Shown here piece after piece: positions 1 to 64,000 of a stretch of 64,000 nucleotides of DNA. Under the pieces are notes generated by a model, which did no database searches, was not told where the DNA came from, and saw only the letters and a list, made by a program, of their open reading frames with translations. The DNA comes from Microbacterium foliorum (lineage in GTDB: Bacteria > Actinomycetota > Actinomycetes > Actinomycetales > Microbacteriaceae). Position 1 is the stretch's first letter. The number at the start of each line of letters is the position of its first letter. The stretch covers positions 2,914,001 through 2,978,000 of the forward strand of contig NZ_CP041040.1 in assembly GCF_006385575.1 (NCBI RefSeq), given 5' to 3'. A program made the translations under genes and the position numbers.

Positions 1-2
1 AA

Positions 3-608
3 GACCGCGCGGGGATGCCGCTGCTGGTGCTGCTGCACGGATACGGCGCCGACGAGCACGACCTGTTCGGGCTGGTCCCGTACCTGCCCGAGGGCATCGC
101 CGTGGCATCCGTCGCCGCCCCGCTCGCACCCCCGTGGCCGATGCCAGGGCGCTCGTGGTATGCCATCGAAGGCCTCGACGGCCGCAGCGCCGCGTCGGTG
201 ACGCTCGCGGCAGAGGCGTTCCTGCGCTGGCTCGACGATGCTCGGGCCGATGCTCCTGCCGTGGCTCTGCTCGGCTTCTCGCAGGGCGCCGCCGTCGCGC
301 TGCAGGCCATGCGCCTCGTCCCGCAGAGCATCGACACCGTGGTGGCGCTCAGCGGCTACGCTGCCGCCGGCGAGCTGCCGGGTGACGCAGCGCTGACCGA
401 GTCGCGACCGCACGTCTTCTGGGGCCGGGGCACGAACGACCAGGTGATCCCCGAGGCGCTGGTCGCGCACACGGCAGAGTGGCTGCCCGGGCATTCCGAG
501 CTGTCAGGGCGCGTCTACACCGGACTCACGCACAGCATCTCGGAGGAAGAGCTCCGCGACGTGCACGTCTTCCTCACGAGGTGGCTCGAGCGCGCCGCCC
601 AGGCCTGA
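3..608 (+). CDS. alpha/beta hydrolase (phospholipase/carboxylesterase family), 5' end outside window
   Basis: The reading frame is already open at base 3 (Asp-Arg-Ala-Gly before the first Met at base 15), and that Met falls directly before strand beta of LLVLLHGYGADEHD. The true start is therefore probably upstream and the gene is cut by the window edge. The oxyanion-type HGYG motif, the nucleophile elbow GFSQGAA, an acid in GTNDQVIP and a C-terminal GLTHS histidine make a complete Ser-Asp-His triad in the order expected for the YpfH/carboxylesterase family of about 200-220 residues. No signal peptide is visible. The natural ester substrate cannot be told. Confidence 0.85.
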   Translation, partial: DRAGMPLLVLLHGYGADEHDLFGLVPYLPEGIAVASVAAPLAPPWPMPGRSWYAIEGLDGRSAASVTLAAEAFLRWLDDARADAPAVALLGFSQGAAVALQAMRLVPQSIDTVVALSGYAAAGELPGDAALTESRPHVFWGRGTNDQVIPEALVAHTAEWLPGHSELSGRVYTGLTHSISEEELRDVHVFLTRWLERAAQA

Positions 609-627
609 CCGAGTCGCTCCCCAACCG

Positions 628-671
628 CGACACGCCCGGGGTTGCGAAACTCCGACACGCCCGGGTATCGT
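628..671 (+). promoter_or_regulatory. candidate promoter with 13-bp direct repeat upstream of the ABC-F gene
   Basis: The 13-mer CGACACGCCCGGG occurs at 628-640 and again at 653-665. Between and after these lie TTGCGA (642-647) and TATCGT (666-671) separated by 18 bases, a plausible sigma-70-type -35/-10 pair. It would leave a leader of roughly 190 bases before the ABC-F start at 866. The direct repeat could be a regulator site; this is inference. Confidence 0.35.
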
Positions 672-783
672 CGTGGAGTCCTGTCCGCCGTGTCTGGAAG
701 TCCTTTGATCTGATCCGTCGCCTCCGCGCTCATCTTTCCGCGCGCTGACCCGACGATCGCCGACTCCACGGCAGACCACGCCC

Positions 784-817
784 GCTGTCCTTCGACAGCG
801 CCCCGCTCAGACGGGGC
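784..817 (+). promoter_or_regulatory. two abutting hairpins in the leader of the ABC-F gene (candidate attenuator)
   Basis: GCTGTC-CTTC-GACAGC (784-799) is a perfect 6-bp stem with a tetraloop. It is followed without a gap by GCCCCG-CTCAGA-CGGGGC (800-817), another perfect 6-bp stem. Both lie in the 257-base gap before the ABC-F gene and about 50 bases before its start. Antibiotic-inducible ABC-F genes in other bacteria are often controlled by ribosome-mediated attenuation at such leader hairpins. There is no U-tract after either stem, so premature termination is not proven. Confidence 0.4.
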
Positions 818-865
818 CCTCGGGCGACCGGTGTCAGTGCACCCTCGCACTCGACAGGAGACACC

Positions 866-2548
866 ATGTCAGTACCCACCCTTCACGCGTCGGTCACCCT
901 CGACCGACTCACCTTCACCTGGCCCGACGGCACGACCGCGCTCGACTCGGTCTCGGGTTCCTTCGGATCCGGTCGCACCGGGCTGGTCGGCCGCAACGGC
1001 GCCGGCAAGTCGACGCTGCTCCGCCTCATGGCGGGCGAGCTCAGCCCCACGACCGGAACCCTCGCCACGACAGGCGACGTCGCGTACCTGCCGCAGCAGC
1101 TCACGCTCGACGTCGACCGTCGGGTGTCCGAGCTGCTCGGAGTCGCCGAAGCCCTCGATGCCGTGCGCGCGATCAGCGCGGGCGACGTCGACCAGGCGCA
1201 CTTCGACGCGGTGGGCGACGACTGGGACATCGAGGCCCGAGCCGAGCTGTCCCTGGCAGAGGCCGGCCTGGCCCCGGAGTTCCTCGACCGGCGCGTCGGA
1301 GAGCTGTCTGGTGGCGAGGCGGTGCTCGTCGCGATCGCCGGCATCCGTCTGCGCCGGGCCCCGATCACCCTGTTCGATGAGCCGACCAACAACCTCGATC
1401 GTGATGCCCGCGCGAAGCTGGCGGCCATGGTCAGGTCGTGGAAGGGCACGCTCATCGTGGTCAGCCATGACCTGTCGCTGCTCGAGCTGATGGACGACAC
1501 CGCCGAGCTCTACGCCCAGACGCTGAGCGTGTTCGGCGGCCCGTACTCCGAATGGCGAGCCTGGCTGGACGCCGAGCAGGAGGCCGCCAGGCAGGCCGAG
1601 GTCACGGCGAAGCAGGAGTTCCGCAAAGAGAAGCGTCAGCGCATCGAGGCCGAGGTGAAGCTCGCACACCGGTCTCGCACGGCGAAGAAGGCCGAGATCG
1701 AGAAGCGCGTGCCGAAGATCGTCGCGCACGGTCGCAAGATGGCCGCCGAGGTGTCGGCAGGCAAGCTGCGCACCGAGGTCGGCGCCAAGGAGGATGCCGC
1801 TCGCACCGCACTCGATGAGGCGGGGCGGCGGCTGCGCTCGGATGCGTCGATGAAGATCGAGCCTCCGGATCCGCAGGTGTCGCGCTCCCGGCGCATCGCG
1901 ATGATCGGCGACGGCGCGAGGTCGTGGATCATCCAGGGCCCCGATCGCGTCGCGCTGACCGGCCGAAACGGAGCGGGAAAGACGACGCTGCTCGAACGGT
2001 TGGTGGCCGAAGCCGGCGTTCACGATTCAGCACAGATGCCGTCGATCGGTCCGGATGACGGCTCTGCGGCCCACTCGAAGGAATCCATGCTGAATACTGA
2101 ACGGCCGGTGCTGGTCGCGACGGCGCTCACCGATCGCATCGGCTACCTGCCGCAGCGGATCGACGGGCTCGACGAGAACCGATCGGTGTTCGAGAACATC
2201 GCGGATGCCGCGCCCCAGGTGCCCGAGAAGGAGCTGCGCAACAGGCTCGCGAGGTTCCTCATCCGAGGGGCGACGGCCGAGCGTCCTGTCGCCGCGCTGT
2301 CTGGCGGCGAGCGCTTCCGGGTGGCGCTGGCGAAGCTGCTGCTCTCGGATCCGGCACCGCACCTCGTGGTGCTCGACGAGCCGACGAACAACCTCGACAT
2401 CGACACTGTCGACCAGCTCGTCGAGGCGCTCCGGGCATACCGCGGGGCCGTGCTGGTCGTGAGTCACGACGACGCGTTCCTCGCCCGTCTCGACCTGGGG
2501 CTCACGCTCGAGATCGACGATGAGGGCGCGCTGCGCGAGGCGCTCTGA
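866..2548 (+). CDS. ABC-F family ATP-binding protein (ribosome-associated, possible antibiotic protection)
   Basis: This 560-residue protein has two ABC ATPase domains and no membrane segments, which defines the ABC-F class acting on ribosomes. The first Walker A is GRNGAGKST near residues 42-50 with signature LSGGE and Walker B LFDEP; the second is GRNGAGKTT near 365 with [13 protein letters not shown] and [12 protein letters not shown] charged, Lys/Arg/Glu-rich linker (about 225-320) joins the domains and would reach toward the peptidyl-transferase centre. AGGAGA lies 5-10 bases before the ATG, supporting this start. Members either protect ribosomes from macrolide, lincosamide or pleuromutilin drugs or act as housekeeping translation factors. 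The structured leader favours a drug-inducible role, but this is inference. Confidence 0.9.
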
Positions 2549-2584
2549 CGAGGTGGCGCCCGCCGGACGGCGGGCGCCACCTCG
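2549..2584 (+). terminator. strong hairpin terminator after the ABC-F gene
   Basis: A perfect 16-bp stem (arms 2549-2564 and 2569-2584, loop GGAC) begins one base after the ABC-F stop codon. It has no T-tract, as is common for terminators in high-GC actinobacteria. It separates the ABC-F unit from lhr. Confidence 0.8.
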
Positions 2585-2659
2585 GATCGTACCTACCTCA
2601 TCGTCGTTCCTGCAGACAACGGTCGCCCCGATGTCGGTGGCACGGGTGATGATGGAGGG

Positions 2660-5600
2660 ATGGGTGACGTGCTCGACCGCTTCACCCCTGCCACGCAGGA
2701 CTGGTTCAGGGGTGCCTTTCCCGAACCCACCCCCGCACAGGCCGGCGCGTGGAATGCCATCTCCGCCGGCAAGCACGCGCTCGTCGTGGCCCCGACGGGG
2801 TCGGGCAAGACCCTCTCGGCCTTCCTCTGGGCGATCGACAGCGTGTTCCGCGAGCGCACCGAGCAGCCCGCGCGTGGCAAAGACAGCTCGCGCACGCGGA
2901 TCCTCTACATCTCGCCGCTGAAGGCTCTCGGCGTCGACGTCGAGCGCAACCTGCGCTCTCCACTCATCGGCATCGGGCAGTCGGCCAGGCGCCTCGGCGT
3001 CGAGCCCCCCTCCGTGGCGGTCGGTGTCCGCTCGGGCGACACGACCTCGAGCGACCGCCGCAAGCTGGTCTCCGACCCGCCAGACATCCTCATCACGACC
3101 CCCGAGTCGCTCTACCTCATGCTCACCAGTCGCGCCGGCGAGACTCTGCGCGACGTGCACACGGTCATCATCGACGAGGTGCACGCGGTCGCCGCGACCA
3201 AGCGCGGGGCCCACCTCGCGGTGAGCCTCGAACGACTCGACGCCCTGCGCCGCTCGCACGGCCACGACGCCCCCGCCCAGCGCATCGGGCTCTCGGCGAC
3301 GGTGCGCCCGATCGACGAGGTCGCGCGGTTCCTCGGCGGCGCGGCTCCGGTCGAGATCGTCGCCCCGCCGGCATCCAAGACGTTCGAGCTCGGGGTCGTC
3401 GTCCCGATGGACGACATGACCAACCCGCCACCGCCTCCCGGCGCGCCGAACGGTGCCGGCGATGCGGCGGATGCGGAGTACACCGAGGTCACGGGCTCCG
3501 TCTGGCCGCACGTGGAGGAGGCGATCGTCGACCGCATCCTGCAGAACAAGTCGACGATCGTGTTCTCGAACTCGCGACGGCTGGCCGAGCGCCTCACGGG
3601 GCGCCTCAACGAGATCTACTCCGAGCGCATCGGCGTCGCCCTGCCCGAGGCATCCGTGCCCGCGGCCATGATGGCGCAGGCGGGCGCGACAGCCGGAGCC
3701 GACCCCGTACTCGCCAAGGCCCACCACGGGTCGGTCTCGAAGGAGCAGCGGGCCCAGGTCGAGGAGGAGCTGAAGTCCGGCGTCCTGCGGTGCGTCGTCG
3801 CGACGAGCAGCCTCGAACTCGGCATCGACATGGGCGCGGTCGACCTGGTGATCCAGGTCGAGGCGCCGCCGTCGGCCGCCTCCGGTCTGCAGCGCGTCGG
3901 CCGCGCAGGGCACCAGGTCGGCGAGATCAGCCGCGCCGCGCTGTTCCCCAAGCACCGGGGCGACGTGCTGCACACCGCGATCGTCACCGAGCGGATGCTG
4001 GCCGGCAAGATCGAGGCGATCCAGGTGCCGCGCAACCCGCTCGACATCCTCGCGCAGCAGACCGTCGCGGCCAGCGCCCTCGGTGAGATCAGCGTCGAGG
4101 AGTGGTTCGAGACCGTACGCCGCTCGGCACCCTTCCAGTCCCTCCCTCGGTCGGCCTACGAGGCGACGCTCGATCTGCTCGCCGGGCGCTTTCCCTCCGA
4201 CGAGTTCGCCGAGCTGCGCCCTCGCCTGGTGTGGGACCGAGACGCCGGCACGCTCACGGGGCGCCCCGGCGCCCAGCGCATCGCCGTCACCAGTGGCGGC
4301 ACGATCCCCGACCGCGGACTCTTCGGCGTCTTCGTCGCCGGGGAGAGCACCGGCGCGCGCGTCGGCGAGCTCGACGAGGAGATGGTCTACGAGTCGCGGG
4401 TCGGCGACGTGTTCACGCTCGGGACGACGAGCTGGCGCATCGCCGAGATCACGCACGACAGGGTCAATGTGATCCCCGCATACGGCCAGCCGGGCAAGGT
4501 GCCGTTCTGGCACGGCGACGGGATCGGCCGCCCGTTCGAACTGGGTGAGGCGCTCGGCAAGTTCTCCCGGGAGGTGTCGGCGGCGACTCCCGAGAAAGCG
4601 GCTCAGCGCCTCATCGAAGCCGGCCTCGACGAGCAGGCCAGGATGAACCTGATGGCGCACCTGACCGAGCAGCGAGAGGCGACCGGCACCCTGCCGACCG
4701 ACCGCACCCTCACTGTCGAGCGCGGGCGCGACGAGGTCGGCGACTGGCGGGTCATCCTTCACTCCCCGTACGGCATGAAGGTGCACGCGCCGTGGGCTCT
4801 GGCGATCAACGCCCGCATCCGCGAGCGCCTCGGAGTCGAGGGCTCGGCGGTCGCGAGCGACGACGGCATCATCGTGCGCATTCCGGATGCCGAGGCCGAA
4901 CCGCCGGGCGCCGAGCTGTTCGTGTTCGACCCCGACGAGCTCGAGCAGCTGGTCACGCAGGAGGTCGGCGGCTCGGCGCTGTTCGCCTCCCGGTTCCGCG
5001 AATGCGCCGCCCGCGCCCTGCTGATGCCGCGGATGAACCCGAACAAGCGCACACCGCTGTGGCAGCAGCGACAGCGCTCGGCGCAGCTGCTCGAAGTCGC
5101 CCGCCGGCATCCGACGTTCCCGGTGATCCTCGAGACCCTGCGCGAAGTTCTGCAGGACGTCTACGACCTCCCGTCGCTGCGCAAGCTCGCGGTGTCGATC
5201 GCCGACCGGCGCATCAGACTCGTCGAGACGCAGCCGTCTCAGCCCTCGCCCTTCGCGCGCGACCTGCTCTTCGGCTACGTGGGCGCATTCATGTACGAGG
5301 GCGACTCGCCGCTCGCCGAGCGTCGGGCGGCCGCCCTCTCGGTCGACCCCGCGTTGCTCGGCGAGCTGCTCGGCACGGTCGAGCTGCGCGAACTGCTCGA
5401 CCCCGACGTCATCGCGCAGTTCGAGCGCGAGGCGCAGCGACTCGACCCCGAGCGGCATGCGCGCGGCCTCGAGGGGGTCGCCGACCTACTGCGGATGCTC
5501 GGTCCGATGGATGCCGCAGAGATCGACGCGCGACTCGACCCCGAGACCGGCTCGGCCTCCGAACACCTCGACGCGCTGATCACCGCCCGTCGAGCGATCC

Positions 5601-7234
5601 CGGTCACCGTGGCCGGCACCACGCGCGTCGCCGCGATCGAAGACGCCGGGCGCCTGCGCGATGCACTCGGCGCGGCTCTGCCGACCGGCATCCCCGTCGC
5701 GTTCCTCGAACCCCTCGCCGATCCGCTCGGCGACCTCGTCGCGCGGTACGCACGCACGCACGGACCTTTCACCACGGATGCCATCGCGTCGCGCTTCGGC
5801 CTCGGTGCGGCCGTCGCCCGACACACGCTGCAGCGGCTGGAGCACTCGGGTCGGCTCACCAGCGGCTACTTCCTGCCCGAGGCCTCCGGCACCGGCAACG
5901 AGACCGAATGGTGCGACACCGAGGTGCTGCGTCGGCTGCGGATGCGTTCGCTCGCCGCGATCCGCGGCAGCGTCGAGCCGGTGTCGCCCGAGGCGTATGC
6001 GCGCTTCCTGCCTGACTGGCAGCACCTCGGCCGTCCCCTCGAGGGACTCGACGGCGTGCTCGCCGTGATCGAGCAGTTCGCCGGGGTTCCCATTCCCGCC
6101 AGCGCGTGGGAGTCCCTGGTGCTCCCGTCCCGCGTGCGCGACTACTCCCCCGCCCTGCTCGACGAGCTCACCACGTCGGGCGAGGTGATCTGGTCGGGCC
6201 ACGGCACGCTGCCCGGTCGTGACGGTTGGGTCTCGCTGCACCCCGCCGACATCGCACCCTTCACACTTCCCGAACCCGACGACGAGATCGCGACGGATTC
6301 GCTCGAGGCCCGGGTGCTGGCCGCCCTCGAGGCGGGCGGAGCCTACTTCGCGGGCCAGCTGAAAGAGATGGCGGGCGCCGAGAACGAGCAGTCCGTGCTC
6401 GAGGCGCTGTGGTCGCTGACCTGGGCCGGCCGCGTGACCAACGACACCTTCGCCCCGATCCGCTCGCTGCTGGCAGGGGGGTCGCAGGCCCACCGGGTGA
6501 CCAGACGCGCCCCGCGCACGCGCACCTACCGGGGCATGTCGCTCGCCCGCACCGCGGCGCGCCCGTCGTCGGTCGGCGGACGCTGGTCACTGCTGCCCTC
6601 CGTCGAGACGGATGCCGCTCGGCGCGCGACCGTCACCGCCGGCCTGCTGCTCGACCGCTACGGCGTCGTCACACGAGGCGCTGTGCAGGCCGAGGGCGTG
6701 CCGGGCGGCTTCGCCCAGACCTACCGGGTGCTCGCCGGCTTCGAAGAGGCCGGGCACTGCCGTCGCGGCTACGTGATCGAGAGGCTCGGTGCTGCGCAGT
6801 TCGCGGCATCCGCCACCGTCGACCGCCTGCGCACGTTCGCCGGGCTCGCCGACCCACCCCCGCGCAAGGCCGTGACGCTCGCCGCGACCGACCCCGCCAA
6901 TCCCTATGGCGCGGCTCTCGGGTGGCCCAAGCGCGACGAGGTGTCGCATCGCCCCGGGCGCAAGGCCGGTGGCCTGGTGGTGCTCGTCGACGGTTCGCTC
7001 GTGCTCTACCTCGAACGGGGCGGGCGCACGGTGCTGTGCTTCACCGACGAATCCGAGGTGCTGCGAGCCGCGGCATCCGACCTCGCCGCGACGGCACGCG
7101 CCCGCCGTCTCGACACCCTCACGGTCGAGAAGGTCAACGGAGAGGGCGTCTACGGCACCGAACTCGCCCTCGCCCTGCAGGAGGCGGGGTTCGTCGCGAC
7201 GCCCCGCGGCTACACGCTGCGCAAGGCGATCTGA
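2660..7234 (+). CDS. lhr: ATP-dependent helicase Lhr (full length)
   Basis: At 1524 residues this matches the size of mycobacterial Lhr (about 1500), a 3'-to-5' DNA-RNA helicase used in DNA repair. The N-terminal half holds the SF2 core: Walker A APTGSGKT (44-51), DEVH box near residue 172, SAT motif near 213, and the C-terminal RecA domain with ATSSLELGIDMGAVDLVIQ and QRVGRAGHQVG. The winged-helix and the long Lhr C-terminal (Lhr-CTD) half follow without a break. The start MGDVLDRFTPATQDWF is typical of the family. GATGAT lies six bases before the ATG, and the purine run abuts it directly, so initiation may be leaderless. DNA glycosylase nei2 sits 5 kb downstream in a separate unit. Confidence 0.95.
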   Translation: MGDVLDRFTPATQDWFRGAFPEPTPAQAGAWNAISAGKHALVVAPTGSGKTLSAFLWAIDSVFRERTEQPARGKDSSRTRILYISPLKALGVDVERNLRSPLIGIGQSARRLGVEPPSVAVGVRSGDTTSSDRRKLVSDPPDILITTPESLYLMLTSRAGETLRDVHTVIIDEVHAVAATKRGAHLAVSLERLDALRRSHGHDAPAQRIGLSATVRPIDEVARFLGGAAPVEIVAPPASKTFELGVVVPMDDMTNPPPPPGAPNGAGDAADAEYTEVTGSVWPHVEEAIVDRILQNKSTIVFSNSRRLAERLTGRLNEIYSERIGVALPEASVPAAMMAQAGATAGADPVLAKAHHGSVSKEQRAQVEEELKSGVLRCVVATSSLELGIDMGAVDLVIQVEAPPSAASGLQRVGRAGHQVGEISRAALFPKHRGDVLHTAIVTERMLAGKIEAIQVPRNPLDILAQQTVAASALGEISVEEWFETVRRSAPFQSLPRSAYEATLDLLAGRFPSDEFAELRPRLVWDRDAGTLTGRPGAQRIAVTSGGTIPDRGLFGVFVAGESTGARVGELDEEMVYESRVGDVFTLGTTSWRIAEITHDRVNVIPAYGQPGKVPFWHGDGIGRPFELGEALGKFSREVSAATPEKAAQRLIEAGLDEQARMNLMAHLTEQREATGTLPTDRTLTVERGRDEVGDWRVILHSPYGMKVHAPWALAINARIRERLGVEGSAVASDDGIIVRIPDAEAEPPGAELFVFDPDELEQLVTQEVGGSALFASRFRECAARALLMPRMNPNKRTPLWQQRQRSAQLLEVARRHPTFPVILETLREVLQDVYDLPSLRKLAVSIADRRIRLVETQPSQPSPFARDLLFGYVGAFMYEGDSPLAERRAAALSVDPALLGELLGTVELRELLDPDVIAQFEREAQRLDPERHARGLEGVADLLRMLGPMDAAEIDARLDPETGSASEHLDALITARRAIPVTVAGTTRVAAIEDAGRLRDALGAALPTGIPVAFLEPLADPLGDLVARYARTHGPFTTDAIASRFGLGAAVARHTLQRLEHSGRLTSGYFLPEASGTGNETEWCDTEVLRRLRMRSLAAIRGSVEPVSPEAYARFLPDWQHLGRPLEGLDGVLAVIEQFAGVPIPASAWESLVLPSRVRDYSPALLDELTTSGEVIWSGHGTLPGRDGWVSLHPADIAPFTLPEPDDEIATDSLEARVLAALEAGGAYFAGQLKEMAGAENEQSVLEALWSLTWAGRVTNDTFAPIRSLLAGGSQAHRVTRRAPRTRTYRGMSLARTAARPSSVGGRWSLLPSVETDAARRATVTAGLLLDRYGVVTRGAVQAEGVPGGFAQTYRVLAGFEEAGHCRRGYVIERLGAAQFAASATVDRLRTFAGLADPPPRKAVTLAATDPANPYGAALGWPKRDEVSHRPGRKAGGLVVLVDGSLVLYLERGGRTVLCFTDESEVLRAAASDLAATARARRLDTLTVEKVNGEGVYGTELALALQEAGFVATPRGYTLRKAI

Positions 7235-7329
7235 CCCGGCCGCACACGCACCACGACGCCGCCGATCCGTACCTCGAGGCACAGACCGACGGCGTCGCAG
7301 AGGCGACTCAGCGCGTCAGCTCAGCAGCG

Positions 7330-9741
7330 TCAGCTCAGCGGCGTCGATTCCGTGGCGTCCGACGATGAGCGACGGGCCACGAGACGACGAACCAGGAGGA
7401 TCCCTCCGCCGAGCCCGAGGAGTCCGAGTGCGAGGATCCAGGTGACGCCGGGGTCGTAGCCGGTGGTCGCAAGGTCGCCGTCGGCCGCACCTCCGTCCGA
7501 ACCGGAACCAACGCCCGACCCCGAGCCCGAATCAGACCCCGAGCCAGAGCCCGCACCGGGATCGGTGCCCGGTGCTTCGTCGTCGATGCGCACCAACCCG
7601 TCGACCGCCGCCCGGATCGCCGCTGCCATGGCATCCACGTCGGCCTGGTCGGCTGCCGTCAGCTCCCGCTCGACGGCGGAGATCGCGCGGTTCAGCGCGG
7701 CGACGCTGTCAGCCGTGAACGGGCTGAGGTCGGCCGGCACCGCTGCGAGCGCCGCATCGACCGCGGAGTAGTCCGCAGGGCGCTCGGCGACCGGAACGAT
7801 GTCTGCCGCATAGGGCGTGAGCGGGTTGTGGATGGTGACCTCGCGGATCTGCGCATCGGCGAAGAAGTCGAGCGCCTTGACCACGATGCGGTCGCCGTAC
7901 GACTCCACGATCAGACCGTTGTTGACGTCGCCGATCGTGACCTCGCTGATGCCCTCCGTGTTCTCACCACGCGCGTCCCACCCCACGTGCATCGCCACCG
8001 TGTTGACCGACCAGAATCCGTCGGGGTGTCCGTCCGCCGTGCGGCGCTGCACCGCCCAGTCACCCAGAGTCGCGGGGTAGTGGGTGTGGCCACTGAACAC
8101 GACAGCGTTCGGGTAGTTGCCGAGGATGCTCGTGAGGCGGTCGTTCATCAGGTGGTGGTCGTGGTACCAGGGGATCCACGATGCGGAGACGGTGTCGCCG
8201 AGCGGGAAGTGCGTGTTGACGATCACCTGCGAACCCTGCGCCGTCCAGTGAGCGAGGCGCTCCTCGAGGAACTCCACCTGCTCGTCGGTCATCGCGACGT
8301 CGGACGGGCCGCTGATCTCCTGGCCGATCGTGATCACCGGCACCTGACCGCCCGGACCGCTGAGCACGTACTCGGCATACGCCTTGTCGCGCTCGGCGAA
8401 CGCGAGGAACCGCTCGAAGTTCGACGCGAAGCCTCCGCTCGCATAGCGCTCGTGGTTGCCGATCGATGTGACGGTGGTCTCGGGTCGGATCGCGGTCGTG
8501 TTCTCCATGACCTGGTAGATCTCGTCCCATTCGGTCGAGGTGCCGGAGTTCACGAGATCTCCGACGATCAGCAGACCCGCGGGGTCGGGAGCGAGCTCGT
8601 GCAGATCGTTGAGGCCGTGTTCGAAGTCCTGGGGGTGACCCTGGATGTCAGACACCGTCCACAGCGTCGTCGCCTCCTCCTCGGTCGCGAGCGCGCCCTG
8701 GCGCACGGTCACCGAGTCGATCGCCCAGTAGCGGGCGCCCGCATCCGGTGCGTCGAGCTGCCACTGGAATCGCACCTCGGCAGCGCCGACCGGAACGTCG
8801 ATCGCGATCTCCTGCATGTAGTTCAGCTGCAGCGGGTCGTAGCCGTCGGCCACGGATGCGGAGTCGAGGCGCAGCACCTCCGCCCAGTCGCCTCCGTCGA
8901 AGCTCGCGCGGACGACGCCTGTCTGCGCGGGAGCACCGCGATAGTGACTGTCGAACGAGAGCTCCAGCGAGCGCAGGTACTCGACGTCGACAGCAGCGCT
9001 GGTGAGCGTCGAGGAGAAGGGCAGCGCTCCGAACTGCTGGGCGTCGGCGACCGCGAAGCCGGCGAGCGGGCGGGCGAAGCGTGCGCGCATCTCGTCGACA
9101 TTCGCCGTCCACTCGTCACGCGTCGTTGCGGACCAGCCTCGGTAGTCGGCGGTGCCGACGCCGTCCATGGTCGAGGCGGACTCCACCGACCAGCTCTCGG
9201 GCAGCCCGGCGTCGAAGCCCTCGCGCAGCAGCACTCCATCGGTCGCGACGCCCGTCGTCACAGAATCGATGTCGACGGCGGCCGCGGGATCGCCGGGGTT
9301 CAGCTCGCCGCCGGCAGCGCTCACGGTCACGGTCTGCTGTTCGGCGAGAGGCTCGTAGCCGTCTGCGGCGAGGAACCAGAGCGTGTAGCTGCCGGGAGCG
9401 GCAGGAACCTCGAGATCGATGAATCCCGATGCGCCGGGGGCGTACTTCCAGGCGACGGAGACCTGACCGTCACCGCCGGGCACCTCACCGTCGCGGTAGA
9501 ACCCGATCCAGTTCGTGTCGTCGGGGCTCTCGGTCGCGTACTCGATGCGCACCGTGCTGCCGGCGACGAGGGCGCCGGTCGGCACCTGGAACGACGACTC
9601 GGCGGCCGCGACCACCTCGTGCGGCACCGCGGCCGGCACCTGCGCGCTCGCGGCGATCGGGCTGGCGACCAGCACGGCGGACAGTGCGACGCCGACCAGG
9701 GCGACACCCCTGGTTCGGGTCTGAGGTCGGGAGGGATGCAT
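7330..9741 (-). CDS. secreted, sortase-anchored calcineurin-like metallophosphoesterase
   Basis: The 803-residue precursor starts with a signal peptide (RTRGVALVGVALSAVLVASPIAASA, then Q), followed by a fibronectin/CalX-like N-terminal region and a jelly-roll-like middle part. The metallophosphoesterase core carries VSDIQGH, LLIVGDLVNSG, IGNHERY, NTHFPLGD and FSGHTH, the full set of metal ligands. The C-terminus has a Gly/Ser/Asp-rich spacer, LATTG, a hydrophobic helix and RRLVARR, a classic sorting signal of the LAxTG kind used by actinobacterial class E sortases. AAAGGAC precedes the ATG. It may release phosphate from extracellular phosphodiesters or nucleotides. A GntR/HutC gene follows the same strand upstream and resembles the phosphonate regulator at 31016. 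Confidence 0.88.
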   Translation of the reverse strand: MHPSRPQTRTRGVALVGVALSAVLVASPIAASAQVPAAVPHEVVAAAESSFQVPTGALVAGSTVRIEYATESPDDTNWIGFYRDGEVPGGDGQVSVAWKYAPGASGFIDLEVPAAPGSYTLWFLAADGYEPLAEQQTVTVSAAGGELNPGDPAAAVDIDSVTTGVATDGVLLREGFDAGLPESWSVESASTMDGVGTADYRGWSATTRDEWTANVDEMRARFARPLAGFAVADAQQFGALPFSSTLTSAAVDVEYLRSLELSFDSHYRGAPAQTGVVRASFDGGDWAEVLRLDSASVADGYDPLQLNYMQEIAIDVPVGAAEVRFQWQLDAPDAGARYWAIDSVTVRQGALATEEEATTLWTVSDIQGHPQDFEHGLNDLHELAPDPAGLLIVGDLVNSGTSTEWDEIYQVMENTTAIRPETTVTSIGNHERYASGGFASNFERFLAFAERDKAYAEYVLSGPGGQVPVITIGQEISGPSDVAMTDEQVEFLEERLAHWTAQGSQVIVNTHFPLGDTVSASWIPWYHDHHLMNDRLTSILGNYPNAVVFSGHTHYPATLGDWAVQRRTADGHPDGFWSVNTVAMHVGWDARGENTEGISEVTIGDVNNGLIVESYGDRIVVKALDFFADAQIREVTIHNPLTPYAADIVPVAERPADYSAVDAALAAVPADLSPFTADSVAALNRAISAVERELTAADQADVDAMAAAIRAAVDGLVRIDDEAPGTDPGAGSGSGSDSGSGSGVGSGSDGGAADGDLATTGYDPGVTWILALGLLGLGGGILLVRRLVARRSSSDATESTPLS

Positions 9742-9929
9742 GGGTGTCGTCCTTTCGAGACGAGTGGGCTGATGTCTCGAGCGTCGCCGCGGCCACCCAA
9801 CCGCGGATGCACGGAAGGTGAACGGACGGCCACATCCGGCCTCCCCGACCGGATCCTGCTGGACGCGTGCGCACAGCAGTCCACCGCAGAGAAGCCCGAC
9901 CGGGTCGAGAGCCGGGCCGTCGGCTCGTC

Positions 9930-10667
9930 TCAGTTGGCCTGTCTCGTCAGAGAGGTGCCCTGCAGGGATGCCTGCACCTGGAACGACATGGTGTCTGCCA
10001 GATACCGGTCGTCGCCCGCCTCGATGGCGCGACCGTCTGCCGCGTAGCTGACCCGGTTCACCCGGAGCAGCGGACTCGACCGTCGCACCTCGAGCAGTCG
10101 CGCGTCTTCGCTGGATGCGGCGATCGCATCGATCGAGTGCTCCCCGTGCACCATGCGCACGCCGTGGTGCTCTTCGAGCGCGCCGACGACCGACGATTCC
10201 TCAGGCGACAGCGCCTCGATCATCGGCGCGATCCATGCCGGATAGGCCGTGCGCTCGAGCATCACGACGCGTCGATTGAGCAGGCGCAGTCGCACGACCT
10301 CGAGCACGTCGCCGGCGCGGGACCCACCGCGCAGCTGCCTCAGCTCGAGGGCCGTGGGGGCTCTGCGGCGCTGCGACACCACTCGTCCCCCCGGCTCCAT
10401 CCCGCGGCTCCGGGCCCACTGCGCGAAGGATCGCATCTCCGAGAGGCGCTGGCTCTGCACGGTGGTGCGCACGAGCCAGCCCGATCCGCGGCGGGGCGCG
10501 ATCGCTCCCTGACGGGCGAGCAGCACGAGTGCGTTGCGCACCGTGCCGCGGGAGACTCCGTAGGTGCGCGAGAGCTGTTCCTCGGGCGGCAGCATCCCGC
10601 CCTCGTCGAATGCCCCGTCGATGATCTGGATGCTCAGATCGCGCGCGATCTCTCGATAGCGATGCAT
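9930..10667 (-). CDS. GntR-family (HutC/UTRA subfamily) transcriptional regulator
   Basis: The 245-residue protein has an N-terminal winged helix (residues 1-70, with TYGVSRGTVRNALVLLARQGAI as recognition region) and a C-terminal UTRA ligand domain (about 90-240, LRLLNRRVVMLERTAYPAW...). GGAGGAG lies before the ATG. It is clearly related to the second GntR protein of this window (31016-31759) across both domains, including FAQWARSRG versus FTRWARDLG. That relation hints at a phosphonate- or phosphate-ester-type ligand, but no transporter lies beside it. The nearest candidate target is the secreted phosphoesterase gene downstream on the same strand. Confidence 0.88.
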   Translation of the reverse strand: MHRYREIARDLSIQIIDGAFDEGGMLPPEEQLSRTYGVSRGTVRNALVLLARQGAIAPRRGSGWLVRTTVQSQRLSEMRSFAQWARSRGMEPGGRVVSQRRRAPTALELRQLRGGSRAGDVLEVVRLRLLNRRVVMLERTAYPAWIAPMIEALSPEESSVVGALEEHHGVRMVHGEHSIDAIAASSEDARLLEVRRSSPLLRVNRVSYAADGRAIEAGDDRYLADTMSFQVQASLQGTSLTRQAN

Positions 10668-10914
10668 GTGACGTCTCCTCCCGACCTCGCCGCCCGGAAC
10701 AGGGCCGGCACGCCGCCGTCAGCGTATCCGCGCTCGGCCGGCGGAGAGTCCTCTGCCGGCCTGCGGCTGCACACGTGCACGCACCTGTCCATCGGACTTC
10801 AGCTGCCGGCCGACTGTCGTTCACCTCAGGTTCGCGGACGGACGCCGCACTGCTCGTATCGTCGGGTCGGATGGGCTGAGCGATCGCTCGAGGTCGCAGA
10901 CCGGAGGACGCCCC

Positions 10915-11604
10915 ATGCCCGACCGCACACCGCACTCAGCCGATGCGATACCAGCCGAATGGGCCGTGCTCAGCGACATGGACGGCACGCTCCTCGACAC
11001 CGAGAGCACCTGGCTGCTCGTCGTCGAGGAGTTCGTACGGCGGCACAGCGTTGCGGACGACCCCGCTCTCGTGTCAGCCCTGCAGGGCTTCGACCTCGAC
11101 CGCGCGGCTGCGACGCTGCGCAGTCACCTGTCGCTCGAGATGACGACGGCAGCGGTCGCCGACGAGCTCGATCGTCGGTCGATCGAGGCCTATGCCGGGG
11201 GCGTCTCGTGGACTCCCGGCGCTCGATCGTTGCTGGCTGCCCTCGCCGCAGCGCGGGTGCCGCTGGCCCTCGTGACCTCCTCGCCTCGGCACTGGGTGCA
11301 GCGATTCGCGCAGACCGTCGACCTGTCGGTGTTCGACGTGATCGTGACGGCAGACGACACCCCGCGCACGAAGCCCGCGCCGGATCCCTACCTTCGCGCC
11401 GCCGCGAGTCTGGGGATCGCCGCACAGAGATGCATCGCACTCGAGGACTCCCTCGTCGGCGCGACATCCGCCGTGGCCGCCGGCTGCACGACCGTCGTCG
11501 TCGGAGGCGGGAAGGGGGTTCCGGACACCCTTCAGGTCACCTCGCTGATCGCCGTGGATGTTCGGATGCTGCGCGCGGTCGCCAGAGGATCGATGCCCTC
11601 CTAG
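10915..11604 (+). CDS. HAD-superfamily phosphatase (beta-phosphoglucomutase-like)
   Basis: The 229-residue protein has the HAD motifs in order: SDMDGTLLDTE (motif I, nucleophile and acid/base Asp), a helical cap, LVTSSP (motif II), KPAPDPYLRAA (motif III Lys) and LEDSLVGATSAVAAG (motif IV). The DxDGTLxDTE motif with a C1 cap places it with small-molecule phosphatases and phosphoglucomutases such as YniC/HxpB. GGAGGACG ends 4 bases before the ATG. The substrate is not predictable. It is followed 9 bases later by an independently promoted membrane protein. Confidence 0.88.
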   Translation: MPDRTPHSADAIPAEWAVLSDMDGTLLDTESTWLLVVEEFVRRHSVADDPALVSALQGFDLDRAAATLRSHLSLEMTTAAVADELDRRSIEAYAGGVSWTPGARSLLAALAAARVPLALVTSSPRHWVQRFAQTVDLSVFDVIVTADDTPRTKPAPDPYLRAAASLGIAAQRCIALEDSLVGATSAVAAGCTTVVVGGGKGVPDTLQVTSLIAVDVRMLRAVARGSMPS

Positions 11605-11613
11605 GCTGGACGA

Positions 11614-12471
11614 ATGATCGGGGAGTTCTTCTACGGCATCCGCACTCTGCTGCGCGGCTTCGGCACGTGGCGACGCCGCCCCGGCCTCATGGCCCTCGGA
11701 CTCGTGCCCGGACTCATCGCGGCGCTGGTGCTGCTCGCCGGTCTCGTGCCGCTCGCCCTGTCGCTCGCGCCGATCTCCGACGCCGTCACGCCCTTCGCAG
11801 ACGGCTGGATCCCCGCCTGGCGATCGGTCTTCAGAGCCGCTGTCGGCATCGTGATCTTCGCCGCCGCGCTCGCCCTCGCGAGCGCCGTGTTCAGCGCGCT
11901 CGCCCTGACGATCGGCGACCCGTTCTACCAGCGGATCTGGCGTGCGGTCGAGGCCGACCTCGGCGATGCACCGCCGTCAGACGGCGGCGGATTCTGGATG
12001 GCGGTCGGCGAGGGCCTGCGCCTCGTGGTCCTCGGCATCCTGATCGCGATCCTGGTGCTGCTGCTCGGACTCGTGCCGCTCGTCGGAGGGGTGCTCGGGG
12101 CGGTCGGAGGTGTCGTGCTGTCGGGGCGGATGCTCGCACGCGAACTCACCGGGCGAGCCTTCGACGCCCGCGAACTCACCCCCGCCGACCGTGCCGTGCT
12201 GTTCCGCGGCAGTCGCGCGCGGGTGCTCGGCTTCGGTGTCGCGACGCAGCTCTGCTTCCTGATCCCCGGCGGCGCGGTCGCCGTCATGCCCGCCGCCGTC
12301 GCGGGTGCCACGACTCTCGCGCGCACCATGCTGGAGCGCACTCCCCTGGCGCAGACTCCCCCTCCTCCCGCTCAGCCCGCACCCCCCGCACCGCCCGCAC
12401 CGCCCGCACCGCCCGCACCGGGCAGCGTCTCCGCGCCCCTGCCGCCGCCCGCCGGATCAGGGCACGTCTGA
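11614..12471 (+). CDS. EI24-domain membrane protein with proline-rich tail
   Basis: The 285-residue protein has several long hydrophobic segments (about 28-55, 70-100, 125-165, 205-235) matching the EI24/CysZ-like fold seen in actinobacteria. The last 40 residues are a (Pro-Pro-Ala)n tail produced by tandem copies of the nonamer CGCACCGCC near 12384-12420. TAGGCT lies at 11602-11607, exactly six bases before the ATG, so the mRNA is probably leaderless. The stop codon overlaps the start of the glycosylase gene by one base (TGATG), indicating co-translation. Its role, perhaps sulfate or small-molecule transport, is unproven. Confidence 0.75.
   Translation: MIGEFFYGIRTLLRGFGTWRRRPGLMALGLVPGLIAALVLLAGLVPLALSLAPISDAVTPFADGWIPAWRSVFRAAVGIVIFAAALALASAVFSALALTIGDPFYQRIWRAVEADLGDAPPSDGGGFWMAVGEGLRLVVLGILIAILVLLLGLVPLVGGVLGAVGGVVLSGRMLARELTGRAFDARELTPADRAVLFRGSRARVLGFGVATQLCFLIPGGAVAVMPAAVAGATTLARTMLERTPLAQTPPPPAQPAPPAPPAPPAPPAPGSVSAPLPPPAGSGHV
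12384..12420 (+). repeat. in-frame tandem repeat encoding a Pro-Pro-Ala tail
   Basis: Four successive near-identical units of CCCGCACCG encode the Ala-Pro-Pro tail of the EI24 protein. Such a run is prone to copy-number change and demands EF-P-assisted translation just before the coupled downstream start. Confidence 0.7.
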
Positions 12472-13244
12472 TGCCAGAGGGCGACACCGTCTTCCGCACG
12501 GCCAGACGTCTCGACGAGGCGCTGGTCGGTGCCGAGGTGGCGCGCTTCGACCTCCGCGTCCCGCGCTTCGCGACCCTCGACCTGACGGGTCAGCCGATCG
12601 TCTCCTCGATCGCCCGCGGCAAGCACCTGCTGCTGCGCATCGGCGACAGCACACTGCATTCCCATCTGCGCATGGACGGGGCCTGGCTGGTCTACCGGGC
12701 GGGTGAGAGGTGGCGGCATCCGGCGTTCAAGGTGCGCGCGATCGTCGGCACCGCACAGCGCGAGGCGGTGGGCATCGACCTGGCCGAGATCGAGGTGGTG
12801 CCGACCCGCGATGAAGACGAGCTCGTCGGATATCTCGGACCCGATCCTCTCGGCCCCGACTGGGACGCCGCCGAGGCCGCGAGGCGCGTGACCGCCGACT
12901 CGCGCAGCATCCACGTCGCCCTGCTCGACCAGCGCAACGTCGCAGGGTTCGGCAACGAGTACGCGGCAGAACTCCTGTTCCTGCGCGGGATCCTGCCGAC
13001 CACTCCCGCCCCCGAGGTCGACGTGCCCGCACTGCTCGACCTCGGCGTGCGCACGATCCGAGCGAACCGCGATCGTCGTCACCGCACCTTCACCGGAGTC
13101 GATCGACCTGGTCAGGGAACCTGGGTCTACGGCCGTGCCGGCAAGCCCTGCCGCCGCTGCGGAACCCTCATCAAGCGGGGCGAACTGGGCGCGGATCCGA
13201 CCCGCGAGCGCATCACCTTCTGGTGCCCCGTGTGTCAGCGATGA
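12471..13244 (+). CDS. nei2: Fpg/Nei-family DNA glycosylase (Nei2-type endonuclease VIII)
   Basis: The 257-residue protein begins Met-Pro-Glu-Gly-Asp, where Pro2 after Met removal is the catalytic nucleophile and Glu3 the acid of Fpg/Nei glycosylases. The H2TH region lies around SIHVALLDQRNVAGFGNEYAAELLFLR. The C-terminal zinc finger has CRRC near residue 228 and CPVC at the end, with an intervening TFWCPVCQR in place of the usual Fpg loop. PEGDTVFRTA is typical of Nei2 of actinobacteria, which excise oxidised pyrimidines. Translation is coupled to the upstream membrane protein by a TGATG junction. The same frame is open far upstream, but Pro2 fixes the start here. Confidence 0.92.
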   Translation: MPEGDTVFRTARRLDEALVGAEVARFDLRVPRFATLDLTGQPIVSSIARGKHLLLRIGDSTLHSHLRMDGAWLVYRAGERWRHPAFKVRAIVGTAQREAVGIDLAEIEVVPTRDEDELVGYLGPDPLGPDWDAAEAARRVTADSRSIHVALLDQRNVAGFGNEYAAELLFLRGILPTTPAPEVDVPALLDLGVRTIRANRDRRHRTFTGVDRPGQGTWVYGRAGKPCRRCGTLIKRGELGADPTRERITFWCPVCQR

Positions 13245-13296
13245 CTCGGATCCATGCTCGGGAATGAATCCGGCACACCCGTGGTTATTGATATAT

Positions 13297-13310
13297 CCGG
13301 AGAACTCCGG
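13297..13310. promoter_or_regulatory. 14-bp inverted repeat before the hexapeptide-repeat gene
   Basis: CCGGAG-AA-CTCCGG sits 17 bases before the start of the next gene and just after the locally AT-rich TTATTGATATAT, which may hold the -10 box. It could be an operator or a small 5' hairpin. Confidence 0.35.
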
Positions 13311-13326
13311 AACACGGGGAGGAATC

Positions 13327-13734
13327 GTGGGCAAGAACTACGTCGACATCGAGAACGACCAGGGCGCGACGCTGCGGTATCGCAAGCACGCCAACGGTCG
13401 CGGTCTCGTCGCGCATGGCGCGAAGGTCCATCCGAAGGCGCATGTTGAAGCGGGCGCCTACATCGAACCCGGCGCGCGTATCGGCGCCGGGGCGACCATC
13501 GCCCGCGGCGCATGGATCGAACCGGATGCCGTGATCGGCGAGGGTGCGCACGTCGATGCGCACGCACACATCGGCCAGGGCGCTGCCGTCGGAGACGGCG
13601 CACACATCGGAGTCCGCACCGAAGTCGGGGCCGGTGCACGGATCGTGCGCGGTGCTCGCATCGGCGACGACGAGACGGTCGCCGCCGGTCTGACGGTCGC
13701 CACCGACCCGAAGGGGCTGTGGCTCGCGGCCTGA
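13327..13734 (+). CDS. small left-handed beta-helix (hexapeptide-repeat) protein
   Basis: This 135-residue protein is almost entirely imperfect hexapeptides of the form [IV]-G-x-G-A-x (for example AYIEPGARIGAGATIARGAWIEPDAVIGEGAHV), the signature of left-handed parallel beta-helices found in acyltransferases and gamma-carbonic anhydrases. No acyl-CoA loop or separate catalytic domain is present, and the three-His metal site of gamma-carbonic anhydrase is not evident although several His occur in the repeats. It starts with GTG after GGGGAGGA; the spacing of four bases is short. I cannot assign a reaction. Confidence 0.7.
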   Translation: MGKNYVDIENDQGATLRYRKHANGRGLVAHGAKVHPKAHVEAGAYIEPGARIGAGATIARGAWIEPDAVIGEGAHVDAHAHIGQGAAVGDGAHIGVRTEVGAGARIVRGARIGDDETVAAGLTVATDPKGLWLAA

Positions 13735-13788
13735 TCACGGCCGCGGACTCAGACCGCCTCACGGCATCCGCCGGGTACCCTGGAGCAC

Positions 13789-14529
13789 ATGGCGACTCAG
13801 GGACGACGACCGGCAGGGCGTGCCGGCAAGGGCTCGCCCGTGCGACGCAACAGGGCGGCACCGGCGCAGCGGTTCCCGCCGCCCAAGCCGCCGAAGAAGA
13901 CCGCCAAGGTCGTGTTCGATGCGCCGGAAACCGAATCCGACGAGCCCCGGACGTTCCGGCTCGGAGTCGTGCCGGGCGCCACGCCCGGCAAGTGGATCGA
14001 CGCCTGGAAGCAGCGGATGCCGCACGTGCCCGTCGAGATCGTGCCAGTGGAGGTCGCTGATCAGCGCGAGGCGCTCGACGACCTCGATGCCGCCCTGGTG
14101 CGTCTGCCGCTGAGCGACGAGAACCTGCACATCATCACCCTGTACGACGAGGTGCCCGTCGTGGTCGCCTCGATCGATTCGCACCTGCTCGCAGCCGATG
14201 AGCTGACCATCGCCGACCTCGCGGGGGAGATCGTGATGATCCCCACCGACGACCCGCTGGGCCCGATCGACATCCCCGGTGCCCTCTCCCCGTCGTTCGC
14301 GCCGCTGACCGTCGCAGACGCCATCGTGACCGCTGCCACCGGAACCGGGATCGTGATCCTGCCCATGTCTCTCGCGCGCATGCACCACCGCAAGGATGCC
14401 GGCCATCGCCCCCTGGTCGATGGTCCGACGTCGACGGTCGCCCTCGTGTGGCGCCGCGACCACACCACCCCCGACGTCGAGACGTTCATCGGGATCGTGC
14501 GTGGTCGCACATCCAACTCGTCGCGATGA
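13789..14529 (+). CDS. LysR-type substrate-binding domain protein without HTH
   Basis: The 246-residue protein begins with a basic, Pro-rich disordered stretch (1-50), then a LysR-substrate-like domain (about 58-235: FRLGVVPGATPGKWIDAW..., DDLDAALVRLPL, LYDEVPVVVAS, VVD/IVTAATGTGIVILPMSLARMH). The usual N-terminal winged helix of LysR regulators is missing. TACCCT lies seven bases before the ATG (13776-13781), consistent with a leaderless mRNA. It might bind a small aromatic or acidic ligand and act through protein contacts, or bind nucleic acid through its basic tail; neither is shown. Confidence 0.72.
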   Translation: MATQGRRPAGRAGKGSPVRRNRAAPAQRFPPPKPPKKTAKVVFDAPETESDEPRTFRLGVVPGATPGKWIDAWKQRMPHVPVEIVPVEVADQREALDDLDAALVRLPLSDENLHIITLYDEVPVVVASIDSHLLAADELTIADLAGEIVMIPTDDPLGPIDIPGALSPSFAPLTVADAIVTAATGTGIVILPMSLARMHHRKDAGHRPLVDGPTSTVALVWRRDHTTPDVETFIGIVRGRTSNSSR

Positions 14530-14595
14530 CGCGAGCGTGACGTCTCACTGACCTCTGCGACGGCGACCCCCTCCGGTCGTCGTTAGACTCTCGTG

Positions 14596-15318
14596 GTGGT
14601 CTCGCTTCTCTACGTCTGCGTGCGCCCCGAGCTCGGGGCGGCGGATGCCGAGCACGCCTCGTTCCGACGGGCGCTCGGCGTCGACGTCGTCGACCGCCTC
14701 GACCTGCTCGCCGAGCCCCTCGACGCCGCCCGCCTCGCGCGGTACAGCGGCGTCGTGGTCGGCGGCTCACCCTTCAACGTGAGCGACGTCGAGAAGTCGG
14801 CGGCACAGCTCCGCGTCGAATCAGACCTCGAGCACATCGCCCGGCTGGCCATCGAGGGCCGGATCGCGGTCTTCTTCACCTGCTTCAGCATCGGCGTGGT
14901 GACGCGGATGCTGGGCGGCGAGGTCACGACGGACACCCCTGAGGCGGCCAGCGCCACCGTGATCGAGACGACCGAGGCCGGCGCGGCCGATCCGGTGTTC
15001 GGCCCGAGCTCCCCCGCCCTCACCGTCTTCACCGCCCACAAGGAGAGCGCCGCCGCTCTGCCACAGGGCGCGGTGCTGCTCGCCACGAACGACACGTGCC
15101 CGGTGCAGGCGTATCGGGTCGGCACTCACCTGTACACGGCGCAGTTCCACCCTGAGCCGACCCCGAGGGACTTCGCCGACCGGATGACGTTCTACCGCAC
15201 CACCGGATACTTCGACCCCGACGAGTTCGACGAGGTGCAGGGGCAGGTGCTCGCGGCATCGGTCACCGAGGGCGCGGCACTGCTGCGCCGCTTCGCGCAG
15301 ACGTTCGCGGCAGCCTGA
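14596..15318 (+). CDS. class I glutamine amidotransferase-like protein
   Basis: The 240-residue protein has the GATase1 fold with candidate nucleophile Cys in FFTCFSIGVV, a C-terminal QFHPEPTPRDFADR carrying the His and Glu of the triad, and VVVGGSPFNV near the N-terminus, as in GMP-synthase-like stand-alone GATases. The nucleophile context TCFSIG differs from the usual GICLG/GVCFG. TAGACT ends six bases before GTG at 14596, so I prefer this start to the GTG one codon earlier. The amide acceptor is unknown. Confidence 0.78.
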   Translation: MVSLLYVCVRPELGAADAEHASFRRALGVDVVDRLDLLAEPLDAARLARYSGVVVGGSPFNVSDVEKSAAQLRVESDLEHIARLAIEGRIAVFFTCFSIGVVTRMLGGEVTTDTPEAASATVIETTEAGAADPVFGPSSPALTVFTAHKESAAALPQGAVLLATNDTCPVQAYRVGTHLYTAQFHPEPTPRDFADRMTFYRTTGYFDPDEFDEVQGQVLAASVTEGAALLRRFAQTFAAA

Positions 15319-15363
15319 CACGACCCTGTCTCCGCGCAGGTCAGGAGAAGCCCGCCCGCAGGC

Positions 15364-15822
15364 TCAGCCGCGCAGCAGCTCCACGCGCTCGCGAAGGTAT
15401 GCCTCGAGAGGCATCCATCCGCCGGCGCTGCTCCATCGCACCGACGGCACGGAGTCGATCATCGCGAGCGGTCCCGATTCCCCGCCCGCATCCACCGCAT
15501 CGAGGTCGATCACCGTCCACCCGATGTGCACGACCTCGCCCTCGTCGAATCCGCCCCGCAGCGCCAGCGCACGTCGCTCGGCGCGCTCACGCGCGGACTC
15601 GGCCGTGTAGCCGCGGCGTCCGGGGTCGGCAGCGCGCAGCACCTCGGCGGTGGCCAGAGCATGCGTCTCGGTGAGCAGCAGCACTCCGATGTGCCAGGCT
15701 GCGCCCACGCGGACGATGCGGCGTCCGCGCCATCGTGAGTCCCGCTCTTCGCCCAGCCCCTCCTGCGGCAGGCCCGAGAGTGCACGCACGGCGTCGGCGA
15801 TCAGCGCGGATGCCGTCGTCAC
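15364..15822 (-). CDS. conserved hypothetical protein, translationally coupled to the cation antiporter
   Basis: This 152-residue protein starts with GTG after GGGAGA and overlaps the stop of the upstream antiporter gene by four bases (GTGA, 15819-15822). It has no membrane segment; a central strand-rich part (WRGRRIVRVGAAWHIGVLLLTETHALATAEVLRA) is followed by an Arg-rich helix (ESARERAERRALALRGGF) and a C-terminal part ending WMPLEAYLRERVELLRG. I do not recognise the family with confidence. Tight coupling suggests a cytosolic partner or regulator of the antiporter. Confidence 0.65.
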   Translation of the reverse strand: MTTASALIADAVRALSGLPQEGLGEERDSRWRGRRIVRVGAAWHIGVLLLTETHALATAEVLRAADPGRRGYTAESARERAERRALALRGGFDEGEVVHIGWTVIDLDAVDAGGESGPLAMIDSVPSVRWSSAGGWMPLEAYLRERVELLRG

Positions 15823-17033
15823 AGCTCTCCCTGGGGTCGCGCCCGAACCAGCGCCGGGTCGACCAGTCGTGCGGCGTCGCCGCGGATCAGCATGCCGAGC
15901 AGCGGGAAGAGCAGCACCGACAGCATCCCCGCGCCGACGAGTGCGGCGGCCGTGCCGGTGTCGATCATCTTCTGGTCCACTCCGATGGCCGTCACAGCGA
16001 CGATGATGGGCAGCCCTGTGGCGGCCAGCAGCCCGAGCGCCGTGCGGTCTCTCACACTCGATCCGGGCGGGGCCGAGAGCTGTGCGGTGGTGCCGCGGAG
16101 CACGAGCAGCGCGACGAGGAACAGGGGCAGCATCAGCATGGCCGCAGACGAGCCGGCGAGCGCCTGGAGGTCGAAGTTCACGCCGGTGTAGAGGAAGAAG
16201 ATCGGCACGAAGAGCCCGAACGCGATGGCCTCGAGTTTGGTCTCCATCGCCGCGGCGTCCTTCTCGGGCGCCCGCGCCATGATGATGCGCCACACGGCCC
16301 CAGCGACGAAGGCGCCGAGCAGCATGTCGAGGTCGAGCATGACGCTGAGACCGACCAGCGCCGCGATGAGCAGCACCACGAAGCGCACGCCGAACTGGTC
16401 GGAGGTGTGCAGCGTGGCGCGGACGAAGGCGTGCAGGCGCCCGTGCTGCATCCGATGGGCCATCAGCACGGCGAGACCGGCCAGGGCCACGAAGGCGAGC
16501 AGCACGGCCGCGGCGAGCGGTGTGGTGCGGGTGCTGAGGAAGAGCGAGATCGCGATCAGCGGCAGGAACTCGCCGACAGCCCCGATCACGGTGACCGCGC
16601 GGCCGAACGGAGTGTCGGTCTCCTTCGCATCCCGCAGGATCGGCATCAGCGTGCCGAGTGCGGTGGAGCTGAGCGCGATGGCGATCACGACCATCCCCTC
16701 GCCGGGCGCGAGGAAGAAACCGATCGCGATCCCGAGCACGACGCTGATGATCCATCCGACCGAGGCCCGCACCAGCGGGCGCCCGGAGACGGCCCGGAAG
16801 TCGATCTCGGATCCGGCCATGAAGAAGAGCATCGCCAGGCCGAAGTCGCTGAGCTTCTCGAGGATGGGCGTCGGCTCGACCCAGCCGAGCACGGCCGGCC
16901 CAGCGAGAATCCCCAGCACGAGCTCGAACACGATGATCGGCACCCGGATGACGGGTCGGATGCCGCGCGCGAGCAGCGGCGCTGCCACGGCGAGCAGCGG
17001 GATCAGCACCAGTCCGAGATCGCCCGCGTCCAC
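15819..17033 (-). CDS. CPA2-type cation:proton antiporter (KefB/NapA-like)
   Basis: The 404-residue protein has about 12 hydrophobic segments and the CPA2 features LVLGILAGPAVLGWV, FFMAGSEIDF and ALSSTALGTLMPILRD. No C-terminal RCK/TrkA domain is present. An upstream in-frame Met (17120) would overlap purU. The GTG at 17033 is preceded at exactly six bases by TACTCT (AGAGTA at 17040-17045 on the plus strand), so I choose it as a leaderless start. The divergent purU start lies 86 bases away. It probably exchanges Na+ or K+ for H+. Confidence 0.85.
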   Translation of the reverse strand: MDAGDLGLVLIPLLAVAAPLLARGIRPVIRVPIIVFELVLGILAGPAVLGWVEPTPILEKLSDFGLAMLFFMAGSEIDFRAVSGRPLVRASVGWIISVVLGIAIGFFLAPGEGMVVIAIALSSTALGTLMPILRDAKETDTPFGRAVTVIGAVGEFLPLIAISLFLSTRTTPLAAAVLLAFVALAGLAVLMAHRMQHGRLHAFVRATLHTSDQFGVRFVVLLIAALVGLSVMLDLDMLLGAFVAGAVWRIIMARAPEKDAAAMETKLEAIAFGLFVPIFFLYTGVNFDLQALAGSSAAMLMLPLFLVALLVLRGTTAQLSAPPGSSVRDRTALGLLAATGLPIIVAVTAIGVDQKMIDTGTAAALVGAGMLSVLLFPLLGMLIRGDAARLVDPALVRARPQGEL

Positions 17034-17118
17034 GCTCTCAGAGTAGCGACCCCGCAGCGACGATTCGCCCGGTGGTCGCATCCACGGCAGAATCGATGCA
17101 CACCCCCGAGGAGCCCCC

Positions 17119-17970
17119 ATGTCTCAGCCCGACACCGCCCGCCTGCTGATCGCCTGCGACGATCAGCCCGGCATCGTCGCCGCCGTCGCCGGAGTGCTCT
17201 CCGCCCACGGAGCGAACATCATCTCCCTCGATCAGCACTCCACCGACTCCGAGGGCGGTCGGTTCTTCCAGCGCACCGTGATCCACCTCCCCGGTCTCTC
17301 CGCCGCGCGCACGGCACTCGAGGCCGACCTCGAGCCGATCGCCGAGCGCTTCGGCATGGAGTGGTCGCTGCACGACACCGCCCGCCGCAAGCGCGTCGCG
17401 ATCTTCGTGTCGAAGTACGACCACTGCCTGATGGAGCTGCTGTGGCGCACACAGCGCGGCCAGCTCGACATCGACGTGACGATGGTCGTCTCGAATCACC
17501 CCGACCTCGCCGAGTCGGTGCGGTCGTTCGGAGTGCCGTTCGTGCACATCCCCTCGGGCGACAAGCAGGCGATGGAGCAGCGCCAGCTCGAGCTGCTCCG
17601 CGGCAACGTCGATCTCGTCGTCCTCGCCCGGTACATGCAGATCCTGAGCGATGAGTTCATCACGGGTCTGGGCGCCCCCGTCATCAACATCCACCACTCG
17701 TTCCTGCCCGCCTTCATCGGGGCCAACCCGTATGCCAGGGCGAAGGACCGCGGCGTCAAGCTGATCGGCGCGACCGCCCACTACGCCACGGCGGACCTCG
17801 ATGAGGGACCGATCATCGAGCAGGACGTCACGCGCGTCACGCACTCCGAGTCGGCGGCCGAGCTGCAGCGCCGTGGTGCCGATGTCGAGCGCCTCGTGCT
17901 CGCGCGCGCCGTGCAGTGGCATGCCGAAGACCGCGTGATCGTGCACGGCCGCTCGACCGTCATCCTCTGA
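17119..17970 (+). CDS. purU: formyltetrahydrofolate deformylase
   Basis: The 283-residue protein has an N-terminal ACT domain (1-85, RLLIACDDQPGIVAAVAGVLSAHGANI) and a C-terminal formyltransferase-fold hydrolase domain. The latter includes INIHHSFLPAFIGANPY with the catalytic His and Asn, and GATAHYATADLDEGPIIEQD with the catalytic Asp. PurU converts 10-formyl-THF to THF and formate, balancing one-carbon units and feeding formate to PurT. GAGGAG precedes the ATG by six bases. Length and motifs match the family completely. Confidence 0.95.
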   Translation: MSQPDTARLLIACDDQPGIVAAVAGVLSAHGANIISLDQHSTDSEGGRFFQRTVIHLPGLSAARTALEADLEPIAERFGMEWSLHDTARRKRVAIFVSKYDHCLMELLWRTQRGQLDIDVTMVVSNHPDLAESVRSFGVPFVHIPSGDKQAMEQRQLELLRGNVDLVVLARYMQILSDEFITGLGAPVINIHHSFLPAFIGANPYARAKDRGVKLIGATAHYATADLDEGPIIEQDVTRVTHSESAAELQRRGADVERLVLARAVQWHAEDRVIVHGRSTVIL

Positions 17971-17990
17971 GACAGGCGTCTCGGGCTCGG

Positions 17991-18377
17991 CTAGCCGGTC
18001 ACATCGACGGCGAGACCCCGAGATGCCACCGCGAGTCGTCTGTCATTCGTCCAGAGTTCGGTGCAGGACGACAACTGAGCGGCAGCGAGGTGCACGGCAT
18101 CGGGAGTCTTCAAGCCGAAATCTGCGCGCAGCTCCGCCGCCCGTATGAAAACGGCCGCGTCGAGATCGACGGTCTCGATGCGATCGAAGAGGGCCAGATA
18201 TCGATCTCGAACCTCGACGTTGCGCTCACGGAGGGGTCCGACGAGACACTCCTGCAAGGCGAGCGGACTCGACGCCACGGGTGCATCGACTTCACTGAGA
18301 GCGCGCCGCACGGAGTCTCCTCGCGGGCCGCGGTCTTCGAGAGCGTAGATCAGGATGCAGGAGTCGAGGTAGATCAT
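17991..18377 (-). CDS. vapC: VapC-type PIN-domain toxin
   Basis: The 128-residue PIN protein carries the acidic residues of the metal site: Asp5 in MIYLDSCILIYALED, Glu in LALQECLVGPL, Asp in LKTPDAVHLAAA, and a C-terminal NDRRLAV segment. Such ribonucleases cut tRNA or rRNA when the antitoxin is degraded. Its ATG overlaps the antitoxin stop by four bases (18374-18377), the usual order antitoxin then toxin. Confidence 0.92.
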   Translation of the reverse strand: MIYLDSCILIYALEDRGPRGDSVRRALSEVDAPVASSPLALQECLVGPLRERNVEVRDRYLALFDRIETVDLDAAVFIRAAELRADFGLKTPDAVHLAAAQLSSCTELWTNDRRLAVASRGLAVDVTG

Positions 18378-18631
18378 TCCCAGGCGTCTCGGTTCTCGTC
18401 GATCTGAGCATCGAGTTCCGTCGCGGCGCGAGCGAGGCGTTCAGGCAGCGGGTTCTCTTGCATCCACTCGACGAGCAGTCTCCCACTGCGCACGACATCG
18501 ACCGGACCGATGGGGACGATTCGAGCCACCGGGGTACCCCGCTTCGTGATCACGACGTCGCTGCCCGCCTGGGACTCTGCGATCAGTCGCGACAGGCCGT
18601 TGCGCGCCTCGAGGACGTTGTGGGTGGACAT
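18374..18631 (-). CDS. vapB: VapB/Phd-YefM-type antitoxin
   Basis: The 85-residue protein begins MSTHNVLEARNGLSRLIAE, a typical Phd/YefM DNA-binding N-terminus, followed by VVITKRGTPVARIVPI and a C-terminal toxin-binding arm (PLPERLARAATELDAQID). A longer frame beginning with TTG at 18667 is ruled out because that TTG is the -35 box of the promoter. The promoter places the transcription start at or one base before this ATG. Confidence 0.9.
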   Translation of the reverse strand: MSTHNVLEARNGLSRLIAESQAGSDVVITKRGTPVARIVPIGPVDVVRSGRLLVEWMQENPLPERLARAATELDAQIDENRDAWE

Positions 18632-18638
18632 GCACGCC

Positions 18639-18667
18639 ATTCTAGCCAGATAGCTAGCCAGGTGCAA
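18639..18667 (-). promoter_or_regulatory. vapBC promoter with paired CTGGCTAG operator repeats
   Basis: Read on the minus strand, TTGCAC (18667-18662) and TAGAAT (18644-18639) are separated by exactly 17 bases. The spacer and flanks hold CTGGCTAG twice, 13 bases apart, with overlapping TAGCTA and GCTAGC palindromes between them. The repeats lie where a VapBC complex would block RNA polymerase. The start codon follows the -10 box by seven bases, so the mRNA is leaderless. Confidence 0.75.
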
Positions 18668-18670
18668 TGG

Positions 18671-19717
18671 TCAGGCGTTCGCGGGCACTCCCGCCACCAG
18701 CTCGGCGAAGGTCTCCGCCGCACTGGAATATCGGGCGAGCGGCGCTCCCTGACCCATCCAGAGCGACTGCAGCTCGCCCAGATTCTGCTCACCCGCCGCG
18801 GCGCGGAACTTTCCGGTGAGCCAGTTCTGCATCGGGAACGGCGCGATGATTCCGCCCGCCTCGATCGCGCGCACCGCCCGGTTGCGCACGCCGCGGGCGA
18901 GGCGCCCGCTCATCGCCCGCGTGAGCACGGTGCCATCAGCGGCTGTCGAGCGGATGGCGTCGCGATGCGCCTGGTTCGCCGCCGACTCGGTCGTCGCCAG
19001 GAAGGCCGTGCCGACCTGCACGGCCGAGGCCCCGAGTGCGAAGGCGGCCGCGACGCCGCGCCGATCGGCGATGCCGCCGGCCGCGATGACCGGCACGTCG
19101 ACGGCATCCACGACCTGCGGCACGAGCGAGAAGGTGCCGATGAGCGACTCTTCGGCCGGGCGCAGGAACGACACGCGGTGGCCTCCGGCCTCGAAGCCGG
19201 TCGCGACGACGGCGTCGACCTCCGCCTCGGCGAGGACGACGGCTTCAGCGACGGTCGTCGCCGTTGCCACGACGCGGATGCCGCGCCGATGCGCCTCTTC
19301 GATGATGTCGCCGGAGGGGATGCCGAAGACCGTGCTGAGCACGGGCGGCGCAGACTCCCAGATCGCGTCGAGCTGCTCGTCGAGCGGGGGCATGTACCGC
19401 TCGGGTCGCGCCGGCACCTCGAGACCGACCGCGTCGTAGAACGGCTGCAGCGCCTGCGCGAACACGGTGTGCTGCGGGTTCGGCTCGACCTCGTCGCCGG
19501 TCGGCAGCCAGATGTTCACGGCGAACGGGCGCGAGGTCGCCTTCCGCAACGACGCGACGGTCGAGCGGATGCGGTCGCCGTCATAGCCGTACAGCCCGTA
19601 GCCGCCGAGTCCGCCCGCGTCGCTCACGGCCGCGGCGAGCCCGACGGATGAGAGCCCTCCGAACGGACCGAGGAAGATGGGGTGTTCGATGCCGAGCAGC
19701 GCACGCAGGTCAGTCAT
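18671..19717 (-). CDS. nitronate monooxygenase (2-nitropropane dioxygenase family)
   Basis: The 348-residue FMN-binding TIM-barrel protein has IEHPIFLGPFGGLSSVGLAAAVSDAGGLGGYGLYGYD at the N-terminus, VVATGFEAGGHRV carrying the putative catalytic His, and VIAAGGIADRRGVAAAFALGASAVQVGTAFLATTES for phosphate binding of FMN. It detoxifies alkyl nitronates such as propionate-3-nitronate. TAGCCT (AGGCTA at 19724-19729) lies six bases before the ATG, so the transcript is probably leaderless. The stop codon is directly next to the vapBC promoter. Confidence 0.9.
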   Translation of the reverse strand: MTDLRALLGIEHPIFLGPFGGLSSVGLAAAVSDAGGLGGYGLYGYDGDRIRSTVASLRKATSRPFAVNIWLPTGDEVEPNPQHTVFAQALQPFYDAVGLEVPARPERYMPPLDEQLDAIWESAPPVLSTVFGIPSGDIIEEAHRRGIRVVATATTVAEAVVLAEAEVDAVVATGFEAGGHRVSFLRPAEESLIGTFSLVPQVVDAVDVPVIAAGGIADRRGVAAAFALGASAVQVGTAFLATTESAANQAHRDAIRSTAADGTVLTRAMSGRLARGVRNRAVRAIEAGGIIAPFPMQNWLTGKFRAAAGEQNLGELQSLWMGQGAPLARYSSAAETFAELVAGVPANA

Positions 19718-19822
19718 GTATCGAGGCTATCTCCGCTGTCCAGCCCCGAGGCGAGCGCTGACGCCCGATCCTCCGCTCGGATGCCGGTGATAACCTCGGC
19801 GTGAGGGATAAGGGAGGCGCGC

Positions 19823-20095
19823 ATGAGCGAGTGGTTCGGGCAGATGCTCGGCTTCGTCGCGGCCGCGCTCGGGATCATCGCGGTGCCCGATGCCGCAGCC
19901 CTCGGTGTCGCCATAGCGCTCATCGCCCTGACGACGCTCACGATCGCCGTCGCGCTGAGCCTGGCACCGCCCTCGCCGAGCACCGCTCCGCATCCGCTGC
20001 GAGCGATCGACGTCTCGACGCTGCTCGCGCAGAGCGATCCTGATGCCGCCGGTCACCCGCGCCCTCGTGCGCCGGGAGTCGCCGTTCCCGCGTAG
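19823..20095 (+). CDS. small membrane protein (DUF6412-like) upstream of yidC2
   Basis: The 90-residue protein has one long or two short membrane helices (about 8-25 and 28-50) and a Pro/Ala-rich cytosolic tail. AAGGGAGG ends six bases before the ATG, a strong ribosome-binding site. The size and its place just before a YidC paralogue fit the DUF6412 family of actinobacteria; this assignment rests on context and memory of the family. A TAACCT box lies near 19793. Confidence 0.65.
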   Translation: MSEWFGQMLGFVAAALGIIAVPDAAALGVAIALIALTTLTIAVALSLAPPSPSTAPHPLRAIDVSTLLAQSDPDAAGHPRPRAPGVAVPA

Positions 20096-20157
20096 TCCGT
20101 CCTCGTACGGGACTGCGCGGCTTTCGCCGACCCTTCCCGACACACGAACGGACTTCC

Positions 20158-20919
20158 ATGGACATCTTCGCCTTCCCACCCCTCACTTTTCTGCTCGATG
20201 CGGCGTACGGCGCCCTCGCCGGGCTCTCCTCGCTGCTCGAACCTGTCGCCGGAGCCTCCGCCGCAGCCCTCGCTGTGGTGCTCGTGACGCTTCTCGTGCG
20301 CGCCCTGCTGATCCCCGTCGGCGTCTCACAGGCGAAGGCCGAGCAGACCAGGGCGCGCCTCGCGCCCCGGCTGCGCGAGCTGCAGCGCCGACACAAGAAG
20401 AACCCCGAACGCCTGCAGAAGGAGATGCTCGAGCTCTATCGCTCCGAGAACACGTCTCCGTTCGCCGGCATGCTACCTGTCCTCGCGCAGGCTCCGGTCG
20501 TCGGCATCCTGTACACGCTGTTCATCCGCCCGGACATCGCGGGGCATGCCAACGACCTGCTCACGCACGACCTGTTCGGTGCGCCGCTGGGAACGAGCCT
20601 CGTCTCGGCCGTCTTCGGCGGCACGGCGACGCCTGAGACGCTGCTGGTGTTCGGCGCCCTGATCGCCGTGATGATCGCGGTGGCCGAGATCACGCGGCGG
20701 GTCTTCCGGCCGGCCGCGGTCGAAGACGACTCGCCGCTGAACTCGCCGACCATGCTGAGGGTGACAAGCGCCCTGCACTATCTGACGGCCGTGTTCGCCG
20801 TGTTCGTGCCCCTCGCGGCCGCGCTCTACCTGACGGTCACCGTCGTCTGGACGCTGGTGCAGCGCATGCTGCTGCGGCGACGCTATCCCCTGCCCGTGCC
20901 GGCCGCGGTCACGGGCTGA
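20158..20919 (+). CDS. YidC/Oxa1-family membrane insertase (second, short paralogue)
   Basis: The 253-residue protein has the core five-helix Oxa1 fold: a first helix after a short N-terminus (YGALAGLSSLLEPVAG), ALAVVLVTLLVRALLIPVGVSQAKAEQTRARLAPRLRELQRRHKKNPERLQKEMLELYRSE (cytosolic coiled hairpin), then SPFAGMLPVLAQAPVVGILYTLF. The conserved Arg in the groove (LLVRALLIP) is present. It lacks the long periplasmic domain of Gram-negative YidC. It lies 62 bases after the small membrane protein and is not the essential rpmH-linked copy, whose neighbours are absent. Confidence 0.88.
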   Translation: MDIFAFPPLTFLLDAAYGALAGLSSLLEPVAGASAAALAVVLVTLLVRALLIPVGVSQAKAEQTRARLAPRLRELQRRHKKNPERLQKEMLELYRSENTSPFAGMLPVLAQAPVVGILYTLFIRPDIAGHANDLLTHDLFGAPLGTSLVSAVFGGTATPETLLVFGALIAVMIAVAEITRRVFRPAAVEDDSPLNSPTMLRVTSALHYLTAVFAVFVPLAAALYLTVTVVWTLVQRMLLRRRYPLPVPAAVTG

Positions 20920-20931
20920 CGGTTCGGGTGA

Positions 20932-21903
20932 TCAGTCGGGCAGCGGGATCGGGGCGGTGAACGGCCCGGGCTCGTCGTCGCGGTCCGCGACGTCGGGTGC
21001 GGCGTCATCGTCCCGTCCTGCTGCGGCCTCGTCTCGACGCCGCTGACGCCGAACCCCCAGAGTCGTGCCCACACTCGCCGCGACGACCAGTGCGATCGCG
21101 AGCATCCTCAGCGGAGTCGCCGACTGGCCGAGGATCAGCCATCCGGCGAGCGTCGCGAACGCGGGCTCGAGGCTCAGCAGTACGCCGAACACGCGCTGCG
21201 GCAGGCGACGGAGCGCTGCGAGCTCGAAGCTGTAGGGGAGCACCGACGACAGCACGGCGGTGACTGCGGCGAGCAGCAGCAGCTGCATGTCGCCCGCGAC
21301 GGTGACGGCCGCCGGCACCCCGACCGGGATCAGCAGCACCGCAGCCACGACGAGTCCGACCGCGAGGCCGCTCGTGCCGGGGATGATCGCACCGACGCGC
21401 GCGCTCATGCGGATGTACATGACCCAGAAAGCCGCTGCGATCAGGATGAAGACGACGCCGACGGGGTCGAGCGGCTCAGCGCCGATCAGTCCGTCGACGC
21501 CGAGGAGCACCATGCCGAGCAGCGCGACGCCCACCCAGGCGGCATCGGCCAGGCGCCTGGTCAGGACGGCCGCCAGCACCAGTGGACCGAGGAACTCGAT
21601 CGCGACGGCCGGCCCGAGCGGGATGCGGTCGATGGCCGCGTAGAAGAAGCCGTTCATCGCCGCGAGCGCGACTCCGAACAGCACGGCGGCGAGCCACCGC
21701 GCCCTCGTCCAGCGCAGCGGCCGCGGGCGCACGATGACGACCAGCAGCAGCGCCGCGATCGCGACGCGCAGCGACGTCACGCCCCACGGGCCGAGCACCG
21801 GGAACAGCTGGGCCGCGACGGCCGCGCCGAACGGCAACGACAGGCAGGAGCAGATGACGAGTGCGACGCCCACGAGCGGGCGGGACGACGCGGACTGCTT
21901 CAC
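20932..21903 (-). CDS. EamA/DMT-family exporter (RhtA-like)
   Basis: The 323-residue protein has ten predicted membrane helices forming two EamA halves (about 10-140 and 150-290), including AIEFLGPLVLAAVLTRR and LEPAFATLAGWLILGQ, typical of threonine/homoserine exporters of the RhtA group. The last 40 residues are acidic and hydrophilic. It starts with GTG, preceded at six bases by TAGGCT (AGCCTA at 21910-21915), a leaderless arrangement. The substrate is probably an amino acid or related metabolite. Confidence 0.82.
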   Translation of the reverse strand: MKQSASSRPLVGVALVICSCLSLPFGAAVAAQLFPVLGPWGVTSLRVAIAALLLVVIVRPRPLRWTRARWLAAVLFGVALAAMNGFFYAAIDRIPLGPAVAIEFLGPLVLAAVLTRRLADAAWVGVALLGMVLLGVDGLIGAEPLDPVGVVFILIAAAFWVMYIRMSARVGAIIPGTSGLAVGLVVAAVLLIPVGVPAAVTVAGDMQLLLLAAVTAVLSSVLPYSFELAALRRLPQRVFGVLLSLEPAFATLAGWLILGQSATPLRMLAIALVVAASVGTTLGVRRQRRRDEAAAGRDDDAAPDVADRDDEPGPFTAPIPLPD

Positions 21904-21947
21904 CCCGCAAGCCTACGACCCGGGGAGATCCCGGCGAACTCGGGCGG

Positions 21948-22832
21948 TCAGAGGTGCTTGCCTCCGGTGACAGCGAGCACTGCCCCCGAGGTGAACGACG
22001 ACTCGGCCGACGCGAGGTACACGTACGCACCGGCGAGCTCTGCCGGCTGCCCGGCGCGGCCGAGAGGTGTGTCGGAGCCGAAGGTCTTCACCCGCTCGTC
22101 GCTCCACCCGGTGGCCGGGATCAGCGGCGTCCAGATGGGCCCTGGGGCGACGGCGTTCACACGGATGCCGCGCTCGCCCGCCTCTTCGGCGAGCGCCTTC
22201 ACGAACGCGACCTGCGCGGCCTTCGTCATCGCATAGTCGATGAGGTTGGGCGACGGCTCGAAGGCCTGCACGGACGACGTCACGATGATGCTCGACCCCG
22301 GCTCCAGATGCGGGTACGCGGCCCTGGCCGAGTACAGCAGACCGAAGAGGTTCGTCTCGAACACGCGGCGCAACCTGTCGGTCTCGAGGTTCTCGAAGCC
22401 GTCGATGTCGTGCTGATATGCGGCGTTCAGCACCAGGATGTCCAATCCGCCGAGGCTGCTCCTCGTCTCGGAGACCACCTCCGTCGCGAAGGCCTCGTCG
22501 CGCAGATCTCCGGCGAGGCTCAGCCCCTGCCTGCCCTCGGCGCGGACGAGTTCGATCGTCTCATCGGCATCCGACTGTTCCTCGGGCATGTGCACGATCG
22601 CCACGTCGGCTCCCTCGCGGGCGAAGGCGATCGCGACGGCCCGGCCGATTCCCGAGTCACCGCCCGTGATCAGTGCTCGACGACCCTCCAGCCGCGCGTG
22701 GCCCACGTACGACGTCTCACCGTGGTCGGGCACAGGGCGCATCTGATCGGTCAGCCCCGGCTGGTCCTGCTGCTGAGCGGGGAACTCCTCCTCGCGGTGC
22801 TGGCTGCGGGGGTCGGGCGTGCTGTCTGCCAT
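21948..22832 (-). CDS. SDR-family oxidoreductase (YghA/general stress protein 39-like)
   Basis: The 294-residue protein has the long hydrophilic N-terminus and EFPAQQQDQPGLTDQMRPVPDHGETSYVG segment typical of YghA/GSP39 dehydrogenases. The Rossmann motif GGDSGIGRA, NAAYQ, and the catalytic Ser (SSVQAF), Tyr and Lys (YAMTK) follow. GAGGAGACATC precedes the ATG. Relatives are induced by general stress and reduce aldehydes or oxidise alcohols with NAD(P). It is divergent from the FHA gene across a 250-base region with mirrored GTCAACCCCCTGC motifs. Confidence 0.9.
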   Translation of the reverse strand: MADSTPDPRSQHREEEFPAQQQDQPGLTDQMRPVPDHGETSYVGHARLEGRRALITGGDSGIGRAVAIAFAREGADVAIVHMPEEQSDADETIELVRAEGRQGLSLAGDLRDEAFATEVVSETRSSLGGLDILVLNAAYQHDIDGFENLETDRLRRVFETNLFGLLYSARAAYPHLEPGSSIIVTSSVQAFEPSPNLIDYAMTKAAQVAFVKALAEEAGERGIRVNAVAPGPIWTPLIPATGWSDERVKTFGSDTPLGRAGQPAELAGAYVYLASAESSFTSGAVLAVTGGKHL

Positions 22833-22919
22833 GATGTCTCCTCTTCCTCGCGACGGGCGACCACCGTTCGTGGCGCGAGTCGGGCGTCAATCGAGACTTG
22901 CGGCCTCTCGACGCCCTCG

Positions 22920-23032
22920 GCAGGGGGTTGACAATCCGCGCCTCGATCGAGGATCGAGGATCGGGGCAGCGAGGATCGGGGCAGCGAGGATCGGGGACCG
23001 GATGAAGCCCGCGGCCGAAGTCAACCCCCTGC
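22920..23032. promoter_or_regulatory. divergent promoter region with 13-bp mirrored motifs
   Basis: GCAGGGGGTTGAC at 22920-22932 and its exact reverse complement GTCAACCCCCTGC at 23020-23032 flank a 15-bp tandem repeat. Each copy, read as GTCAACCCCCTGC, points toward the nearest gene: SDR on the minus strand (88 bases away) and FHA on the plus strand (about 50 bases). The symmetry suggests a shared regulator or alternative sigma factor for both. Confidence 0.45.
22947..22996 (+). repeat. tandem repeat of GAGGATCGGGGCAGC
   Basis: Two full copies and flanking partial copies (CGAGGATCGAGGATCGGGG...) of a 15-bp unit lie between the mirrored motifs of the SDR/FHA intergenic region. The copy number probably varies and would change spacing between the two promoter arms. 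Confidence 0.6.
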
Positions 23033-23082
23033 GAGCGAATTCTCGGTCGCATATCCTGACAGGGACTGCGAGGAGACCCACC

Positions 23083-23604
23083 ATGAACGCACGACACATC
23101 GACGACCGTTCCGACGAGGGCTACACCCCCACGACCACCCACGCCGAGTTCGGCGAGGGCAACCCCCGACTGCGGGTCACCCGTGACGGCGAGCGCGCGG
23201 AGTTCGCCCTCGAGGTCGACGTGGTGCGCATCGGCTCGGCCGCCGACAACGAGCTGCGGCTCGAGGGTGCCGACCCCGTGCATGCGACGATCACGCACGA
23301 CGACCGCGACGAGTATGTGCTCGAGCTGCACGGCGAGGGCGAGATGAACAGCAACCCCGACGCCACCGCCACGCACCCGGGTGACCGGTCCCAGACGCTG
23401 CGCACGGGTGCGCGCTTCACTGTCGGAGAGTGGGAGCTCGTCTACGCACGCGACGAGTTCGCCGACCACGGTCGCCCCTTCGGCGGCCGCCTGGGTGGCG
23501 AGTACTCCGACCAGCCGCTGCAGCCGTCGCGGCCCGACTACTCCGACGAGGCGAACATCGAATCGGACGCACCGACGCACGCCGACGCCGCTGAGGAGAA
23601 GTGA
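23083..23604 (+). CDS. FHA-like domain protein
   Basis: The 173-residue cytosolic protein has a forkhead-associated-like core (about 22-125): LEVDVVRIGSAADNELRLEGADPVHATITHDDRDEYVLELHGEG, then GDRSQTLRTGARFTVGEWELVYARDEF. The canonical phosphopeptide-binding pattern GR-S-H is only partly kept (IGSAADNEL, VHATI), so phosphothreonine binding is likely but not certain. AGGAGA lies before the ATG; an earlier in-frame Met would run through the promoter repeats. The stop overlaps the start of the CinA gene (GTGA). Confidence 0.75.
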   Translation: MNARHIDDRSDEGYTPTTTHAEFGEGNPRLRVTRDGERAEFALEVDVVRIGSAADNELRLEGADPVHATITHDDRDEYVLELHGEGEMNSNPDATATHPGDRSQTLRTGARFTVGEWELVYARDEFADHGRPFGGRLGGEYSDQPLQPSRPDYSDEANIESDAPTHADAAEEK

Positions 23605-24131
23605 CCGCAGAGCAGTCGTCGCTGGATCGACTGAGCGAGGTCGCCGCTGAGCGCGGGTTGCGCATCTGCGTCGTCGAATCTCTGACCTCCGGGCGTCTGG
23701 CGAGCGCGATCGGCGCGGGCGACAGTGCCGGCGACTGGTTCGCCGGCGGCATCGTCGCCTATCTCACCGACGTCAAAGAGAACCTGCTGGGTCTCACACC
23801 GGGAACCGATCCGTGCTCGGCCGAGTGCGCCGAGCACCTCGCTGAGAGCGCGCGACAGCTTTTCGACGCCGACGTCTGCATCTCGACCACCGGCGTCGGA
23901 GGCCCCGAGCCCGAAGGCGGGCACGACCCCGGCACCGTCTTCCTCGGGTGGGCGACAGGCGACGGAGTCGGTCATCGGATGCTGGCGCTCACCGGCGATC
24001 CGCAGGAGGTCCTCGACGAGACGGTCGACACCGCGATGCGGCTGCTCACCTTCCACGCCGAGGGCATCAGGCCCGCAGGCCCCCGGCGCTCAGGAGCGTC
24101 ATCACCCGTGCAGGACGAGCGAACCCGCTGA
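23601..24131 (+). CDS. pncC: CinA-family nicotinamide-nucleotide amidohydrolase
   Basis: The 176-residue protein is the stand-alone CinA C-terminal (PncC) domain. It shows CVVESLTSGRLASAIGAGDSAGDWFAGGIVAYLTDVKENLLG with the catalytic Ser/Thr and Lys region, and STTGVGGPEPEGGHDPGTVFLGWA. It hydrolyses nicotinamide mononucleotide to nicotinate mononucleotide in pyridine nucleotide salvage. It starts with GTG overlapping the FHA stop by four bases. The C-terminus has a disordered extension of about 20 residues beyond the domain. Confidence 0.88.
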   Translation: MTAEQSSLDRLSEVAAERGLRICVVESLTSGRLASAIGAGDSAGDWFAGGIVAYLTDVKENLLGLTPGTDPCSAECAEHLAESARQLFDADVCISTTGVGGPEPEGGHDPGTVFLGWATGDGVGHRMLALTGDPQEVLDETVDTAMRLLTFHAEGIRPAGPRRSGASSPVQDERTR

Positions 24132-24168
24132 GAGCCCTCCGCCCTCCGTCGAATCCCCGCTCAGCGCC

Positions 24169-24239
24169 GGGTTCAGCGCAGGGTTCAGCGCAGGGTTCAG
24201 CGCAGGGTTCAGCGCAGGGTTCAGCGCAGGGTTCAGCGT
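24169..24239. repeat. 12-bp minisatellite between convergent genes
   Basis: Five perfect copies of GGGTTCAGCGCA (24169-24228) are followed by a sixth ending GGGTTCAGCGT, and preceded by a partial copy. The last copy contains the stop codon of the alcohol dehydrogenase gene on the minus strand. The array fills most of the 101-base gap between the pncC and dehydrogenase stops. Confidence 0.9.
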
Positions 24240-25321
24240 CCCGGCACGAGTCCGATGCGCAGCGGCGCGCCGGGAGCGGATGCCGCGGCGATCGCCTCGT
24301 CGATGGCTGCGAGCTGCCGCACCTCGCCGACCGCATCCGCGAACGGGTAGGCCCGCCCTCGTCCGGCGAGGAATCCGACGGCCTCGGCCAGCTCGGTTCC
24401 GGTGTAGTTGTGCACGCCGGTGACGGTCACGAGTCGACGCACGATGCTCTCGGCGTCGAAAGGTACGGACTCTGCGGGGAAGACGCTTCCGACGAGCACG
24501 ACCGTCCCCCCGGTGCCGACGCCGTCGATGGCCTCGGACACAGCATGCCCCGAGGCCTCGATCACGATGTCCGGATCGCGGTCGATGGGGCCGGCACCGA
24601 AACGTGCGGCCAGCGCGAGTCGCGCAGGCGCGGGGTCGAGCACCTCGACCGTCGCGCCCTGCTCCACCGCGATCGCTGCGGCGGAGAGCCCGACGAGTCC
24701 CGCTCCGTGGATGCGCACGGCTGCGCCCTCGAGGTCGTGGTCGCGCGCTGCTATGGCGACGGCGGCCCAGGCGGTCGCGGTCGCGCACGATGCCGGCGCG
24801 AGCACCGACGCCGGCAGGGACTCGGGCACCCGCACGATCGCGGTGCCCGCGCGCACCTGGACGTGCGTGCCGAAGGCCCCGGTGAGGTCGCCGTGCACGC
24901 CTATGCGGTCGTGGCCGTATTTGCCCAGCGTGCGGCACTTCTGCGGAACGCCATGGGCGCACCGATCGCAGGTGCCGCAGGAGATCGTGACCGACCAGAC
25001 CACTCGGTCGCCGATGCGCACCGGTGTGCCGTCGACGGCGACCGCCCCTGCGTCGCCCATGGCGATCACACGTCCGACGCACTCATGGCCGAGCACCAGG
25101 GGCACAGGCGCCGAGCGCCGCCCCTGCACGGTGTGCACGTCGGACCCGCAGATGGTCGACATCTCGACGGCGACCAGCACGTCGTTCTCGCCGAGAGCGA
25201 CACCGGGCACCGCGATGGTCTCGTGCGGGTGCCCTTCGCCGATCCACACCATCGCCGTGGCTGCGGGGCGCAGGGCGACGTCGCGGCGATGGCCGGGAGG
25301 TCGGATCAGCACGGTTCCCAT
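24233..25321 (-). CDS. zinc-dependent alcohol dehydrogenase, phosphonate-cluster type
   Basis: The 362-residue protein is a medium-chain dehydrogenase. It has catalytic Zn ligands in STICGSDVHTVQG and LVLGHECVGRV, a structural Zn motif in CGTCDRCAHGVPQKC, and a Rossmann segment VRIHGAGLVGLSAAAIAVEQGATVEVLDP. It matches the group annotated as proposed phosphonate-catabolism alcohol dehydrogenases (TIGR03366). It is last in the phosphonate operon, nine bases after the HAD gene, with GAGGGG before the ATG. It could oxidise or reduce an aldehyde/alcohol formed during C-P bond breakdown. Confidence 0.85.
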   Translation of the reverse strand: MGTVLIRPPGHRRDVALRPAATAMVWIGEGHPHETIAVPGVALGENDVLVAVEMSTICGSDVHTVQGRRSAPVPLVLGHECVGRVIAMGDAGAVAVDGTPVRIGDRVVWSVTISCGTCDRCAHGVPQKCRTLGKYGHDRIGVHGDLTGAFGTHVQVRAGTAIVRVPESLPASVLAPASCATATAWAAVAIAARDHDLEGAAVRIHGAGLVGLSAAAIAVEQGATVEVLDPAPARLALAARFGAGPIDRDPDIVIEASGHAVSEAIDGVGTGGTVVLVGSVFPAESVPFDAESIVRRLVTVTGVHNYTGTELAEAVGFLAGRGRAYPFADAVGEVRQLAAIDEAIAAASAPGAPLRIGLVPGR

Positions 25322-25330
25322 GTCGGCCCC

Positions 25331-26056
25331 TCAGGCGGTGGGCACGAGCGGAAGCAGCCCGCGCTCGGCGAGGGCGCTGCGAAGACGCGTCACGTCCGGT
25401 AGCACGACATCGGCGCCGGCGAGCTCGAGGGCACTCGAGTCGTGGGCACCCGTGAGTACGCCTGCCACGAAGCCGGCACCGGCGCGGCGCCCTGATTCGA
25501 CATCGCTGACGGTGTCTCCCGCGACGGCGACCGACGCGACCGACGAGGTCTGAGTGCGCAGCAGCGCCGTGAGCACGAGGTCGGGAGCAGGGCGGCCCCG
25601 CCCCGCATCGACCGGCGAGAGCGCCAGGTCGACGAGGTCGTTCCATCCGAGACCGTCGATCAGCGCGTCGCGGGTGACGGGCGCGAACCCGGTCGTGAGC
25701 ACGACGGTCAGACCGGCATCCTTCAGGCTCTGGATCGCGTCCGCAGCTCCTGGGATCTCGGCGACCCCCTGCTCGGCCACGATCTCGGCGTAGGCGCCCT
25801 CGAACGCCGCCGTCGCCTGTTCGGCCGCCGCCCGGTCGCCACCCGCGAGACGCGTGAAGACCTCGATCTTGGACTGCCCCATGGTCGCGCGCACGTGGGC
25901 GAGCGCGTCGTCCCACGGCATCCGGTCGGCGACGCCGGTGCGCTCGGCGGCGCGCTGGAACGCCGTCTCGACGACCCCGTCGTCGAGCACGGTCGTTCCT
26001 GCCATGTCGAGCACGACGAGTTCGAGTGCCGAAGGTGCGGAGAGGTGAGTGGTCAT
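25331..26056 (-). CDS. phosphonatase-like HAD hydrolase
   Basis: The 241-residue protein starts LELVVLDMAGTTVLDDGVVETAF, with DMAGTT in place of the usual DxDGT, as in phosphonoacetaldehyde hydrolase relatives (TIGR03351, PhnX-like). It continues with TTGFAP (motif II), GRGRPAPDLVLTAL (motif III) and VAGDTVSDVESGRRAGAGF (motif IV). I do not see the cap-domain Schiff-base Lys of true PhnX as a clear motif, so direct C-P cleavage of phosphonoacetaldehyde is not certain. Start and the upstream oxidase stop overlap as ATGA (26053-26056). Confidence 0.85.
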   Translation of the reverse strand: MTTHLSAPSALELVVLDMAGTTVLDDGVVETAFQRAAERTGVADRMPWDDALAHVRATMGQSKIEVFTRLAGGDRAAAEQATAAFEGAYAEIVAEQGVAEIPGAADAIQSLKDAGLTVVLTTGFAPVTRDALIDGLGWNDLVDLALSPVDAGRGRPAPDLVLTALLRTQTSSVASVAVAGDTVSDVESGRRAGAGFVAGVLTGAHDSSALELAGADVVLPDVTRLRSALAERGLLPLVPTA

Positions 26057-27201
26057 GAGGTTCCTTCCATTGCAGGTGCCCACCCGAAGGCGGCGGTGAG
26101 ATTCTCTTCGGCGAGCCCCAGACCCGTGGTCATTCCGATGCCGGTGGTCGCGGCGAGCACCAGCACCCCCTCCTCGACCCTGTCGATGAGGAAGTCGTGC
26201 GGCGCCTTGGCGTAGACGCCCTGCCAGCGCTCCAGCACCCGCAGTGCCGGCATGTCGAACAGCGCCTCCGCCTCGGCGAGGAACGCGGTGAACGCCGCCT
26301 CCGGCTGGAACGGCTCTGGTGCGCTCGATGTGGCGTGCGAGTCGCCGATGATGAGCGTGCCGTCGGGCAGCTGCGTGTACATCTGATTCAGGTCGAGCGC
26401 CGCGAGGTCAGGGCGCTCCGCGTGCAGGCGCTCCCGGAGGGCGCCGGTCGCCGCACCGTCGGCGAAGCGTCCGTACCGCACGAGCGACCAGCCGGTCAGC
26501 AGCGGGGCCGCGAGCGGATGCCGGAACGTCACAGCCGCGCGCATCATGTCGAGCGCGCACCGCTCCACGCCGGCGCGCTCGGCCACCTCGGGCAGCAGCT
26601 GGTCGACGTCGTGATTGACCGCGACGACGACAGCGCCGGCCGTGATGGTGCCTCTGGTCGTCTCGACGCGTCGTCCGGCGACGGACGTCACCGCGGTGCG
26701 GAAGCGGAAGTCGACTCCGTGCGCGGCGAGGTGTCGGACGATCGCTGCCGCGGCGGTGCGCGGATCGGTCTGCAGATCGGTCTCGATATGCGCGCCGCCG
26801 ACGAGCGCCTCCGCACGCAGCGGGGCGAGACGCAGCAGCTCGTCGGTCTCCAGCATCCGGATGCCGCCGTCGGTTGCCGCCTGCTCGAGCACGGCGATCT
26901 CGTCTGCGTGTCGAGCGGCGACCAGCGTGCCGCATTCGCGCAGCCAGAAGCCCGCATCGTGAGCGAGGCGCAGCCACAGGTCACGGGAGAGGTCGGCGTA
27001 GCGGCGCGCATCGCCGGTCTGCGCACCGATGCAGAGATGCCCGAAGTTGCGGATCGTCGCGCCGACCGGCGCATCCGCCCTGTCGACGACGATCACCGTC
27101 AGGCCGCGTCGAACCGCGGCATAAGCGGCGCCGAGGCCGATGATGCCCGAGCCCACGACGACGAGGTCCGCGCTGTCATTCGCTCTGCTGTCGCGGTTCA
27201 T
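26053..27201 (-). CDS. FAD-dependent oxidoreductase of phosphonate catabolism
   Basis: The 382-residue DAO-family protein has the dinucleotide motif VVVGSGIIGLGAAYAAVRRGLTVIVVDRAD near residues 13-42, FGHLCIGAQ, and a C-terminal GVLVLAATTGIGMTTGLGLAEENL. It matches the FAD oxidases that sit beside phosphonatase-like hydrolases (TIGR03364), for which oxidative deamination of aminophosphonates related to 2-aminoethylphosphonate has been proposed. Both ends overlap neighbours by four bases (27198-27201 and 26053-26056), so it is co-translated with phnE and the HAD gene. No PhnW transaminase is present in the cluster, consistent with an oxidase taking its place. Confidence 0.87.
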   Translation of the reverse strand: MNRDSRANDSADLVVVGSGIIGLGAAYAAVRRGLTVIVVDRADAPVGATIRNFGHLCIGAQTGDARRYADLSRDLWLRLAHDAGFWLRECGTLVAARHADEIAVLEQAATDGGIRMLETDELLRLAPLRAEALVGGAHIETDLQTDPRTAAAAIVRHLAAHGVDFRFRTAVTSVAGRRVETTRGTITAGAVVVAVNHDVDQLLPEVAERAGVERCALDMMRAAVTFRHPLAAPLLTGWSLVRYGRFADGAATGALRERLHAERPDLAALDLNQMYTQLPDGTLIIGDSHATSSAPEPFQPEAAFTAFLAEAEALFDMPALRVLERWQGVYAKAPHDFLIDRVEEGVLVLAATTGIGMTTGLGLAEENLTAAFGWAPAMEGTS

Positions 27202-28934
27202 CGGAACACCTTTCGCATCCACATCGCGAGTCCTTCGACGACGAGCACCGTGACGAGGATCATCAGCACGATCGCGGTCACCGTCTCGTAACGCGAGCCC
27301 TGGCTCGCGTTGAGCAGGTAGTAGCCGACTCCGCCGCCGCCGACGATGCCGAGGATCGTCGCCGCGCGGATGTTCGTGTCGAGCATGTAGAAGCTGTGCC
27401 CGATGAGCGCCTGCATGCCCTGGGGCACGGTAGCCGAGGTATAGGTCTGCAGGCGGGTGGCGCCGACCGCTCGGAGCGCGCGCTCGGGGCCGCGGTCGAC
27501 CTCTTCGAGAGAGTCGGCGATCAGCTTGCCGAGCAGTCCGATGCCGCCGATCGCGAGGGCGATGACTCCCGCCTGCGCGCCGAGCCCGGTGATCACCACG
27601 AGCACGATCGCGAGGATCAGCTCGGGGATGCCGCGGATGCCGACGAGCAGGAACCGGGCGACGCCGCGTGCACCCGGGCCGGGTGCGACGTTGCTCGCCG
27701 CGAGCGAACCGAGGATCAGCGACGGCAGCAGGGTGAGTACGGTCGCGGCGAGTGCGATGGCGATCGTGTCGCGCATGGCGGCGATCATCGCCGACGCCTC
27801 GTAGCTGCCGAAGGACGGCGGCCAGAACTTCGCGGCGACGTCGGGGAGCTTGGCCCAGAAGGTGAAGAAGTCGAGCCAGTTGATCTGACTGACGACGACG
27901 CTGCCGATCACGACGAGCACCGCGACGACGATGCCGCTCGTGTTGCGCACGCGCTCCGCCGTCCACGGCCGACGCACCGCGGTCTGAGGGCTGGCTGCCC
28001 ATGCGGGTGGTGCGGTCGTGCTCGTGCTCGCCGAGCCGCTGAGGCGAGGGTGGATGATGCGGTCGATCCACGACCGGGTCTGCCGCTGCTGGCCGAGCAT
28101 CGCCCCGCGCACCAGGCTCGAGACGATCTCCATCGCGACGCACAGGATGAAGATGACCAGCGCGATGCCGAGTCCCTTGCCGTAGTTGAGCGACTTGAAC
28201 GCGTACGACATCTCGAGCCCGAGGCCCGCCACGCCCACGTAGCCGAGCACGACGCTGCCGCGCAGGTTGATGTCGTTGCGGTGCAGCACCGTCGCGACCC
28301 AGCTCGGCAGCACCTGCGGAAGGATGCCCGAGGCGAACTCCTGCATCTTCGATCCGCCGGCTGCGCGGATCGCGAGGCGGGGGCCCTCGTCGATCTGCTC
28401 GATCGCGTCGGCGAACATCTTCGAGATCATGCCGATCGAGTGGATGCCGATGGCCAGGATTCCGGGAAGCGTGCCGAGCGAGAACATGAGCACGAACGCC
28501 ATGGCGAGCACGACGTCCGGCAGCGCGCGGGTGAGGACTCCGACGAAACGGGCCGCCGCACGCCATCCGTTGCCGGGGGTCGTGTTGGAGGCAGCGAGGT
28601 AGGCGATCGGCACCGAGAGCACGGCGGCGAGCAGCGTGCCGACGAGCACCAGCCCGACGGTGAGAGCGATCAGCCACGCGAGGTCGGCGGGCTCGGGGAA
28701 CGAGAGTCCGCCGACGCGCGCCATGAAGTTCTCGGCGTTGCCCCAGCTCTGCACCATCGCCGGGATCGAGATGCCGACCTCGTCGACCGCGAGGATGCCG
28801 AGCACGAGGAGAGCCACCAGGGTGAGTCCGGCGGCGATGCGCTCGGCCGAGATCGGACGCCGCGGCGCGCGATCGGAGACGGTGGAGCGTCCGGGAGTCG
28901 CGGGCGCAGCGGGTGCGTCCGAGAGCACGCTCAC
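27198..28934 (-). CDS. phnE: phosphonate ABC transporter permease, two fused PhnE domains
   Basis: The 578-residue protein contains two complete PhnE-like permease domains (about 25-275 and 320-575). Each ends with the EAA-type loop and a repeated C-terminal motif (RPGSVVLGYVGVAGLG and RAATILGIVGGGGVG). The linker at 280-320 is Ser/Thr/Pro-rich. In many bacteria these are separate phnE1/phnE2 genes; here one chain forms the pseudo-dimer. It starts with GTG overlapping the phnC stop by four bases. Confidence 0.92.
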   Translation of the reverse strand: MSVLSDAPAAPATPGRSTVSDRAPRRPISAERIAAGLTLVALLVLGILAVDEVGISIPAMVQSWGNAENFMARVGGLSFPEPADLAWLIALTVGLVLVGTLLAAVLSVPIAYLAASNTTPGNGWRAAARFVGVLTRALPDVVLAMAFVLMFSLGTLPGILAIGIHSIGMISKMFADAIEQIDEGPRLAIRAAGGSKMQEFASGILPQVLPSWVATVLHRNDINLRGSVVLGYVGVAGLGLEMSYAFKSLNYGKGLGIALVIFILCVAMEIVSSLVRGAMLGQQRQTRSWIDRIIHPRLSGSASTSTTAPPAWAASPQTAVRRPWTAERVRNTSGIVVAVLVVIGSVVVSQINWLDFFTFWAKLPDVAAKFWPPSFGSYEASAMIAAMRDTIAIALAATVLTLLPSLILGSLAASNVAPGPGARGVARFLLVGIRGIPELILAIVLVVITGLGAQAGVIALAIGGIGLLGKLIADSLEEVDRGPERALRAVGATRLQTYTSATVPQGMQALIGHSFYMLDTNIRAATILGIVGGGGVGYYLLNASQGSRYETVTAIVLMILVTVLVVEGLAMWMRKVFR

Positions 28935-29776
28935 GAGACGCGGGCCTTGTCGATGTCGGCGATGTCGACCGTGATCTCAGTGAGCTCGTCCTGCACGGCA
29001 CGGATCTCTGCGGTGGTCGTGGCGACGCGACCGTAGATCTCCATGACCTCGGCCTTGGTGAGGTCGCCGGTCGGTGTGTCGAGCACGATCTCGCCGTGGC
29101 GCAGACCGACGATGCGGTCGGCCCACGAGATCGCGAGGTCGACCTGATGCAGGCTGCAGACGACGGTGAGGCACTCGTCTGCGGCGATCTCGCGGATCAG
29201 CGCCATCACCTGATCGCTCGACTCGGGGTCGAGCGAGGCGACGGGTTCGTCGGCGAGCAGGATGTCGGGCTTCTGCATCAGAGCGCGGGCGATGGCGACG
29301 CGCTGCTGCTGGCCGCCCGAGAGGGTGTCGCTGCGCTGGTAGGCGCGGTCGAGGAGTCCGACGCGGTCGAGGTGTTCGAGGGCGCGCAGCTTCGCCGCCT
29401 TCGAATAGCCCCAGAGCCCGAGTCGCGGTCCGCGGATCTCCGACAGCGATCCGGTGAGCACGTTCTCGAGCACGGTGAGGGAGGGCACGAGCTCGAACTG
29501 CTGGAAGATGAATCCCACCCGACTGCGGAGGCGGCGCAGCGCCTTGCCCTTGAGCGTCGGCACCTGGGATCCGAGCACCTCGATCTCGCCGGAGGTCGGC
29601 ACCTCGAGCCCGTCCAGGTGGCGCAGGAGAGTGGACTTGCCCGAGCCGGAGAGTCCGAGCAGCACGACGATCTCGCCGCGCGACACCTGCAGCGACGCGT
29701 TCTTGAGCGCCGTCGTCGAGCCGAAGGTCTTCGTCACGCCGTTCAGGCGGATGAGGGCATCGGATGCCGTGTTCAT
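28931..29776 (-). CDS. phnC: phosphonate ABC transporter ATP-binding protein
   Basis: The 281-residue ATPase has Walker [10 protein letters not shown] (41-49), Q-loop FIFQQFELV, signature [15 protein letters not shown], Walker B ILLADEP and the H-loop CSLHQ. PhnC-typical features include [58 protein letters not shown] precedes the ATG. It lies 140 bases downstream of phnD, with a large hairpin in between, and is coupled to phnE. Confidence 0.93.
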
Positions 29777-29808
29777 GTCAGTTCTCCTCGTGATTCGCTG
29801 CAGTTCGA

Positions 29809-29891
29809 TCGTTGAGCGAGCGAAGCGAGACGAAACGCGGTGGGGGCCCCGACGCGTTTCGTCTCGCTCGCTTCGCTCCCTCGCTCAACGA
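29809..29891. repeat. dispersed palindromic repeat (REP-like) between phnD and phnC
   Basis: TCGTTGAGCGAG (29809-29820) pairs with CTCGCTCAACGA (29880-29891), and GACGAAACGCG on the left arm with CGCGTTTCGTC on the right. The 83-base imperfect inverted repeat has four-base bulges of GCGA-type units. Half of it recurs at 60453-60496 (CGCGTTTCGTCTCG...CCTCGCTCAACGA), so it is a dispersed family. In the phn mRNA it would fold into a stable stem after phnD. Confidence 0.8.
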
Positions 29892-29916
29892 ACGGGAGCG
29901 AAGCGGGTGCAGGGCG

Positions 29917-30846
29917 TCAGCCCTGGCACTGCTCCGCGTCGGTCTCCTTGCAGATGTCGCGGATGAGGTCGTAGTACGCGTCGTCGACCGGCTTCGTGGC
30001 GAAGAAGACGCTGCGGAACGAGTCGCTGTCAGCACTGTCGACGCCGGCGGCGATGATGTCGTCGATCGTGACCTCCGACAGGCCGTCGACGAGTTCCTTG
30101 GCGACGTCGTCGGGCAGCGCCGACGCGTAGACGAGCGGAGCACCGGGCACCATGGTCTCGTCGATGACCTTCACGGCATCCGACTTCTCGACCTCGGAGT
30201 CCTCGGCGAAGCCGACCTCGCACTCGACGCCCTCGCCGACCTTCTGCACGCTGACGTCGTGCTTGCCCGCGAAGACCGGGGTGATGTCGGTCTTCGGGTC
30301 GATGCCCGCCTCGAGCAGGTTGTACGACGGGAAGAGGTAGCCCGAGGTCGACGACGGATCGACGAAGCAGACCTTCTTGCCCTTGAAGTCCTCGATGCTC
30401 GAGATGTCACTGTCGGCGGGCACGATCGCCTGCGAGTAGTAACCGGGCTCCTGGCCCTCTTCGGTCACGATCGACGAGATCGGGGTGAGCTTCGCACCGT
30501 TGTTCGTGGCGGTGACGTAGGTGAAGCCCGAGAACGAGGCCACGTCGACCTTGCCGGCGACGGAGGCTTCGATGAGTGCCGCGTAGTCGGTGGACTCGTG
30601 GTATTCGACCGACTTGCCGGTGATCTCGGCGATGTAGTCCATGAGCGGCTGGTAGTTCGTCTCGGTGTCGACCGAGTCGGGCACGACGCCGAAGACGAGC
30701 GTGTTCTCGTCGACTGCGAAGCCGCTCGTGGTCGCCGATGCGTCGGCGTCGGACGCGCCGGTGGCCTCTGCGGTGCCTGAGCAGGCGGCGAGGCCGAGCG
30801 CGAGGATCGCGGCACCGGCGAGTACGGGGAGAGCGCGGAGCTTCAT
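29917..30846 (-). CDS. phnD: phosphonate ABC transporter substrate-binding lipoprotein
   Basis: The 309-residue precursor has a lipoprotein signal peptide (MKLRALPVLAGAAILALGLAAC with the lipobox LAAC, Cys about 22) and a PhnD domain: LVFGVVPDSVDTETNYQPLMDYIAEITGKSVEYHESTDYAALIEASVAGKVDVASFSGFTYV, and VCFVDPSSTSGYLFPSYNLL with the phosphonate-binding Ser-Thr-Ser-Gly. GAAAGG precedes the ATG. It captures phosphonates outside the membrane for PhnE/PhnC. As first gene of the operon it is separated from phnC by the REP hairpin. Confidence 0.94.
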   Translation of the reverse strand: MKLRALPVLAGAAILALGLAACSGTAEATGASDADASATTSGFAVDENTLVFGVVPDSVDTETNYQPLMDYIAEITGKSVEYHESTDYAALIEASVAGKVDVASFSGFTYVTATNNGAKLTPISSIVTEEGQEPGYYSQAIVPADSDISSIEDFKGKKVCFVDPSSTSGYLFPSYNLLEAGIDPKTDITPVFAGKHDVSVQKVGEGVECEVGFAEDSEVEKSDAVKVIDETMVPGAPLVYASALPDDVAKELVDGLSEVTIDDIIAAGVDSADSDSFRSVFFATKPVDDAYYDLIRDICKETDAEQCQG

Positions 30847-30905
30847 GAGGACCTTTCAGAGTGGGAGGGGTGATCCACGAGCAACTCTGACAGGACAACG
30901 GTCGA

Positions 30906-30933
30906 GATATATACCTAACTTGCAAGAGTTCAA
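30906..30933 (-). promoter_or_regulatory. candidate phnD promoter
   Basis: On the minus strand TTGAAC (30933-30928) and TATATC (30911-30906) are 16 bases apart, about 60 bases before the phnD start. GGTATATATC at the -10 resembles the GT-N-TATA-type half-sites bound by HutC/GntR proteins, and CTTGCAAG lies in the spacer. The divergent GntR protein is the likely regulator; this is inference. Confidence 0.45.
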
Positions 30934-31015
30934 GGTCCGTTCACCCTGTCTTTCCCGGAATGAACATCGACAGAACACGGCACCCACCTTCGAGGTCAGC
31001 AAGTAGTATGCCTAT

Positions 31016-31759
31016 GTGGCCGAAGCTGTATACACCCAGATCGCAGACGACCTGCGCGCCCAGATCGCGGCGGGCACTCTGCGCCCCGGCGACGACGTGC
31101 CCACCGAGTCGGAGCTCGCCGAACGCTGGCACACGTCGCGCGGTCCCATCCGCAACGCCCTGGCGGCTCTGCGCAGCGAGGGCCTGATCGAGACCGGACG
31201 TGGCCGCCCCGCTCGTGTCGTCTCCCGCAAGGCGAGTCAGGCCGTCGACATGTCGGTGCCGTTCACGCGCTGGGCCCGCGATCTCGGCGTGACTCCCGGC
31301 GCGCAGACGCAGGAGCTGAGCCTTCGCCGCGCAGGCGACCGCGCCGAGCTTCTCGGCGTCTCCCCCGATGACACGATCGTCGGCGTCGTGCGGCTCCGCC
31401 TGCTCGACGGTCGGCCGACGATGCTCGAGCGCCTGTTCTACACCGAAGCCGTGGGGCGCCGACTGCTCGACGTCGACACCGACGCGATCTCGATCACCGA
31501 GTACCTGGGGTCGGTCGGGCACCCGATCGTCGGACTCGAGCACCAGATCGACGCGGTCGCGGCCGATGATCAGGATGCCGCTCTGCTGCGGGTGCCACGG
31601 GGGACGCCGATCCTTCGGCTCAGCCGGATCTCTCGCGACGCGAGCGGACGCATCTTCGAGGCGTCCGAGGATCGCTACCTCAGCGAGGTGGTGCGATTCA
31701 CAGTCGCGGCGTCCGGGATCTCGACGGACGGGCACTACATGCGTGCGGTGGGCGGCTAG
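31016..31759 (+). CDS. GntR-family (HutC/PhnF-like) regulator of the phosphonate operon
   Basis: The 247-residue protein has a GntR winged helix (1-75; VPTESELAERWHTSRGPIRNALAALRSEGLIETGRG) and a UTRA ligand-binding domain (about 90-240). It is transcribed divergently from phnD across 169 bases, as PhnF-type repressors are. TAGTAT (31004-31009) lies six bases before the GTG start, so translation is probably leaderless. A paralogue is at 9930-10667. Confidence 0.87.
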   Translation: MAEAVYTQIADDLRAQIAAGTLRPGDDVPTESELAERWHTSRGPIRNALAALRSEGLIETGRGRPARVVSRKASQAVDMSVPFTRWARDLGVTPGAQTQELSLRRAGDRAELLGVSPDDTIVGVVRLRLLDGRPTMLERLFYTEAVGRRLLDVDTDAISITEYLGSVGHPIVGLEHQIDAVAADDQDAALLRVPRGTPILRLSRISRDASGRIFEASEDRYLSEVVRFTVAASGISTDGHYMRAVGG

Positions 31760-32094
31760 GAGCCAGCCGGTCGACGTCGATTCCTCGACGGGGAGAATCC
31801 TCGGAGGGAAGAACCCTCGGAGGGAAGAAGCCGATCGCGAGCGCGCTGGGGATCAGATTCCAGAGATCGCGCTCGCGATCACAGCGCTGGGGATGCGCTA
31901 TTTCTGGGGTATGCCCAATGTATGCTCCCGGCTACACCATGGAACACGGTCTATAGTCGAGACCTACCCTGGACTTTCGTCTACTCATTTAGCCAAAACC
32001 CGCGGAATTCCGCGGTTCTGCTTCTAGAGTACCGGTATACCAGTTGGAGAATCGGACCGAATTTCGCCTCCGAGATGCCGGAATACCGGTTCGG
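31760..32094. other. gene-free convergent region with several palindromes
   Basis: Between the GntR and histidine kinase stop codons I find no supported gene. It holds a 17-bp tandem repeat (CCTCGGAGGGAAGAA near 31798-31830), a 13-bp inverted repeat GATCGCGAGCGCG (31833-31845 with 31868-31880) that may terminate the GntR mRNA, the perfect palindrome CCGCGGAATTCCGCGG (32000-32015), and TACCGGT twice near 32031 and 32084. Base composition from about 31900 to 32090 is clearly less GC-rich than the neighbours. Confidence 0.6.
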
Positions 32095-33237
32095 TCAGAC
32101 GATCGGCAGCAGGGCTGACACGACCCAGCGTCCGTCTGCTTCTCCGGCACTGAACTCACCGCTGGCGCCGAGGACGCGCTCGGCCATTCGCCCGACGCCG
32201 GTGCGGCTCGACGAGAGCTCGCGACGCGGCGTGACAGAGAGAGGGCTGCTCACCGTCAGCTTCGCGGAGTCGTCATCGATGTCGAATCGGATCAGGACTT
32301 CGCCTTCGCCTGCGTACTTGAGGACGTTGGTGGCCGACTCGCGCAGGATGCGCGCGAGGATGATCTCGGCTGCGCGTGGGATGCGCTCGTCAGAGGGGTC
32401 GCCGTCGACGATCACGGCGTGACCCGCGGATTCGAACTCCTGCTGGGCTTCGTCGACGGAGGCCGCCAGATCGCCCGAGGGCATGCCCTCGGACCGGGGT
32501 CCGTCGTCTGCGAGGTCGATCACGAAGCGGAGATCGGTCATCGCCTTGCGTGCGGCGATGCGGATCGCCTCCTGCGATTCGCTGCTGGTGCGATCGTCGT
32601 CGAGCATCTGCACGTGCAGCGCCACCACCGTGAGGTGGTGCGCGATGCTGTCGTGCAACTCGCCGGCGATCCAACGTCGCTCAGCGAGTACTGCCTGCCG
32701 TTCCTGCTCGGCCTTCTCAGCCAGCTGCACCTCGAGCGTCCGCCCTCGGGCGAACGCGATGCGAAGTGCGAAGCCGACGGCGCCGGATACTGCGGCGCCG
32801 ACCAGGAAGATCGCGATATTGAAGGCATCCCTCGAGTCGCCAGTGACGACCAGTGCGGATGCGAGGAGGAAAACTCCGGCATAGGACAGGACCAAGGAGG
32901 TCCATCCCAGACGCACGACCAAGCCTGCCGCGAAAGCGGCGGTCGTGAGCACCTGGGCTTCGATGCCGGGGATGAAGGAGAGTGCGAACACCACGCCGAG
33001 GGCGTATGTCGCGATCAGTGGGGACCAGAGGTACAGGGCCAAGACCGCGGTGGATGCGATCCCGAGTGCCGCCGTCAGAGGATCCAATCCCGGAGGAAGG
33101 AACAGTCCGACTGTGTCGAAGGTGACGATCGTTCCGACGACCGCCAGTACGGCGATCCGTTCGATCGTGCTGAGCTTCTCGCCCTTTCCGAGTCGGGTGA
33201 CGTCTGCGCGTTCACCCGACGGAAGACTTGAAGCCAT
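32095..33237 (-). CDS. NarL/DesK-type sensor histidine kinase
   Basis: The 380-residue kinase has an N-terminal membrane part (about 25-160, five or six helices with very short loops), a coiled region (160-188), the HisKA_3 motif ERRWIAGELHDSIAHHL with phosphoacceptor His195, and a HATPase domain with N-box RESATNVLKYA and G2-like TGVGRMAERV. The usual DxGxG of the G1 box is replaced by VSSPLSV, as in some actinobacterial kinases. Without an extracellular domain it probably senses a membrane-level signal or peptide. AAAGGAG lies before the ATG. It is preceded 29 bases upstream by a 15-codon ORF on the same strand and is divergent from its response regulator. Confidence 0.9.
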   Translation of the reverse strand: MASSLPSGERADVTRLGKGEKLSTIERIAVLAVVGTIVTFDTVGLFLPPGLDPLTAALGIASTAVLALYLWSPLIATYALGVVFALSFIPGIEAQVLTTAAFAAGLVVRLGWTSLVLSYAGVFLLASALVVTGDSRDAFNIAIFLVGAAVSGAVGFALRIAFARGRTLEVQLAEKAEQERQAVLAERRWIAGELHDSIAHHLTVVALHVQMLDDDRTSSESQEAIRIAARKAMTDLRFVIDLADDGPRSEGMPSGDLAASVDEAQQEFESAGHAVIVDGDPSDERIPRAAEIILARILRESATNVLKYAGEGEVLIRFDIDDDSAKLTVSSPLSVTPRRELSSSRTGVGRMAERVLGASGEFSAGEADGRWVVSALLPIV

Positions 33238-33266
33238 ACTTCAGTATCTCCTTTCCGCCATATAGA

Positions 33267-33314
33267 TTAACGGTAGAAGCCGAAAAAGAGTCCAACCTGG
33301 TTCCAGAAAGACAT
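33267..33314 (-). CDS. 15-residue peptide ORF upstream of the sensor kinase (candidate signal peptide)
   Basis: Read on the minus strand, AAAGGAGGTGA (plus-strand TCACCTCCTT, 33321-33330) complements the 16S rRNA 3' end over about 11 bases. Nine bases after its GGAGG an ATG opens MSFWNQVGLFFGFYR and a TAA stop. The kinase start with its own AAAGGAG follows 29 bases later. Six of 15 residues are aromatic, with a Trp and a C-terminal Arg; there is no leader or processing site. No better ribosome-binding site exists in the window, which strongly argues that it is translated. Role as pheromone, regulator of the kinase or leader peptide is inference. Confidence 0.65.
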   Translation of the reverse strand: MSFWNQVGLFFGFYR

Positions 33315-33398
33315 AGAGATTCACCTCCTTTATTGCACTTTTGACTAGCGATGTACTCATCTTCTCGGTGATCTTCTCGCACCACATCTGTCGCACGT

Positions 33399-33424
33399 CT
33401 AGACCTCGATAGCCAAAGGTCTAG
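33399..33424. promoter_or_regulatory. inverted repeat CTAGACCT-N10-AGGTCTAG between the divergent two-component genes
   Basis: Two perfect 8-bp arms (33399-33406 and 33417-33424) lie in the 149-base stretch between the peptide-kinase transcript and the response regulator gene. An 18-bp centre-to-centre spacing suits a dimeric NarL/LuxR-type regulator. Probable autoregulatory operator. Confidence 0.55.
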
Positions 33425-33463
33425 GAGATCGCGTCGCAGGTCCACCCCGGTTAGGCTTCGTCC

Positions 33464-34117
33464 ATGTCCCAAATCCGCGTCGTGATCGTCGATGACGATC
33501 CCCTGGTGCGCTCAGCGCTCTCTCACTTCGTCTCACGAGACCCCGAGATCACCGTGGTCGCAGAGGCGGAGTCCGGGCTCGAGGGCATTGAGGTGGTGGG
33601 ACGCGAGCATCCTGATGTCGTGATGATGGACGTGCAGATGCCCGAGATGAATGGCATCGAGGCGACTGCTGTCATCAGTGAGCGATGGCCCGAGGTGAAG
33701 ATCCTGGCCGTCACCACGCTCGACGGCAGCGACACCGTTCTGCCTATGCTCAGTGCGGGTGCATCGGGGTATCTGCTGAAGGATTCCAGCGCTGCGAGCA
33801 TTCTCGAGGGTGTGCGGGAGGTCTACAGCGGAGCGAGCTCACTGTCCCCGCGCATCGCCTCGCTGCTGATCAAGCACGTGCGTGACACGGAGCCGGTCGG
33901 TGGCGACGACTCGCTCGAGGCGCTCACCGATCGCGAGCAGGAGGTGCTGCAGCGTCTGGCCCAGGGAATGTCGAACGCGGAGATCGCTCGCACACTGATC
34001 GTGTCAGAGGGAACGGTGAAGGCTCATCTGGGCCGCATCATGTCGAAGTGGCACGTTCGCGATCGAGTGCAGATCCTGGTCACGGCAGCGCACGCCGGCC
34101 TCGTCGACTTCCGCTGA
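33464..34117 (+). CDS. NarL/LuxR-family response regulator
   Basis: The 217-residue protein has a receiver domain (Asp10-12 acidic pocket, phosphorylation site Asp56 in VVMMDVQMP, conserved Thr in AVTTLD, Lys in YLLKDSS) and a C-terminal LuxR-type HTH (about 150-210; LTDREQEVLQRLAQGMSNAEIARTLIVSEGTVKAHLGRIMSKWHV). It is divergent from its kinase. TAGGCT (33452-33457) is six bases before the ATG, so it is leaderless. Confidence 0.93.
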   Translation: MSQIRVVIVDDDPLVRSALSHFVSRDPEITVVAEAESGLEGIEVVGREHPDVVMMDVQMPEMNGIEATAVISERWPEVKILAVTTLDGSDTVLPMLSAGASGYLLKDSSAASILEGVREVYSGASSLSPRIASLLIKHVRDTEPVGGDDSLEALTDREQEVLQRLAQGMSNAEIARTLIVSEGTVKAHLGRIMSKWHVRDRVQILVTAAHAGLVDFR

Positions 34118-34144
34118 AACCGGCCTCGCTGAGACCGCGTCTCC

Positions 34145-34176
34145 CTGAACGCGGGTTGCCCTGAATGCGGGTTGCC
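34145..34176 (+). repeat. 16-bp tandem duplication after the response regulator gene
   Basis: CTGAACGCGGGTTGCC (34145-34160) is followed by CTGAATGCGGGTTGCC (34161-34176). The 143-base gap between the regulator stop and the HNH gene stop holds nothing else I can support. Confidence 0.6.
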
Positions 34177-34260
34177 CTGAGATCACGTCCCGCCGAGCTC
34201 GCGTTCCCTGCAGTCCGAACGGTCTCCGGGGGCGCGACGCAACCAAGACCAAGTAGCGCG

Positions 34261-35886
34261 TCAACCCGTTCGGGCGAGGTGCGTCTGAGGCAGGTCGGCG
34301 GGGAGGCTGAGTCGTGGCGTGCGCCAGTGGCGTGCGGGGTCCCACCACGCCGGTCCGCGCACCTGCGGGAGGCCGTTACTCATGCGGATCTCCCACTGCG
34401 AAGTGTCAAGCGATCGGTGATGCCACCAGCACAACGGGACACCGTTATCCGTATGCGTCGGCCCACCCTGTGCGTGTTCGGTGACGTGGTGGATCTCGCA
34501 CCACGACGCGGGCACGTGGCATCCGGGGATCAGGCATTCCTTGTCGCGGGCGACGATCGCCCGGCGCTGATGAACCGTGAACACCCGATCAGTGGTCGTG
34601 ATCCCGATGATGCGGCCCTCATCCATGAGTACCCGCTGGATCGCTCCCGAGCACGCGACCTGCGCCGCCACCGAGACGGGCACGTGAGCGCCGGATCCGG
34701 GGATCGTCGCCCACCCACCGTTACCGGCGGCGGCACCCGCACACGCACCCGCGACACCGGCGCCAGCGTTGGCATCTGCGCCAGAGCTGAAGGCCGACCC
34801 ATGAGCGAGGTCTTTTGCATCGACGGTGACGACGAGCACCGGTGATGCCCCACCCAACGTGGGCATGTCCTTGTGTCGGGCCGCGATCGCCAGCGCCGCT
34901 GCGAGCGCATCATGGCGTTTCTGGGCCGCGGTGCGGTCATCGATCACGCTCCGCTCGTCCGAGTTGAACGGGTCCTCTCCCCCGTCCCCGCCGGCGTCTG
35001 CGTCTACGTCCGTGTCTGCGTCTGCGTGTACGTCTGTGTCTGCACCAGCATCAGCGCCGGATTCCGTGCCGCCGCTGGGGGTGAAGAACACCCCGGGCAT
35101 GGGTGGGCCGTCACCCTTGGGGTTGAGGAGCGCGTCCATGATCAACCGGAACTGGGCCGCGACCTCCGGGGTCAGATACCCGCGGATCGCATGCACACCG
35201 TCCTTGAGGCGGCCGATCGTGATGCCCCGACGCCGCTTCGCATCCTCGTCTTTGGGTTCTTGTCCATCGGGGTCGAACATCGACGCAAGATCCTCCGCAA
35301 GAGCTCGCAGATCCTCCGTCGTCGGCGACGGACCCGCCGCATCCGCGTCGACGTCCCGGCCCGCGTCAGGGTCGGGATCGACCTCGAGACCGTGCCCGCG
35401 GGCGCAACCTGCCAAAGCCACATCGGCCGCCAACCGCTGATCGACCGTGAGCCGATCCCACACCCGCTCGATCGGACCGGTCGCGGCAAGAAACCCGTCG
35501 ACCCCGACAACCCCGTCCAGCAGCGCCGTCCGCAACTCTGGCCACCGGGCGGGAAGCCGCTCCCCCGACACCAGACTCACATCCCGCCGCACGCGGTCGA
35601 TGACCTTCCCCACCCTGGTCGCACCCCGCGGATCGACGAGCATCGTCCGCTGCAACAACTCGTTCTCGCCCCGGCAGCCCGCCGCATGCGGGAAACCACC
35701 CATCTCCCCCGTCGCGACGGTCTCGACGACCACCGCCTCCACCCGCCGAAACGCCGACCCCGCGGCCACCAGAACGCTCACGCGCTCCGCATCCGACAGC
35801 CCCGCCAATGCGTCGTCGGACAGCACCGAATCGAGGTCGGCGATGACCCGATCCAGGAGCTCCGCAGTGCTGTTCATACCCCTCAT
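34261..35886 (-). CDS. DUF222 / HNH endonuclease protein (13E12-repeat type)
   Basis: The 541-residue protein has an N-terminal DUF222 domain (about 1-280) and a C-terminal HNH nuclease (RRAIVARDKECLIPGCHVPASWCEIHHVTEHAQGGPTHTDNGVPLCWWHHRSLD). Two hypervariable, low-complexity stretches interrupt it: an Asp/Ala/Val run near residues 280-305 and an Ala/Gly run near 405-425, each from short codon repeats. These proteins occur in many copies in Microbacteriaceae and mycobacteria; function is unknown. ATG codons at 35886 and 35877 are both possible; GAGGGG lies between them. Confidence 0.88.
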   Translation of the reverse strand: MRGMNSTAELLDRVIADLDSVLSDDALAGLSDAERVSVLVAAGSAFRRVEAVVVETVATGEMGGFPHAAGCRGENELLQRTMLVDPRGATRVGKVIDRVRRDVSLVSGERLPARWPELRTALLDGVVGVDGFLAATGPIERVWDRLTVDQRLAADVALAGCARGHGLEVDPDPDAGRDVDADAAGPSPTTEDLRALAEDLASMFDPDGQEPKDEDAKRRRGITIGRLKDGVHAIRGYLTPEVAAQFRLIMDALLNPKGDGPPMPGVFFTPSGGTESGADAGADTDVHADADTDVDADAGGDGGEDPFNSDERSVIDDRTAAQKRHDALAAALAIAARHKDMPTLGGASPVLVVTVDAKDLAHGSAFSSGADANAGAGVAGACAGAAAGNGGWATIPGSGAHVPVSVAAQVACSGAIQRVLMDEGRIIGITTTDRVFTVHQRRAIVARDKECLIPGCHVPASWCEIHHVTEHAQGGPTHTDNGVPLCWWHHRSLDTSQWEIRMSNGLPQVRGPAWWDPARHWRTPRLSLPADLPQTHLARTG

Positions 35887-36099
35887 TCAACCCATCACCA
35901 CCGACATTCGAGGGTCGAAACAGCCGCAAATTACCCCAGCTCAACGCCATATTCCAATCTCCCGATACTGCGCGGAGCAGGACACGCGTCAGATGGGAGC
36001 GAGCACCAGAAACGGGAACGGGAGAGCAAGAGAACTGGGCACGGAGAGGGAGAAGCAGGAAGGAGAAGCAGTGAGCAGCGCCGGAGGAAGGCAGCACCG

Positions 36100-36549
36100 T
36101 CAGGCTGGTTCTGCCTTCATGAAGACGTCGACGGCGTCTTCGCTCTCGAGAACGAAGCCGTGCCGCTCGTACAGTCGCCGTGCCGCGCTGGCCTGCAGCA
36201 CGTTGAGCCGGAACGGCCGCGTGCCGTCGCTCTCGGTGAGCAGTCGTGCGAGCACGGCTGCTCCTATCCCGCGGCCCTGCGATTCCGGCGCGAGATAGAA
36301 ATGCTCGATCCAGAACCCGTCCGGTTCAGGCCTCACCGCCACCAGACCGACGTCTTCACCGTCGACGACGATCACGCGGGTGTTCTCGGGAACGAACGCA
36401 TCGAGGAAGCGCTGCCGCACGCGCACCGGGTCATATCGGCCGAGCCGCTCGAGGTCAGGTCGCATCACGACCGCTCTCAGCTCCGCCATCCAGACGGCGT
36501 CAGACGGGCTGCTCGCTCGAAGACTCCATCCCGCTGACACAGAATCCAT
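36100..36549 (-). CDS. GNAT-family N-acetyltransferase
   Basis: The 149-residue protein shows the GNAT acetyl-CoA core FYLAPESQGRGIGAAVLARLL (motif A with QGRGIG) and LNVLQASAARRLYERHGFVLES (motif B). The frame extends further upstream, but the domain begins at WSLRASSPSDAVWMAELRA, so ATG at 36549 or GTG at 36540 is likelier. No clear ribosome-binding site decides between them. It is 100 bases downstream of the riboswitch-controlled transporter on the same strand and might share its transcript. Confidence 0.8.
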   Translation of the reverse strand: MDSVSAGWSLRASSPSDAVWMAELRAVVMRPDLERLGRYDPVRVRQRFLDAFVPENTRVIVVDGEDVGLVAVRPEPDGFWIEHFYLAPESQGRGIGAAVLARLLTESDGTRPFRLNVLQASAARRLYERHGFVLESEDAVDVFMKAEPA

Positions 36550-36648
36550 ACAACCATCAGGAGCAGCACTCTCAGACCGGCACCCACCGCGCACAGCATC
36601 CGCACCACGAACCGCGCACAGCATCTGCATCATGCACGCCGCCCGCAG

Positions 36649-37515
36649 CTACAGCGCGAGCAGCACGATCCCGCCGGCGACGACCGCGGACGCGGCCAGA
36701 CGCCATCCTGGCCTGCTCTCCTTGAGGGCGAACACCCCGAAGAGGCTGACCAGCACGACACTGACCTCGCGCAACGGTGCGACCAGGGCCACCGGAGCGA
36801 TCTGGATGGCCGTGAGCACCAGGATGTACGACAGCGGCGACAGGATGCTGAAGGCCACGATACGTCGCCACTGCGTGCGCCCGAGGGTGCGGACGGCCGC
36901 CCACCGGCCGCGAACACCGAAGGAGTAGAACGGGATCTCGAGCAGCATCGTCCCGACCATGAAGGCGACGGGCGAGAGGTTCCAGGTGCGCACCGCGTTG
37001 GCATCCCAGATCGTGTAGACCGCGATCGCGACCCCGGTGAGCAGGCCGAACACGAGCCCGGGGTCGAGTGAGCGGCCGCGGCGCTCGGGGCGCCCCCGGT
37101 CGACGAGCCCGATCGCGACGACCCCGACGATGATCGCGGCGACGCCCACCAGGGCGAGTGCGGAAGGCCGCTCACCGAACAGCAGGATGGCGACGATCAC
37201 CGAGAGGAACGGTCCGGTGCCCCTGGCTGTCGCGTAGACGGTGGAGAGGTTGCCCTCACGGTATCCGCGCTGGAGCACCGCCATGTAGGCGACGTGCAGC
37301 ACCCCCGAGACTCCGACGCCCAACAGGAACGCGAGCACGTCGTCGGTGCCCAGCCCGCCGGTGAACGGGACGACGCCGATCCAGACGACGGTTCCTCCGA
37401 CGGCTCCCCACCACAGGAACGGCATGCCCGCCCGGCTCACGCCATGGGCGACGATGTTCCACGCGGCGTGCGTGACGGCTGCGGCGATGACGAGGGCGAA
37501 AGCGAGAGCGGACAC
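36649..37515 (-). CDS. EamA/DMT-family transporter under a guanidine-I riboswitch
   Basis: The 288-residue protein has ten membrane helices in two EamA halves, starting with LAFALVIAAAVTHAAWNIVAHGVSRAG and including TARGTGPFLSVIVAILLFGERPS. It starts with GTG behind GGAAGGG, which is locked in a hairpin at the end of the riboswitch region. Guanidine-I riboswitches usually control guanidine exporters (SMR type) or carboxylases; here the gene belongs to the larger DMT/EamA class. Guanidinium export is the obvious hypothesis. Confidence 0.85.
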   Translation of the reverse strand: MSALAFALVIAAAVTHAAWNIVAHGVSRAGMPFLWWGAVGGTVVWIGVVPFTGGLGTDDVLAFLLGVGVSGVLHVAYMAVLQRGYREGNLSTVYATARGTGPFLSVIVAILLFGERPSALALVGVAAIIVGVVAIGLVDRGRPERRGRSLDPGLVFGLLTGVAIAVYTIWDANAVRTWNLSPVAFMVGTMLLEIPFYSFGVRGRWAAVRTLGRTQWRRIVAFSILSPLSYILVLTAIQIAPVALVAPLREVSVVLVSLFGVFALKESRPGWRLAASAVVAGGIVLLAL

Positions 37516-37519
37516 GAGA

Positions 37520-37556
37520 GACCCTTCCGTTCGTCGCGGGCGCGACGAACAGGGTC
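37520..37556 (-). promoter_or_regulatory. riboswitch expression platform: hairpin sequestering the transporter Shine-Dalgarno
   Basis: On the minus strand GTTCGTCGCG pairs with CGCGACGAAC, and outside this GACCCT pairs with AGGGTC. The latter contains the AGGG of the GGAAGGG ribosome-binding site (37522-37528). The outer arm abuts the aptamer's 3' end (GGAGGACC), so ligand binding could compete with this hairpin. No U-tract is present, favouring control of translation. Confidence 0.6.
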
Positions 37557-37655
37557 CTCCGGGCTTTTGTCCTGTCAGATGACGGCGCCCCTGCGGAGGG
37601 ACACCGTGGCGCCGCTCGGACCAGACGGGACGAACCCCGGAACCCTAGGCGCTAT
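37556..37655 (-). ncRNA. guanidine-I (ykkC) riboswitch aptamer
   Basis: Read on the minus strand the region carries the diagnostic ykkC core blocks in order: CCTAGGGTTCCG (about 37649-37638), GTCTGGTCCGAG (about 37626-37615), GCCACGG, and GGACAAAAGCCCGGAGG (37572-37556). The blocks and spacing match subtype 1 (guanidine) better than the ppGpp or PRPP variants, though the subtype-deciding positions were not checked by alignment. It lies directly upstream of the EamA transporter. Confidence 0.88.
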
Positions 37656-37779
37656 CGAGAACGACAGTACCTGCCGTGAGTGACCGGGAGGTGAACGGCA
37701 CCAGCCCGGCATCCGACGGAGTCGCCGTCAGGCGCACGACGATTACGATCGAAGGACCGCCCCTTCAGGAAGGTCCCCC

Positions 37780-39063
37780 ATGCCCGTCACCCCGGACGCT
37801 CTCGCCCACGCCGAGGATCTCGCCGACTTCGTCGTCGCCTCGCCCTCGAGCTATCACGCCGCCGCAGAGGTGGCCAGGCGACTCGAGAATGCCGGGTTCG
37901 CGCGCCTCGAAGAGGGAGACGCGTGGGAAGTCACCCCCGGCGGGCGCTACGTCGTCGTGCGCGACGGCGCCGCGATCGCCTGGACGGTGCCGAGGGATGC
38001 CACCGCCACCACACCCGCACACGTGCTCGGCGCTCACACCGACTCCCCCGGCTTCAAGCTCAAGCCGCAGCCGACCACCGGGTCGAAGGGCTGGCTGCAG
38101 GCGGCCGTGGAGGTGTACGGCGGACCGCTGCTGAACTCCTGGCTCGACCGCGAGCTGCGCCTCGCCGGCCGACTCGCCCTCGCCGACGGACGGGTCGTGC
38201 TCGCCGACACGGGAGCGCTGCTGCGCCTCCCCCAGCTCGCGATCCACCTCGACCGCGACGCGAACACGGGCCTCGCACTCGACAAGCAGTTCCAGACGCA
38301 GCCCGTCTGGGGCCTCGGCGACCCGACGCAGGAGGACATCCTCGCCGAGCTCGCCGAGTCGGCCGGAGTCACGGCATCCGACATCCGCGGGTACGACGTC
38401 GTGATCGCCGACACGGCACGCGGAGCGGTATTCGGCAAGGATCGCGCGTTCTTCGCCTCAGGCCGTCTCGACGACCTCGCCTCGGTGCATGCCGGCGTGG
38501 TCGCACTCGAGTCGATCGACACCGCGGCGTCCGGACCGATCGCGATCCTGGCGGCCTTCGATCACGAGGAGCTCGGCTCGAACTCGCGCTCCGGCGCGGC
38601 AGGTCCCTTCCTCGAAGACATCCTCGGTCGCGTGTACGACGCGCTCGGCGCCGACGCCTCCGAGCGCCGCCGCGCCCTCTCGGCGTCGTGGTGCCTGTCG
38701 AGCGACGTGGGCCATTCGGTGCACCCCAACTACGTGCACAAGCACGACCCGGTGGTGCAGCCGGTGCTCGGATCCGGTCCGATCCTCAAGCTCAACGCCA
38801 ACCAGCGGTATGCGACGGATGCTGTCGGCTCCGCCGCCTGGCGCGACTGGTGCGACAGCGCCGACGTGGTCACGCAGGAGTTCGTGTCGAACAACAACGT
38901 GCGCTGCGGGTCGACGATCGGCCCGATCACGGCGACGCGTCTCGGCATCCGCACGGTCGACGTCGGCATCCCGATCCTGTCGATGCACTCGGCCCGTGAG
39001 CTCGCGGGAGTCTCGGATCTGCACGACCTCGCCCGCGTCGCGGGGGCGTTCTTCGCCGGCTGA
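37780..39063 (+). CDS. apeB: M18-family aspartyl aminopeptidase
   Basis: The 427-residue protein is a full-length M18 metallopeptidase. It shows VVASPSSYHAAAEVARRLENAGF, the metal ligands in LGAHTDSPGFKLKP and AAFDHEELGSNSRSGAAG, plus SSDVGHSVHPNYVHKHDP and RCGSTIGPITATRLGIRTVDVGIPILSMHSARE. It removes N-terminal acidic residues from peptides in the cytosol. CAGGAAGG precedes the ATG. Confidence 0.94.
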   Translation: MPVTPDALAHAEDLADFVVASPSSYHAAAEVARRLENAGFARLEEGDAWEVTPGGRYVVVRDGAAIAWTVPRDATATTPAHVLGAHTDSPGFKLKPQPTTGSKGWLQAAVEVYGGPLLNSWLDRELRLAGRLALADGRVVLADTGALLRLPQLAIHLDRDANTGLALDKQFQTQPVWGLGDPTQEDILAELAESAGVTASDIRGYDVVIADTARGAVFGKDRAFFASGRLDDLASVHAGVVALESIDTAASGPIAILAAFDHEELGSNSRSGAAGPFLEDILGRVYDALGADASERRRALSASWCLSSDVGHSVHPNYVHKHDPVVQPVLGSGPILKLNANQRYATDAVGSAAWRDWCDSADVVTQEFVSNNNVRCGSTIGPITATRLGIRTVDVGIPILSMHSARELAGVSDLHDLARVAGAFFAG

Positions 39064-39110
39064 TCGCCGCAGGCACCCCCGCGGGCCCCGCGCAGTGCCA
39101 GGATGATGGC

Positions 39111-40556
39111 ATGACGGACATCAAGCCTGGCCTCATCGAGCGCGCGGGCATCGAGATCATCCCCGAATCCGAGCGCACGGCGAAGCCTCGCGACCTGTTC
39201 TGGCCGTGGTTCGCGGCCAACGTGTCGGTGTTCGGCATGTCGTACGGGTCGTTCGTGCTCGGCTTCGGGATCTCGTTCTGGCAGGCGACGATCGTGTCGG
39301 TCATCGGCATCGTCGTGTCGTTCCTGCTGTGCGGACTCATCGCGATCGCCGGCAAACGCGGTTCGGCCCCCACCATGGTGCTCTCCCGCGCCGCCTTCGG
39401 TGTGCAGGGGCAGAAGGTGCCGGGAATCGTCTCGTGGCTGACGTCGATCGGCTGGGAGACCTTCCTCGCGATCATGGCCGTGCTCGCGACAGCCACCGTC
39501 ATCACGCAGCTCGGCGGTGACGGCGACAGCATCGCGCTGAAGATCACGGCCACCGTCATCGTCGCCGCACTCATCGTCGTGGCCTCCGTGCTCGGGTATC
39601 ACACGATCATGAAGCTGCAGTCGGTGCTGACCTGGGTCACGGGTGCCGTGACGATCCTCTACATCGTCCTCGCTGCGCCGAGCATCGACCTCGCCGCCGT
39701 CATGGCCCGCCCGGATGGCGGCCTCGGCCAGGTCATCGGTGCGCTGGTCATGGTGATGACCGGCTTCGGGCTCGGATGGATCAACATCGCCGCCGACTGG
39801 TCGCGATATCAGAAGCGCACGGCATCCGATGGGGCGATCGTCGCGTGGAACACGATCGGCGGCTCGATCGCGCCTGTGATCCTGGTCGTCTTCGGTCTGT
39901 TGCTCGCGGGGTCTGACGACGAGCTCAGCGCGGCGATCGCCGCCGACCCGATCGGCGCCCTCGCCACCCTCCTGCCCCTCTGGGTGCTCGTGCCCTTCCT
40001 GCTCACCGCGGTGCTCGCGCTCGTCTCGGGAGCCGTGCTGGGCATCTACTCCTCGGGCCTCACGCTGCTGAGCCTCGGCATCCGCATCCCCCGCCCGTCG
40101 GCCGCGGCGATCGACGGCGTGATCCTCACGATCGGCACGATCTACGTGGTGTTCTTCGCCACCGACTTCCTGGGCCCCTTCCAGAGCTTCCTCATCACGC
40201 TCGGCGTTCCGCTGGCATCGTGGGCCGGCATCCTGATCGCCGACATCCTCCGGCGCAGGAAGGACTACGACGACGAGGCGCTGTTCGACAGCCGCGGCCG
40301 GTACGGCGCCTGGGACTGGATCTCGATCGGCACCATGGTGGTCGCGAGCGTGATCGGCTGGGGCTTCGTGCTCAACGGCTTCGCCGATGCCGCCCCGTGG
40401 AACAACTGGCAGGGCTACCTGCTCGGCCTGGTCGGCGGAGTCGACGGAGACTGGGCCTACGCGAACCTCGGAGTGTTCTTCGCCCTGGTGCTGTCGTTCG
40501 TCTTCACCTGGTTCGCTCGCGCCGGACGCATCCGCGCGCAGGAGGCAGCTGCGTGA
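39111..40556 (+). CDS. NCS1-family purine/cytosine permease (CodB-like)
   Basis: The 481-residue protein has twelve membrane helices and NCS1 hallmarks: RDLFWPWFAANVSVFGMSYGSFVLGFGISFWQA at the N-terminus, SRAAFGVQGQKVPGIVSWLTSIGWETF, and GLGWINIAADWSRYQKR. The substrate is probably a nucleobase or related heterocycle. Its stop overlaps the start of a cysteine hydrolase by four bases (GTGA), so the two act together. CAGGAT lies six bases before the ATG, suggesting a leaderless start. Confidence 0.9.
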   Translation: MTDIKPGLIERAGIEIIPESERTAKPRDLFWPWFAANVSVFGMSYGSFVLGFGISFWQATIVSVIGIVVSFLLCGLIAIAGKRGSAPTMVLSRAAFGVQGQKVPGIVSWLTSIGWETFLAIMAVLATATVITQLGGDGDSIALKITATVIVAALIVVASVLGYHTIMKLQSVLTWVTGAVTILYIVLAAPSIDLAAVMARPDGGLGQVIGALVMVMTGFGLGWINIAADWSRYQKRTASDGAIVAWNTIGGSIAPVILVVFGLLLAGSDDELSAAIAADPIGALATLLPLWVLVPFLLTAVLALVSGAVLGIYSSGLTLLSLGIRIPRPSAAAIDGVILTIGTIYVVFFATDFLGPFQSFLITLGVPLASWAGILIADILRRRKDYDDEALFDSRGRYGAWDWISIGTMVVASVIGWGFVLNGFADAAPWNNWQGYLLGLVGGVDGDWAYANLGVFFALVLSFVFTWFARAGRIRAQEAAA

Positions 40557-41104
40557 GCAGGGAGTCCTGGCTGGTCGTGATCGACCCGCAGACGATCTTC
40601 GCCTCACCTGACTCGGCCTGGGCGTCACCGTTCTTCGACGACGCGATGCCCCGCATCAGCGAGCTCGCCGAGTCGTTCGGCGACCGTGTGATCGTGACGC
40701 GCTGGATGCCGACCGCCGACCGCTCGACCTCGTGGGGCGCCTACTTCGCCGCGTGGCCGTTCGCAGACCAGGCACCGTCGGACCCACTGTTCGACCTCGT
40801 ACCGCAGGCGGTCGGCCTGTCGGCGCATGCGACCCTCGATCTGCCGACGTTCGGCAAGTGGGGCGCCGCGATGGAGGCGATCGTGGGCAGAGGAGCGCAC
40901 GTCGTGCTGGCGGGAGTCTCGACGGACTGCTGCGTCATCTCGACAGCCCTCGCCGCAGCGGATGCCGGGGCGCACGTCGCGATCGCCGCCGACGCCTGCG
41001 CGGGATCGACGGCCGAGAACCACGAGGCCGCGATGCGGATCATGGGTCTCTACCCGCCGCAGATCACGATCAGCGATACCGCGGCGGTGCTGGCGGAGCG
41101 CTAG
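40553..41104 (+). CDS. isochorismatase-like cysteine hydrolase
   Basis: The 183-residue protein has the cysteine hydrolase triad: Asp in VVIDPQTIFA, a Lys near FGKWGAA, and Cys in LAGVSTDCCVISTALAAADAG. AGGAGG precedes the GTG, which overlaps the permease stop. The family hydrolyses amides or ureido compounds, so the pair may import and open or deaminate a nitrogen-rich heterocycle or its ureido product. The exact substrate is not predictable. Confidence 0.87.
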   Translation: MSRESWLVVIDPQTIFASPDSAWASPFFDDAMPRISELAESFGDRVIVTRWMPTADRSTSWGAYFAAWPFADQAPSDPLFDLVPQAVGLSAHATLDLPTFGKWGAAMEAIVGRGAHVVLAGVSTDCCVISTALAAADAGAHVAIAADACAGSTAENHEAAMRIMGLYPPQITISDTAAVLAER

Positions 41105-41811
41105 CCCGCAGCGCGCACAGCCGCCGCGATGTCGGCGGGCGACCCGCGCCAGGGTGCCCCGTGCCCTGGTAGCACCCAGGATGCCGACAGAGCGGCCAGT
41201 CGGTCGAGAGACGCGGTGGCCTCCTCAGGCTCGTCCGTGAACGGCGCGGGCTGCGGACCCACGCGCCCCGTCAGCACATGGCGCGTGGTGAGCGCGTCGC
41301 CGACGAAGACCGCATCCGCCGCGGGGATGTGCACCGCGATGCTGCCGGGCGAGTGCCCCGGCATCCCGATGACGACCGGGGATCCGGGGAGGTCGAGCAC
41401 CTGGCCGTCGACGACGGTCACGACCTCGGACACGTGCCGCGTGCGCAGTGCATTCTTGCGCAGGCTGTAGGCGAAGAATCCCAGCGTCGGACCGATGCGT
41501 GCCGGCCCCATCGGGGTCTTCGGCTTCTCACCGGTGCGCACCCGATGCGCATCGGCACTGTGGACGAAGACCGGCACGACTGCTTCACTGCGCAGTCGCT
41601 CGGCGAAGCCGATGTGGTCGCCGTCGCCGTGGGTGAGGACCAGACCGCGGATGTCGGAGAGCGGCCGGCCGAGCTCGGTCAGCTTTCGCTGCAGATCGTT
41701 CCAGTGACCGGGCAGACCCGCGTCGACGAGCGTGATCCCCTCCGGCAGGTCGACCAGATATGACGCGACGACGTCGTTGCCGAGTCGATGCAGGTGCGGT
41801 GCGAGCTTCAT
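41101..41811 (-). CDS. MBL-fold metallohydrolase
   Basis: The 236-residue protein carries the metallo-beta-lactamase signature LTHGDGDHIGF, later ligands in GMPGHSPGSIAVHI and FVGDAL, and the final His in VLPGHGAPW. It is similar to glyoxalase II-like or lactonase-like hydrolases. It overlaps the cysteine hydrolase gene by four bases at the 3' ends (convergent). It is divergent from a TetR gene across an 80-base operator region and is probably repressed by it. Confidence 0.87.
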   Translation of the reverse strand: MKLAPHLHRLGNDVVASYLVDLPEGITLVDAGLPGHWNDLQRKLTELGRPLSDIRGLVLTHGDGDHIGFAERLRSEAVVPVFVHSADAHRVRTGEKPKTPMGPARIGPTLGFFAYSLRKNALRTRHVSEVVTVVDGQVLDLPGSPVVIGMPGHSPGSIAVHIPAADAVFVGDALTTRHVLTGRVGPQPAPFTDEPEEATASLDRLAALSASWVLPGHGAPWRGSPADIAAAVRAAG

Positions 41812-41831
41812 GGTCGCCCTTTCGTGGTGGT

Positions 41832-41862
41832 CTATGATGGCTACATTACGTAGCTATCATAG
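41832..41862. promoter_or_regulatory. TetR operator between the MBL and TetR genes
   Basis: CTATGATGGCTAC (41832-41844) and GTAGCTATCATAG (41850-41862) form a 13-bp inverted repeat with one mismatch and a five-base spacer. TATGAT inside either arm can act as a -10 box in the two directions. A further TAGCTAATG copy follows. The locally AT-rich palindrome fits a TetR dimer site controlling both genes. Confidence 0.7.
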
Positions 41863-41891
41863 CTAATGTCAATAGCCATTAAGGAGTCCAG

Positions 41892-42419
41892 ATGCCGACC
41901 CCCGAACGAACCTCTCTGGCGGCCATCGTCGACGCCGGCCGCGAAATCCTCGAATCGGCCGGCCCCGCAGGGCTGACGATGCAGGCGGTCGCCGAGCGCG
42001 TGGGCGTGCGGGCACCGTCTCTCTACAAGCGGATCCGCGATCGAGACGCCCTGCTGTCGGCGGTCGCGGAGGCCTCCGCCGATGCGCTGACGAGCCGACT
42101 TGACACCGCGGGCGACGAGCTGCCCCTCCTCGCCGCCGCGTACCGCGCCTTCGCACACGAGCACCCCCAGGCGTTCCGCCTGCTGTTCACGGCATCCGCG
42201 CCCGAAGACGCTCTCCACCGGACGTCTGCTCCGGTGCTGCGCTCCTGCGCCGAACTCGTCGGGCCTGAGCATGCGCTCGATGCCGCCCGCCTCTTCACCG
42301 CCTGGGCGACCGGGTTCCTGCAGATGGAGCTCGCCAGGATGTTCCGGCTCGGCGGCGACGTCGACGAGGCGTTCGACTATGCGATGGGCCGCATCATCGC
42401 CGGGCTCACAGCCGCCTGA
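41892..42419 (+). CDS. TetR-family regulator with WHG-type C-terminal domain
   Basis: The 175-residue protein has a TetR HTH (about 8-55; IVDAGREILESAGPAGLTMQAVAERVGVRAPSLYKRIRDRDALL) and a C-terminal domain (80-170) with AYRAFAHEHPQAFRLLF of the WHG type. AAGGAG precedes the ATG. It is adjacent to and divergent from the MBL hydrolase and likely represses both. Confidence 0.9.
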   Translation: MPTPERTSLAAIVDAGREILESAGPAGLTMQAVAERVGVRAPSLYKRIRDRDALLSAVAEASADALTSRLDTAGDELPLLAAAYRAFAHEHPQAFRLLFTASAPEDALHRTSAPVLRSCAELVGPEHALDAARLFTAWATGFLQMELARMFRLGGDVDEAFDYAMGRIIAGLTAA

Positions 42420-42490
42420 TCACACGCCCGGGCGGGCGGATACGAGATCGACCGGAATACTGCCAAGATGATGCGCGGAGAGGGGTTTCC

Positions 42491-43546
42491 ATGACCACGA
42501 GCGCGCACGAAGACGAGTCCGTCCGCCCGAAGAGGGCTCGACGGCCGTGGCACCGCACGAAGGTGGCGGTGGGGCTGGTGCTCCTCGTCGCCGCCGTGGT
42601 GGCGATCATCGGCGCGCTCACCCCGTGGCCTTCGGCCATGCTCATCCGCTCGGTGTTCACCAAGGGTGGCGACGAGACCGCCGCCGAGATGGAGAAGCAC
42701 GTCACCGAGGCGAAGCTCACCGAGCAGCTCGACGTCGCCTACGCCGACAGCGGCGCCGACACCACGATGGACGTCTTCACGCCGGCATCCGCCACCGGGC
42801 CGCTGCCGACGGTCGTCTGGATCCACGGCGGCGCCTGGATCTCGGGGTCGAAGGAGAACGTCGACCCCTATATGCGCATCCTCGCGGCCGAGGGCTACAC
42901 CACCATCGCGCTGAACTACACGATCGGGCCCGAGGGCGTGTATCCGCTCGCGGTGCACCAGCTCAACGACGCGCTCTCCTACATCGACGCGCACGCCGAT
43001 GAGCTGAACGTGGATCCGAACCAGATCGTGCTCGCCGGCGACTCCGCCGGCGGACAGCTGGCCAGTCAGATGGCGACGCTGATGACGAGCCCCGACTACG
43101 CCGAGATCATGGACATCACCCCGGCGCTGAAGGCCGAGCAGGTGGTGGCGACCGTGCTGAACTGCGGCGTGTACGACCTCGCGGCGCTCGCGTCACTCGA
43201 CGGCGTCGTCGGCTGGGGTCTCAAGACGTCGATGTGGGCGTATGCGGGAACCAAGACCTGGGCGGAGGGCTCGACCGGCTCGACGATGTCGACGATCGAC
43301 TGGGTGACCGAGGACTTCCCGACGACCTACATCTCGGGTGGGAACGGCGATGGGCTGACCTGGCTGCAGTCGATCCCGATGGCCAAGCGCCTCGACGAGC
43401 TGGGAGTCGACGTCACGACCCTGTTCTGGCCGGCTTCGCACGAGCCGGCCCTTCCGCATGAGTATCAGTTCCACCTCGACATGCCCGACGCCCAGACGGC
43501 GCTGCAGCAGACGATCGACTTCCTGAACGCGAACACCACGCGCTGA
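42491..43546 (+). CDS. membrane-anchored alpha/beta hydrolase (BD-FAE/hormone-sensitive-lipase-like esterase)
   Basis: The 351-residue protein has an N-terminal basic segment and one membrane helix (about 24-46, VAVGLVLLVAAVVAIIGALTP), so the catalytic domain is probably outside. The oxyanion motif VVWIHGGAWISGSKEN and nucleophile GDSAGGQ are clear, and a late His in ASHEPALPHEYQFH completes the triad. GGAGAGGGG precedes the ATG. It may be an ester or carbamate hydrolase. Confidence 0.85.
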   Translation: MTTSAHEDESVRPKRARRPWHRTKVAVGLVLLVAAVVAIIGALTPWPSAMLIRSVFTKGGDETAAEMEKHVTEAKLTEQLDVAYADSGADTTMDVFTPASATGPLPTVVWIHGGAWISGSKENVDPYMRILAAEGYTTIALNYTIGPEGVYPLAVHQLNDALSYIDAHADELNVDPNQIVLAGDSAGGQLASQMATLMTSPDYAEIMDITPALKAEQVVATVLNCGVYDLAALASLDGVVGWGLKTSMWAYAGTKTWAEGSTGSTMSTIDWVTEDFPTTYISGGNGDGLTWLQSIPMAKRLDELGVDVTTLFWPASHEPALPHEYQFHLDMPDAQTALQQTIDFLNANTTR

Positions 43547-43574
43547 GGGTCGCGGCGCGGCGCGGCGCGGCGAT

Positions 43575-44948
43575 CTACTTCATCGTGTCGAGGATGCCGA
43601 CCAGGTCGTCGAACGTCGTGAGCGGGTTGAGGATCGCGAAGCGGGTGTTCGGGCGCCCCGCGTGCGAGCTCGGCACCACGAACGCGCGCTGCGAGTCGAG
43701 CAGCTCGTCCGACCAGCGGTCGTAGTCGCCGCGCTCCCACCCCTCGCGTTCGAACACGACGACCGAGAGCTGCGGGTCGCGCACGAGTCTGAGCTCGGGA
43801 CGGGCGGCGATCTCGGCGGCGATCCTCTGGGTCAGAGCGAGCGTCGCACTCACGGCCTCGCGATAGGCGGTCACGCCGTAGGTCGCGAGCGAGAACCACA
43901 GCGGCAGCCCCCGTGGGCGTCGAGTGAGCTGGATCGAATAGTCCGACGGGCTGAAGTCACCGGCGTCGGTGAGGGTGTCGAGGTATTCGGCGTGCTGCGT
44001 GTGCGCTCGGCGCCCCGCATCGGGGTCGCGGTAGATGAGCGCGCAGCAGTCGAAGGGGGCGAACAGCCACTTGTGCGGATCGACGATCACCGAGTCGGCG
44101 CGCTCGACCCCCGCGAAGATGCCGCGGGCCTCAGGGGCGAGCATCGCGGTGAGCCCGTAGGCGCCGTCGATGTGCAGCCAGAAGTCGAACTCGTCTTTCA
44201 GCGCGGCGATGCCGGCGATGTCGTCGACGATGCCGAAGTTGGTCGAGCCGCCGGTGGCGACCACCGCGCAGATCTCGTCGCCGTGCTCCGCGAGCGCCGC
44301 ACGCACGGCATCCGCCCGCAGCATGCCGTCGTCACCCGCGGGCACCAGCAGCACGTCGGCATCCATGACCTTCGCCGCCGACTTGTTCGACGAGTGCGCC
44401 TCGACGCTGCACACGATCTTCCACCGACGTGGGAGCTCCTTGCCCGCGTCGAGCAGCTTCACCTTCGCCGCCTCGCGAGCGGCGACGAGCGCCGACAGGT
44501 TGCCGATCGTGCCGCCCTGCACGAACACTCCACCGGCGGTGTCGGGGAGACCGAACTCCGAGGCCAAGAAGGACAGCACCTCGTTCTCGGCGTGCACGGC
44601 GCCCGCGCCCTCGAGCCAGCTGCCTCCGTAGAGGCCGGATGCCGAGACCACGAGGTCGAACGCGATCGAGGCGATCGTCGGGGCGGTCGGGATGAACGAC
44701 AGATACGACGGGTGGCTCGTCGTCAGGCAGGCCGGGGCGAGGATGTGCTCGAACACACTGAGCGCGCGATGCGAACCGAGACCGGCGTCGGTGATCGTGG
44801 TTCCGACCAGACGATCGAGCTCGGCCGGCGACTGGGGCTTGTCGAGCGGCACATCGGCCGCCAGCATCCGACGGCGCGAGTAGTCGAGCACCGCGTCGAC
44901 GATCGCCGTCGATTCGGCCGAGGCCGCGTGCATGCGTTCTGCTCCCAT
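43575..44948 (-). CDS. PLP-dependent group II amino acid decarboxylase
   Basis: The 457-residue protein has the group II fold: AFDLVVSASGLYGGSWLEGAGAVHAENEVLSFLASEFGLP, GGTIGNLSALVAAREAA, DFWLHIDGAYG, and the PLP lysine in VDPHKWLF. It matches the aromatic L-amino acid / diaminobutyrate decarboxylase group. It forms a two-gene unit with the TetR gene (nine bases apart) and is divergent from agmatine deiminase. An amine-forming role feeding that pathway is inferred; the substrate amino acid is not determined. Confidence 0.88.
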   Translation of the reverse strand: MGAERMHAASAESTAIVDAVLDYSRRRMLAADVPLDKPQSPAELDRLVGTTITDAGLGSHRALSVFEHILAPACLTTSHPSYLSFIPTAPTIASIAFDLVVSASGLYGGSWLEGAGAVHAENEVLSFLASEFGLPDTAGGVFVQGGTIGNLSALVAAREAAKVKLLDAGKELPRRWKIVCSVEAHSSNKSAAKVMDADVLLVPAGDDGMLRADAVRAALAEHGDEICAVVATGGSTNFGIVDDIAGIAALKDEFDFWLHIDGAYGLTAMLAPEARGIFAGVERADSVIVDPHKWLFAPFDCCALIYRDPDAGRRAHTQHAEYLDTLTDAGDFSPSDYSIQLTRRPRGLPLWFSLATYGVTAYREAVSATLALTQRIAAEIAARPELRLVRDPQLSVVVFEREGWERGDYDRWSDELLDSQRAFVVPSSHAGRPNTRFAILNPLTTFDDLVGILDTMK

Positions 44949-44957
44949 GAGCTGTCC

Positions 44958-45602
44958 TTACCTGAGGGTTTCTACGGGCTGTGCGGGCTCGGCGATCGGA
45001 ACGTCGAGTACTGCGGAGAGGGTTCGGCGAGCGAGATCGGCTCGATCGCGCGGCGCCCAGTGCACGAGCGAGTGGGCGCTCATGCCGTCGACCATGGCGA
45101 GCAGCATCCATGCCGACGAGTCCGGGTCGACCTGCAGCGTCGCATCTTCAGCGACCGCGCGGGCGATGAGGTCTTCGAGGGCACTGTGCCAGAGATCCAT
45201 CTCGGTGCGCACCCTGATGCCGAGCGCCTCATTGCGGGCTCCGAGCGCCCACGACTGCACCCATACCATCGCGACGTCGTCGCGCGAGTCGTCGAGCAGC
45301 GTCTCGATGAGCCGCAGCAGGTTGGTGCGCAGATCGACGCTCGAGTCGTACGAGGCGATGACCTCGTCTCGCTCGGCCGCGACGATCGCGGTGAAGACCT
45401 CGGCGACGAACGACTCCATCACCGGCCGATAGTGCGCGACGAGAGCCGGCGTGACGCCGACCCTGGCCGCGACGGCACGCACGGTGAGGGCTTCGAGGCC
45501 GCTCTCCGCGGCGAGCGCGACGGCGCCGTCGACGATCGAGCGTTCGCGCTCTTCGGGCGGCAGCCGGCGAGGCGCGGCGGCTCTTGACGTGGTCTTCATC
45601 AC
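44958..45602 (-). CDS. TetR-family regulator
   Basis: The 214-residue protein has an HTH (about 18-65; RSIVDGAVALAAESGLEALTVRAVAARVGVTPALVAHYRP) and a C-terminal domain like BetI/TetR_C_6. GTG at 45602 and ATG at 45599 are both possible starts. It is the first gene of a unit with the decarboxylase and is divergent from aguA. Confidence 0.9.
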   Translation of the reverse strand: MMKTTSRAAAPRRLPPEERERSIVDGAVALAAESGLEALTVRAVAARVGVTPALVAHYRPVMESFVAEVFTAIVAAERDEVIASYDSSVDLRTNLLRLIETLLDDSRDDVAMVWVQSWALGARNEALGIRVRTEMDLWHSALEDLIARAVAEDATLQVDPDSSAWMLLAMVDGMSAHSLVHWAPRDRADLARRTLSAVLDVPIAEPAQPVETLR

Positions 45603-45620
45603 GGGCTACCGTATCACTCG

Positions 45621-45636
45621 TTGATCACGTGTTCAA
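45621..45636. promoter_or_regulatory. candidate TetR operator TTGATCACGTGTTCAA
   Basis: A 16-bp palindrome, with one symmetric mismatch pair around CACGTG, lies in the 89-base gap between the TetR and aguA starts. Its position would let the TetR protein control both transcripts. Confidence 0.55.
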
Positions 45637-45691
45637 TAGGGATCACGACTCCTCATTCCCGAGGTCGCGATCAGCAGCGAGGGAGACAATC

Positions 45692-46732
45692 ATGGCCTGG
45701 CACATGCCCGCCGAGACCGCACCGCACGACCGCACCTGGATGGCATTCCCCGCCGAGGGCCCGACGCTGGGCGAGACGGCGTCCGAGCGCGACGAGGGAT
45801 ACGACACCTGGACGGCCGTCGCCCACGCGGTCGCCGAGTTCGAGCCGGTGTCGATGATCGTCGACCCTGCCGAGGTCGCCCGCGCTCGGCGCATGCTCAG
45901 CAGCAGCATCGACATCGTCGAGGCTCCGGTCGACGAGTTCTGGATGCGCGACTCCGGCCCGACCTTCGTGATCGACGACGAGCGGCCCGGTGTGCTCGGC
46001 GCGGTCGACTGGATCTTCAACGGCTGGGGCGCGCCGGCCTGGGCGCAGTGGCAGAAGGCGGCGCAGCACGCGCGCATCATCGCCGGGGCCGTCGGCGCCG
46101 AGCTCGTGAGTTCGACCCTCGTCAACGAGGGCGGCGGAATCCACGTCGACGGCGAGGGCACCGTGCTGCTCACCGACACCGTGCAGCTCGACCCCCGCCG
46201 CAACCCCTACGCCGACAGGGCGCGCGTCGAGGCCGAGATGGCCCGCACGCTGGGCGCCACGAAGGCCGTGTGGCTGCCGCGGGGCCTCACTCGCGACTAC
46301 GACGACTTCGGCACGAACGGGCACGTCGACATCGTCGCGACGCTCGTCTCTCCCGGGCGACTGCTGCTGCACGAGCAGCAGAACCCCGAGCACCCCGATC
46401 ACGCCGTGACGCGCGAACTGCGAGAGCACCTCGCGCAGCAGACGGATGCGGCCGGTCGCCGTTTCGAGATCGTCGACCTGCCCGCGCCGACGACCCTGCG
46501 CGACGATGAGGGCTTCGTCGACTGGAGCTATGTCAACCACCTGGTCACGAACGACGGCGTGGTCGCGTGCGGCTTCGGCGACGAGCAGGCCGACGCCACG
46601 GCACGGTCGATCCTCGCCGATGTCTACCCGGGGCGGCGTGTGGTCACGGTCGATGCGCGCCCGCTGTTCGACCGCGGCGGCGGCATCCACTGCATCACCC
46701 AGCAGCAGCCGAGCGTAGGTGTGCCCGCATGA
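45692..46732 (+). CDS. aguA: agmatine deiminase
   Basis: The 346-residue guanidino-group-modifying enzyme has MPAETAPHDRTWMAFP, FWMRDSGPTFV, LVNEGGGIHVDG, DDFGTNGHVDIVATLV and the catalytic Cys in GGGIHCITQQQP near the C-terminus. It converts agmatine to N-carbamoylputrescine and ammonia. GAGGGAG precedes the ATG. Its stop overlaps the amidase start as ATGA. It lies opposite a TetR and decarboxylase unit. Confidence 0.93.
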   Translation: MAWHMPAETAPHDRTWMAFPAEGPTLGETASERDEGYDTWTAVAHAVAEFEPVSMIVDPAEVARARRMLSSSIDIVEAPVDEFWMRDSGPTFVIDDERPGVLGAVDWIFNGWGAPAWAQWQKAAQHARIIAGAVGAELVSSTLVNEGGGIHVDGEGTVLLTDTVQLDPRRNPYADRARVEAEMARTLGATKAVWLPRGLTRDYDDFGTNGHVDIVATLVSPGRLLLHEQQNPEHPDHAVTRELREHLAQQTDAAGRRFEIVDLPAPTTLRDDEGFVDWSYVNHLVTNDGVVACGFGDEQADATARSILADVYPGRRVVTVDARPLFDRGGGIHCITQQQPSVGVPA

Positions 46733-48444
46733 TCGACGTGGTCGAGGCCCCCATCGCCGAACTGCGGCGAGCGCTCGAGACCGGAGCCATGACCGCCGTC
46801 GAGCTCGTCGACGCGTATCTCGCGCGCATCGACGCCTACGACGGCCCCGAGACCGAGACGGCGCTGAACGCCGTCGTCGTCCGCAACCCCGACGCCCACT
46901 CGGAAGCAGCGGCATCGGATGCGCGACGTGCACGCGGCGAGACGCTCGGACCCCTCGACGGCATCCCGTACACGGCGAAGGACAGCTACCTGGTGCGCGG
47001 ACTCACCGCCGCCGCCGGCAGTCCCGCCTTCGCCGATCTCGTCGCCCAGCGCGATGCGTTCACGATCGAACGCCTGCGGTCGGGCGGCGCGATCTGCCTC
47101 GGGCTGACGAACATGCCTCCGATGGCCAACGGCGGCATGCAGCGAGGTGTCTACGGGCGCGCCGAGAGCCCCTACAACGCCGACTTCCTCACCGCGCCCT
47201 TCGCCTCGGGGTCGTCGAACGGATCCGGCACCGCGACGGCGGCGAGCTTCGGAGCCTTCGGTCTGGGCGAGGAGACCTGGTCGAGTGGACGCGGCCCCGC
47301 CACGAACAATGCCCTCTGCGCCTACACGCCGTCGCGCGGCGTGATCTCGACCCGCGGCAACTGGCCTCTGGTGCCGACCATGGACGTCGTCGTTCCGCAC
47401 GCGCGCACCATGGCCGACCTGCTCGAGGTGCTCGACGTGATCGTCGCCGACGATGCCGAGACGCGTGGCGACTTCTGGCGCGCGCAGCCGTGGGTGACGC
47501 TGCCACTCTCTTCCGAGGTGCGCCCCGAGTCGTACGACGCCCTGGGCGCAGACGCGGCGACCGCTCTGCGGGGCATCCGCATCGGCATCCCTCGCATGTA
47601 CATCAATGCGGACCCGGATGCCGGCACCGCCGCCGACCCGGGCATCGGTGGCCCCACGGGTCAGCGCATCGAGACCCGCGCCTCGGTGATCGCGCGCTGG
47701 GAGGCGGCTCGTCGCGACCTCGAGGCCGCGGGGGCGACCGTCGTCGAGGTCGACTTTCCCGTGGTGTCGAACTACGAGGGCGACAGACCGGGCGCACCCA
47801 CCATCGCGACGCGCGGTCTCGTGTCGCCGGAGTATCTGCGCCGCGAGATCGTCGACCTGTCGGCGTGGGGGTGGGAGGACTTCCTGCAGGCGAACGCCGA
47901 CCCGCGACTGAACACCCTCGCCGCCGTCGATGGGGCGACGATCTCCCCACACCCGGAGGGTGCACTCCCCGACCGCTACACGGGCTTCGACGACGACATC
48001 GCCGAATACCCCGACTGGGTGCGCGACAACCCGGGCGTCGGATTCGCGGACATGCCCGAGCTCGTCGACGGACTCCGTGGGCTCGAGGAGACTCGACGCG
48101 TCGACCTCGAGGAGTGGATGGACGAGCACGAGCTCGACGCGGTCGTGTTCCCGGCCGTCGCCGATGTGGGTCCGGCCGACATGGACGTGAACGAGGCCTC
48201 CGCCGACCTCGGCTGGCGCAACGGCACCTGGATCGCGAACGGCAATCTGACCGTGCGCCACCTCGGCATCCCGACCGTGACTGTGCCGATGGGGCTCATG
48301 GCCGACATCGGCATGCCGATCGGGCTGACTTTCGCGGGCCGCGCCTACGACGACGCGACGCTGCTGCGTCTCGCCGCCGGGTTCGAGGCGATCGGCGCAC
48401 CGGGCGAGCGCCGCACTGCTCCCCCGCGCACGCCGAGGCTCTGA
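46729..48444 (+). CDS. amidase-signature family hydrolase
   Basis: The 571-residue protein has the Ser-cisSer-Lys catalytic set of amidase-signature enzymes: Lys in GIPYTAKDSYLVRGL, and the Gly/Ser-rich motif GSSNGSGTATAASFGAFGLGEETWSS. It is translationally coupled to aguA (ATGA, 46729-46732). It may hydrolyse N-carbamoylputrescine to putrescine in place of the unrelated nitrilase-fold AguB, which is absent here; this is inference from context. Confidence 0.87.
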   Translation: MIDVVEAPIAELRRALETGAMTAVELVDAYLARIDAYDGPETETALNAVVVRNPDAHSEAAASDARRARGETLGPLDGIPYTAKDSYLVRGLTAAAGSPAFADLVAQRDAFTIERLRSGGAICLGLTNMPPMANGGMQRGVYGRAESPYNADFLTAPFASGSSNGSGTATAASFGAFGLGEETWSSGRGPATNNALCAYTPSRGVISTRGNWPLVPTMDVVVPHARTMADLLEVLDVIVADDAETRGDFWRAQPWVTLPLSSEVRPESYDALGADAATALRGIRIGIPRMYINADPDAGTAADPGIGGPTGQRIETRASVIARWEAARRDLEAAGATVVEVDFPVVSNYEGDRPGAPTIATRGLVSPEYLRREIVDLSAWGWEDFLQANADPRLNTLAAVDGATISPHPEGALPDRYTGFDDDIAEYPDWVRDNPGVGFADMPELVDGLRGLEETRRVDLEEWMDEHELDAVVFPAVADVGPADMDVNEASADLGWRNGTWIANGNLTVRHLGIPTVTVPMGLMADIGMPIGLTFAGRAYDDATLLRLAAGFEAIGAPGERRTAPPRTPRL

Positions 48445-48500
48445 CGGCGAGCAAAACGCCACCCACCGGTCATTGACCGGGCATCGTGAACATTTCACCA

Positions 48501-48528
48501 TTGTGACGCTCGCCACGATTGTTATATG
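48501..48528 (+). promoter_or_regulatory. promoter of the kynurenine operon
   Basis: TTGTGA (48501-48506) and TATATG (48523-48528) are 16 bases apart and about 33 bases before the TDO start. A short inverted repeat GTGAA-CAT-TTCAC (48486-48498) overlaps the upstream side and may bind the PaaX-type regulator. Confidence 0.55.
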
Positions 48529-48560
48529 TTTGGCCTGTCCGTCACGACAGGAAGCGACCC

Positions 48561-49415
48561 ATGAGCACCGAGAACAACGAGCGCGAGCTCGAGGCCGGCA
48601 TCGTCACCGATCTCTCGGGCCGCATGACGTACGGGTCGTACCTGTCGCTCGACCAGCTGCTCACCGCGCAGAATCCGGTCAGCGTCCCCGAGCACCACGA
48701 TGAGCTGCTGTTCATCATCCAGCACCAGACCACCGAGCTCTGGCTCAAGCAGCTGCTGCACGAGCTGTCTTCTGCCCGAGAGCTGCTCGCCAGCGACGAC
48801 CTGCGCGAGGCGCTGAAGCGGGTCGCGCGGGTCAAGCGCATCCAAGACGTGATGACGCAGCAGTGGGGGATCCTCGCGACCCTCACACCCACCGAGTACG
48901 CGCAGTTCCGCGGAGCGCTGGGCAACTCGTCTGGCTTCCAGTCGGTGCAGTACCGCGCCGTCGAGTTCGCCCTCGGCAACAAGAACGAGAAGATGCTCAG
49001 CGTCTTCGCCGACCACCCCGCCAACCTCGCGCTGCTCACCGCCGAGTGGCACAAGCCCACGCTCTACGACGAGTTCCTGCGCTACGCGTCGCGGCGCGGC
49101 CTGCCGATCCCGGCCGAGATCCTCGACCGCGACGTGCGCCTCCCTTACCGGGAGACCCAGGAGCTCGTGCCCGCGATCCGCGAGATCTACCAGAACCACC
49201 AGCAGCACTGGGACCTCTACGAGGCCTGCGAAGACCTCGTCGATCTCGAGGACAACTTCCAGTTCTGGCGCTTCCGTCACCTGAAGACCGTCGCGCGCAC
49301 GATCGGCATGAAGGTCGGCACCGGCGGCTCGAGCGGAGTCGGCTTCCTGCAGCGCGCGCTCGACCTGACGTTCTTCCCCGAGCTCTACACCGTGCGCACC
49401 GAGATCGGCGGCTGA
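48561..49415 (+). CDS. kynA: tryptophan 2,3-dioxygenase
   Basis: The 284-residue heme enzyme shows MTYGSYLSLDQLLTAQ, HHDELLFIIQHQTTELWLKQLLHEL, RVKRIQDVMTQQWGILATLTPTEYAQFRGALGNSSGFQSVQYR and the C-terminal RFRHLKTVARTIGMKVGTGGSSGVGFL carrying the proximal His. It converts L-tryptophan to N-formylkynurenine. ACAGGAAG precedes the ATG; an earlier in-frame Met lies upstream of the ribosome-binding site. Its stop overlaps the next start (TGATG). Confidence 0.95.
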   Translation: MSTENNERELEAGIVTDLSGRMTYGSYLSLDQLLTAQNPVSVPEHHDELLFIIQHQTTELWLKQLLHELSSARELLASDDLREALKRVARVKRIQDVMTQQWGILATLTPTEYAQFRGALGNSSGFQSVQYRAVEFALGNKNEKMLSVFADHPANLALLTAEWHKPTLYDEFLRYASRRGLPIPAEILDRDVRLPYRETQELVPAIREIYQNHQQHWDLYEACEDLVDLEDNFQFWRFRHLKTVARTIGMKVGTGGSSGVGFLQRALDLTFFPELYTVRTEIGG

Positions 49416-50542
49416 TGCACGCGGCGACCTTCTTCGACGGCGAAGGATGGCGCGACGGCATCGTCGAGTTCGACGGCGAGCGGATGCTGCTGCGCGACGA
49501 GTCGCCGGCATCCGATCTGCACCTCCCCGGTCTGCCGAGGCTCGACGGCGTGATCATCGGCGGCTTCACCGACCACCACGTGCACCTGCAGCTCGTCGAT
49601 CACGAGCTGCTGCGCGGGTCGACGCTCGGCCGCGTGATCGACCTCGGCGCGAATCCGACGGTTGTCGCCACGCTCTCCGCTGCCCTGCGCGAGGCTGGAA
49701 AAGCATGCGCGAACTCGAGCGGGGCCAAAAACGCATCCGCAGATCCTCGCGGGGCCAAAAGCGCATCCGAAACGACGGTTTCCGATGCGTTTTTGACCCC
49801 GCACCAGAGAACGACACCGCATGAGACACCGCACCGGACACCGCACCCTGTCTCGATCGAGTTCGCCGGCGCGTTCCTCACGCCCGTCGGCGGCTATCCG
49901 AGCGACCGCGACTGGGCACCAGAGGGGTCGTTCCGCGAGATCGCGGACAGGGCGACCGCCGAACGGGCGGTGGCCGAGATGGCGGATGCCGGAGCATCCT
50001 GCATCAAGGTCGCGAGCAACGCCACCGCAGGCCCCGTCTTCGACGATGACCTGTTCCGCGCTATCGTCGTCGCTGCATCCGCACACGGCCTCTCCGTCGT
50101 CGCCCACGCCGAAGGCGCGGGAGAAGCACAGCGCGCAGCCCGCCTCGGCGCCGCGCGCCTCGCCCACTCACCGTTCACCGAGCGCTTCGACGATGCCGAG
50201 ATCACCACCCAGGCGGCATCCCTCTCGTGGATCTCGACGCTCGCGATCCACGACGCCGACAGCGCGGAAAGGACCATGGTCGTCGACAATGTGCGCCGCT
50301 TCCACGCGGCCGGCGGCTCCGTGCTCTACGGGACCGACATGGGCAACGGCCCGACGCCCGTCGGACTGAACTCCGCCGAGCTCGCCGCCCTCCGCGACGC
50401 CGGGATCGACGGCATCGACCTGCTCCGCACGCTCGCCCCGCAGAACCCTCTCGACCCCGCATCCGTGCTCCTGAAACTTTCCGGCACCGACGCCGATCCG
50501 ACACTCGCCCGCCCGCTGACCAGCGCCGATCTGAAGGCTTGA
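49415..50542 (+). CDS. amidohydrolase in the kynurenine operon, with in-frame palindromic insertion
   Basis: The 375-residue amidohydrolase-superfamily protein has the metal motif FTDHHVHLQL (51-60), a later His in VVAHAEGAG and a C-terminal Asp in YGTDMGNGPTP. Residues about 97-145 are a hydrophilic, repetitive insert (SGAKNASA..., GAKSASE, then three TPH units) between a helix and the strand VSIEFAGAFLTP; it comes from an inverted-repeat element in the DNA. Position between kynA and kynU suggests that it hydrolyses N-formylkynurenine, since no KynB-type formamidase is present. The coupling on both sides is tight (TGATG; one base before kynU). Confidence 0.78.
   Translation: MHAATFFDGEGWRDGIVEFDGERMLLRDESPASDLHLPGLPRLDGVIIGGFTDHHVHLQLVDHELLRGSTLGRVIDLGANPTVVATLSAALREAGKACANSSGAKNASADPRGAKSASETTVSDAFLTPHQRTTPHETPHRTPHPVSIEFAGAFLTPVGGYPSDRDWAPEGSFREIADRATAERAVAEMADAGASCIKVASNATAGPVFDDDLFRAIVVAASAHGLSVVAHAEGAGEAQRAARLGAARLAHSPFTERFDDAEITTQAASLSWISTLAIHDADSAERTMVVDNVRRFHAAGGSVLYGTDMGNGPTPVGLNSAELAALRDAGIDGIDLLRTLAPQNPLDPASVLLKLSGTDADPTLARPLTSADLKA
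49719..49802 (+). repeat. palindromic repeat element inserted in frame in a coding sequence
   Basis: The unit GCGGGGCCAAAAACGCATCC (49719-49738) recurs directly at 49749-49768, with one base changed. It then recurs inverted at 49779-49802, where 21 of 24 bases of the second copy's arm pair and the loop is CGACGG (49773-49778). The 84-base block keeps the reading frame. It is followed by three copies of GACACCGCA (to about 49846). Confidence 0.85.
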
Positions 50543-50543
50543 C

Positions 50544-51797
50544 ATGACCGACACCCGCGACGCCGCGACCATCGAACGCTCGCTCCTCGACCTCGCCGGC
50601 GCCCTCGATGCCGCCGACCCGCTGCACGCCCACCTCGACGCGTTCGTCGAGGCTCCGGGGGTCGGCGCCTACCTCGACGGCAATTCGCTCGGTCGACCAC
50701 TCAAGGACACTCCCGAGAAGCTCGCCGCGTTCGTGCGCGACGACTGGGGCACAAGGCTGATCCGCTCGTGGGACGAGCAGTGGATGGCGCTGCCGATGGA
50801 GCTCGGCGATCGCATCGGGCGCGTCACCCTCGGTGCCGCCGCGGGGCAGACCGTCGTGGCCGACTCGACCAGCGTGCTGATCTACAAGCTGATGCGCGCC
50901 GCCGCGACCGCAGACCCGGCCCGCACCGAGCTCGTGATCGAGTCGGGCAACTTCCCCACCGACCGGTTCATGGCCGAGGGCGTCGCCGCCGAGACCGGCA
51001 TGACGGTGCGGTGGATCGAGCCCGATCCGGTGCTCGGAGTGCAGATCGCCGACGTGGTCGCCGCCATCTCCGAGCGCACGGCTCTCGTCTCGCTCAGCCA
51101 CGTCGACTACCGTTCCGGCGCCCTCGCCGACATGCCCGGCATCACGACCGCGGTGCACGAGGTGGGCGCGCTGATGATGTGGGACCTATGCCACTCGGCC
51201 GGCGTGATCCCGATGCAGCTCGACGCCTGGGGCGTCGACATGGCGGTCGGATGCACGTACAAGTACCTCAACGGCGGCCCCGGCTCCCCCGCGTTCGCCT
51301 ACCTGCGACGCGAGCACCAGGGCGTCCTGCGCCAGCCGATCCAGGGCTGGTGGAGCGCCGCAGACATCTTCGCGATGGGTCCGCAGTACGCGCCGGCCGG
51401 CGATATCCGGCAGCTGCTCAGCGGCACTCCGCCGATCACCTCGATGCTCGCGATGCAGGGGATGCTCGACCTCATCGAGCAGGCGTCGATCGAGGCGATC
51501 CGCGAGAAGTCGCTCTCCCTCACCGACTTCGCCGTGCGCGCGTACGACGAAGCGCTGGCGCCCCTCGGCGTGCGGCTGCTCAGCACGCGCGACGCCGCAC
51601 TTCGCGGCAGCCACGTCACGATCGGCCACCCCGACTTCCGCGCCGTGACGCAGCGACTGTGGGCCGACGGGATCATTCCCGACTTCCGCTTCCCCGACGG
51701 CATCCGCCTGGGGCTCTCGCCGCTCAGCACCTCGTATGCCGAGACGCTCACCGGCATCCTCGCCGTGCGCGACGCCCTGGAGTCGCATGACCGCTGA
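50544..51797 (+). CDS. kynU: kynureninase
   Basis: The 417-residue PLP enzyme shows VGAYLDGNSLGRPLKDTPEKL, ADSTSVLIYKLMRAA, SHVDYRSGALADMPGITTAVHEVGALMMWDLCHSAGVIPM and the PLP lysine in VGCTYKYLNGGPGSPAFAYL. It cleaves kynurenine (or 3-hydroxykynurenine) to anthranilate and alanine. It starts two bases after the amidohydrolase stop, and its 3' end overlaps the PaaX-type gene by 11 bases. Confidence 0.95.
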   Translation: MTDTRDAATIERSLLDLAGALDAADPLHAHLDAFVEAPGVGAYLDGNSLGRPLKDTPEKLAAFVRDDWGTRLIRSWDEQWMALPMELGDRIGRVTLGAAAGQTVVADSTSVLIYKLMRAAATADPARTELVIESGNFPTDRFMAEGVAAETGMTVRWIEPDPVLGVQIADVVAAISERTALVSLSHVDYRSGALADMPGITTAVHEVGALMMWDLCHSAGVIPMQLDAWGVDMAVGCTYKYLNGGPGSPAFAYLRREHQGVLRQPIQGWWSAADIFAMGPQYAPAGDIRQLLSGTPPITSMLAMQGMLDLIEQASIEAIREKSLSLTDFAVRAYDEALAPLGVRLLSTRDAALRGSHVTIGHPDFRAVTQRLWADGIIPDFRFPDGIRLGLSPLSTSYAETLTGILAVRDALESHDR

Positions 51798-52632
51798 GCT
51801 CGCCGAGCATCCCGAGACGGGCCCCGTGCTCGACGACATCGATGCGCGCCCCGGCAGCACGGCATCCCTGCTGCGCACCCTGGTGGGGCTGTACCTGCGC
51901 CCGCTCGGCGGCTGGATCTCGGCGGCCGACCTGGTCGCACTCGCCGGCGATCTCGGGATCCCCACGGCGCAGGCGCGCACCGGCGTCACCCGCCTCAAGC
52001 AGAAGGGGCTGCTGCTCGCCGAGCGCCGGCACGCGATCGGCTATCTGCTGAATCCGGATGCCGCCACGATGCTCGAGCGGGGCGACCGACGCATCTTCGA
52101 GATGCGCGAGATGACGGATGCCGACACGTGGTGCCTCATCTCGTTCTCGATGCCCGAGAGCGCCCGCGCGACGAGACACCAGCTCCGCCGCCGCCTGCAG
52201 TGGATCGGGGCGGGCGTCGTATCCCCCGCCCTGTGGATCTGCCCCGGGCATCTGCAGGGCGAGGTGCTCGACATCGTCGACGACCTCGACGCCAGAGACT
52301 GGGTGACGCTGTTCCAGGCCGGCGCACCGACGACCGCGCGCACGCTGCCCGAGGCAGCCGCGGACTGGTGGGACCTCGACGCGCTGCGCGCCGAGCACCT
52401 CGAGTTCCAGTCGTCGCTCGAGACGCTTCCGGACGCGCCGTTCGCCGCCTACGTGCGGCTGATCGACCGCTGGCGCGTGCTGCCCTACATCGATCCGGGC
52501 CTGCCGCCCTCGATGCTCCCGGCCGACTGGCCGGGCAGGCGCAGCGTCGACGAGTTCCAGAGGCTGTCGACGGAGCTGTCGGATGCCGCGTGGCAGCGCG
52601 TGCGGGAGATCACCTCGGCGGCGCGGTCGTAG
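51787..52632 (+). CDS. PaaX-family transcriptional regulator
   Basis: The 281-residue protein has an N-terminal PaaX winged helix (about 25-95; TLVGLYLRPLGGWISAADLVALAGDLGIPTAQARTGVTRLKQKGLLLAERR), a central Cas2-like domain (RIFEMREMTDADTWCLISFSMPESARATRHQLRRRLQWIGAGVVSPALWICPG) and a C-terminal PaaX_C domain. It is translated from within the end of kynU. PaaX proteins sense aryl-CoA esters; here it likely regulates the kyn operon, with anthraniloyl-CoA or another aromatic as possible ligand (inference). Confidence 0.88.
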   Translation: MTAELAEHPETGPVLDDIDARPGSTASLLRTLVGLYLRPLGGWISAADLVALAGDLGIPTAQARTGVTRLKQKGLLLAERRHAIGYLLNPDAATMLERGDRRIFEMREMTDADTWCLISFSMPESARATRHQLRRRLQWIGAGVVSPALWICPGHLQGEVLDIVDDLDARDWVTLFQAGAPTTARTLPEAAADWWDLDALRAEHLEFQSSLETLPDAPFAAYVRLIDRWRVLPYIDPGLPPSMLPADWPGRRSVDEFQRLSTELSDAAWQRVREITSAARS

Positions 52633-53608
52633 CCCGCACCACCAGCCGCGTCGGCAGGATCACGTGCATCTCGTCGACCTCCTGCCCCGAGAGCAGCGTG
52701 AACACCATGTCGGCCGCGACGGCGCCGAGTCTACGCATCGGCTGCTGGATCGTCGTGAGCGGCAGCGCCCGCCTGGTGGCCTCGGGCACGTCATCGAACC
52801 CGATCACAGACAGATCGTCCGGCACCCGCAGACCCAGCTCGTGGGCGACGTCGATCACCGCGATCGCCGACAGGTCGTTCGCCGCGAAGATCGCCGTCGG
52901 TCGGGACTCGCCGCTCAGCATGATGCGGGCGGATTCCCTGGTCACATCGAGCTCGTAGCGGCCGATGCCGACGAGTGACGGATCGAGAGGGATCCCTGCG
53001 TCCGAGAGTGCCCTGCGGTAGCCGGCATCGCGGAGCCCGGCGGATCTGAGGTCGGGGCGACCTGCGAGGAAGCCGATGCGGCGGTGGCCGAGCTCGATCA
53101 GGTGTCTGGTCGCAGTGAGCGCGCCACCGAAGCTGTCGGATTCGACCGTGGGCAGGTCAGCACGACCCGTATGGGGATCGATCGCGACCACCGGGATCTC
53201 GGTGCCGGCGCTGACGACCGTCGGGGTGACCATGATCGCGGCATCGATCAGCGTGCCCGAGAGTCTGCTCAGCGATCGCCGCTCCCAGCCGTCGCCTGCG
53301 CCGAGGTGCGAACCGCTGTAGGCGAGCAGGTCGAACGCCGTGTCGTGCACGGCCGAGCCGACGCCTTTGAGGATCTCCGCACTGAAGGGTTCGAAGTCCG
53401 CCAGGAGCACACCGATCACACCCGTTCGCCGAGCCCTCATGCTGCTCGCGACGAGGCTCGACTCGTACCCGAGCTGCTTCACGGCGTCGAGGACCCGCTG
53501 CACGGTGGCATCCGCTATCCCATATCGGCCGTTCACGGCTTTCGAGACGGTCGACACCGACACTCCAGCCGCTTTCGCGACGTCGTGGATCGTCGTGCGT
53601 GCCCCCAT
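52610..53608 (-). CDS. LacI-family repressor of the adjacent sugar-uptake operon
   Basis: The 332-residue protein has a LacI HTH (TTIHDVAKAAGVSVSTVSKAVNGRYGIADATVQRVLDAVKQLGY) and a periplasmic-binding-protein-like effector domain (RTGVIGVLLADFEPFSAEIL... to VIGFDDVPEATRRALPLTTI). ATG at 53608 fits the family; TACGCT lies eight bases before it. Its last 23 bases overlap the end of the PaaX-type gene. It is divergent from the ABC importer and GH3 operon. Confidence 0.92.
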   Translation of the reverse strand: MGARTTIHDVAKAAGVSVSTVSKAVNGRYGIADATVQRVLDAVKQLGYESSLVASSMRARRTGVIGVLLADFEPFSAEILKGVGSAVHDTAFDLLAYSGSHLGAGDGWERRSLSRLSGTLIDAAIMVTPTVVSAGTEIPVVAIDPHTGRADLPTVESDSFGGALTATRHLIELGHRRIGFLAGRPDLRSAGLRDAGYRRALSDAGIPLDPSLVGIGRYELDVTRESARIMLSGESRPTAIFAANDLSAIAVIDVAHELGLRVPDDLSVIGFDDVPEATRRALPLTTIQQPMRRLGAVAADMVFTLLSGQEVDEMHVILPTRLVVRATTAPPR

Positions 53609-53648
53609 GAGACGCCAGCGTAGCCGGGTTTCCAGATCGATGGAAACT

Positions 53649-53660
53649 GTTTTCGAAAAC
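53649..53660. promoter_or_regulatory. LacI-type operator GTTTTCGAAAAC
   Basis: A perfect 12-bp palindrome with central CG, the classic LacI/CcpA-like operator form, lies between the repressor gene and the sugar-binding protein gene. It is flanked by AAAC/GTTT extensions. Confidence 0.75.
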
Positions 53661-53771
53661 GTTTGACGATCGACTGGTCCGGCTGGAGACTCATGCCACT
53701 GCGGTCTCACCTGAGCGTCCGCAGGCGCCCCGCAGCGAAGCGGCGCGCAACTCGATGAGGAGAACGATCAC

Positions 53772-55064
53772 ATGAACAGCAGAAGGCTCCCCCTCGCCTC
53801 CGCGGTCGCAGCATTGGCCGTCGGAGCGCTCGCGCTCTCGGGCTGCACCGCAGACTCGTCCGGCACCGACGGCGGCGACACCAGCATGACCCTCTGGCAC
53901 AACTCGACGACAGGCCCCGGAGTGGAGTTCTGGGAGCAGACGGTCGCCGACTTCGAGAGCGACAATCCGGGCGTCACGATCGACATCCAATCGGTCCAGA
54001 ACGAGGATCTCGACGGCAAGCTGCAGACCGCCCTCAACTCGGGAGACGCCCCCGACATCTTCCTGCAGCGCGGCGGCGGCAAGATGGCCGCGATGGTCAA
54101 GGCCGGCCAGCTGAAGGACCTCACCGACGCGATCGCAGGCCCCGCGGCCGAAGAGATCCCCGATGCGTCGTACTCGGCGAACAGCCTCGACGGCAAGATC
54201 TACGCCATGCCCGTCGCCGTGCTGCCCGGTGGCCTGTTCTACAGCCAAGACCTCTTCGACCAGGCGGGGATCACCGAGAACCCGACGACCCTCGACGAGC
54301 TCGAGGCGGCCACGGTCGCCCTCAAGGGCGCCGGGATCGACCCCATCGCCCTCGGCGCCAAGGACGCCTGGCCCGCAGCGCACTGGTACTACTGGTTCGC
54401 CCTGCGCGAGTGCAGCTCCGACACACTCGCCAAGGCCGCCGACGAGATGGACTTCACCGACGAGTGCTGGGTGCGTGCGGGTGAGGACCTGCAGTCGTTC
54501 GCCGAGACCGAGCCCTTCAACTCGGGCTTCCTGACGACTCCTGCCCAGCAGGGCGCCGGCAGCTCTGCCGGGCTGATCGCCAACCACCAGGCCGCCATGG
54601 AGCTCATGGGCGCGTGGAACCCCGGCGTCATCGGCTCGCTCACTCCTGACCAGCAGCCGCTGGCCGACCTCGGCTGGTTCCCCTTCCCCGAGATCGACGG
54701 CGGAGACGGCGAACCCGGTTCGATGATGGGTGGCGTCGACGGCTACTCGTGCTCGGTCGACGCACCCGACGCATGCGTCGACTTCCTGAACTACATCGGC
54801 ACCTCGGACGTGCAGACCGCCTACTACAAGGCCTTCAACGCCCCGCCGGTCAACACCGTCGCGCAGGAGGCCGTCACCGAGCCCTACCTGCAGACCATCC
54901 TCGAGGCGTACAACGCGGCTCCGTACGCGACGCAGTGGCTCGACACCGTCTACGGCCAGAACGTGGGCAACGCACTGAACGTCGCAGTGGTCGATCTGCT
55001 CGCGGGCAACAGCGACGCGGAGGACCTGGTCAAGGCTGTGCAGGATGCCGCAGCGAAAGCGTGA
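53772..55064 (+). CDS. sugar ABC transporter substrate-binding lipoprotein
   Basis: The 430-residue precursor has a lipoprotein signal (LPLASAVAALAVGALALSGC, lipobox LSGC near residue 25) and a family 1 solute-binding fold (MTLWHNSTTGPGVEFWEQTVADFESDNPGVTIDIQ, ...GDAPDIFLQRGGGKMAAM, ...YAMPVAVLPGGLFYSQDLFDQAGI). GAGGAGAACG precedes the ATG. With the GH3 enzyme downstream, a beta-linked oligosaccharide is the likely ligand. Confidence 0.93.
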   Translation: MNSRRLPLASAVAALAVGALALSGCTADSSGTDGGDTSMTLWHNSTTGPGVEFWEQTVADFESDNPGVTIDIQSVQNEDLDGKLQTALNSGDAPDIFLQRGGGKMAAMVKAGQLKDLTDAIAGPAAEEIPDASYSANSLDGKIYAMPVAVLPGGLFYSQDLFDQAGITENPTTLDELEAATVALKGAGIDPIALGAKDAWPAAHWYYWFALRECSSDTLAKAADEMDFTDECWVRAGEDLQSFAETEPFNSGFLTTPAQQGAGSSAGLIANHQAAMELMGAWNPGVIGSLTPDQQPLADLGWFPFPEIDGGDGEPGSMMGGVDGYSCSVDAPDACVDFLNYIGTSDVQTAYYKAFNAPPVNTVAQEAVTEPYLQTILEAYNAAPYATQWLDTVYGQNVGNALNVAVVDLLAGNSDAEDLVKAVQDAAAKA

Positions 55065-56070
55065 CACGCGTGCCCGGCTGGAAGTGATGCTTCTGGCCGG
55101 GCCCGCCCTGCTCGTCTTCCTCGCCTTCGTCATCTTCCCGGTGCTGATGGCGGCGTACTACGGCTTCTTCAGCTGGCAGGGCTACGGCCCGCCCACCGAG
55201 TTCGTCGGGCTGAAGAACTACCTCACGATCCTCCAGGATCCGCTGTTCCACGACGCGCTCGCGCACAACGGCTTCATCCTGGTGTTCTCCCTCGTGCTCC
55301 AGGGTCCGGTCGCCATCGTGCTGGCGCTGCTGCTGAACCGCAAGATGCGAGGTCAGTCGCTGATCCGCGTGCTGATCTTCGTGCCCTACGTGATCTCCGA
55401 GGTCGTCGTGGGCACGGGGTGGAGCCTGATGCTGCAGACCAACGGCGCGCTCAACGCGATGCTGACGAACATGGGTCTGGGGTTCCTGGCGACCGATTGG
55501 CTGTCTGACCCCGGGATCGCGATCTGGACGCTGATGGCGATCATCACGTGGAAGTACGTGGGCTTCGCGGTCATCCTGTTCCTCGCCGGCCTGCAGGGCA
55601 TTCCGGAGGAGCTGAACGAGGCCGCGGCCATCGACGGCGCCTCCTACTGGCAGATCCAGTGGCGGATCACGCTGCCGCTGCTCGCGCCGACCCTGCGCAT
55701 CTGGGCGTTCCTGTCGATCATCGGCTCGCTGCAGCTGTTCGACCTCGTCTACATCATCTGGGGGCAGTACATCGCATCCACCGCGGGCACCTCGACCATG
55801 GCGACGTACATGGTCTCGGAGGGGCGCAACGCCGGCAACTACGGCTACGGCAACGCGGTCGCGGTCGTGCTCTTCCTCATCTCGCTCGTGGTCGCTCTCA
55901 TCTATCAGCGCGCCGTGCTGCGCAAGGACACGGACGGCGCCCTCACCGGCGCCTCGGGCAGGAAGAAGGACTCCCGCTCGCGCGCCCGGCAGGATGCCGC
56001 CCTGCAGCATGCCGGCGCAGAGGCCGACGCGGCTGCAGACGCCACCACACAGAAGGAGTCCGTCCGATGA
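55045..56070 (+). CDS. sugar ABC transporter permease (MalF/UgpA-like)
   Basis: The 341-residue protein has six membrane helices and the EAA loop (EELNEAAAIDGASYWQIQWRITLPLL). Its start overlaps the binding-protein gene by 20 bases. The C-terminus has a 40-residue charged, Ala/Asp-rich cytosolic tail that is longer than usual. Its stop overlaps the second permease start by four bases (ATGA). Confidence 0.93.
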   Translation: MPQRKRDTRARLEVMLLAGPALLVFLAFVIFPVLMAAYYGFFSWQGYGPPTEFVGLKNYLTILQDPLFHDALAHNGFILVFSLVLQGPVAIVLALLLNRKMRGQSLIRVLIFVPYVISEVVVGTGWSLMLQTNGALNAMLTNMGLGFLATDWLSDPGIAIWTLMAIITWKYVGFAVILFLAGLQGIPEELNEAAAIDGASYWQIQWRITLPLLAPTLRIWAFLSIIGSLQLFDLVYIIWGQYIASTAGTSTMATYMVSEGRNAGNYGYGNAVAVVLFLISLVVALIYQRAVLRKDTDGALTGASGRKKDSRSRARQDAALQHAGAEADAAADATTQKESVR

Positions 56071-56948
56071 CCGCCACCTCGGTGCTCGTCACCCAGCGCA
56101 AGGCCCGCACGGGTCGCACCGCGAAGCCCCGGCTGCCGTGGGCCAACCCCGCCGTGTACTTCGTCGCGCTGATCGCGGTCGGTCTGATGCTGGCGCCCAT
56201 CGCCTACATCATCACCGGCGGGTTCCGCACGAACGCGCAGATCACGACCGATCCGTCCGGGTTCCCGCAGCCGTGGGTGGTGTCGAACTACCTCGACGTA
56301 CTCACCGGCAGCGTGTTCTGGCGACTGGTGGGCAACTCGACCATCGTCGCTCTCGCGACCACCGTCGGCACGGTCGCCCTGGGACTGATGGCGGCCTACG
56401 TCCTCGCGAGGTACCGGTTCGCCGGCCGAGGAGTGCTCTACGCCTTCTTCGCCGCAGGGCTGATGTTCCCTCTGACCGTCGCGATCACCCCGCTGTACAT
56501 CGTGGTGCGCAGTCTCGGACTGATGAACTCGCTCGGCGGAGTGATCCTGCCCCAGATCGCGTTCGCGCTGCCGACGACCATCATCATCCTCGTGCCGTTC
56601 CTGCGCGCCATCCCCGATGAGATCCAGGAGGCCGCGTTCATCGACGGATGCAGCCGCATCGGGTTCTTCTGGCGGATGGTGCTGCCGCTCTCGCTCCCGG
56701 GAGTCATCACCACCGGCATCCTGGCGTTCATCGGCAGCTGGAACGGCTACCTGCTGCCGCTGTTCATCCTCAACGATCAAGCCGCGTACACGCTGCCGCT
56801 CGGCGTGCAGTCGTTCGCATCCCAATACTCCGTGGACACCGCGAAAGTGCTCGCATTCACATCGCTGTCGATGATCCCGGCGCTGATCTTCTTCAGCCTG
56901 TTCGAGCGGCGCATCGTGGGAGGGCTGACCGGTGCAGTCAAGGGCTGA
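56067..56948 (+). CDS. sugar ABC transporter permease (MalG/UgpE-like)
   Basis: The 293-residue permease has six membrane helices and the EAA motif DEIQEAAFIDGCSRIGFFWRMVLPLSLPG. GAAGGAG precedes the ATG, which overlaps the first permease stop. No ATPase gene is present in the operon, so a shared MsiK-type ATPase encoded elsewhere probably energises the importer. Confidence 0.93.
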   Translation: MTATSVLVTQRKARTGRTAKPRLPWANPAVYFVALIAVGLMLAPIAYIITGGFRTNAQITTDPSGFPQPWVVSNYLDVLTGSVFWRLVGNSTIVALATTVGTVALGLMAAYVLARYRFAGRGVLYAFFAAGLMFPLTVAITPLYIVVRSLGLMNSLGGVILPQIAFALPTTIIILVPFLRAIPDEIQEAAFIDGCSRIGFFWRMVLPLSLPGVITTGILAFIGSWNGYLLPLFILNDQAAYTLPLGVQSFASQYSVDTAKVLAFTSLSMIPALIFFSLFERRIVGGLTGAVKG

Positions 56949-56997
56949 TGCGGTCGCCGTCGCGACACCCCACGTCGACGAGAACGAGAAAGAGAAC

Positions 56998-59301
56998 ATG
57001 ATGTTGCAGCCCGCAGGCTCCGCGCCGCACTCCCCCCGCGTCGAGGCGCTCCTCGCCCGCATGACCCTGGAAGAGAAGCAGGCGCAGCTCGTCGGCTTCT
57101 GGGTCGACCAGGGCGTCGAGGTGGTCGCCCCGATGTCGGGCGAGAAGAAGAGCTCGACGCGCTACGAGGATGCCTCCGCGCATGGCATCGGTCACCTCAC
57201 CCGCGTGTACGGCACCCGACCCGTCGACCCCGTCGAGCGGGCGGCCTGGCTGTGGACCGAGCAGCGCCGACTTCAGCAGCAGACGCGGCTGGGCATTCCG
57301 GCGCTCGTGCACGAGGAGTGCCTGACGGGTCTCGCCGCGTGGAAGGCGGCGACCTTCCCGACGCCGCTGGCGTGGGGGGCGGCCTTCGACCCCGAGCTCG
57401 TGGAGGAGGTCGGTCGGGCCATCGGCTCGTCGATGCGGTCCCTCGGCATCCATCAGGGCCTGGCTCCGGTGCTCGACGTCATCCGCGACCCCCGCTGGGG
57501 TCGGGTCGACGAGTGCATCGCCGAAGACCCCCTGGTCGTCGGCCGGGTGGGCACCGCATATGTCCGCGGCCTGCAGTCCGAGGGCGTGCACGCGACCCTG
57601 AAGCACTTCATCGGATACTCCGCCTCGAAGGCCGGACGCAACCACGCGCCCGTGAGTGCAGGCCTGCGTGAGATCGAGGACGTGCTGCTTCCGCCGTTCG
57701 AGATGGCGATCCACGAGGGCGGTGCACGCAGCGTCATGAACTCCTACGTCGACATCGACGGTGTGCCCGTCACCGCCGACGCGCGCTATCTCACCGGCAT
57801 CCTGCGCGATCGCTGGGGATTCGACGGCGTTGTCGTGTCGGACTACTTCGCGGTCGACTTCCTGCACAGCATGCATCGGGCCGCCGCCGACTCGGCCGAC
57901 GCCGCTCGGCTCGCGCTCACCGCGGGAATCGACGTCGAGCTGCCCTCGCCCGATGCCTTCGCCACCCTCGCCGAGCAGGTGCGCGACGGTCGGCTCCCCG
58001 CCGAGATCCTCGACAGGGCGGTGGGGCGGGTGCTCGCGCAGAAGGAGGAGCTCGGATTGCTGGATGCCGACTTCACCACCCCTCCGACGGCCGTCGACCT
58101 GGACCCGGCCGAGCACCGAGCGCTCGCTCGGCGCCTCGCCGAGGAGTCGATCGTGCTGCTGAGCAACGACGGCGCACTCCCCCTCGCACCGACGACGACC
58201 TCGCGGATCGCAGTGGTCGGTCCCAACGCCGACAGCGCCGAGGCGCTGATGGGCTGCTACTCGTTCGTCAACCACGTGCTCGCCCATCACCCCGACACCC
58301 CCGCGGGCATCGATCTGCCGACGGTCACCGCATCGCTGCGCCACGAGTTCCCTGCAGCCGAGATCACCTCGACGATCGGGTGCGAGGTCGACGGCTCCGA
58401 CCGCTCCGGCATCCCCGCCGCGGTCGAAGCCGCCGCTGCGGCCGACGTCGCGATCGTCGTCGTGGGCGACCGCGCCGGCCTCTTCGGACGAGGCACGGTC
58501 GGCGAAGGCAACGACGTCGACGACCTCGAACTCCCCGGCATCCAGCGAGAGCTGGTCGAGGCTGTCGTCGCGACGGGCACTCCGGTGATCCTGATCGCGA
58601 TGACCGGGCGTCCCTACGTGCTCGACTGGGCGCTGCCGGCTCGCGCGGGTGCCGCAGGGACCATGACCGGGCTCGGAGCGGTCGACGCGTCGGCCTCCGC
58701 GAACGCGGTGTCTGCGGGGATCCCCGCAGCGGTGCTGCAGACGTTCTTCCCCGGCGAGGAGGGCGGTCCCGCTCTCGCACGGCTGCTGAGCGGCCGCGTC
58801 GCACCGTCCGGGCGGCTGCCGGTGTCGCTGCCGCGGTCGGCCGGGGCACAGCCGTACTCGTATCTGCACCCCGTGCTCGGCGGACGCACGGATGTCACGA
58901 GTGCCGATTCGACTCCGGTGCGGCCCTTCGGCTTCGGCCTGAGCTACACGACCTTCGCGCACGACGCACTCACGGTTCCCGAGTCGGTCGCCGCGGGCGA
59001 GACTTTCCGGGTGACGGTGCGGGTGCGCAACACGGGTGCGGTCGCGGCGACGGATGTCGTGCAGCTGTATGCGCACGACGAGGTCGGGAGCGTGACCCGC
59101 CCGCTCGCCCAGCTGCTGGACTTCCGGCGGGTCGCGCTCGCGCCCGGTGCCGACGCGCTCGTCGAGTTCGACGTGCCGATCGACCGGCTCGCCTTGACGG
59201 GGCTCGACGGCGTCAAGCGGGTCGAGCCCGGCGCCATCCGCCTCTGGGTCGGTGCCGCCTGCGACGACGAGGAAACGGTGGCGCGCCTCGAGATCGTGTG
59301 A
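56998..59301 (+). CDS. glycoside hydrolase family 3 (beta-glucosidase/beta-xylosidase)
   Basis: The 767-residue protein has the GH3 N-terminal barrel (KHFIGYSASKAGRNHAPV; nucleophile Asp in GFDGVVVSDYFAVDFL), the C-terminal sandwich (EESIVLLSNDGALPLAPTTTSRIAVVGPNADS..., VVVGDRAGLFGRGTVGEGNDVDDLELPGIQ) and a fibronectin-III-like domain (FGFGLSYTTFAHDAL...). No signal peptide is present, so it acts on imported oligosaccharides in the cytosol. An upstream in-frame start at 56932 would overlap the permease; ATG at 56998 after AGAAAGAG is likelier. Confidence 0.92.
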   Translation: MMLQPAGSAPHSPRVEALLARMTLEEKQAQLVGFWVDQGVEVVAPMSGEKKSSTRYEDASAHGIGHLTRVYGTRPVDPVERAAWLWTEQRRLQQQTRLGIPALVHEECLTGLAAWKAATFPTPLAWGAAFDPELVEEVGRAIGSSMRSLGIHQGLAPVLDVIRDPRWGRVDECIAEDPLVVGRVGTAYVRGLQSEGVHATLKHFIGYSASKAGRNHAPVSAGLREIEDVLLPPFEMAIHEGGARSVMNSYVDIDGVPVTADARYLTGILRDRWGFDGVVVSDYFAVDFLHSMHRAAADSADAARLALTAGIDVELPSPDAFATLAEQVRDGRLPAEILDRAVGRVLAQKEELGLLDADFTTPPTAVDLDPAEHRALARRLAEESIVLLSNDGALPLAPTTTSRIAVVGPNADSAEALMGCYSFVNHVLAHHPDTPAGIDLPTVTASLRHEFPAAEITSTIGCEVDGSDRSGIPAAVEAAAAADVAIVVVGDRAGLFGRGTVGEGNDVDDLELPGIQRELVEAVVATGTPVILIAMTGRPYVLDWALPARAGAAGTMTGLGAVDASASANAVSAGIPAAVLQTFFPGEEGGPALARLLSGRVAPSGRLPVSLPRSAGAQPYSYLHPVLGGRTDVTSADSTPVRPFGFGLSYTTFAHDALTVPESVAAGETFRVTVRVRNTGAVAATDVVQLYAHDEVGSVTRPLAQLLDFRRVALAPGADALVEFDVPIDRLALTGLDGVKRVEPGAIRLWVGAACDDEETVARLEIV

Positions 59302-59304
59302 GGG

Positions 59305-59790
59305 TCAGCTCCGCACGGCCGCGATGAACGCGCTCACGTGCTCCTGCAGCTTGAGGATGCGCAGCTCGCGCGCGAGTTCGCGGTCGTAGCCGTCGTAGGC
59401 CAGCGGCGGCAGCATCCGCACGTTCTGCGAGCATCCGAATTCCGCGCAGACGAGGTTGCCGATGCTGTCGCCCTTGCGACCGGCCGGACCGGCCTTGCGG
59501 GCGACGTAGAGCTGCACGTCGTGGCGCAGGGTGACGTCCTCGCACCACGAGCACTGGGCTCGCGAGATCACGCGCTGCTCGGCGCGCTGAAGGAACACCC
59601 CGGTGACGACGTCATCGACCCACGCGACGACGTACGAGCGGCGAGGCAGCTTGGGGTCGACCCAGCCGAGGTAGTCGAGCTTCTCGAAGTCGAGATCGGC
59701 GAAGCCGGCGGGCAGCGTGAGGTCGGAGACCTCCTTGCGGGAGGCGTTGATGAAGGAGGCGCGCAGGGTGCGCTCGTCGATGGGACGCAT
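59305..59790 (-). CDS. FBP-domain protein (FusB/FusC-type EF-G-binding, treble-clef zinc finger)
   Basis: The 161-residue protein contains RASFINASRKEVSDLTLP, LGWVDPKLPRRSYVV, the zinc-finger pair CSWCEDV (80-83) and CAEFGC (115-120), and a C-terminal helix. This matches the C-terminal elongation-factor-G-binding domain of FusB-type proteins, which free EF-G stalled by fusidic acid. In actinobacteria these are common and of uncertain role. It is convergent with GH3 (three bases apart). Confidence 0.85.
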   Translation of the reverse strand: MRPIDERTLRASFINASRKEVSDLTLPAGFADLDFEKLDYLGWVDPKLPRRSYVVAWVDDVVTGVFLQRAEQRVISRAQCSWCEDVTLRHDVQLYVARKAGPAGRKGDSIGNLVCAEFGCSQNVRMLPPLAYDGYDRELARELRILKLQEHVSAFIAAVRS

Positions 59791-60103
59791 GAGAGAGGTG
59801 CTTTCGTGTGAGCCGCGGACCGCGGCGGAGGAAGAGAGTGGGAGAAGGCATCCGAGCGGATGCGGGGTACGACGCGGCTCCGGGGCGGGATGTTCCGCCT
59901 CCGGCCGATCGTCAGCCTCTGTCCGTGGCGCTGAACGCGCCCACGGCTCCCCACTGCGCTCTATCCGGGATCCGGAGAGCACTCTTCGACAACAGCACCC
60001 GGCGAGTCTACGCCCGTTTGTTTCACACCGTGTCGGTGCGGGTTCCGTCTCTCGTGAGGCCGACCTACTCTTGCCGGAACGTCCGCTCACGAAGGAGACC
60101 ACC
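59791..60103. other. 313-base divergent intergenic region
   Basis: No gene is supported here. It contains the palindrome CCGCGG-A-CCGCGG (59813-59825) near the FBP gene start, and a TACTCT -10-like box (60066-60071) that would start the 60104 gene's mRNA about 26 bases before its GTG. Confidence 0.5.
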
Positions 60104-60451
60104 GTGTCCACGCCGCTGAACCACCTTTCGCCCCTCTCGGTGCGTGAGCGTTCTGCGTGCATGTGCCGACACGGATTCGCCTGCTCCTCGTTCGCGGCGG
60201 GTCACGCGCTGCACCTGATCCAGGCGCGCATCGCCTCGGCGACGTCCGCCGAGTGGGCCGACGCGATCGTCGAGCATGCCGACGCCGCGTCCGGAGACCT
60301 GCTCGTGCGCACGCTCGACGGAACGTCACACGCTCTGTGGAACGCCTCGGGTGCGGCGCTCGAGGCTCCTGCGGGCACGCCGATCGCGCTGCACGTGCGT
60401 TACGGCGTGCTGGCCGTCGGCCGCACGCAGTTCAACGTCGCAGTCGGCTGA
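60104..60451 (+). CDS. small orphan protein with N-terminal Cys/His motif
   Basis: The 115-residue protein starts with GTG behind GAAGGAG. It has a Cys/His cluster CMCRHGFAC near residues 19-27, followed by an Ala-rich helix and a beta-rich C-terminal half (LLVRTLDGTSHALWNASGAALEAPAGTPIALHVRYGVLAVGRTQFNVAV). I do not recognise the family. The cluster could bind metal. It lies between the FBP gene and a copper-storage gene and ends one base before a REP-like repeat. Confidence 0.6.
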   Translation: MSTPLNHLSPLSVRERSACMCRHGFACSSFAAGHALHLIQARIASATSAEWADAIVEHADAASGDLLVRTLDGTSHALWNASGAALEAPAGTPIALHVRYGVLAVGRTQFNVAVG

Positions 60452-60452
60452 G

Positions 60453-60496
60453 CGCGTTTCGTCTCGGGCGGCTTCGCCGTCCTCGCTCAACGACCG
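60453..60496 (+). repeat. second copy (half-site) of the dispersed REP-like repeat
   Basis: CGCGTTTCGTCTCG, GCTTCGC and CCTCGCTCAACGA occur in the same order as in the right arm of the element at 29852-29891, with a few substitutions. It fills the gap between the convergent 60104 gene and the copper-storage gene. Confidence 0.75.
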
Positions 60497-60515
60497 GGGA
60501 CGATGCGGGGACCGC

Positions 60516-60917
60516 TCAGGCGGTCGCCATCATCATGTCCTTGACGGCCATGCACGAGTCCATGCAGTCCTTGCAGGCCTGAGCGCACATCTTGCAGACC
60601 TCGCTGTGGTCGGCGTGCTGCATGCACTCGTCCATGCACGTCTGGCACATGGCGATGCAGGCGTCGAGCATGGCCATCATCGACGCGGGGGTCATGCCCT
60701 GCATCCGCATCATCGACCGCATCATCGTGTTGCACATGTCGGCGCAGTTCATGCACGCCGGCGAGCAGTCCATCATCTGGGTCGAGCACACCGTGCACGC
60801 CTGCTCGCAGGCCGAACACGCATCCATGCAGGCCTGCAGGACAGACATGTCCATCGTCGCCATGTCGGGCATCGACATCATGTTCGAGCGCATGGCGCCC
60901 ATCATCATCGAGTCCAT
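60516..60917 (-). CDS. cytosolic four-helix-bundle copper-storage protein (Csp3-like)
   Basis: The 133-residue protein contains 18 Cys, mostly spaced CxxxC or CxxC on predicted helices (ACMDACSACEQACTVC, CSPACMNCADMC, ACIAMCQTCMDEC, VCKMCAQACKDCMDSC), and many Met. There is no signal peptide. This is the pattern of Csp3, whose tetramer stores many Cu(I) ions inside four-helix bundles. GAAGGAAG lies before the ATG at 60917; the frame extends upstream through Arg-rich non-domain sequence and is rejected. It has no linked copper chaperone or exporter here. Confidence 0.88.
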   Translation of the reverse strand: MDSMMMGAMRSNMMSMPDMATMDMSVLQACMDACSACEQACTVCSTQMMDCSPACMNCADMCNTMMRSMMRMQGMTPASMMAMLDACIAMCQTCMDECMQHADHSEVCKMCAQACKDCMDSCMAVKDMMMATA

Positions 60918-61121
60918 GTTCCACCGCTTCCTTCGTCGGCCGCAGCCGAGGTGAGAGCGGGCAGGACCACCCGCCTGGGGCCAGGGTAGTCGTCTGCGGC
61001 GTCCGCGTCGATGGCCGGCGGGCGGTGTCACGAGTGTGCGTCGTTGTCAATCCCGTGTGCAGGATTCTCGGCCCGTGCGACGGTGGACATCCATTGATCG
61101 ACGGATGAAAGGACATGCACC

Positions 61122-61325
61122 ATGAGTGGAGCAGACGACGTCAAGAACGCGGCTGAGAAGGCCGGCGGAAAGATCAAGGAAGGTGTCGGAAAGGCGACCG
61201 ACAACGAGAAGCTCGAGGCCGAGGGTCGCGGCGATCAGGCGAAGGCTTCGGCCAAGCAGGCCGGCGAGAACGTGAAGGACGCCGCCAAGAACGTCGGCGA
61301 CAACCTGCGCGACAGCAGAGACTGA
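61122..61325 (+). CDS. CsbD-family stress protein
   Basis: The 67-residue hydrophilic protein consists of Lys/Glu/Ala-rich helices (VKNAAEKAGGKIKEGVGKATDNEKLEAEGRGDQAKASAKQAGENVKDAAKNVGDNLRDSRD) typical of CsbD. These are abundant, sigma-B-type general stress proteins of unknown biochemical role. GAAAGGA precedes the ATG. A GTCAATCCC motif lies about 75 bases upstream. Confidence 0.92.
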   Translation: MSGADDVKNAAEKAGGKIKEGVGKATDNEKLEAEGRGDQAKASAKQAGENVKDAAKNVGDNLRDSRD

Positions 61326-61334
61326 TCTTCAACA

Positions 61335-61366
61335 CCAGTGAGGCCCGCCGAAGCGGGCCTCACTGG
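61335..61366. terminator. bidirectional hairpin terminator after csbD
   Basis: A perfect 14-bp stem (arms 61335-61348 and 61353-61366, loop CGAA) lies between the csbD stop and the stop of the oppositely oriented small membrane gene, and can serve both. Confidence 0.85.
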
Positions 61367-61371
61367 GTGGA

Positions 61372-61536
61372 TCAGCGGGTGCGGTTGCCGGAGATCGCTC
61401 GGATCAACCAGGCGATGACCGCGATGGCCAGCAGTACCAGGCCGACCCACAGGAGGAACTGCAGGGACTGCACGAGCCCGCCGGTGATCGCCAGAATGAT
61501 GGCGACGACGATGATGATGATCAGCAGGATGTTCAT
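61372..61536 (-). CDS. small two-helix membrane protein
   Basis: The 54-residue protein MNILLIIIIVVAIILAITGG... has two hydrophobic helices (about 3-20 and 25-46) and a basic C-terminus (IRAISGNRTR). It resembles the small stress-induced membrane proteins of Firmicutes and actinobacteria. GGGAAAG precedes the ATG; a longer upstream frame is not preceded by a ribosome-binding site. No function is known. Confidence 0.75.
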   Translation of the reverse strand: MNILLIIIIVVAIILAITGGLVQSLQFLLWVGLVLLAIAVIAWLIRAISGNRTR

Positions 61537-61659
61537 CGGTCTTTCCCTTCTCGGGGCGCGGGGGAGGCACCCATCTACGGTCACCCAACCTAGACCGCTT
61601 CATCCCATGCCCTGAGGGGCTTGACTCGGAGCTTGCCGTCGTGCGAGAGGAGTAGCCGA

Positions 61660-61926
61660 ATGCCAGGACGCAGGAACAATTCGCTGAAGGATCCGGAGCT
61701 GTACGAAGAGCTCCGTGACGACGGTGCCTCGAAGGAGAAAGCCGCTCGGATCTCCAACGCCGCCGCGCGCGACGGACGCAGCGCGGTCGGACGCCGGGGC
61801 GGCGAGCACGGCGACTACGAGGAATGGACCGTCGAGGAACTGCGCGCACGCGCCAAGGAGATCGGCCTGACCGGTTACAGCCGCAAGCGCAAGGCCGAGC
61901 TCATCTCGGCGCTGCGCGACCACTAG
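61660..61926 (+). CDS. small protein with Rho-N/SAP-like C-terminal domain
   Basis: The 88-residue protein has a charged N-terminus (NNSLKDPELYEELRDDGASKEKAARISNAAARDG) and a C-terminal Rho-N/SAP-type helix-loop-helix (EEWTVEELRARAKEIGLTGYSRKRKAELISALRDH), a nucleic-acid-binding fold. GAGAGGAG precedes the ATG. It ends 11 bases before the GCS2-type ligase gene. It may be a stress-linked nucleoid or RNA-binding protein. Confidence 0.8.
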   Translation: MPGRRNNSLKDPELYEELRDDGASKEKAARISNAAARDGRSAVGRRGGEHGDYEEWTVEELRARAKEIGLTGYSRKRKAELISALRDH

Positions 61927-61937
61927 GGCTCGCGTAC

Positions 61938-63008
61938 ATGACCCGGTTCGGCGTCGAGGAGGAGTTCGTCCTGCTCGATGAACAGACACTCGTGCCTGCG
62001 GCCATGAGCGCCGAGACGCGAGAGCGGATCCTGAGCGAGGCAAGTGCCGGTGTCACTCCGGAGTATCTGACCTGTCAGATCGAGACGGCGACGGAACCGT
62101 GCCTGACGAGAGCGGATGCCGAGGTGCAGCTTCGTCGCACGCGCGGTCTTCTCGGATCGCACGCGAGCGCGCAGTACGCGATCTTCGCGGGGACCGGGAC
62201 GCCCTTCATATCTCCGAATCGCTTCGCCGTCTCGCGCTCCGCCCACTACGACGCCGTGGCCGGACAACTCGCCGAGATCACCCGTGAGCATGAGGTGAAC
62301 GGCCTCCACATCCACGTCGAGGTCCCCGACGAGGAGGAGCGCGTGCGGGTGCTCAATCGCACGCGCGCCTGGCTCCCCGCGCTGCTCGCCATCACGGGCA
62401 ACGCACCGTTCACGCACGGCCGCGACACCGGGTTCGACAGCTGGCGCAGCGTCCTGATCCGCCGCCTGCCGTCGTCGTGGAGCCCCCCGCACTTCCGTGA
62501 CTTCGAGGACTACCGCACGCGCATCGCCGAACTGGTCGAACTGGGTGCCATCACGAGCGCGAGCTCTCTTTCTTGGACTGCGAGACTCTCGGAGCGATTC
62601 CCCACCGTCGAGGTGCGCGTGTTCGATGCGCAGCTGTCGGTCGACGACACGCTGCTCGCGGTCGCCCTGACGCGTGCGCTGCTGGTAAGCGATGCGCTCG
62701 ACGACACCGCCGACGTGGGACTGGACGCGATCGATGCCTCGCTCTGGACTGCGGCGCGGTTCGGACCAGGCGCTCGCCTCATCGACCCCGCCTCCGGCGA
62801 CGTCGCACCGGCCTGGAGCGTCATCGACGGTCTGCTCGAGAGGCTCCGCCCCGCTCTCGCCGACCTCGGCGACGAGGACTTCGTGATCGACGGGATCACA
62901 CGGACGAGGACGGACGGAACCGGCGCGCAGCGACAGCGCGCGGCCTACGCGGAGCGGGGCAGCGCGGGTCTGCGCGACCTCTACCGCACGAGCACCGCCG
63001 TCTCTTGA
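61938..63008 (+). CDS. carboxylate-amine ligase (GCS2/YbdK family)
   Basis: The 356-residue protein has RFGVEEEFVLLDEQTLVPA at the N-terminus, CQIETATEPC, the metal-binding NGLHIHVEVPDEE, HGRDTGFDSWR and VEVRVFDAQLSVDDTLLAVALTRAL. These define GCS2-type glutamate-cysteine ligase-like enzymes (EgtA/YbdK) that join a carboxylate to an amine with ATP. No other ergothioneine or mycothiol gene is nearby, so the product is unknown. The ATG lacks a clear ribosome-binding site. Confidence 0.87.
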   Translation: MTRFGVEEEFVLLDEQTLVPAAMSAETRERILSEASAGVTPEYLTCQIETATEPCLTRADAEVQLRRTRGLLGSHASAQYAIFAGTGTPFISPNRFAVSRSAHYDAVAGQLAEITREHEVNGLHIHVEVPDEEERVRVLNRTRAWLPALLAITGNAPFTHGRDTGFDSWRSVLIRRLPSSWSPPHFRDFEDYRTRIAELVELGAITSASSLSWTARLSERFPTVEVRVFDAQLSVDDTLLAVALTRALLVSDALDDTADVGLDAIDASLWTAARFGPGARLIDPASGDVAPAWSVIDGLLERLRPALADLGDEDFVIDGITRTRTDGTGAQRQRAAYAERGSAGLRDLYRTSTAVS

Positions 63009-63031
63009 CCGCCCCGGGTGTCCCCGGGCGG
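63009..63031 (+). terminator. short GC hairpin after the GCS2-type gene
   Basis: CCGCCCCGGG-TGT-CCCCGGGCGG forms a 10-bp stem with one mismatch, right after the stop codon and before the leaderless promoter of the MFS gene. Confidence 0.55.
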
Positions 63032-63046
63032 CAGTAGTGTCAGCCT

Positions 63047-64000
63047 GTGGCATCCTCTCGCTTCACGCCGCTGCAGCGGCTCGTGATCTCCGTCGCCGTC
63101 CTCGCGTCGTTCGTGACGTTCCTCGACGGCACCGTCGTGACGGTCGCGCTTCCTGCGATCAGCGATGAACTCGGGGGCGGCATCACCACACAGCAATGGG
63201 TGGTCGATGCGTACCTCATCACTCTCAGCGCGCTGATCCTGCTTGCAGGTTCGCTCTCGGACGCCTACGGTCGGGTGCTCGTGATGCGCATCGGCCTCAT
63301 CGCCTTCGGCGTGGCATCCGTCGCGGTCGCCGCCGCACCTGATCCCCTCATCCTGATCATCGCTCGAGCGGCGCAGGGCGCGGCCAGCGCGCTGCTCGTG
63401 CCGAGCTCGCTCGCGCTCATCACGGCGACCATGCGCGCCGACGTGCAGTCAAGAGCGATCGGCATCTGGACGGCGTTCACCACCGCCGCGCAGCTCGTCG
63501 GCCCGCTGCTCGGCGGACTCTTCGTCGACTTCCTGTCGTGGCGATTCGTCTTCCTCATCAACGTCGTGCCGATCGTCGTCACCCTCGTGCTGCTCTCTCG
63601 CCTGAAGCTGCAGGAGCACCCGAGCGGAGTCCGCGTCGACTGGCTCAGCGGAGCCCTGTGCGCGATCGGTCTCGGCGCGATCGTGTTCGCGCTGATCGAG
63701 CAGCCCAACCTCGGGTGGCAGTCCCCCGCGATCTGGATGCCCGGCATCATCGGCGCGGCCCTGTTCGCATGGTTCCTCGTGCGGCAGCAGCGGTCGTCCT
63801 CTCCCCTGATGCCTCTGTCGCTGTTCCGGGTGCGCGACTTCGCGTGGGGCAACCTCGCGACGCTCTTCGTCTACGCCGCGCTGTCGCTGAACGGCTTCGT
63901 CGTGGGCGTGTATTTGCAGCAGGGCGCCGGTCTGAGTGCCACGGCGGCGGGGCTCGCGAGTCTGCCGATGACGATCCTGATGATCCTGCTCAGCTCGCGC
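63047..64000 (+). CDS. MFS transporter of the DHA2/EmrB-QacA type, 3' end outside window
   Basis: The frame stays open to the window end (318 codons). It has the 14-helix DHA2 features: FVTFLDGTVVTVALPAISDEL, GGITTQQWVVDAYLITLSALILLAGSLSDAYGRV, RAAQGAASALLVPSSLALITATMR, and GIWTAFTTAAQLVGPLLGGLFVDFLSWRFVFLINV (motif C). TAGTGT (63035-63040) is six bases before the GTG, a leaderless start. Drug or metabolite efflux by proton antiport is likely. Confidence 0.9.
   Translation, partial: MASSRFTPLQRLVISVAVLASFVTFLDGTVVTVALPAISDELGGGITTQQWVVDAYLITLSALILLAGSLSDAYGRVLVMRIGLIAFGVASVAVAAAPDPLILIIARAAQGAASALLVPSSLALITATMRADVQSRAIGIWTAFTTAAQLVGPLLGGLFVDFLSWRFVFLINVVPIVVTLVLLSRLKLQEHPSGVRVDWLSGALCAIGLGAIVFALIEQPNLGWQSPAIWMPGIIGAALFAWFLVRQQRSSSPLMPLSLFRVRDFAWGNLATLFVYAALSLNGFVVGVYLQQGAGLSATAAGLASLPMTILMILLSSR

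Follow-up and report, generated by a model that had tools for sequence, protein, structure and literature searches.

A conserved very short peptide gene paired with a DesK-like sensor kinase in Microbacterium, and its possible role as a leaderless ligand

Can an open reading frame (ORF) of only 15 codons, lodged between the genes for a sensor kinase and a response regulator, be a gene in its own right, and if so, what does its product do? The question is raised by a locus in the stretch of Microbacterium foliorum DNA analysed here (the window; 64,000 nucleotides), in which the ORF sits between a regulator gene on the plus strand and a kinase gene on the minus strand. Read on the minus strand, it starts with an ATG at 33314 and runs through 15 codons to a TAA (MSFWNQVGLFFGFYR and stop; 33267..33314), preceded by the Shine-Dalgarno (SD) sequence AAAGGAGGTGA at 33321..33331. 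SD, ATG, 15-residue frame and stop had all been claimed in an initial annotation of the window and were re-read in the sequence, as were the 29 bases that separate the peptide stop codon from the kinase ATG (33237), the divergent regulator starting at 33464, and the inverted repeat CTAGACCT-N10-AGGTCTAG between kinase and regulator, which lies exactly at 33399..33424. The nine-base spacing of SD and ATG given in that annotation needs amendment: the ATG follows AAAGGAGGTGA after six bases, and nine holds when counting from GGAGG. The host, which the annotation took to be an actinobacterium, is indeed given as Microbacterium by the names in protein searches. The ORF is very short, has a strong ribosome-binding site, lacks a signal sequence and lies beside a candidate receptor gene; 15 residues are too few to hold a signal peptide.

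Whether the ORF is maintained was asked of the loci of related kinases. A kinase alignment of 23 sequences was used for one scan of a genome collection, from which the best 80 of 106 relatives were obtained; 64 loci (L001-L064; best-segment identity 48-99%) were kept and 16 partial ones at 24-34% were dropped. An SD-led ORF of 13-15 residues precedes the kinase in all 64 kept orthologs and in the window (65/65), with a GGAGGTG-type SD in most orthologs. The initial annotation had proposed comparing frame and SD across orthologous loci; both are kept in 65/65, and the idea of a real gene paired with the kinase stands. A regular expression that required, behind a strong SD, a W directly preceded by an aromatic or aliphatic residue matched 62/64 orthologs, and the two that it missed carry the peptide too, as MSVWEQLARAFGLYR in L041 and as a tandem array in L063. 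Among the 65 loci the usual pattern is M-[ST]-F-W-x-x-[VL]-[GAC]-x-[FL]-[FL]-G-[ILFV]-x-R; the loci hold 46 distinct peptides in all, 15 residues long in 55 loci, 14 in eight and 13 in two. W4 and G12 are invariant among the 38 distinct fifteen-residue peptides, and R15 is present in 32 of them; diverged species within this set (clade A) differ in peptide type, for instance MTFWQQVGKFFGLVR vs MSFWEQLARLFGAIR. The regulator is divergent in 64/64 ortholog loci, being truncated at the contig end in L003 and L052 and in two pieces in L062, where the kinase frame is broken as well. Peptide and kinase genes are 28-32 bases apart in most loci, with larger spacings of 98 bases in L054 and 83 in L061. 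Relatives outside the genus came from Leucobacter, Tessaracoccus, a Ruaniaceae genome and metagenome-assembled genomes (MAGs) labelled Propionibacterium, Actinomyces and Ancrocorticia; a Propionibacterium-labelled MAG holds two systems (L054, L057) with slightly different peptides.

The pattern of substitution agrees with a coding function. For the peptides of fifteen residues (55 loci with 47 different DNA sequences, whose pairs are non-independent), pooled pairwise pN/pS is 0.47 in frame, against 0.88 and 1.54 when the frame is shifted by one or two bases; selection evidently keeps the residues rather than the codons, synonymous change being free. ORFs of 13-15 codons with a strong SD number 74 on both strands of the 873 kb making up the 64 ortholog loci, and only six of these, the array loci L049 and L063 left out, are anything other than the peptide in front of the kinase. 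By these counts the pairing of ORF and kinase lies far beyond chance, and the comparison of sequences strongly supports a genuine gene whose occurrence is bound to that of the kinase.

In two lineages the peptide gene has been amplified. A Leucobacter MAG (L049) carries five units of 100 bases, each with an SD and MTFWNALAYFLGFR; across the five, 5/45 coding columns vary and the peptide remains identical, vs 18/55 non-coding columns, and the first four units give 3/45 vs 14/55. In Tessaracoccus caeni (L063), MRFWECLARLKGPIG is accompanied by two complete copies of the MSFWHKL[AV]RLMGVG type, another copy cut where the sequence is unread, and perhaps MSFWRRLARLLDPYD, which would start with TTG and lacks a clear SD. 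An SD precedes most array copies in both.

How strictly peptide and kinase occur together can also be judged from a census of the genus, in which the kinase was found in 35/149 genomes (E 1e-70 or better), 34 of them with an intact gene. The start of the peptide is present at all 34 intact kinases, and 32 peptides were read entire: 30/30 in the fetched census loci, together with G839 and G833; for G853 and G906 the evidence is a pattern match to the first part of the peptide beside the kinase. In the remaining genome, G106, the kinase and peptide frames are both broken, which may reflect joint decay or an assembly error. Looking away from the kinase, a looser peptide pattern matched 53 places in 48/149 genomes of the genus; of the 30 loci read, 13 hold the peptide in its place before the kinase, whereas the matches in the other 17 are different ORFs, from all of which the motif is absent. 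One of these 17, L165, is 15 residues long, without motif or kinase. A family-wide pattern search matched 12/398 genomes. Among the nine loci read (all except L084, L085 and L087), the three same-genus matches lie at the kinase (one being the broken G106), and a simple regular expression found no kinase motif at the remaining matches read. An order-wide search matched 8/396 genomes: the peptide is present at four loci in Microbacterium, and the other four matches (L102-L105), from different genera, were judged by the matched bases alone. Class-wide profile searches of 296 genomes, at E 1e-50 and 1e-45, found the clade-A kinase and a second kinase clade, described below, only in the genus of the window, although the ortholog scan had reached the other genera named above, and a plasmid search gave no match at E 1e-40.

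That second clade (clade B) emerged from profile searches reaching more distant kinases, one of which, in G355 (L175), has MGIFYIFGKMIGIFR in front. A search with the L175 kinase found 11/149 genomes. Eight close orthologs, 59-69% identical, all have an SD and a peptide of 13 or 15 residues: MSIFYVFGKMIGIFR, MWYWLGQVLRIWK, MWYWLGQLIGIFK (twice), MWDWLGRWLGIWK (twice), MWDWLGRYLGIWK and MWYWIGQQLGIWK. With L175 included, clade B thus has its own peptides in 9/9 loci and a divergent regulator in 9/9, and GACGAAAGTCG occupies a set position upstream of the peptide ATG, also in 9/9, as part of a 22-base matched stretch that begins 97 or 98 bases upstream. The layout is the same as in clade A, whereas peptide and operator are different, and as a matter of sequence the clade-B pairing of peptide and kinase is firm. 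Beyond it lie three remoter hits: L200 and L201 show, respectively, MMTVWTWLCQQLGVCSN (by eye) and a 24-residue ORF ending MWPLICQWLRICH, and in L202, 37% identical to a clade-B kinase, the peptide was not found; L207 has a GTG-started ORF ending TWLCEVFGICD (by eye), and L174 has MFASSIWTALCKLLRACS. The genome of the window itself contains a second system (L176), whose kinase is 32% identical over a 237-residue aligned stretch and which has MILEMLAGGFWTELCKVLGLGH; in the sole ortholog found (L191; G876), neither the W nor the stop is kept. This genome encodes 13 HisKA_3 kinases, and such a peptide accompanies only two of them. Among the eleven others, four are preceded by short ORFs of no relation, and three could not be read cleanly (L177 is cut off; the frame is doubtful in L180 and L181). 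A family wider than clades A and B, against which L202, L191 and the count of two in 13 tell, is best regarded as a lead. It is tempting to go further and propose a broad, unrecognised actinobacterial class of DesK-like kinases, in which every kinase would have its own short leaderless aromatic peptide, bound directly by the membrane domain. Two clades of this class, A and B, are supported here, with W-x-x-L-C or W-L-C ORFs before distant kinases, one of them in the genome of the window, as further candidates; we rate it somewhat short of an even chance.

The kinase (32095..33237, minus strand; 380 aa) is assigned to the DesK-like HisKA_3 sensor kinases by domain, profile and fold searches. 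Its HisKA_3 domain scores 36.2 bits against a cut-off of 24, a profile search returns DesK first (E 3.3e-19), with the cytoplasmic part also matching VraS, and the best Foldseek hits are DesK, although the fold search is uninformative on the membrane part because the aligned ranges were not displayed. An AlphaFold2 model built with 57 sequences (pLDDT 77.5, pTM 0.45), adopted after an earlier model with a pLDDT of 64 had been discarded, places helices at residues 24-46, 53-68, 73-87, 93-110, 113-133 and from 137 onward, with connecting loops of two to six residues and the cytoplasmic part behind them. A simple hydropathy scan marks residues from about 22 to 163 as hydrophobic and does not resolve six separate helices. 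The model thus predicts six membrane helices for the kinase and leaves no space in which a sensor domain could lie outside. The regulator (33464..34117, plus strand; 217 aa), with receiver and GerE domains, is of the NarL/LuxR type.

Peptide distance follows membrane-domain distance when the catalytic part is controlled for (partial r 0.468, from 64/65 loci with L062 left out, the distance pairs being non-independent), a value reached by 0/999 permutations; the reverse test gives -0.048. Under wider controls, comprising the catalytic parts and the regulator, the coupling is 0.42 (62 loci in the comparison with control windows). None of 110 fifteen-residue control windows from the regulator and the cytoplasmic part of the kinase reaches the peptide value, the highest being 0.30. 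Two windows in the N-terminal tail of the kinase, however, track the membrane domain at 0.41 on average, and the upstream DNA does so at 0.25. Since the tail is about equal to the peptide and the upstream DNA reaches 0.25, the coupling, which peaks in the half of the membrane domain closest to the peptide gene, may reflect physical linkage.

The intergenic region suggests how the three genes may be controlled. The inverted repeat at 33399..33424 is a putative regulator site whose half-site was matched by regular expression in 59/65 loci, and in 58 of these 59 it lies 106-116 bases from the peptide ATG. Six of the 65 loci were missed by the expression; L020 has a near match by eye, and no half-site was recognised in the distant loci L054, L057, L060, L061 and L063. 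With up to three mismatches allowed, the palindrome has one match in the window, where 0.06 would be expected, and a 25-base stretch of it likewise has one match in the 3.62-Mb genome. That the operator occurs once in the genome, at the sensitivity used, suggests autoregulation. A relaxed half-site search of the genome found 8 places vs 15 and 15 for the reversed control, and therefore no second target of the regulator can be named; a literature search on the regulator-site question found nothing.

Candidate promoter elements accompany each gene. On the minus strand, a 58-locus alignment shows the conserved block CCGAGAAGATGAAT, containing a putative -10 box of the peptide promoter, GAAGAT (33359..33364), and the block GACAGATGTGG (consensus GTCAGATGTGC; 33382..33392), a possible -35 or activator region. 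Closer to the kinase, a -10-like hexamer present in most loci, GATACT in the window (33243..33248, minus strand), would give a leaderless kinase transcript: the first base of such a hexamer, mostly GATA[ACG]T, falls between -13 and -11 relative to the kinase start in 52/65 loci by regular expression, a 53rd lies at -16, and several of the other 12 loci have a near variant by eye. In clade B, GATAATC with a start a few bases on was matched in 7/9 loci, and the other two have CATAAT. In most clade-A loci the same kinase-proximal stretch could double as an SD (AGGAGA). On the plus strand, a putative -10 box for a leaderless regulator transcript, TAGGCT (33452..33457), ends six bases before the regulator ATG, and an AGCCTA-type element precedes the regulator start in 59/65 loci by a very loose regular expression. 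The hexamer before the kinase suggests a leaderless kinase mRNA, made from a separate promoter that would lie past the end of the peptide gene. From the promoter-box pattern, kinase and regulator would seem to have leaderless starts of their own, while the peptide gene is preceded by a strong SD and by the operator.

Which mechanism would unite these features? The initial annotation saw the peptide as driving the two-component system, whether as a pheromone, a kinase-binding regulator or a secreted peptide; on the sequence these are candidate roles. We propose, with about an even chance of being right, that the peptide is leaderless and serves as cognate ligand to the kinase encoded next to it, the whole forming an autoregulatory loop. 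The peptide, exported by an unlinked route or acting from inside, would reach the kinase at the membrane and act on its six-helix domain. Once phosphorylated, the regulator would bind the intergenic palindrome and so govern how fast the peptide gene is transcribed, which would close the circuit of peptide, kinase and regulator; its sign would more likely be positive and pheromone-like. The scheme draws from the sequence the ORF, its frame conservation, the kinase pairing, the divergent regulator, the palindrome, the arrays and the second clade, to which are joined, as steps that we infer, the promoter boxes, regulator binding, peptide-kinase binding, export and the loop sign. It is the best mechanism in light of the 65/65 and 34/34 pairing, the residue conservation, the clade-matched peptide type, the coupling, and the predicted lack of an outside kinase domain. 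Against it stand the lack of room for a signal peptide, the possibility that the coupling is linkage, the half-site missing in five loci, and the neighbourhood: among the ORFs flanking 11 loci, inspected by eye, no export or processing gene was recognised, and no gene is common beyond Microbacterium.

The rival that survives best, although we hold it to be unlikely, makes the peptide an output of the system: a membrane-active aromatic peptide, presumably formylated, that would be made when the kinase feels a membrane disturbance. By analogy, it might resemble a phenol-soluble modulin or a minimal bacteriocin, with tandem copies raising the dose. The tandem arrays (L049, L063), most copies of which have an SD, suit such a role, as do the hydrophobic character of the peptides, their mean net charge of about +1.4, and an operator seen, at the sensitivity used, only before the peptide. 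Helical amphipathicity, however, barely exceeds that of shuffled sequences (mean z 0.45 for 46 clade-A peptides, with moment z from -2.25 to 2.27, and 0.91 for seven clade-B peptides), no adjoining exporter was recognised by eye, and pairing with one kinase and clade-specific peptides suit a ligand better.

Next in order, and also improbable in our estimate, the peptide might remain in the cell, insert at the inner membrane face and clamp or activate its kinase, giving feedback without cell-to-cell signalling in the manner of MgrB and SafA, which are small membrane regulators. The lack of a signal sequence, the aromatic residues and basic end that would befit an interfacial peptide, the one-to-one pairing, and a modelled kinase sensor consisting of membrane helices and short loops all accord with this reading; tandem arrays of identical copies, however, seem unusual for a stoichiometric regulator, and 13-15 residues are short for crossing a membrane. 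A role as a cis-acting leader, controlling the kinase gene by translation or attenuation, is very unlikely: the ORF does lie 28-32 bases ahead of the kinase in most loci, but residues are kept and codons are not, the spacing grows to 98 bases in L054 and 83 in L061, tandem arrays occur, about 29 intervening bases give an attenuator little room, and the -10-like box at the kinase start, which suggests a separate leaderless transcript in both clades, disfavours such a leader. The attenuator or leader reading was accordingly dropped for its conflict with residue conservation, arrays, variable spacing and the kinase -10-like box. A chance ORF or alignment artefact, for which its shortness and nothing beyond could be cited, is scarcely credible given its presence in 65/65 loci, the six comparable ORFs elsewhere in 873 kb (array loci excluded) and the shifted-frame pN/pS controls. 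A leaderless ligand in an autoregulatory loop is thus the reading that appears most likely, in preference to an effector peptide and an intracellular regulator.

What is conserved, as judged by sequence comparison, is evidently a very short peptide gene with a DesK-like kinase as its partner, sometimes amplified and paralleled in a second clade, and this points to an unrecognised peptide-signalling arrangement in actinobacteria. Microbacterium and its relatives are widespread environmental actinobacteria. If the peptide is the ligand, peptide sensing in these bacteria would be very simple, with no leader, no outside sensor domain and no recognised processing gene, and the system would be a model for ligand recognition by membrane-only kinases, clade-specific peptides and kinases being swappable. 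Gene callers usually skip ORFs under 20 codons, and for that reason such ORFs before sensor kinases merit a systematic search. A literature search that included the peptide letter strings, with preprints and most subscription papers outside its scope, found nothing on these peptides. According to a 2016 review, quorum sensing in Microbacterium had no known evidence behind it (PMC4748050); the broad class, if true, would bring peptide signalling to that genus.

The arrangement has likenesses to several known systems and is identical to none of those compared here. It shares with DesK-DesR and LiaS/VraS-type systems the cytoplasmic kinase part, the NarL/LuxR-type regulator and a membrane part made up of helices, with no domain outside. 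DesK is a sensor of membrane fluidity that works without any peptide, and we know of no peptide gene of such a kind beside DesK-DesR or LiaS/VraS-type systems. Like Agr, ComCDE and ComQXPA, it brings together a peptide gene, a membrane kinase and a regulator, with control of its own promoter. Those systems have longer leader-bearing precursors, processing or export genes and mostly HPK10-type kinases, whereas here a HisKA_3 kinase has at its side an ORF of 13-15 residues (in 65/65 loci, rather than a long leader-bearing precursor), and inspection of 11 loci by eye brought no recognisable processing gene to light. Phenol-soluble modulins are likewise short leaderless peptides, sometimes in tandem copies; in staphylococci they have about 20-45 residues, are clearly amphipathic, are controlled by Agr and use a dedicated exporter, in contrast to the weak amphipathicity of the peptides described here. 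There is also a likeness in form to the leaderless communication peptides (LCPs) described with RopB in Firmicutes (PMC10518010): as there, a very short ORF without a signal sequence has a strong ribosome-binding site and a receptor gene near by. The receptor of that account is cytosolic and of the RRNPPA type, unlike the candidate in these Actinobacteria, a DesK-like membrane kinase; instead of a RopB/Rgg (RRNPPA) receptor, the genes adjoining the peptide encode a HisKA_3 kinase and a NarL/LuxR-type regulator.

A direct repeat, ATCTTCTCG, lies inside the predicted promoter of the peptide ORF at window positions 33359-33379, its two copies 12 bases apart. In the Leucobacter MAG whose locus (L049) carries a tandem array of five 100-base units, a GGTACTGAACG block is present in the array units (L049:2466-2963) and is similar to the region preceding the kinase start; because of this resemblance, each copy in the array may possess its own promoter.

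The M. foliorum genome encodes a second HisKA_3 kinase with a divergent regulator, outside the window, and between the two is placed an SD-led ORF of 22 residues, MILEMLAGGFWTELCKVLGLGH (L176:1321-1420; G000:C1, about 32.1 kb), which is not conserved in L191, the single ortholog found. Among the more distant kinases, inspection by eye revealed a 30-residue ORF with a GTG start and the end TWLCEVFGICD directly upstream of the kinase at L207, and this end resembles MMTVWTWLCQQLGVCSN, which precedes the L200 kinase.

Nine-residue SD-led ORFs, MSFWKIFDQ and MSFWKILEK, each preceded by similar sequence, occur near base 1510 in L086 and L089, which belong to two further genera of the family, and a simple regex detected no kinase motif within about 1.5 kb of them. 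At L150:1500-1750, a longer membrane protein begins with the peptide-like MTFWSSFWDIIWWFFWAFVFISYL, and no kinase motif was found adjoining it.

In one genome of the genus, the peptide and kinase frames are both broken (L091; G106:C1, about 596.2-597.4 kb), which may reflect either joint decay or assembly indels.

Adjoining the kinase, at window positions 26053-31759, are a GntR regulator and ORFs that by eye resemble a binding protein, an ATPase and a permease. ORFs similar to this set occupy the same place in three loci among the kinase orthologs (L007, L020 and L036), and the arrangement in the window looks, by eye, like that of a phosphonate-type uptake operon.
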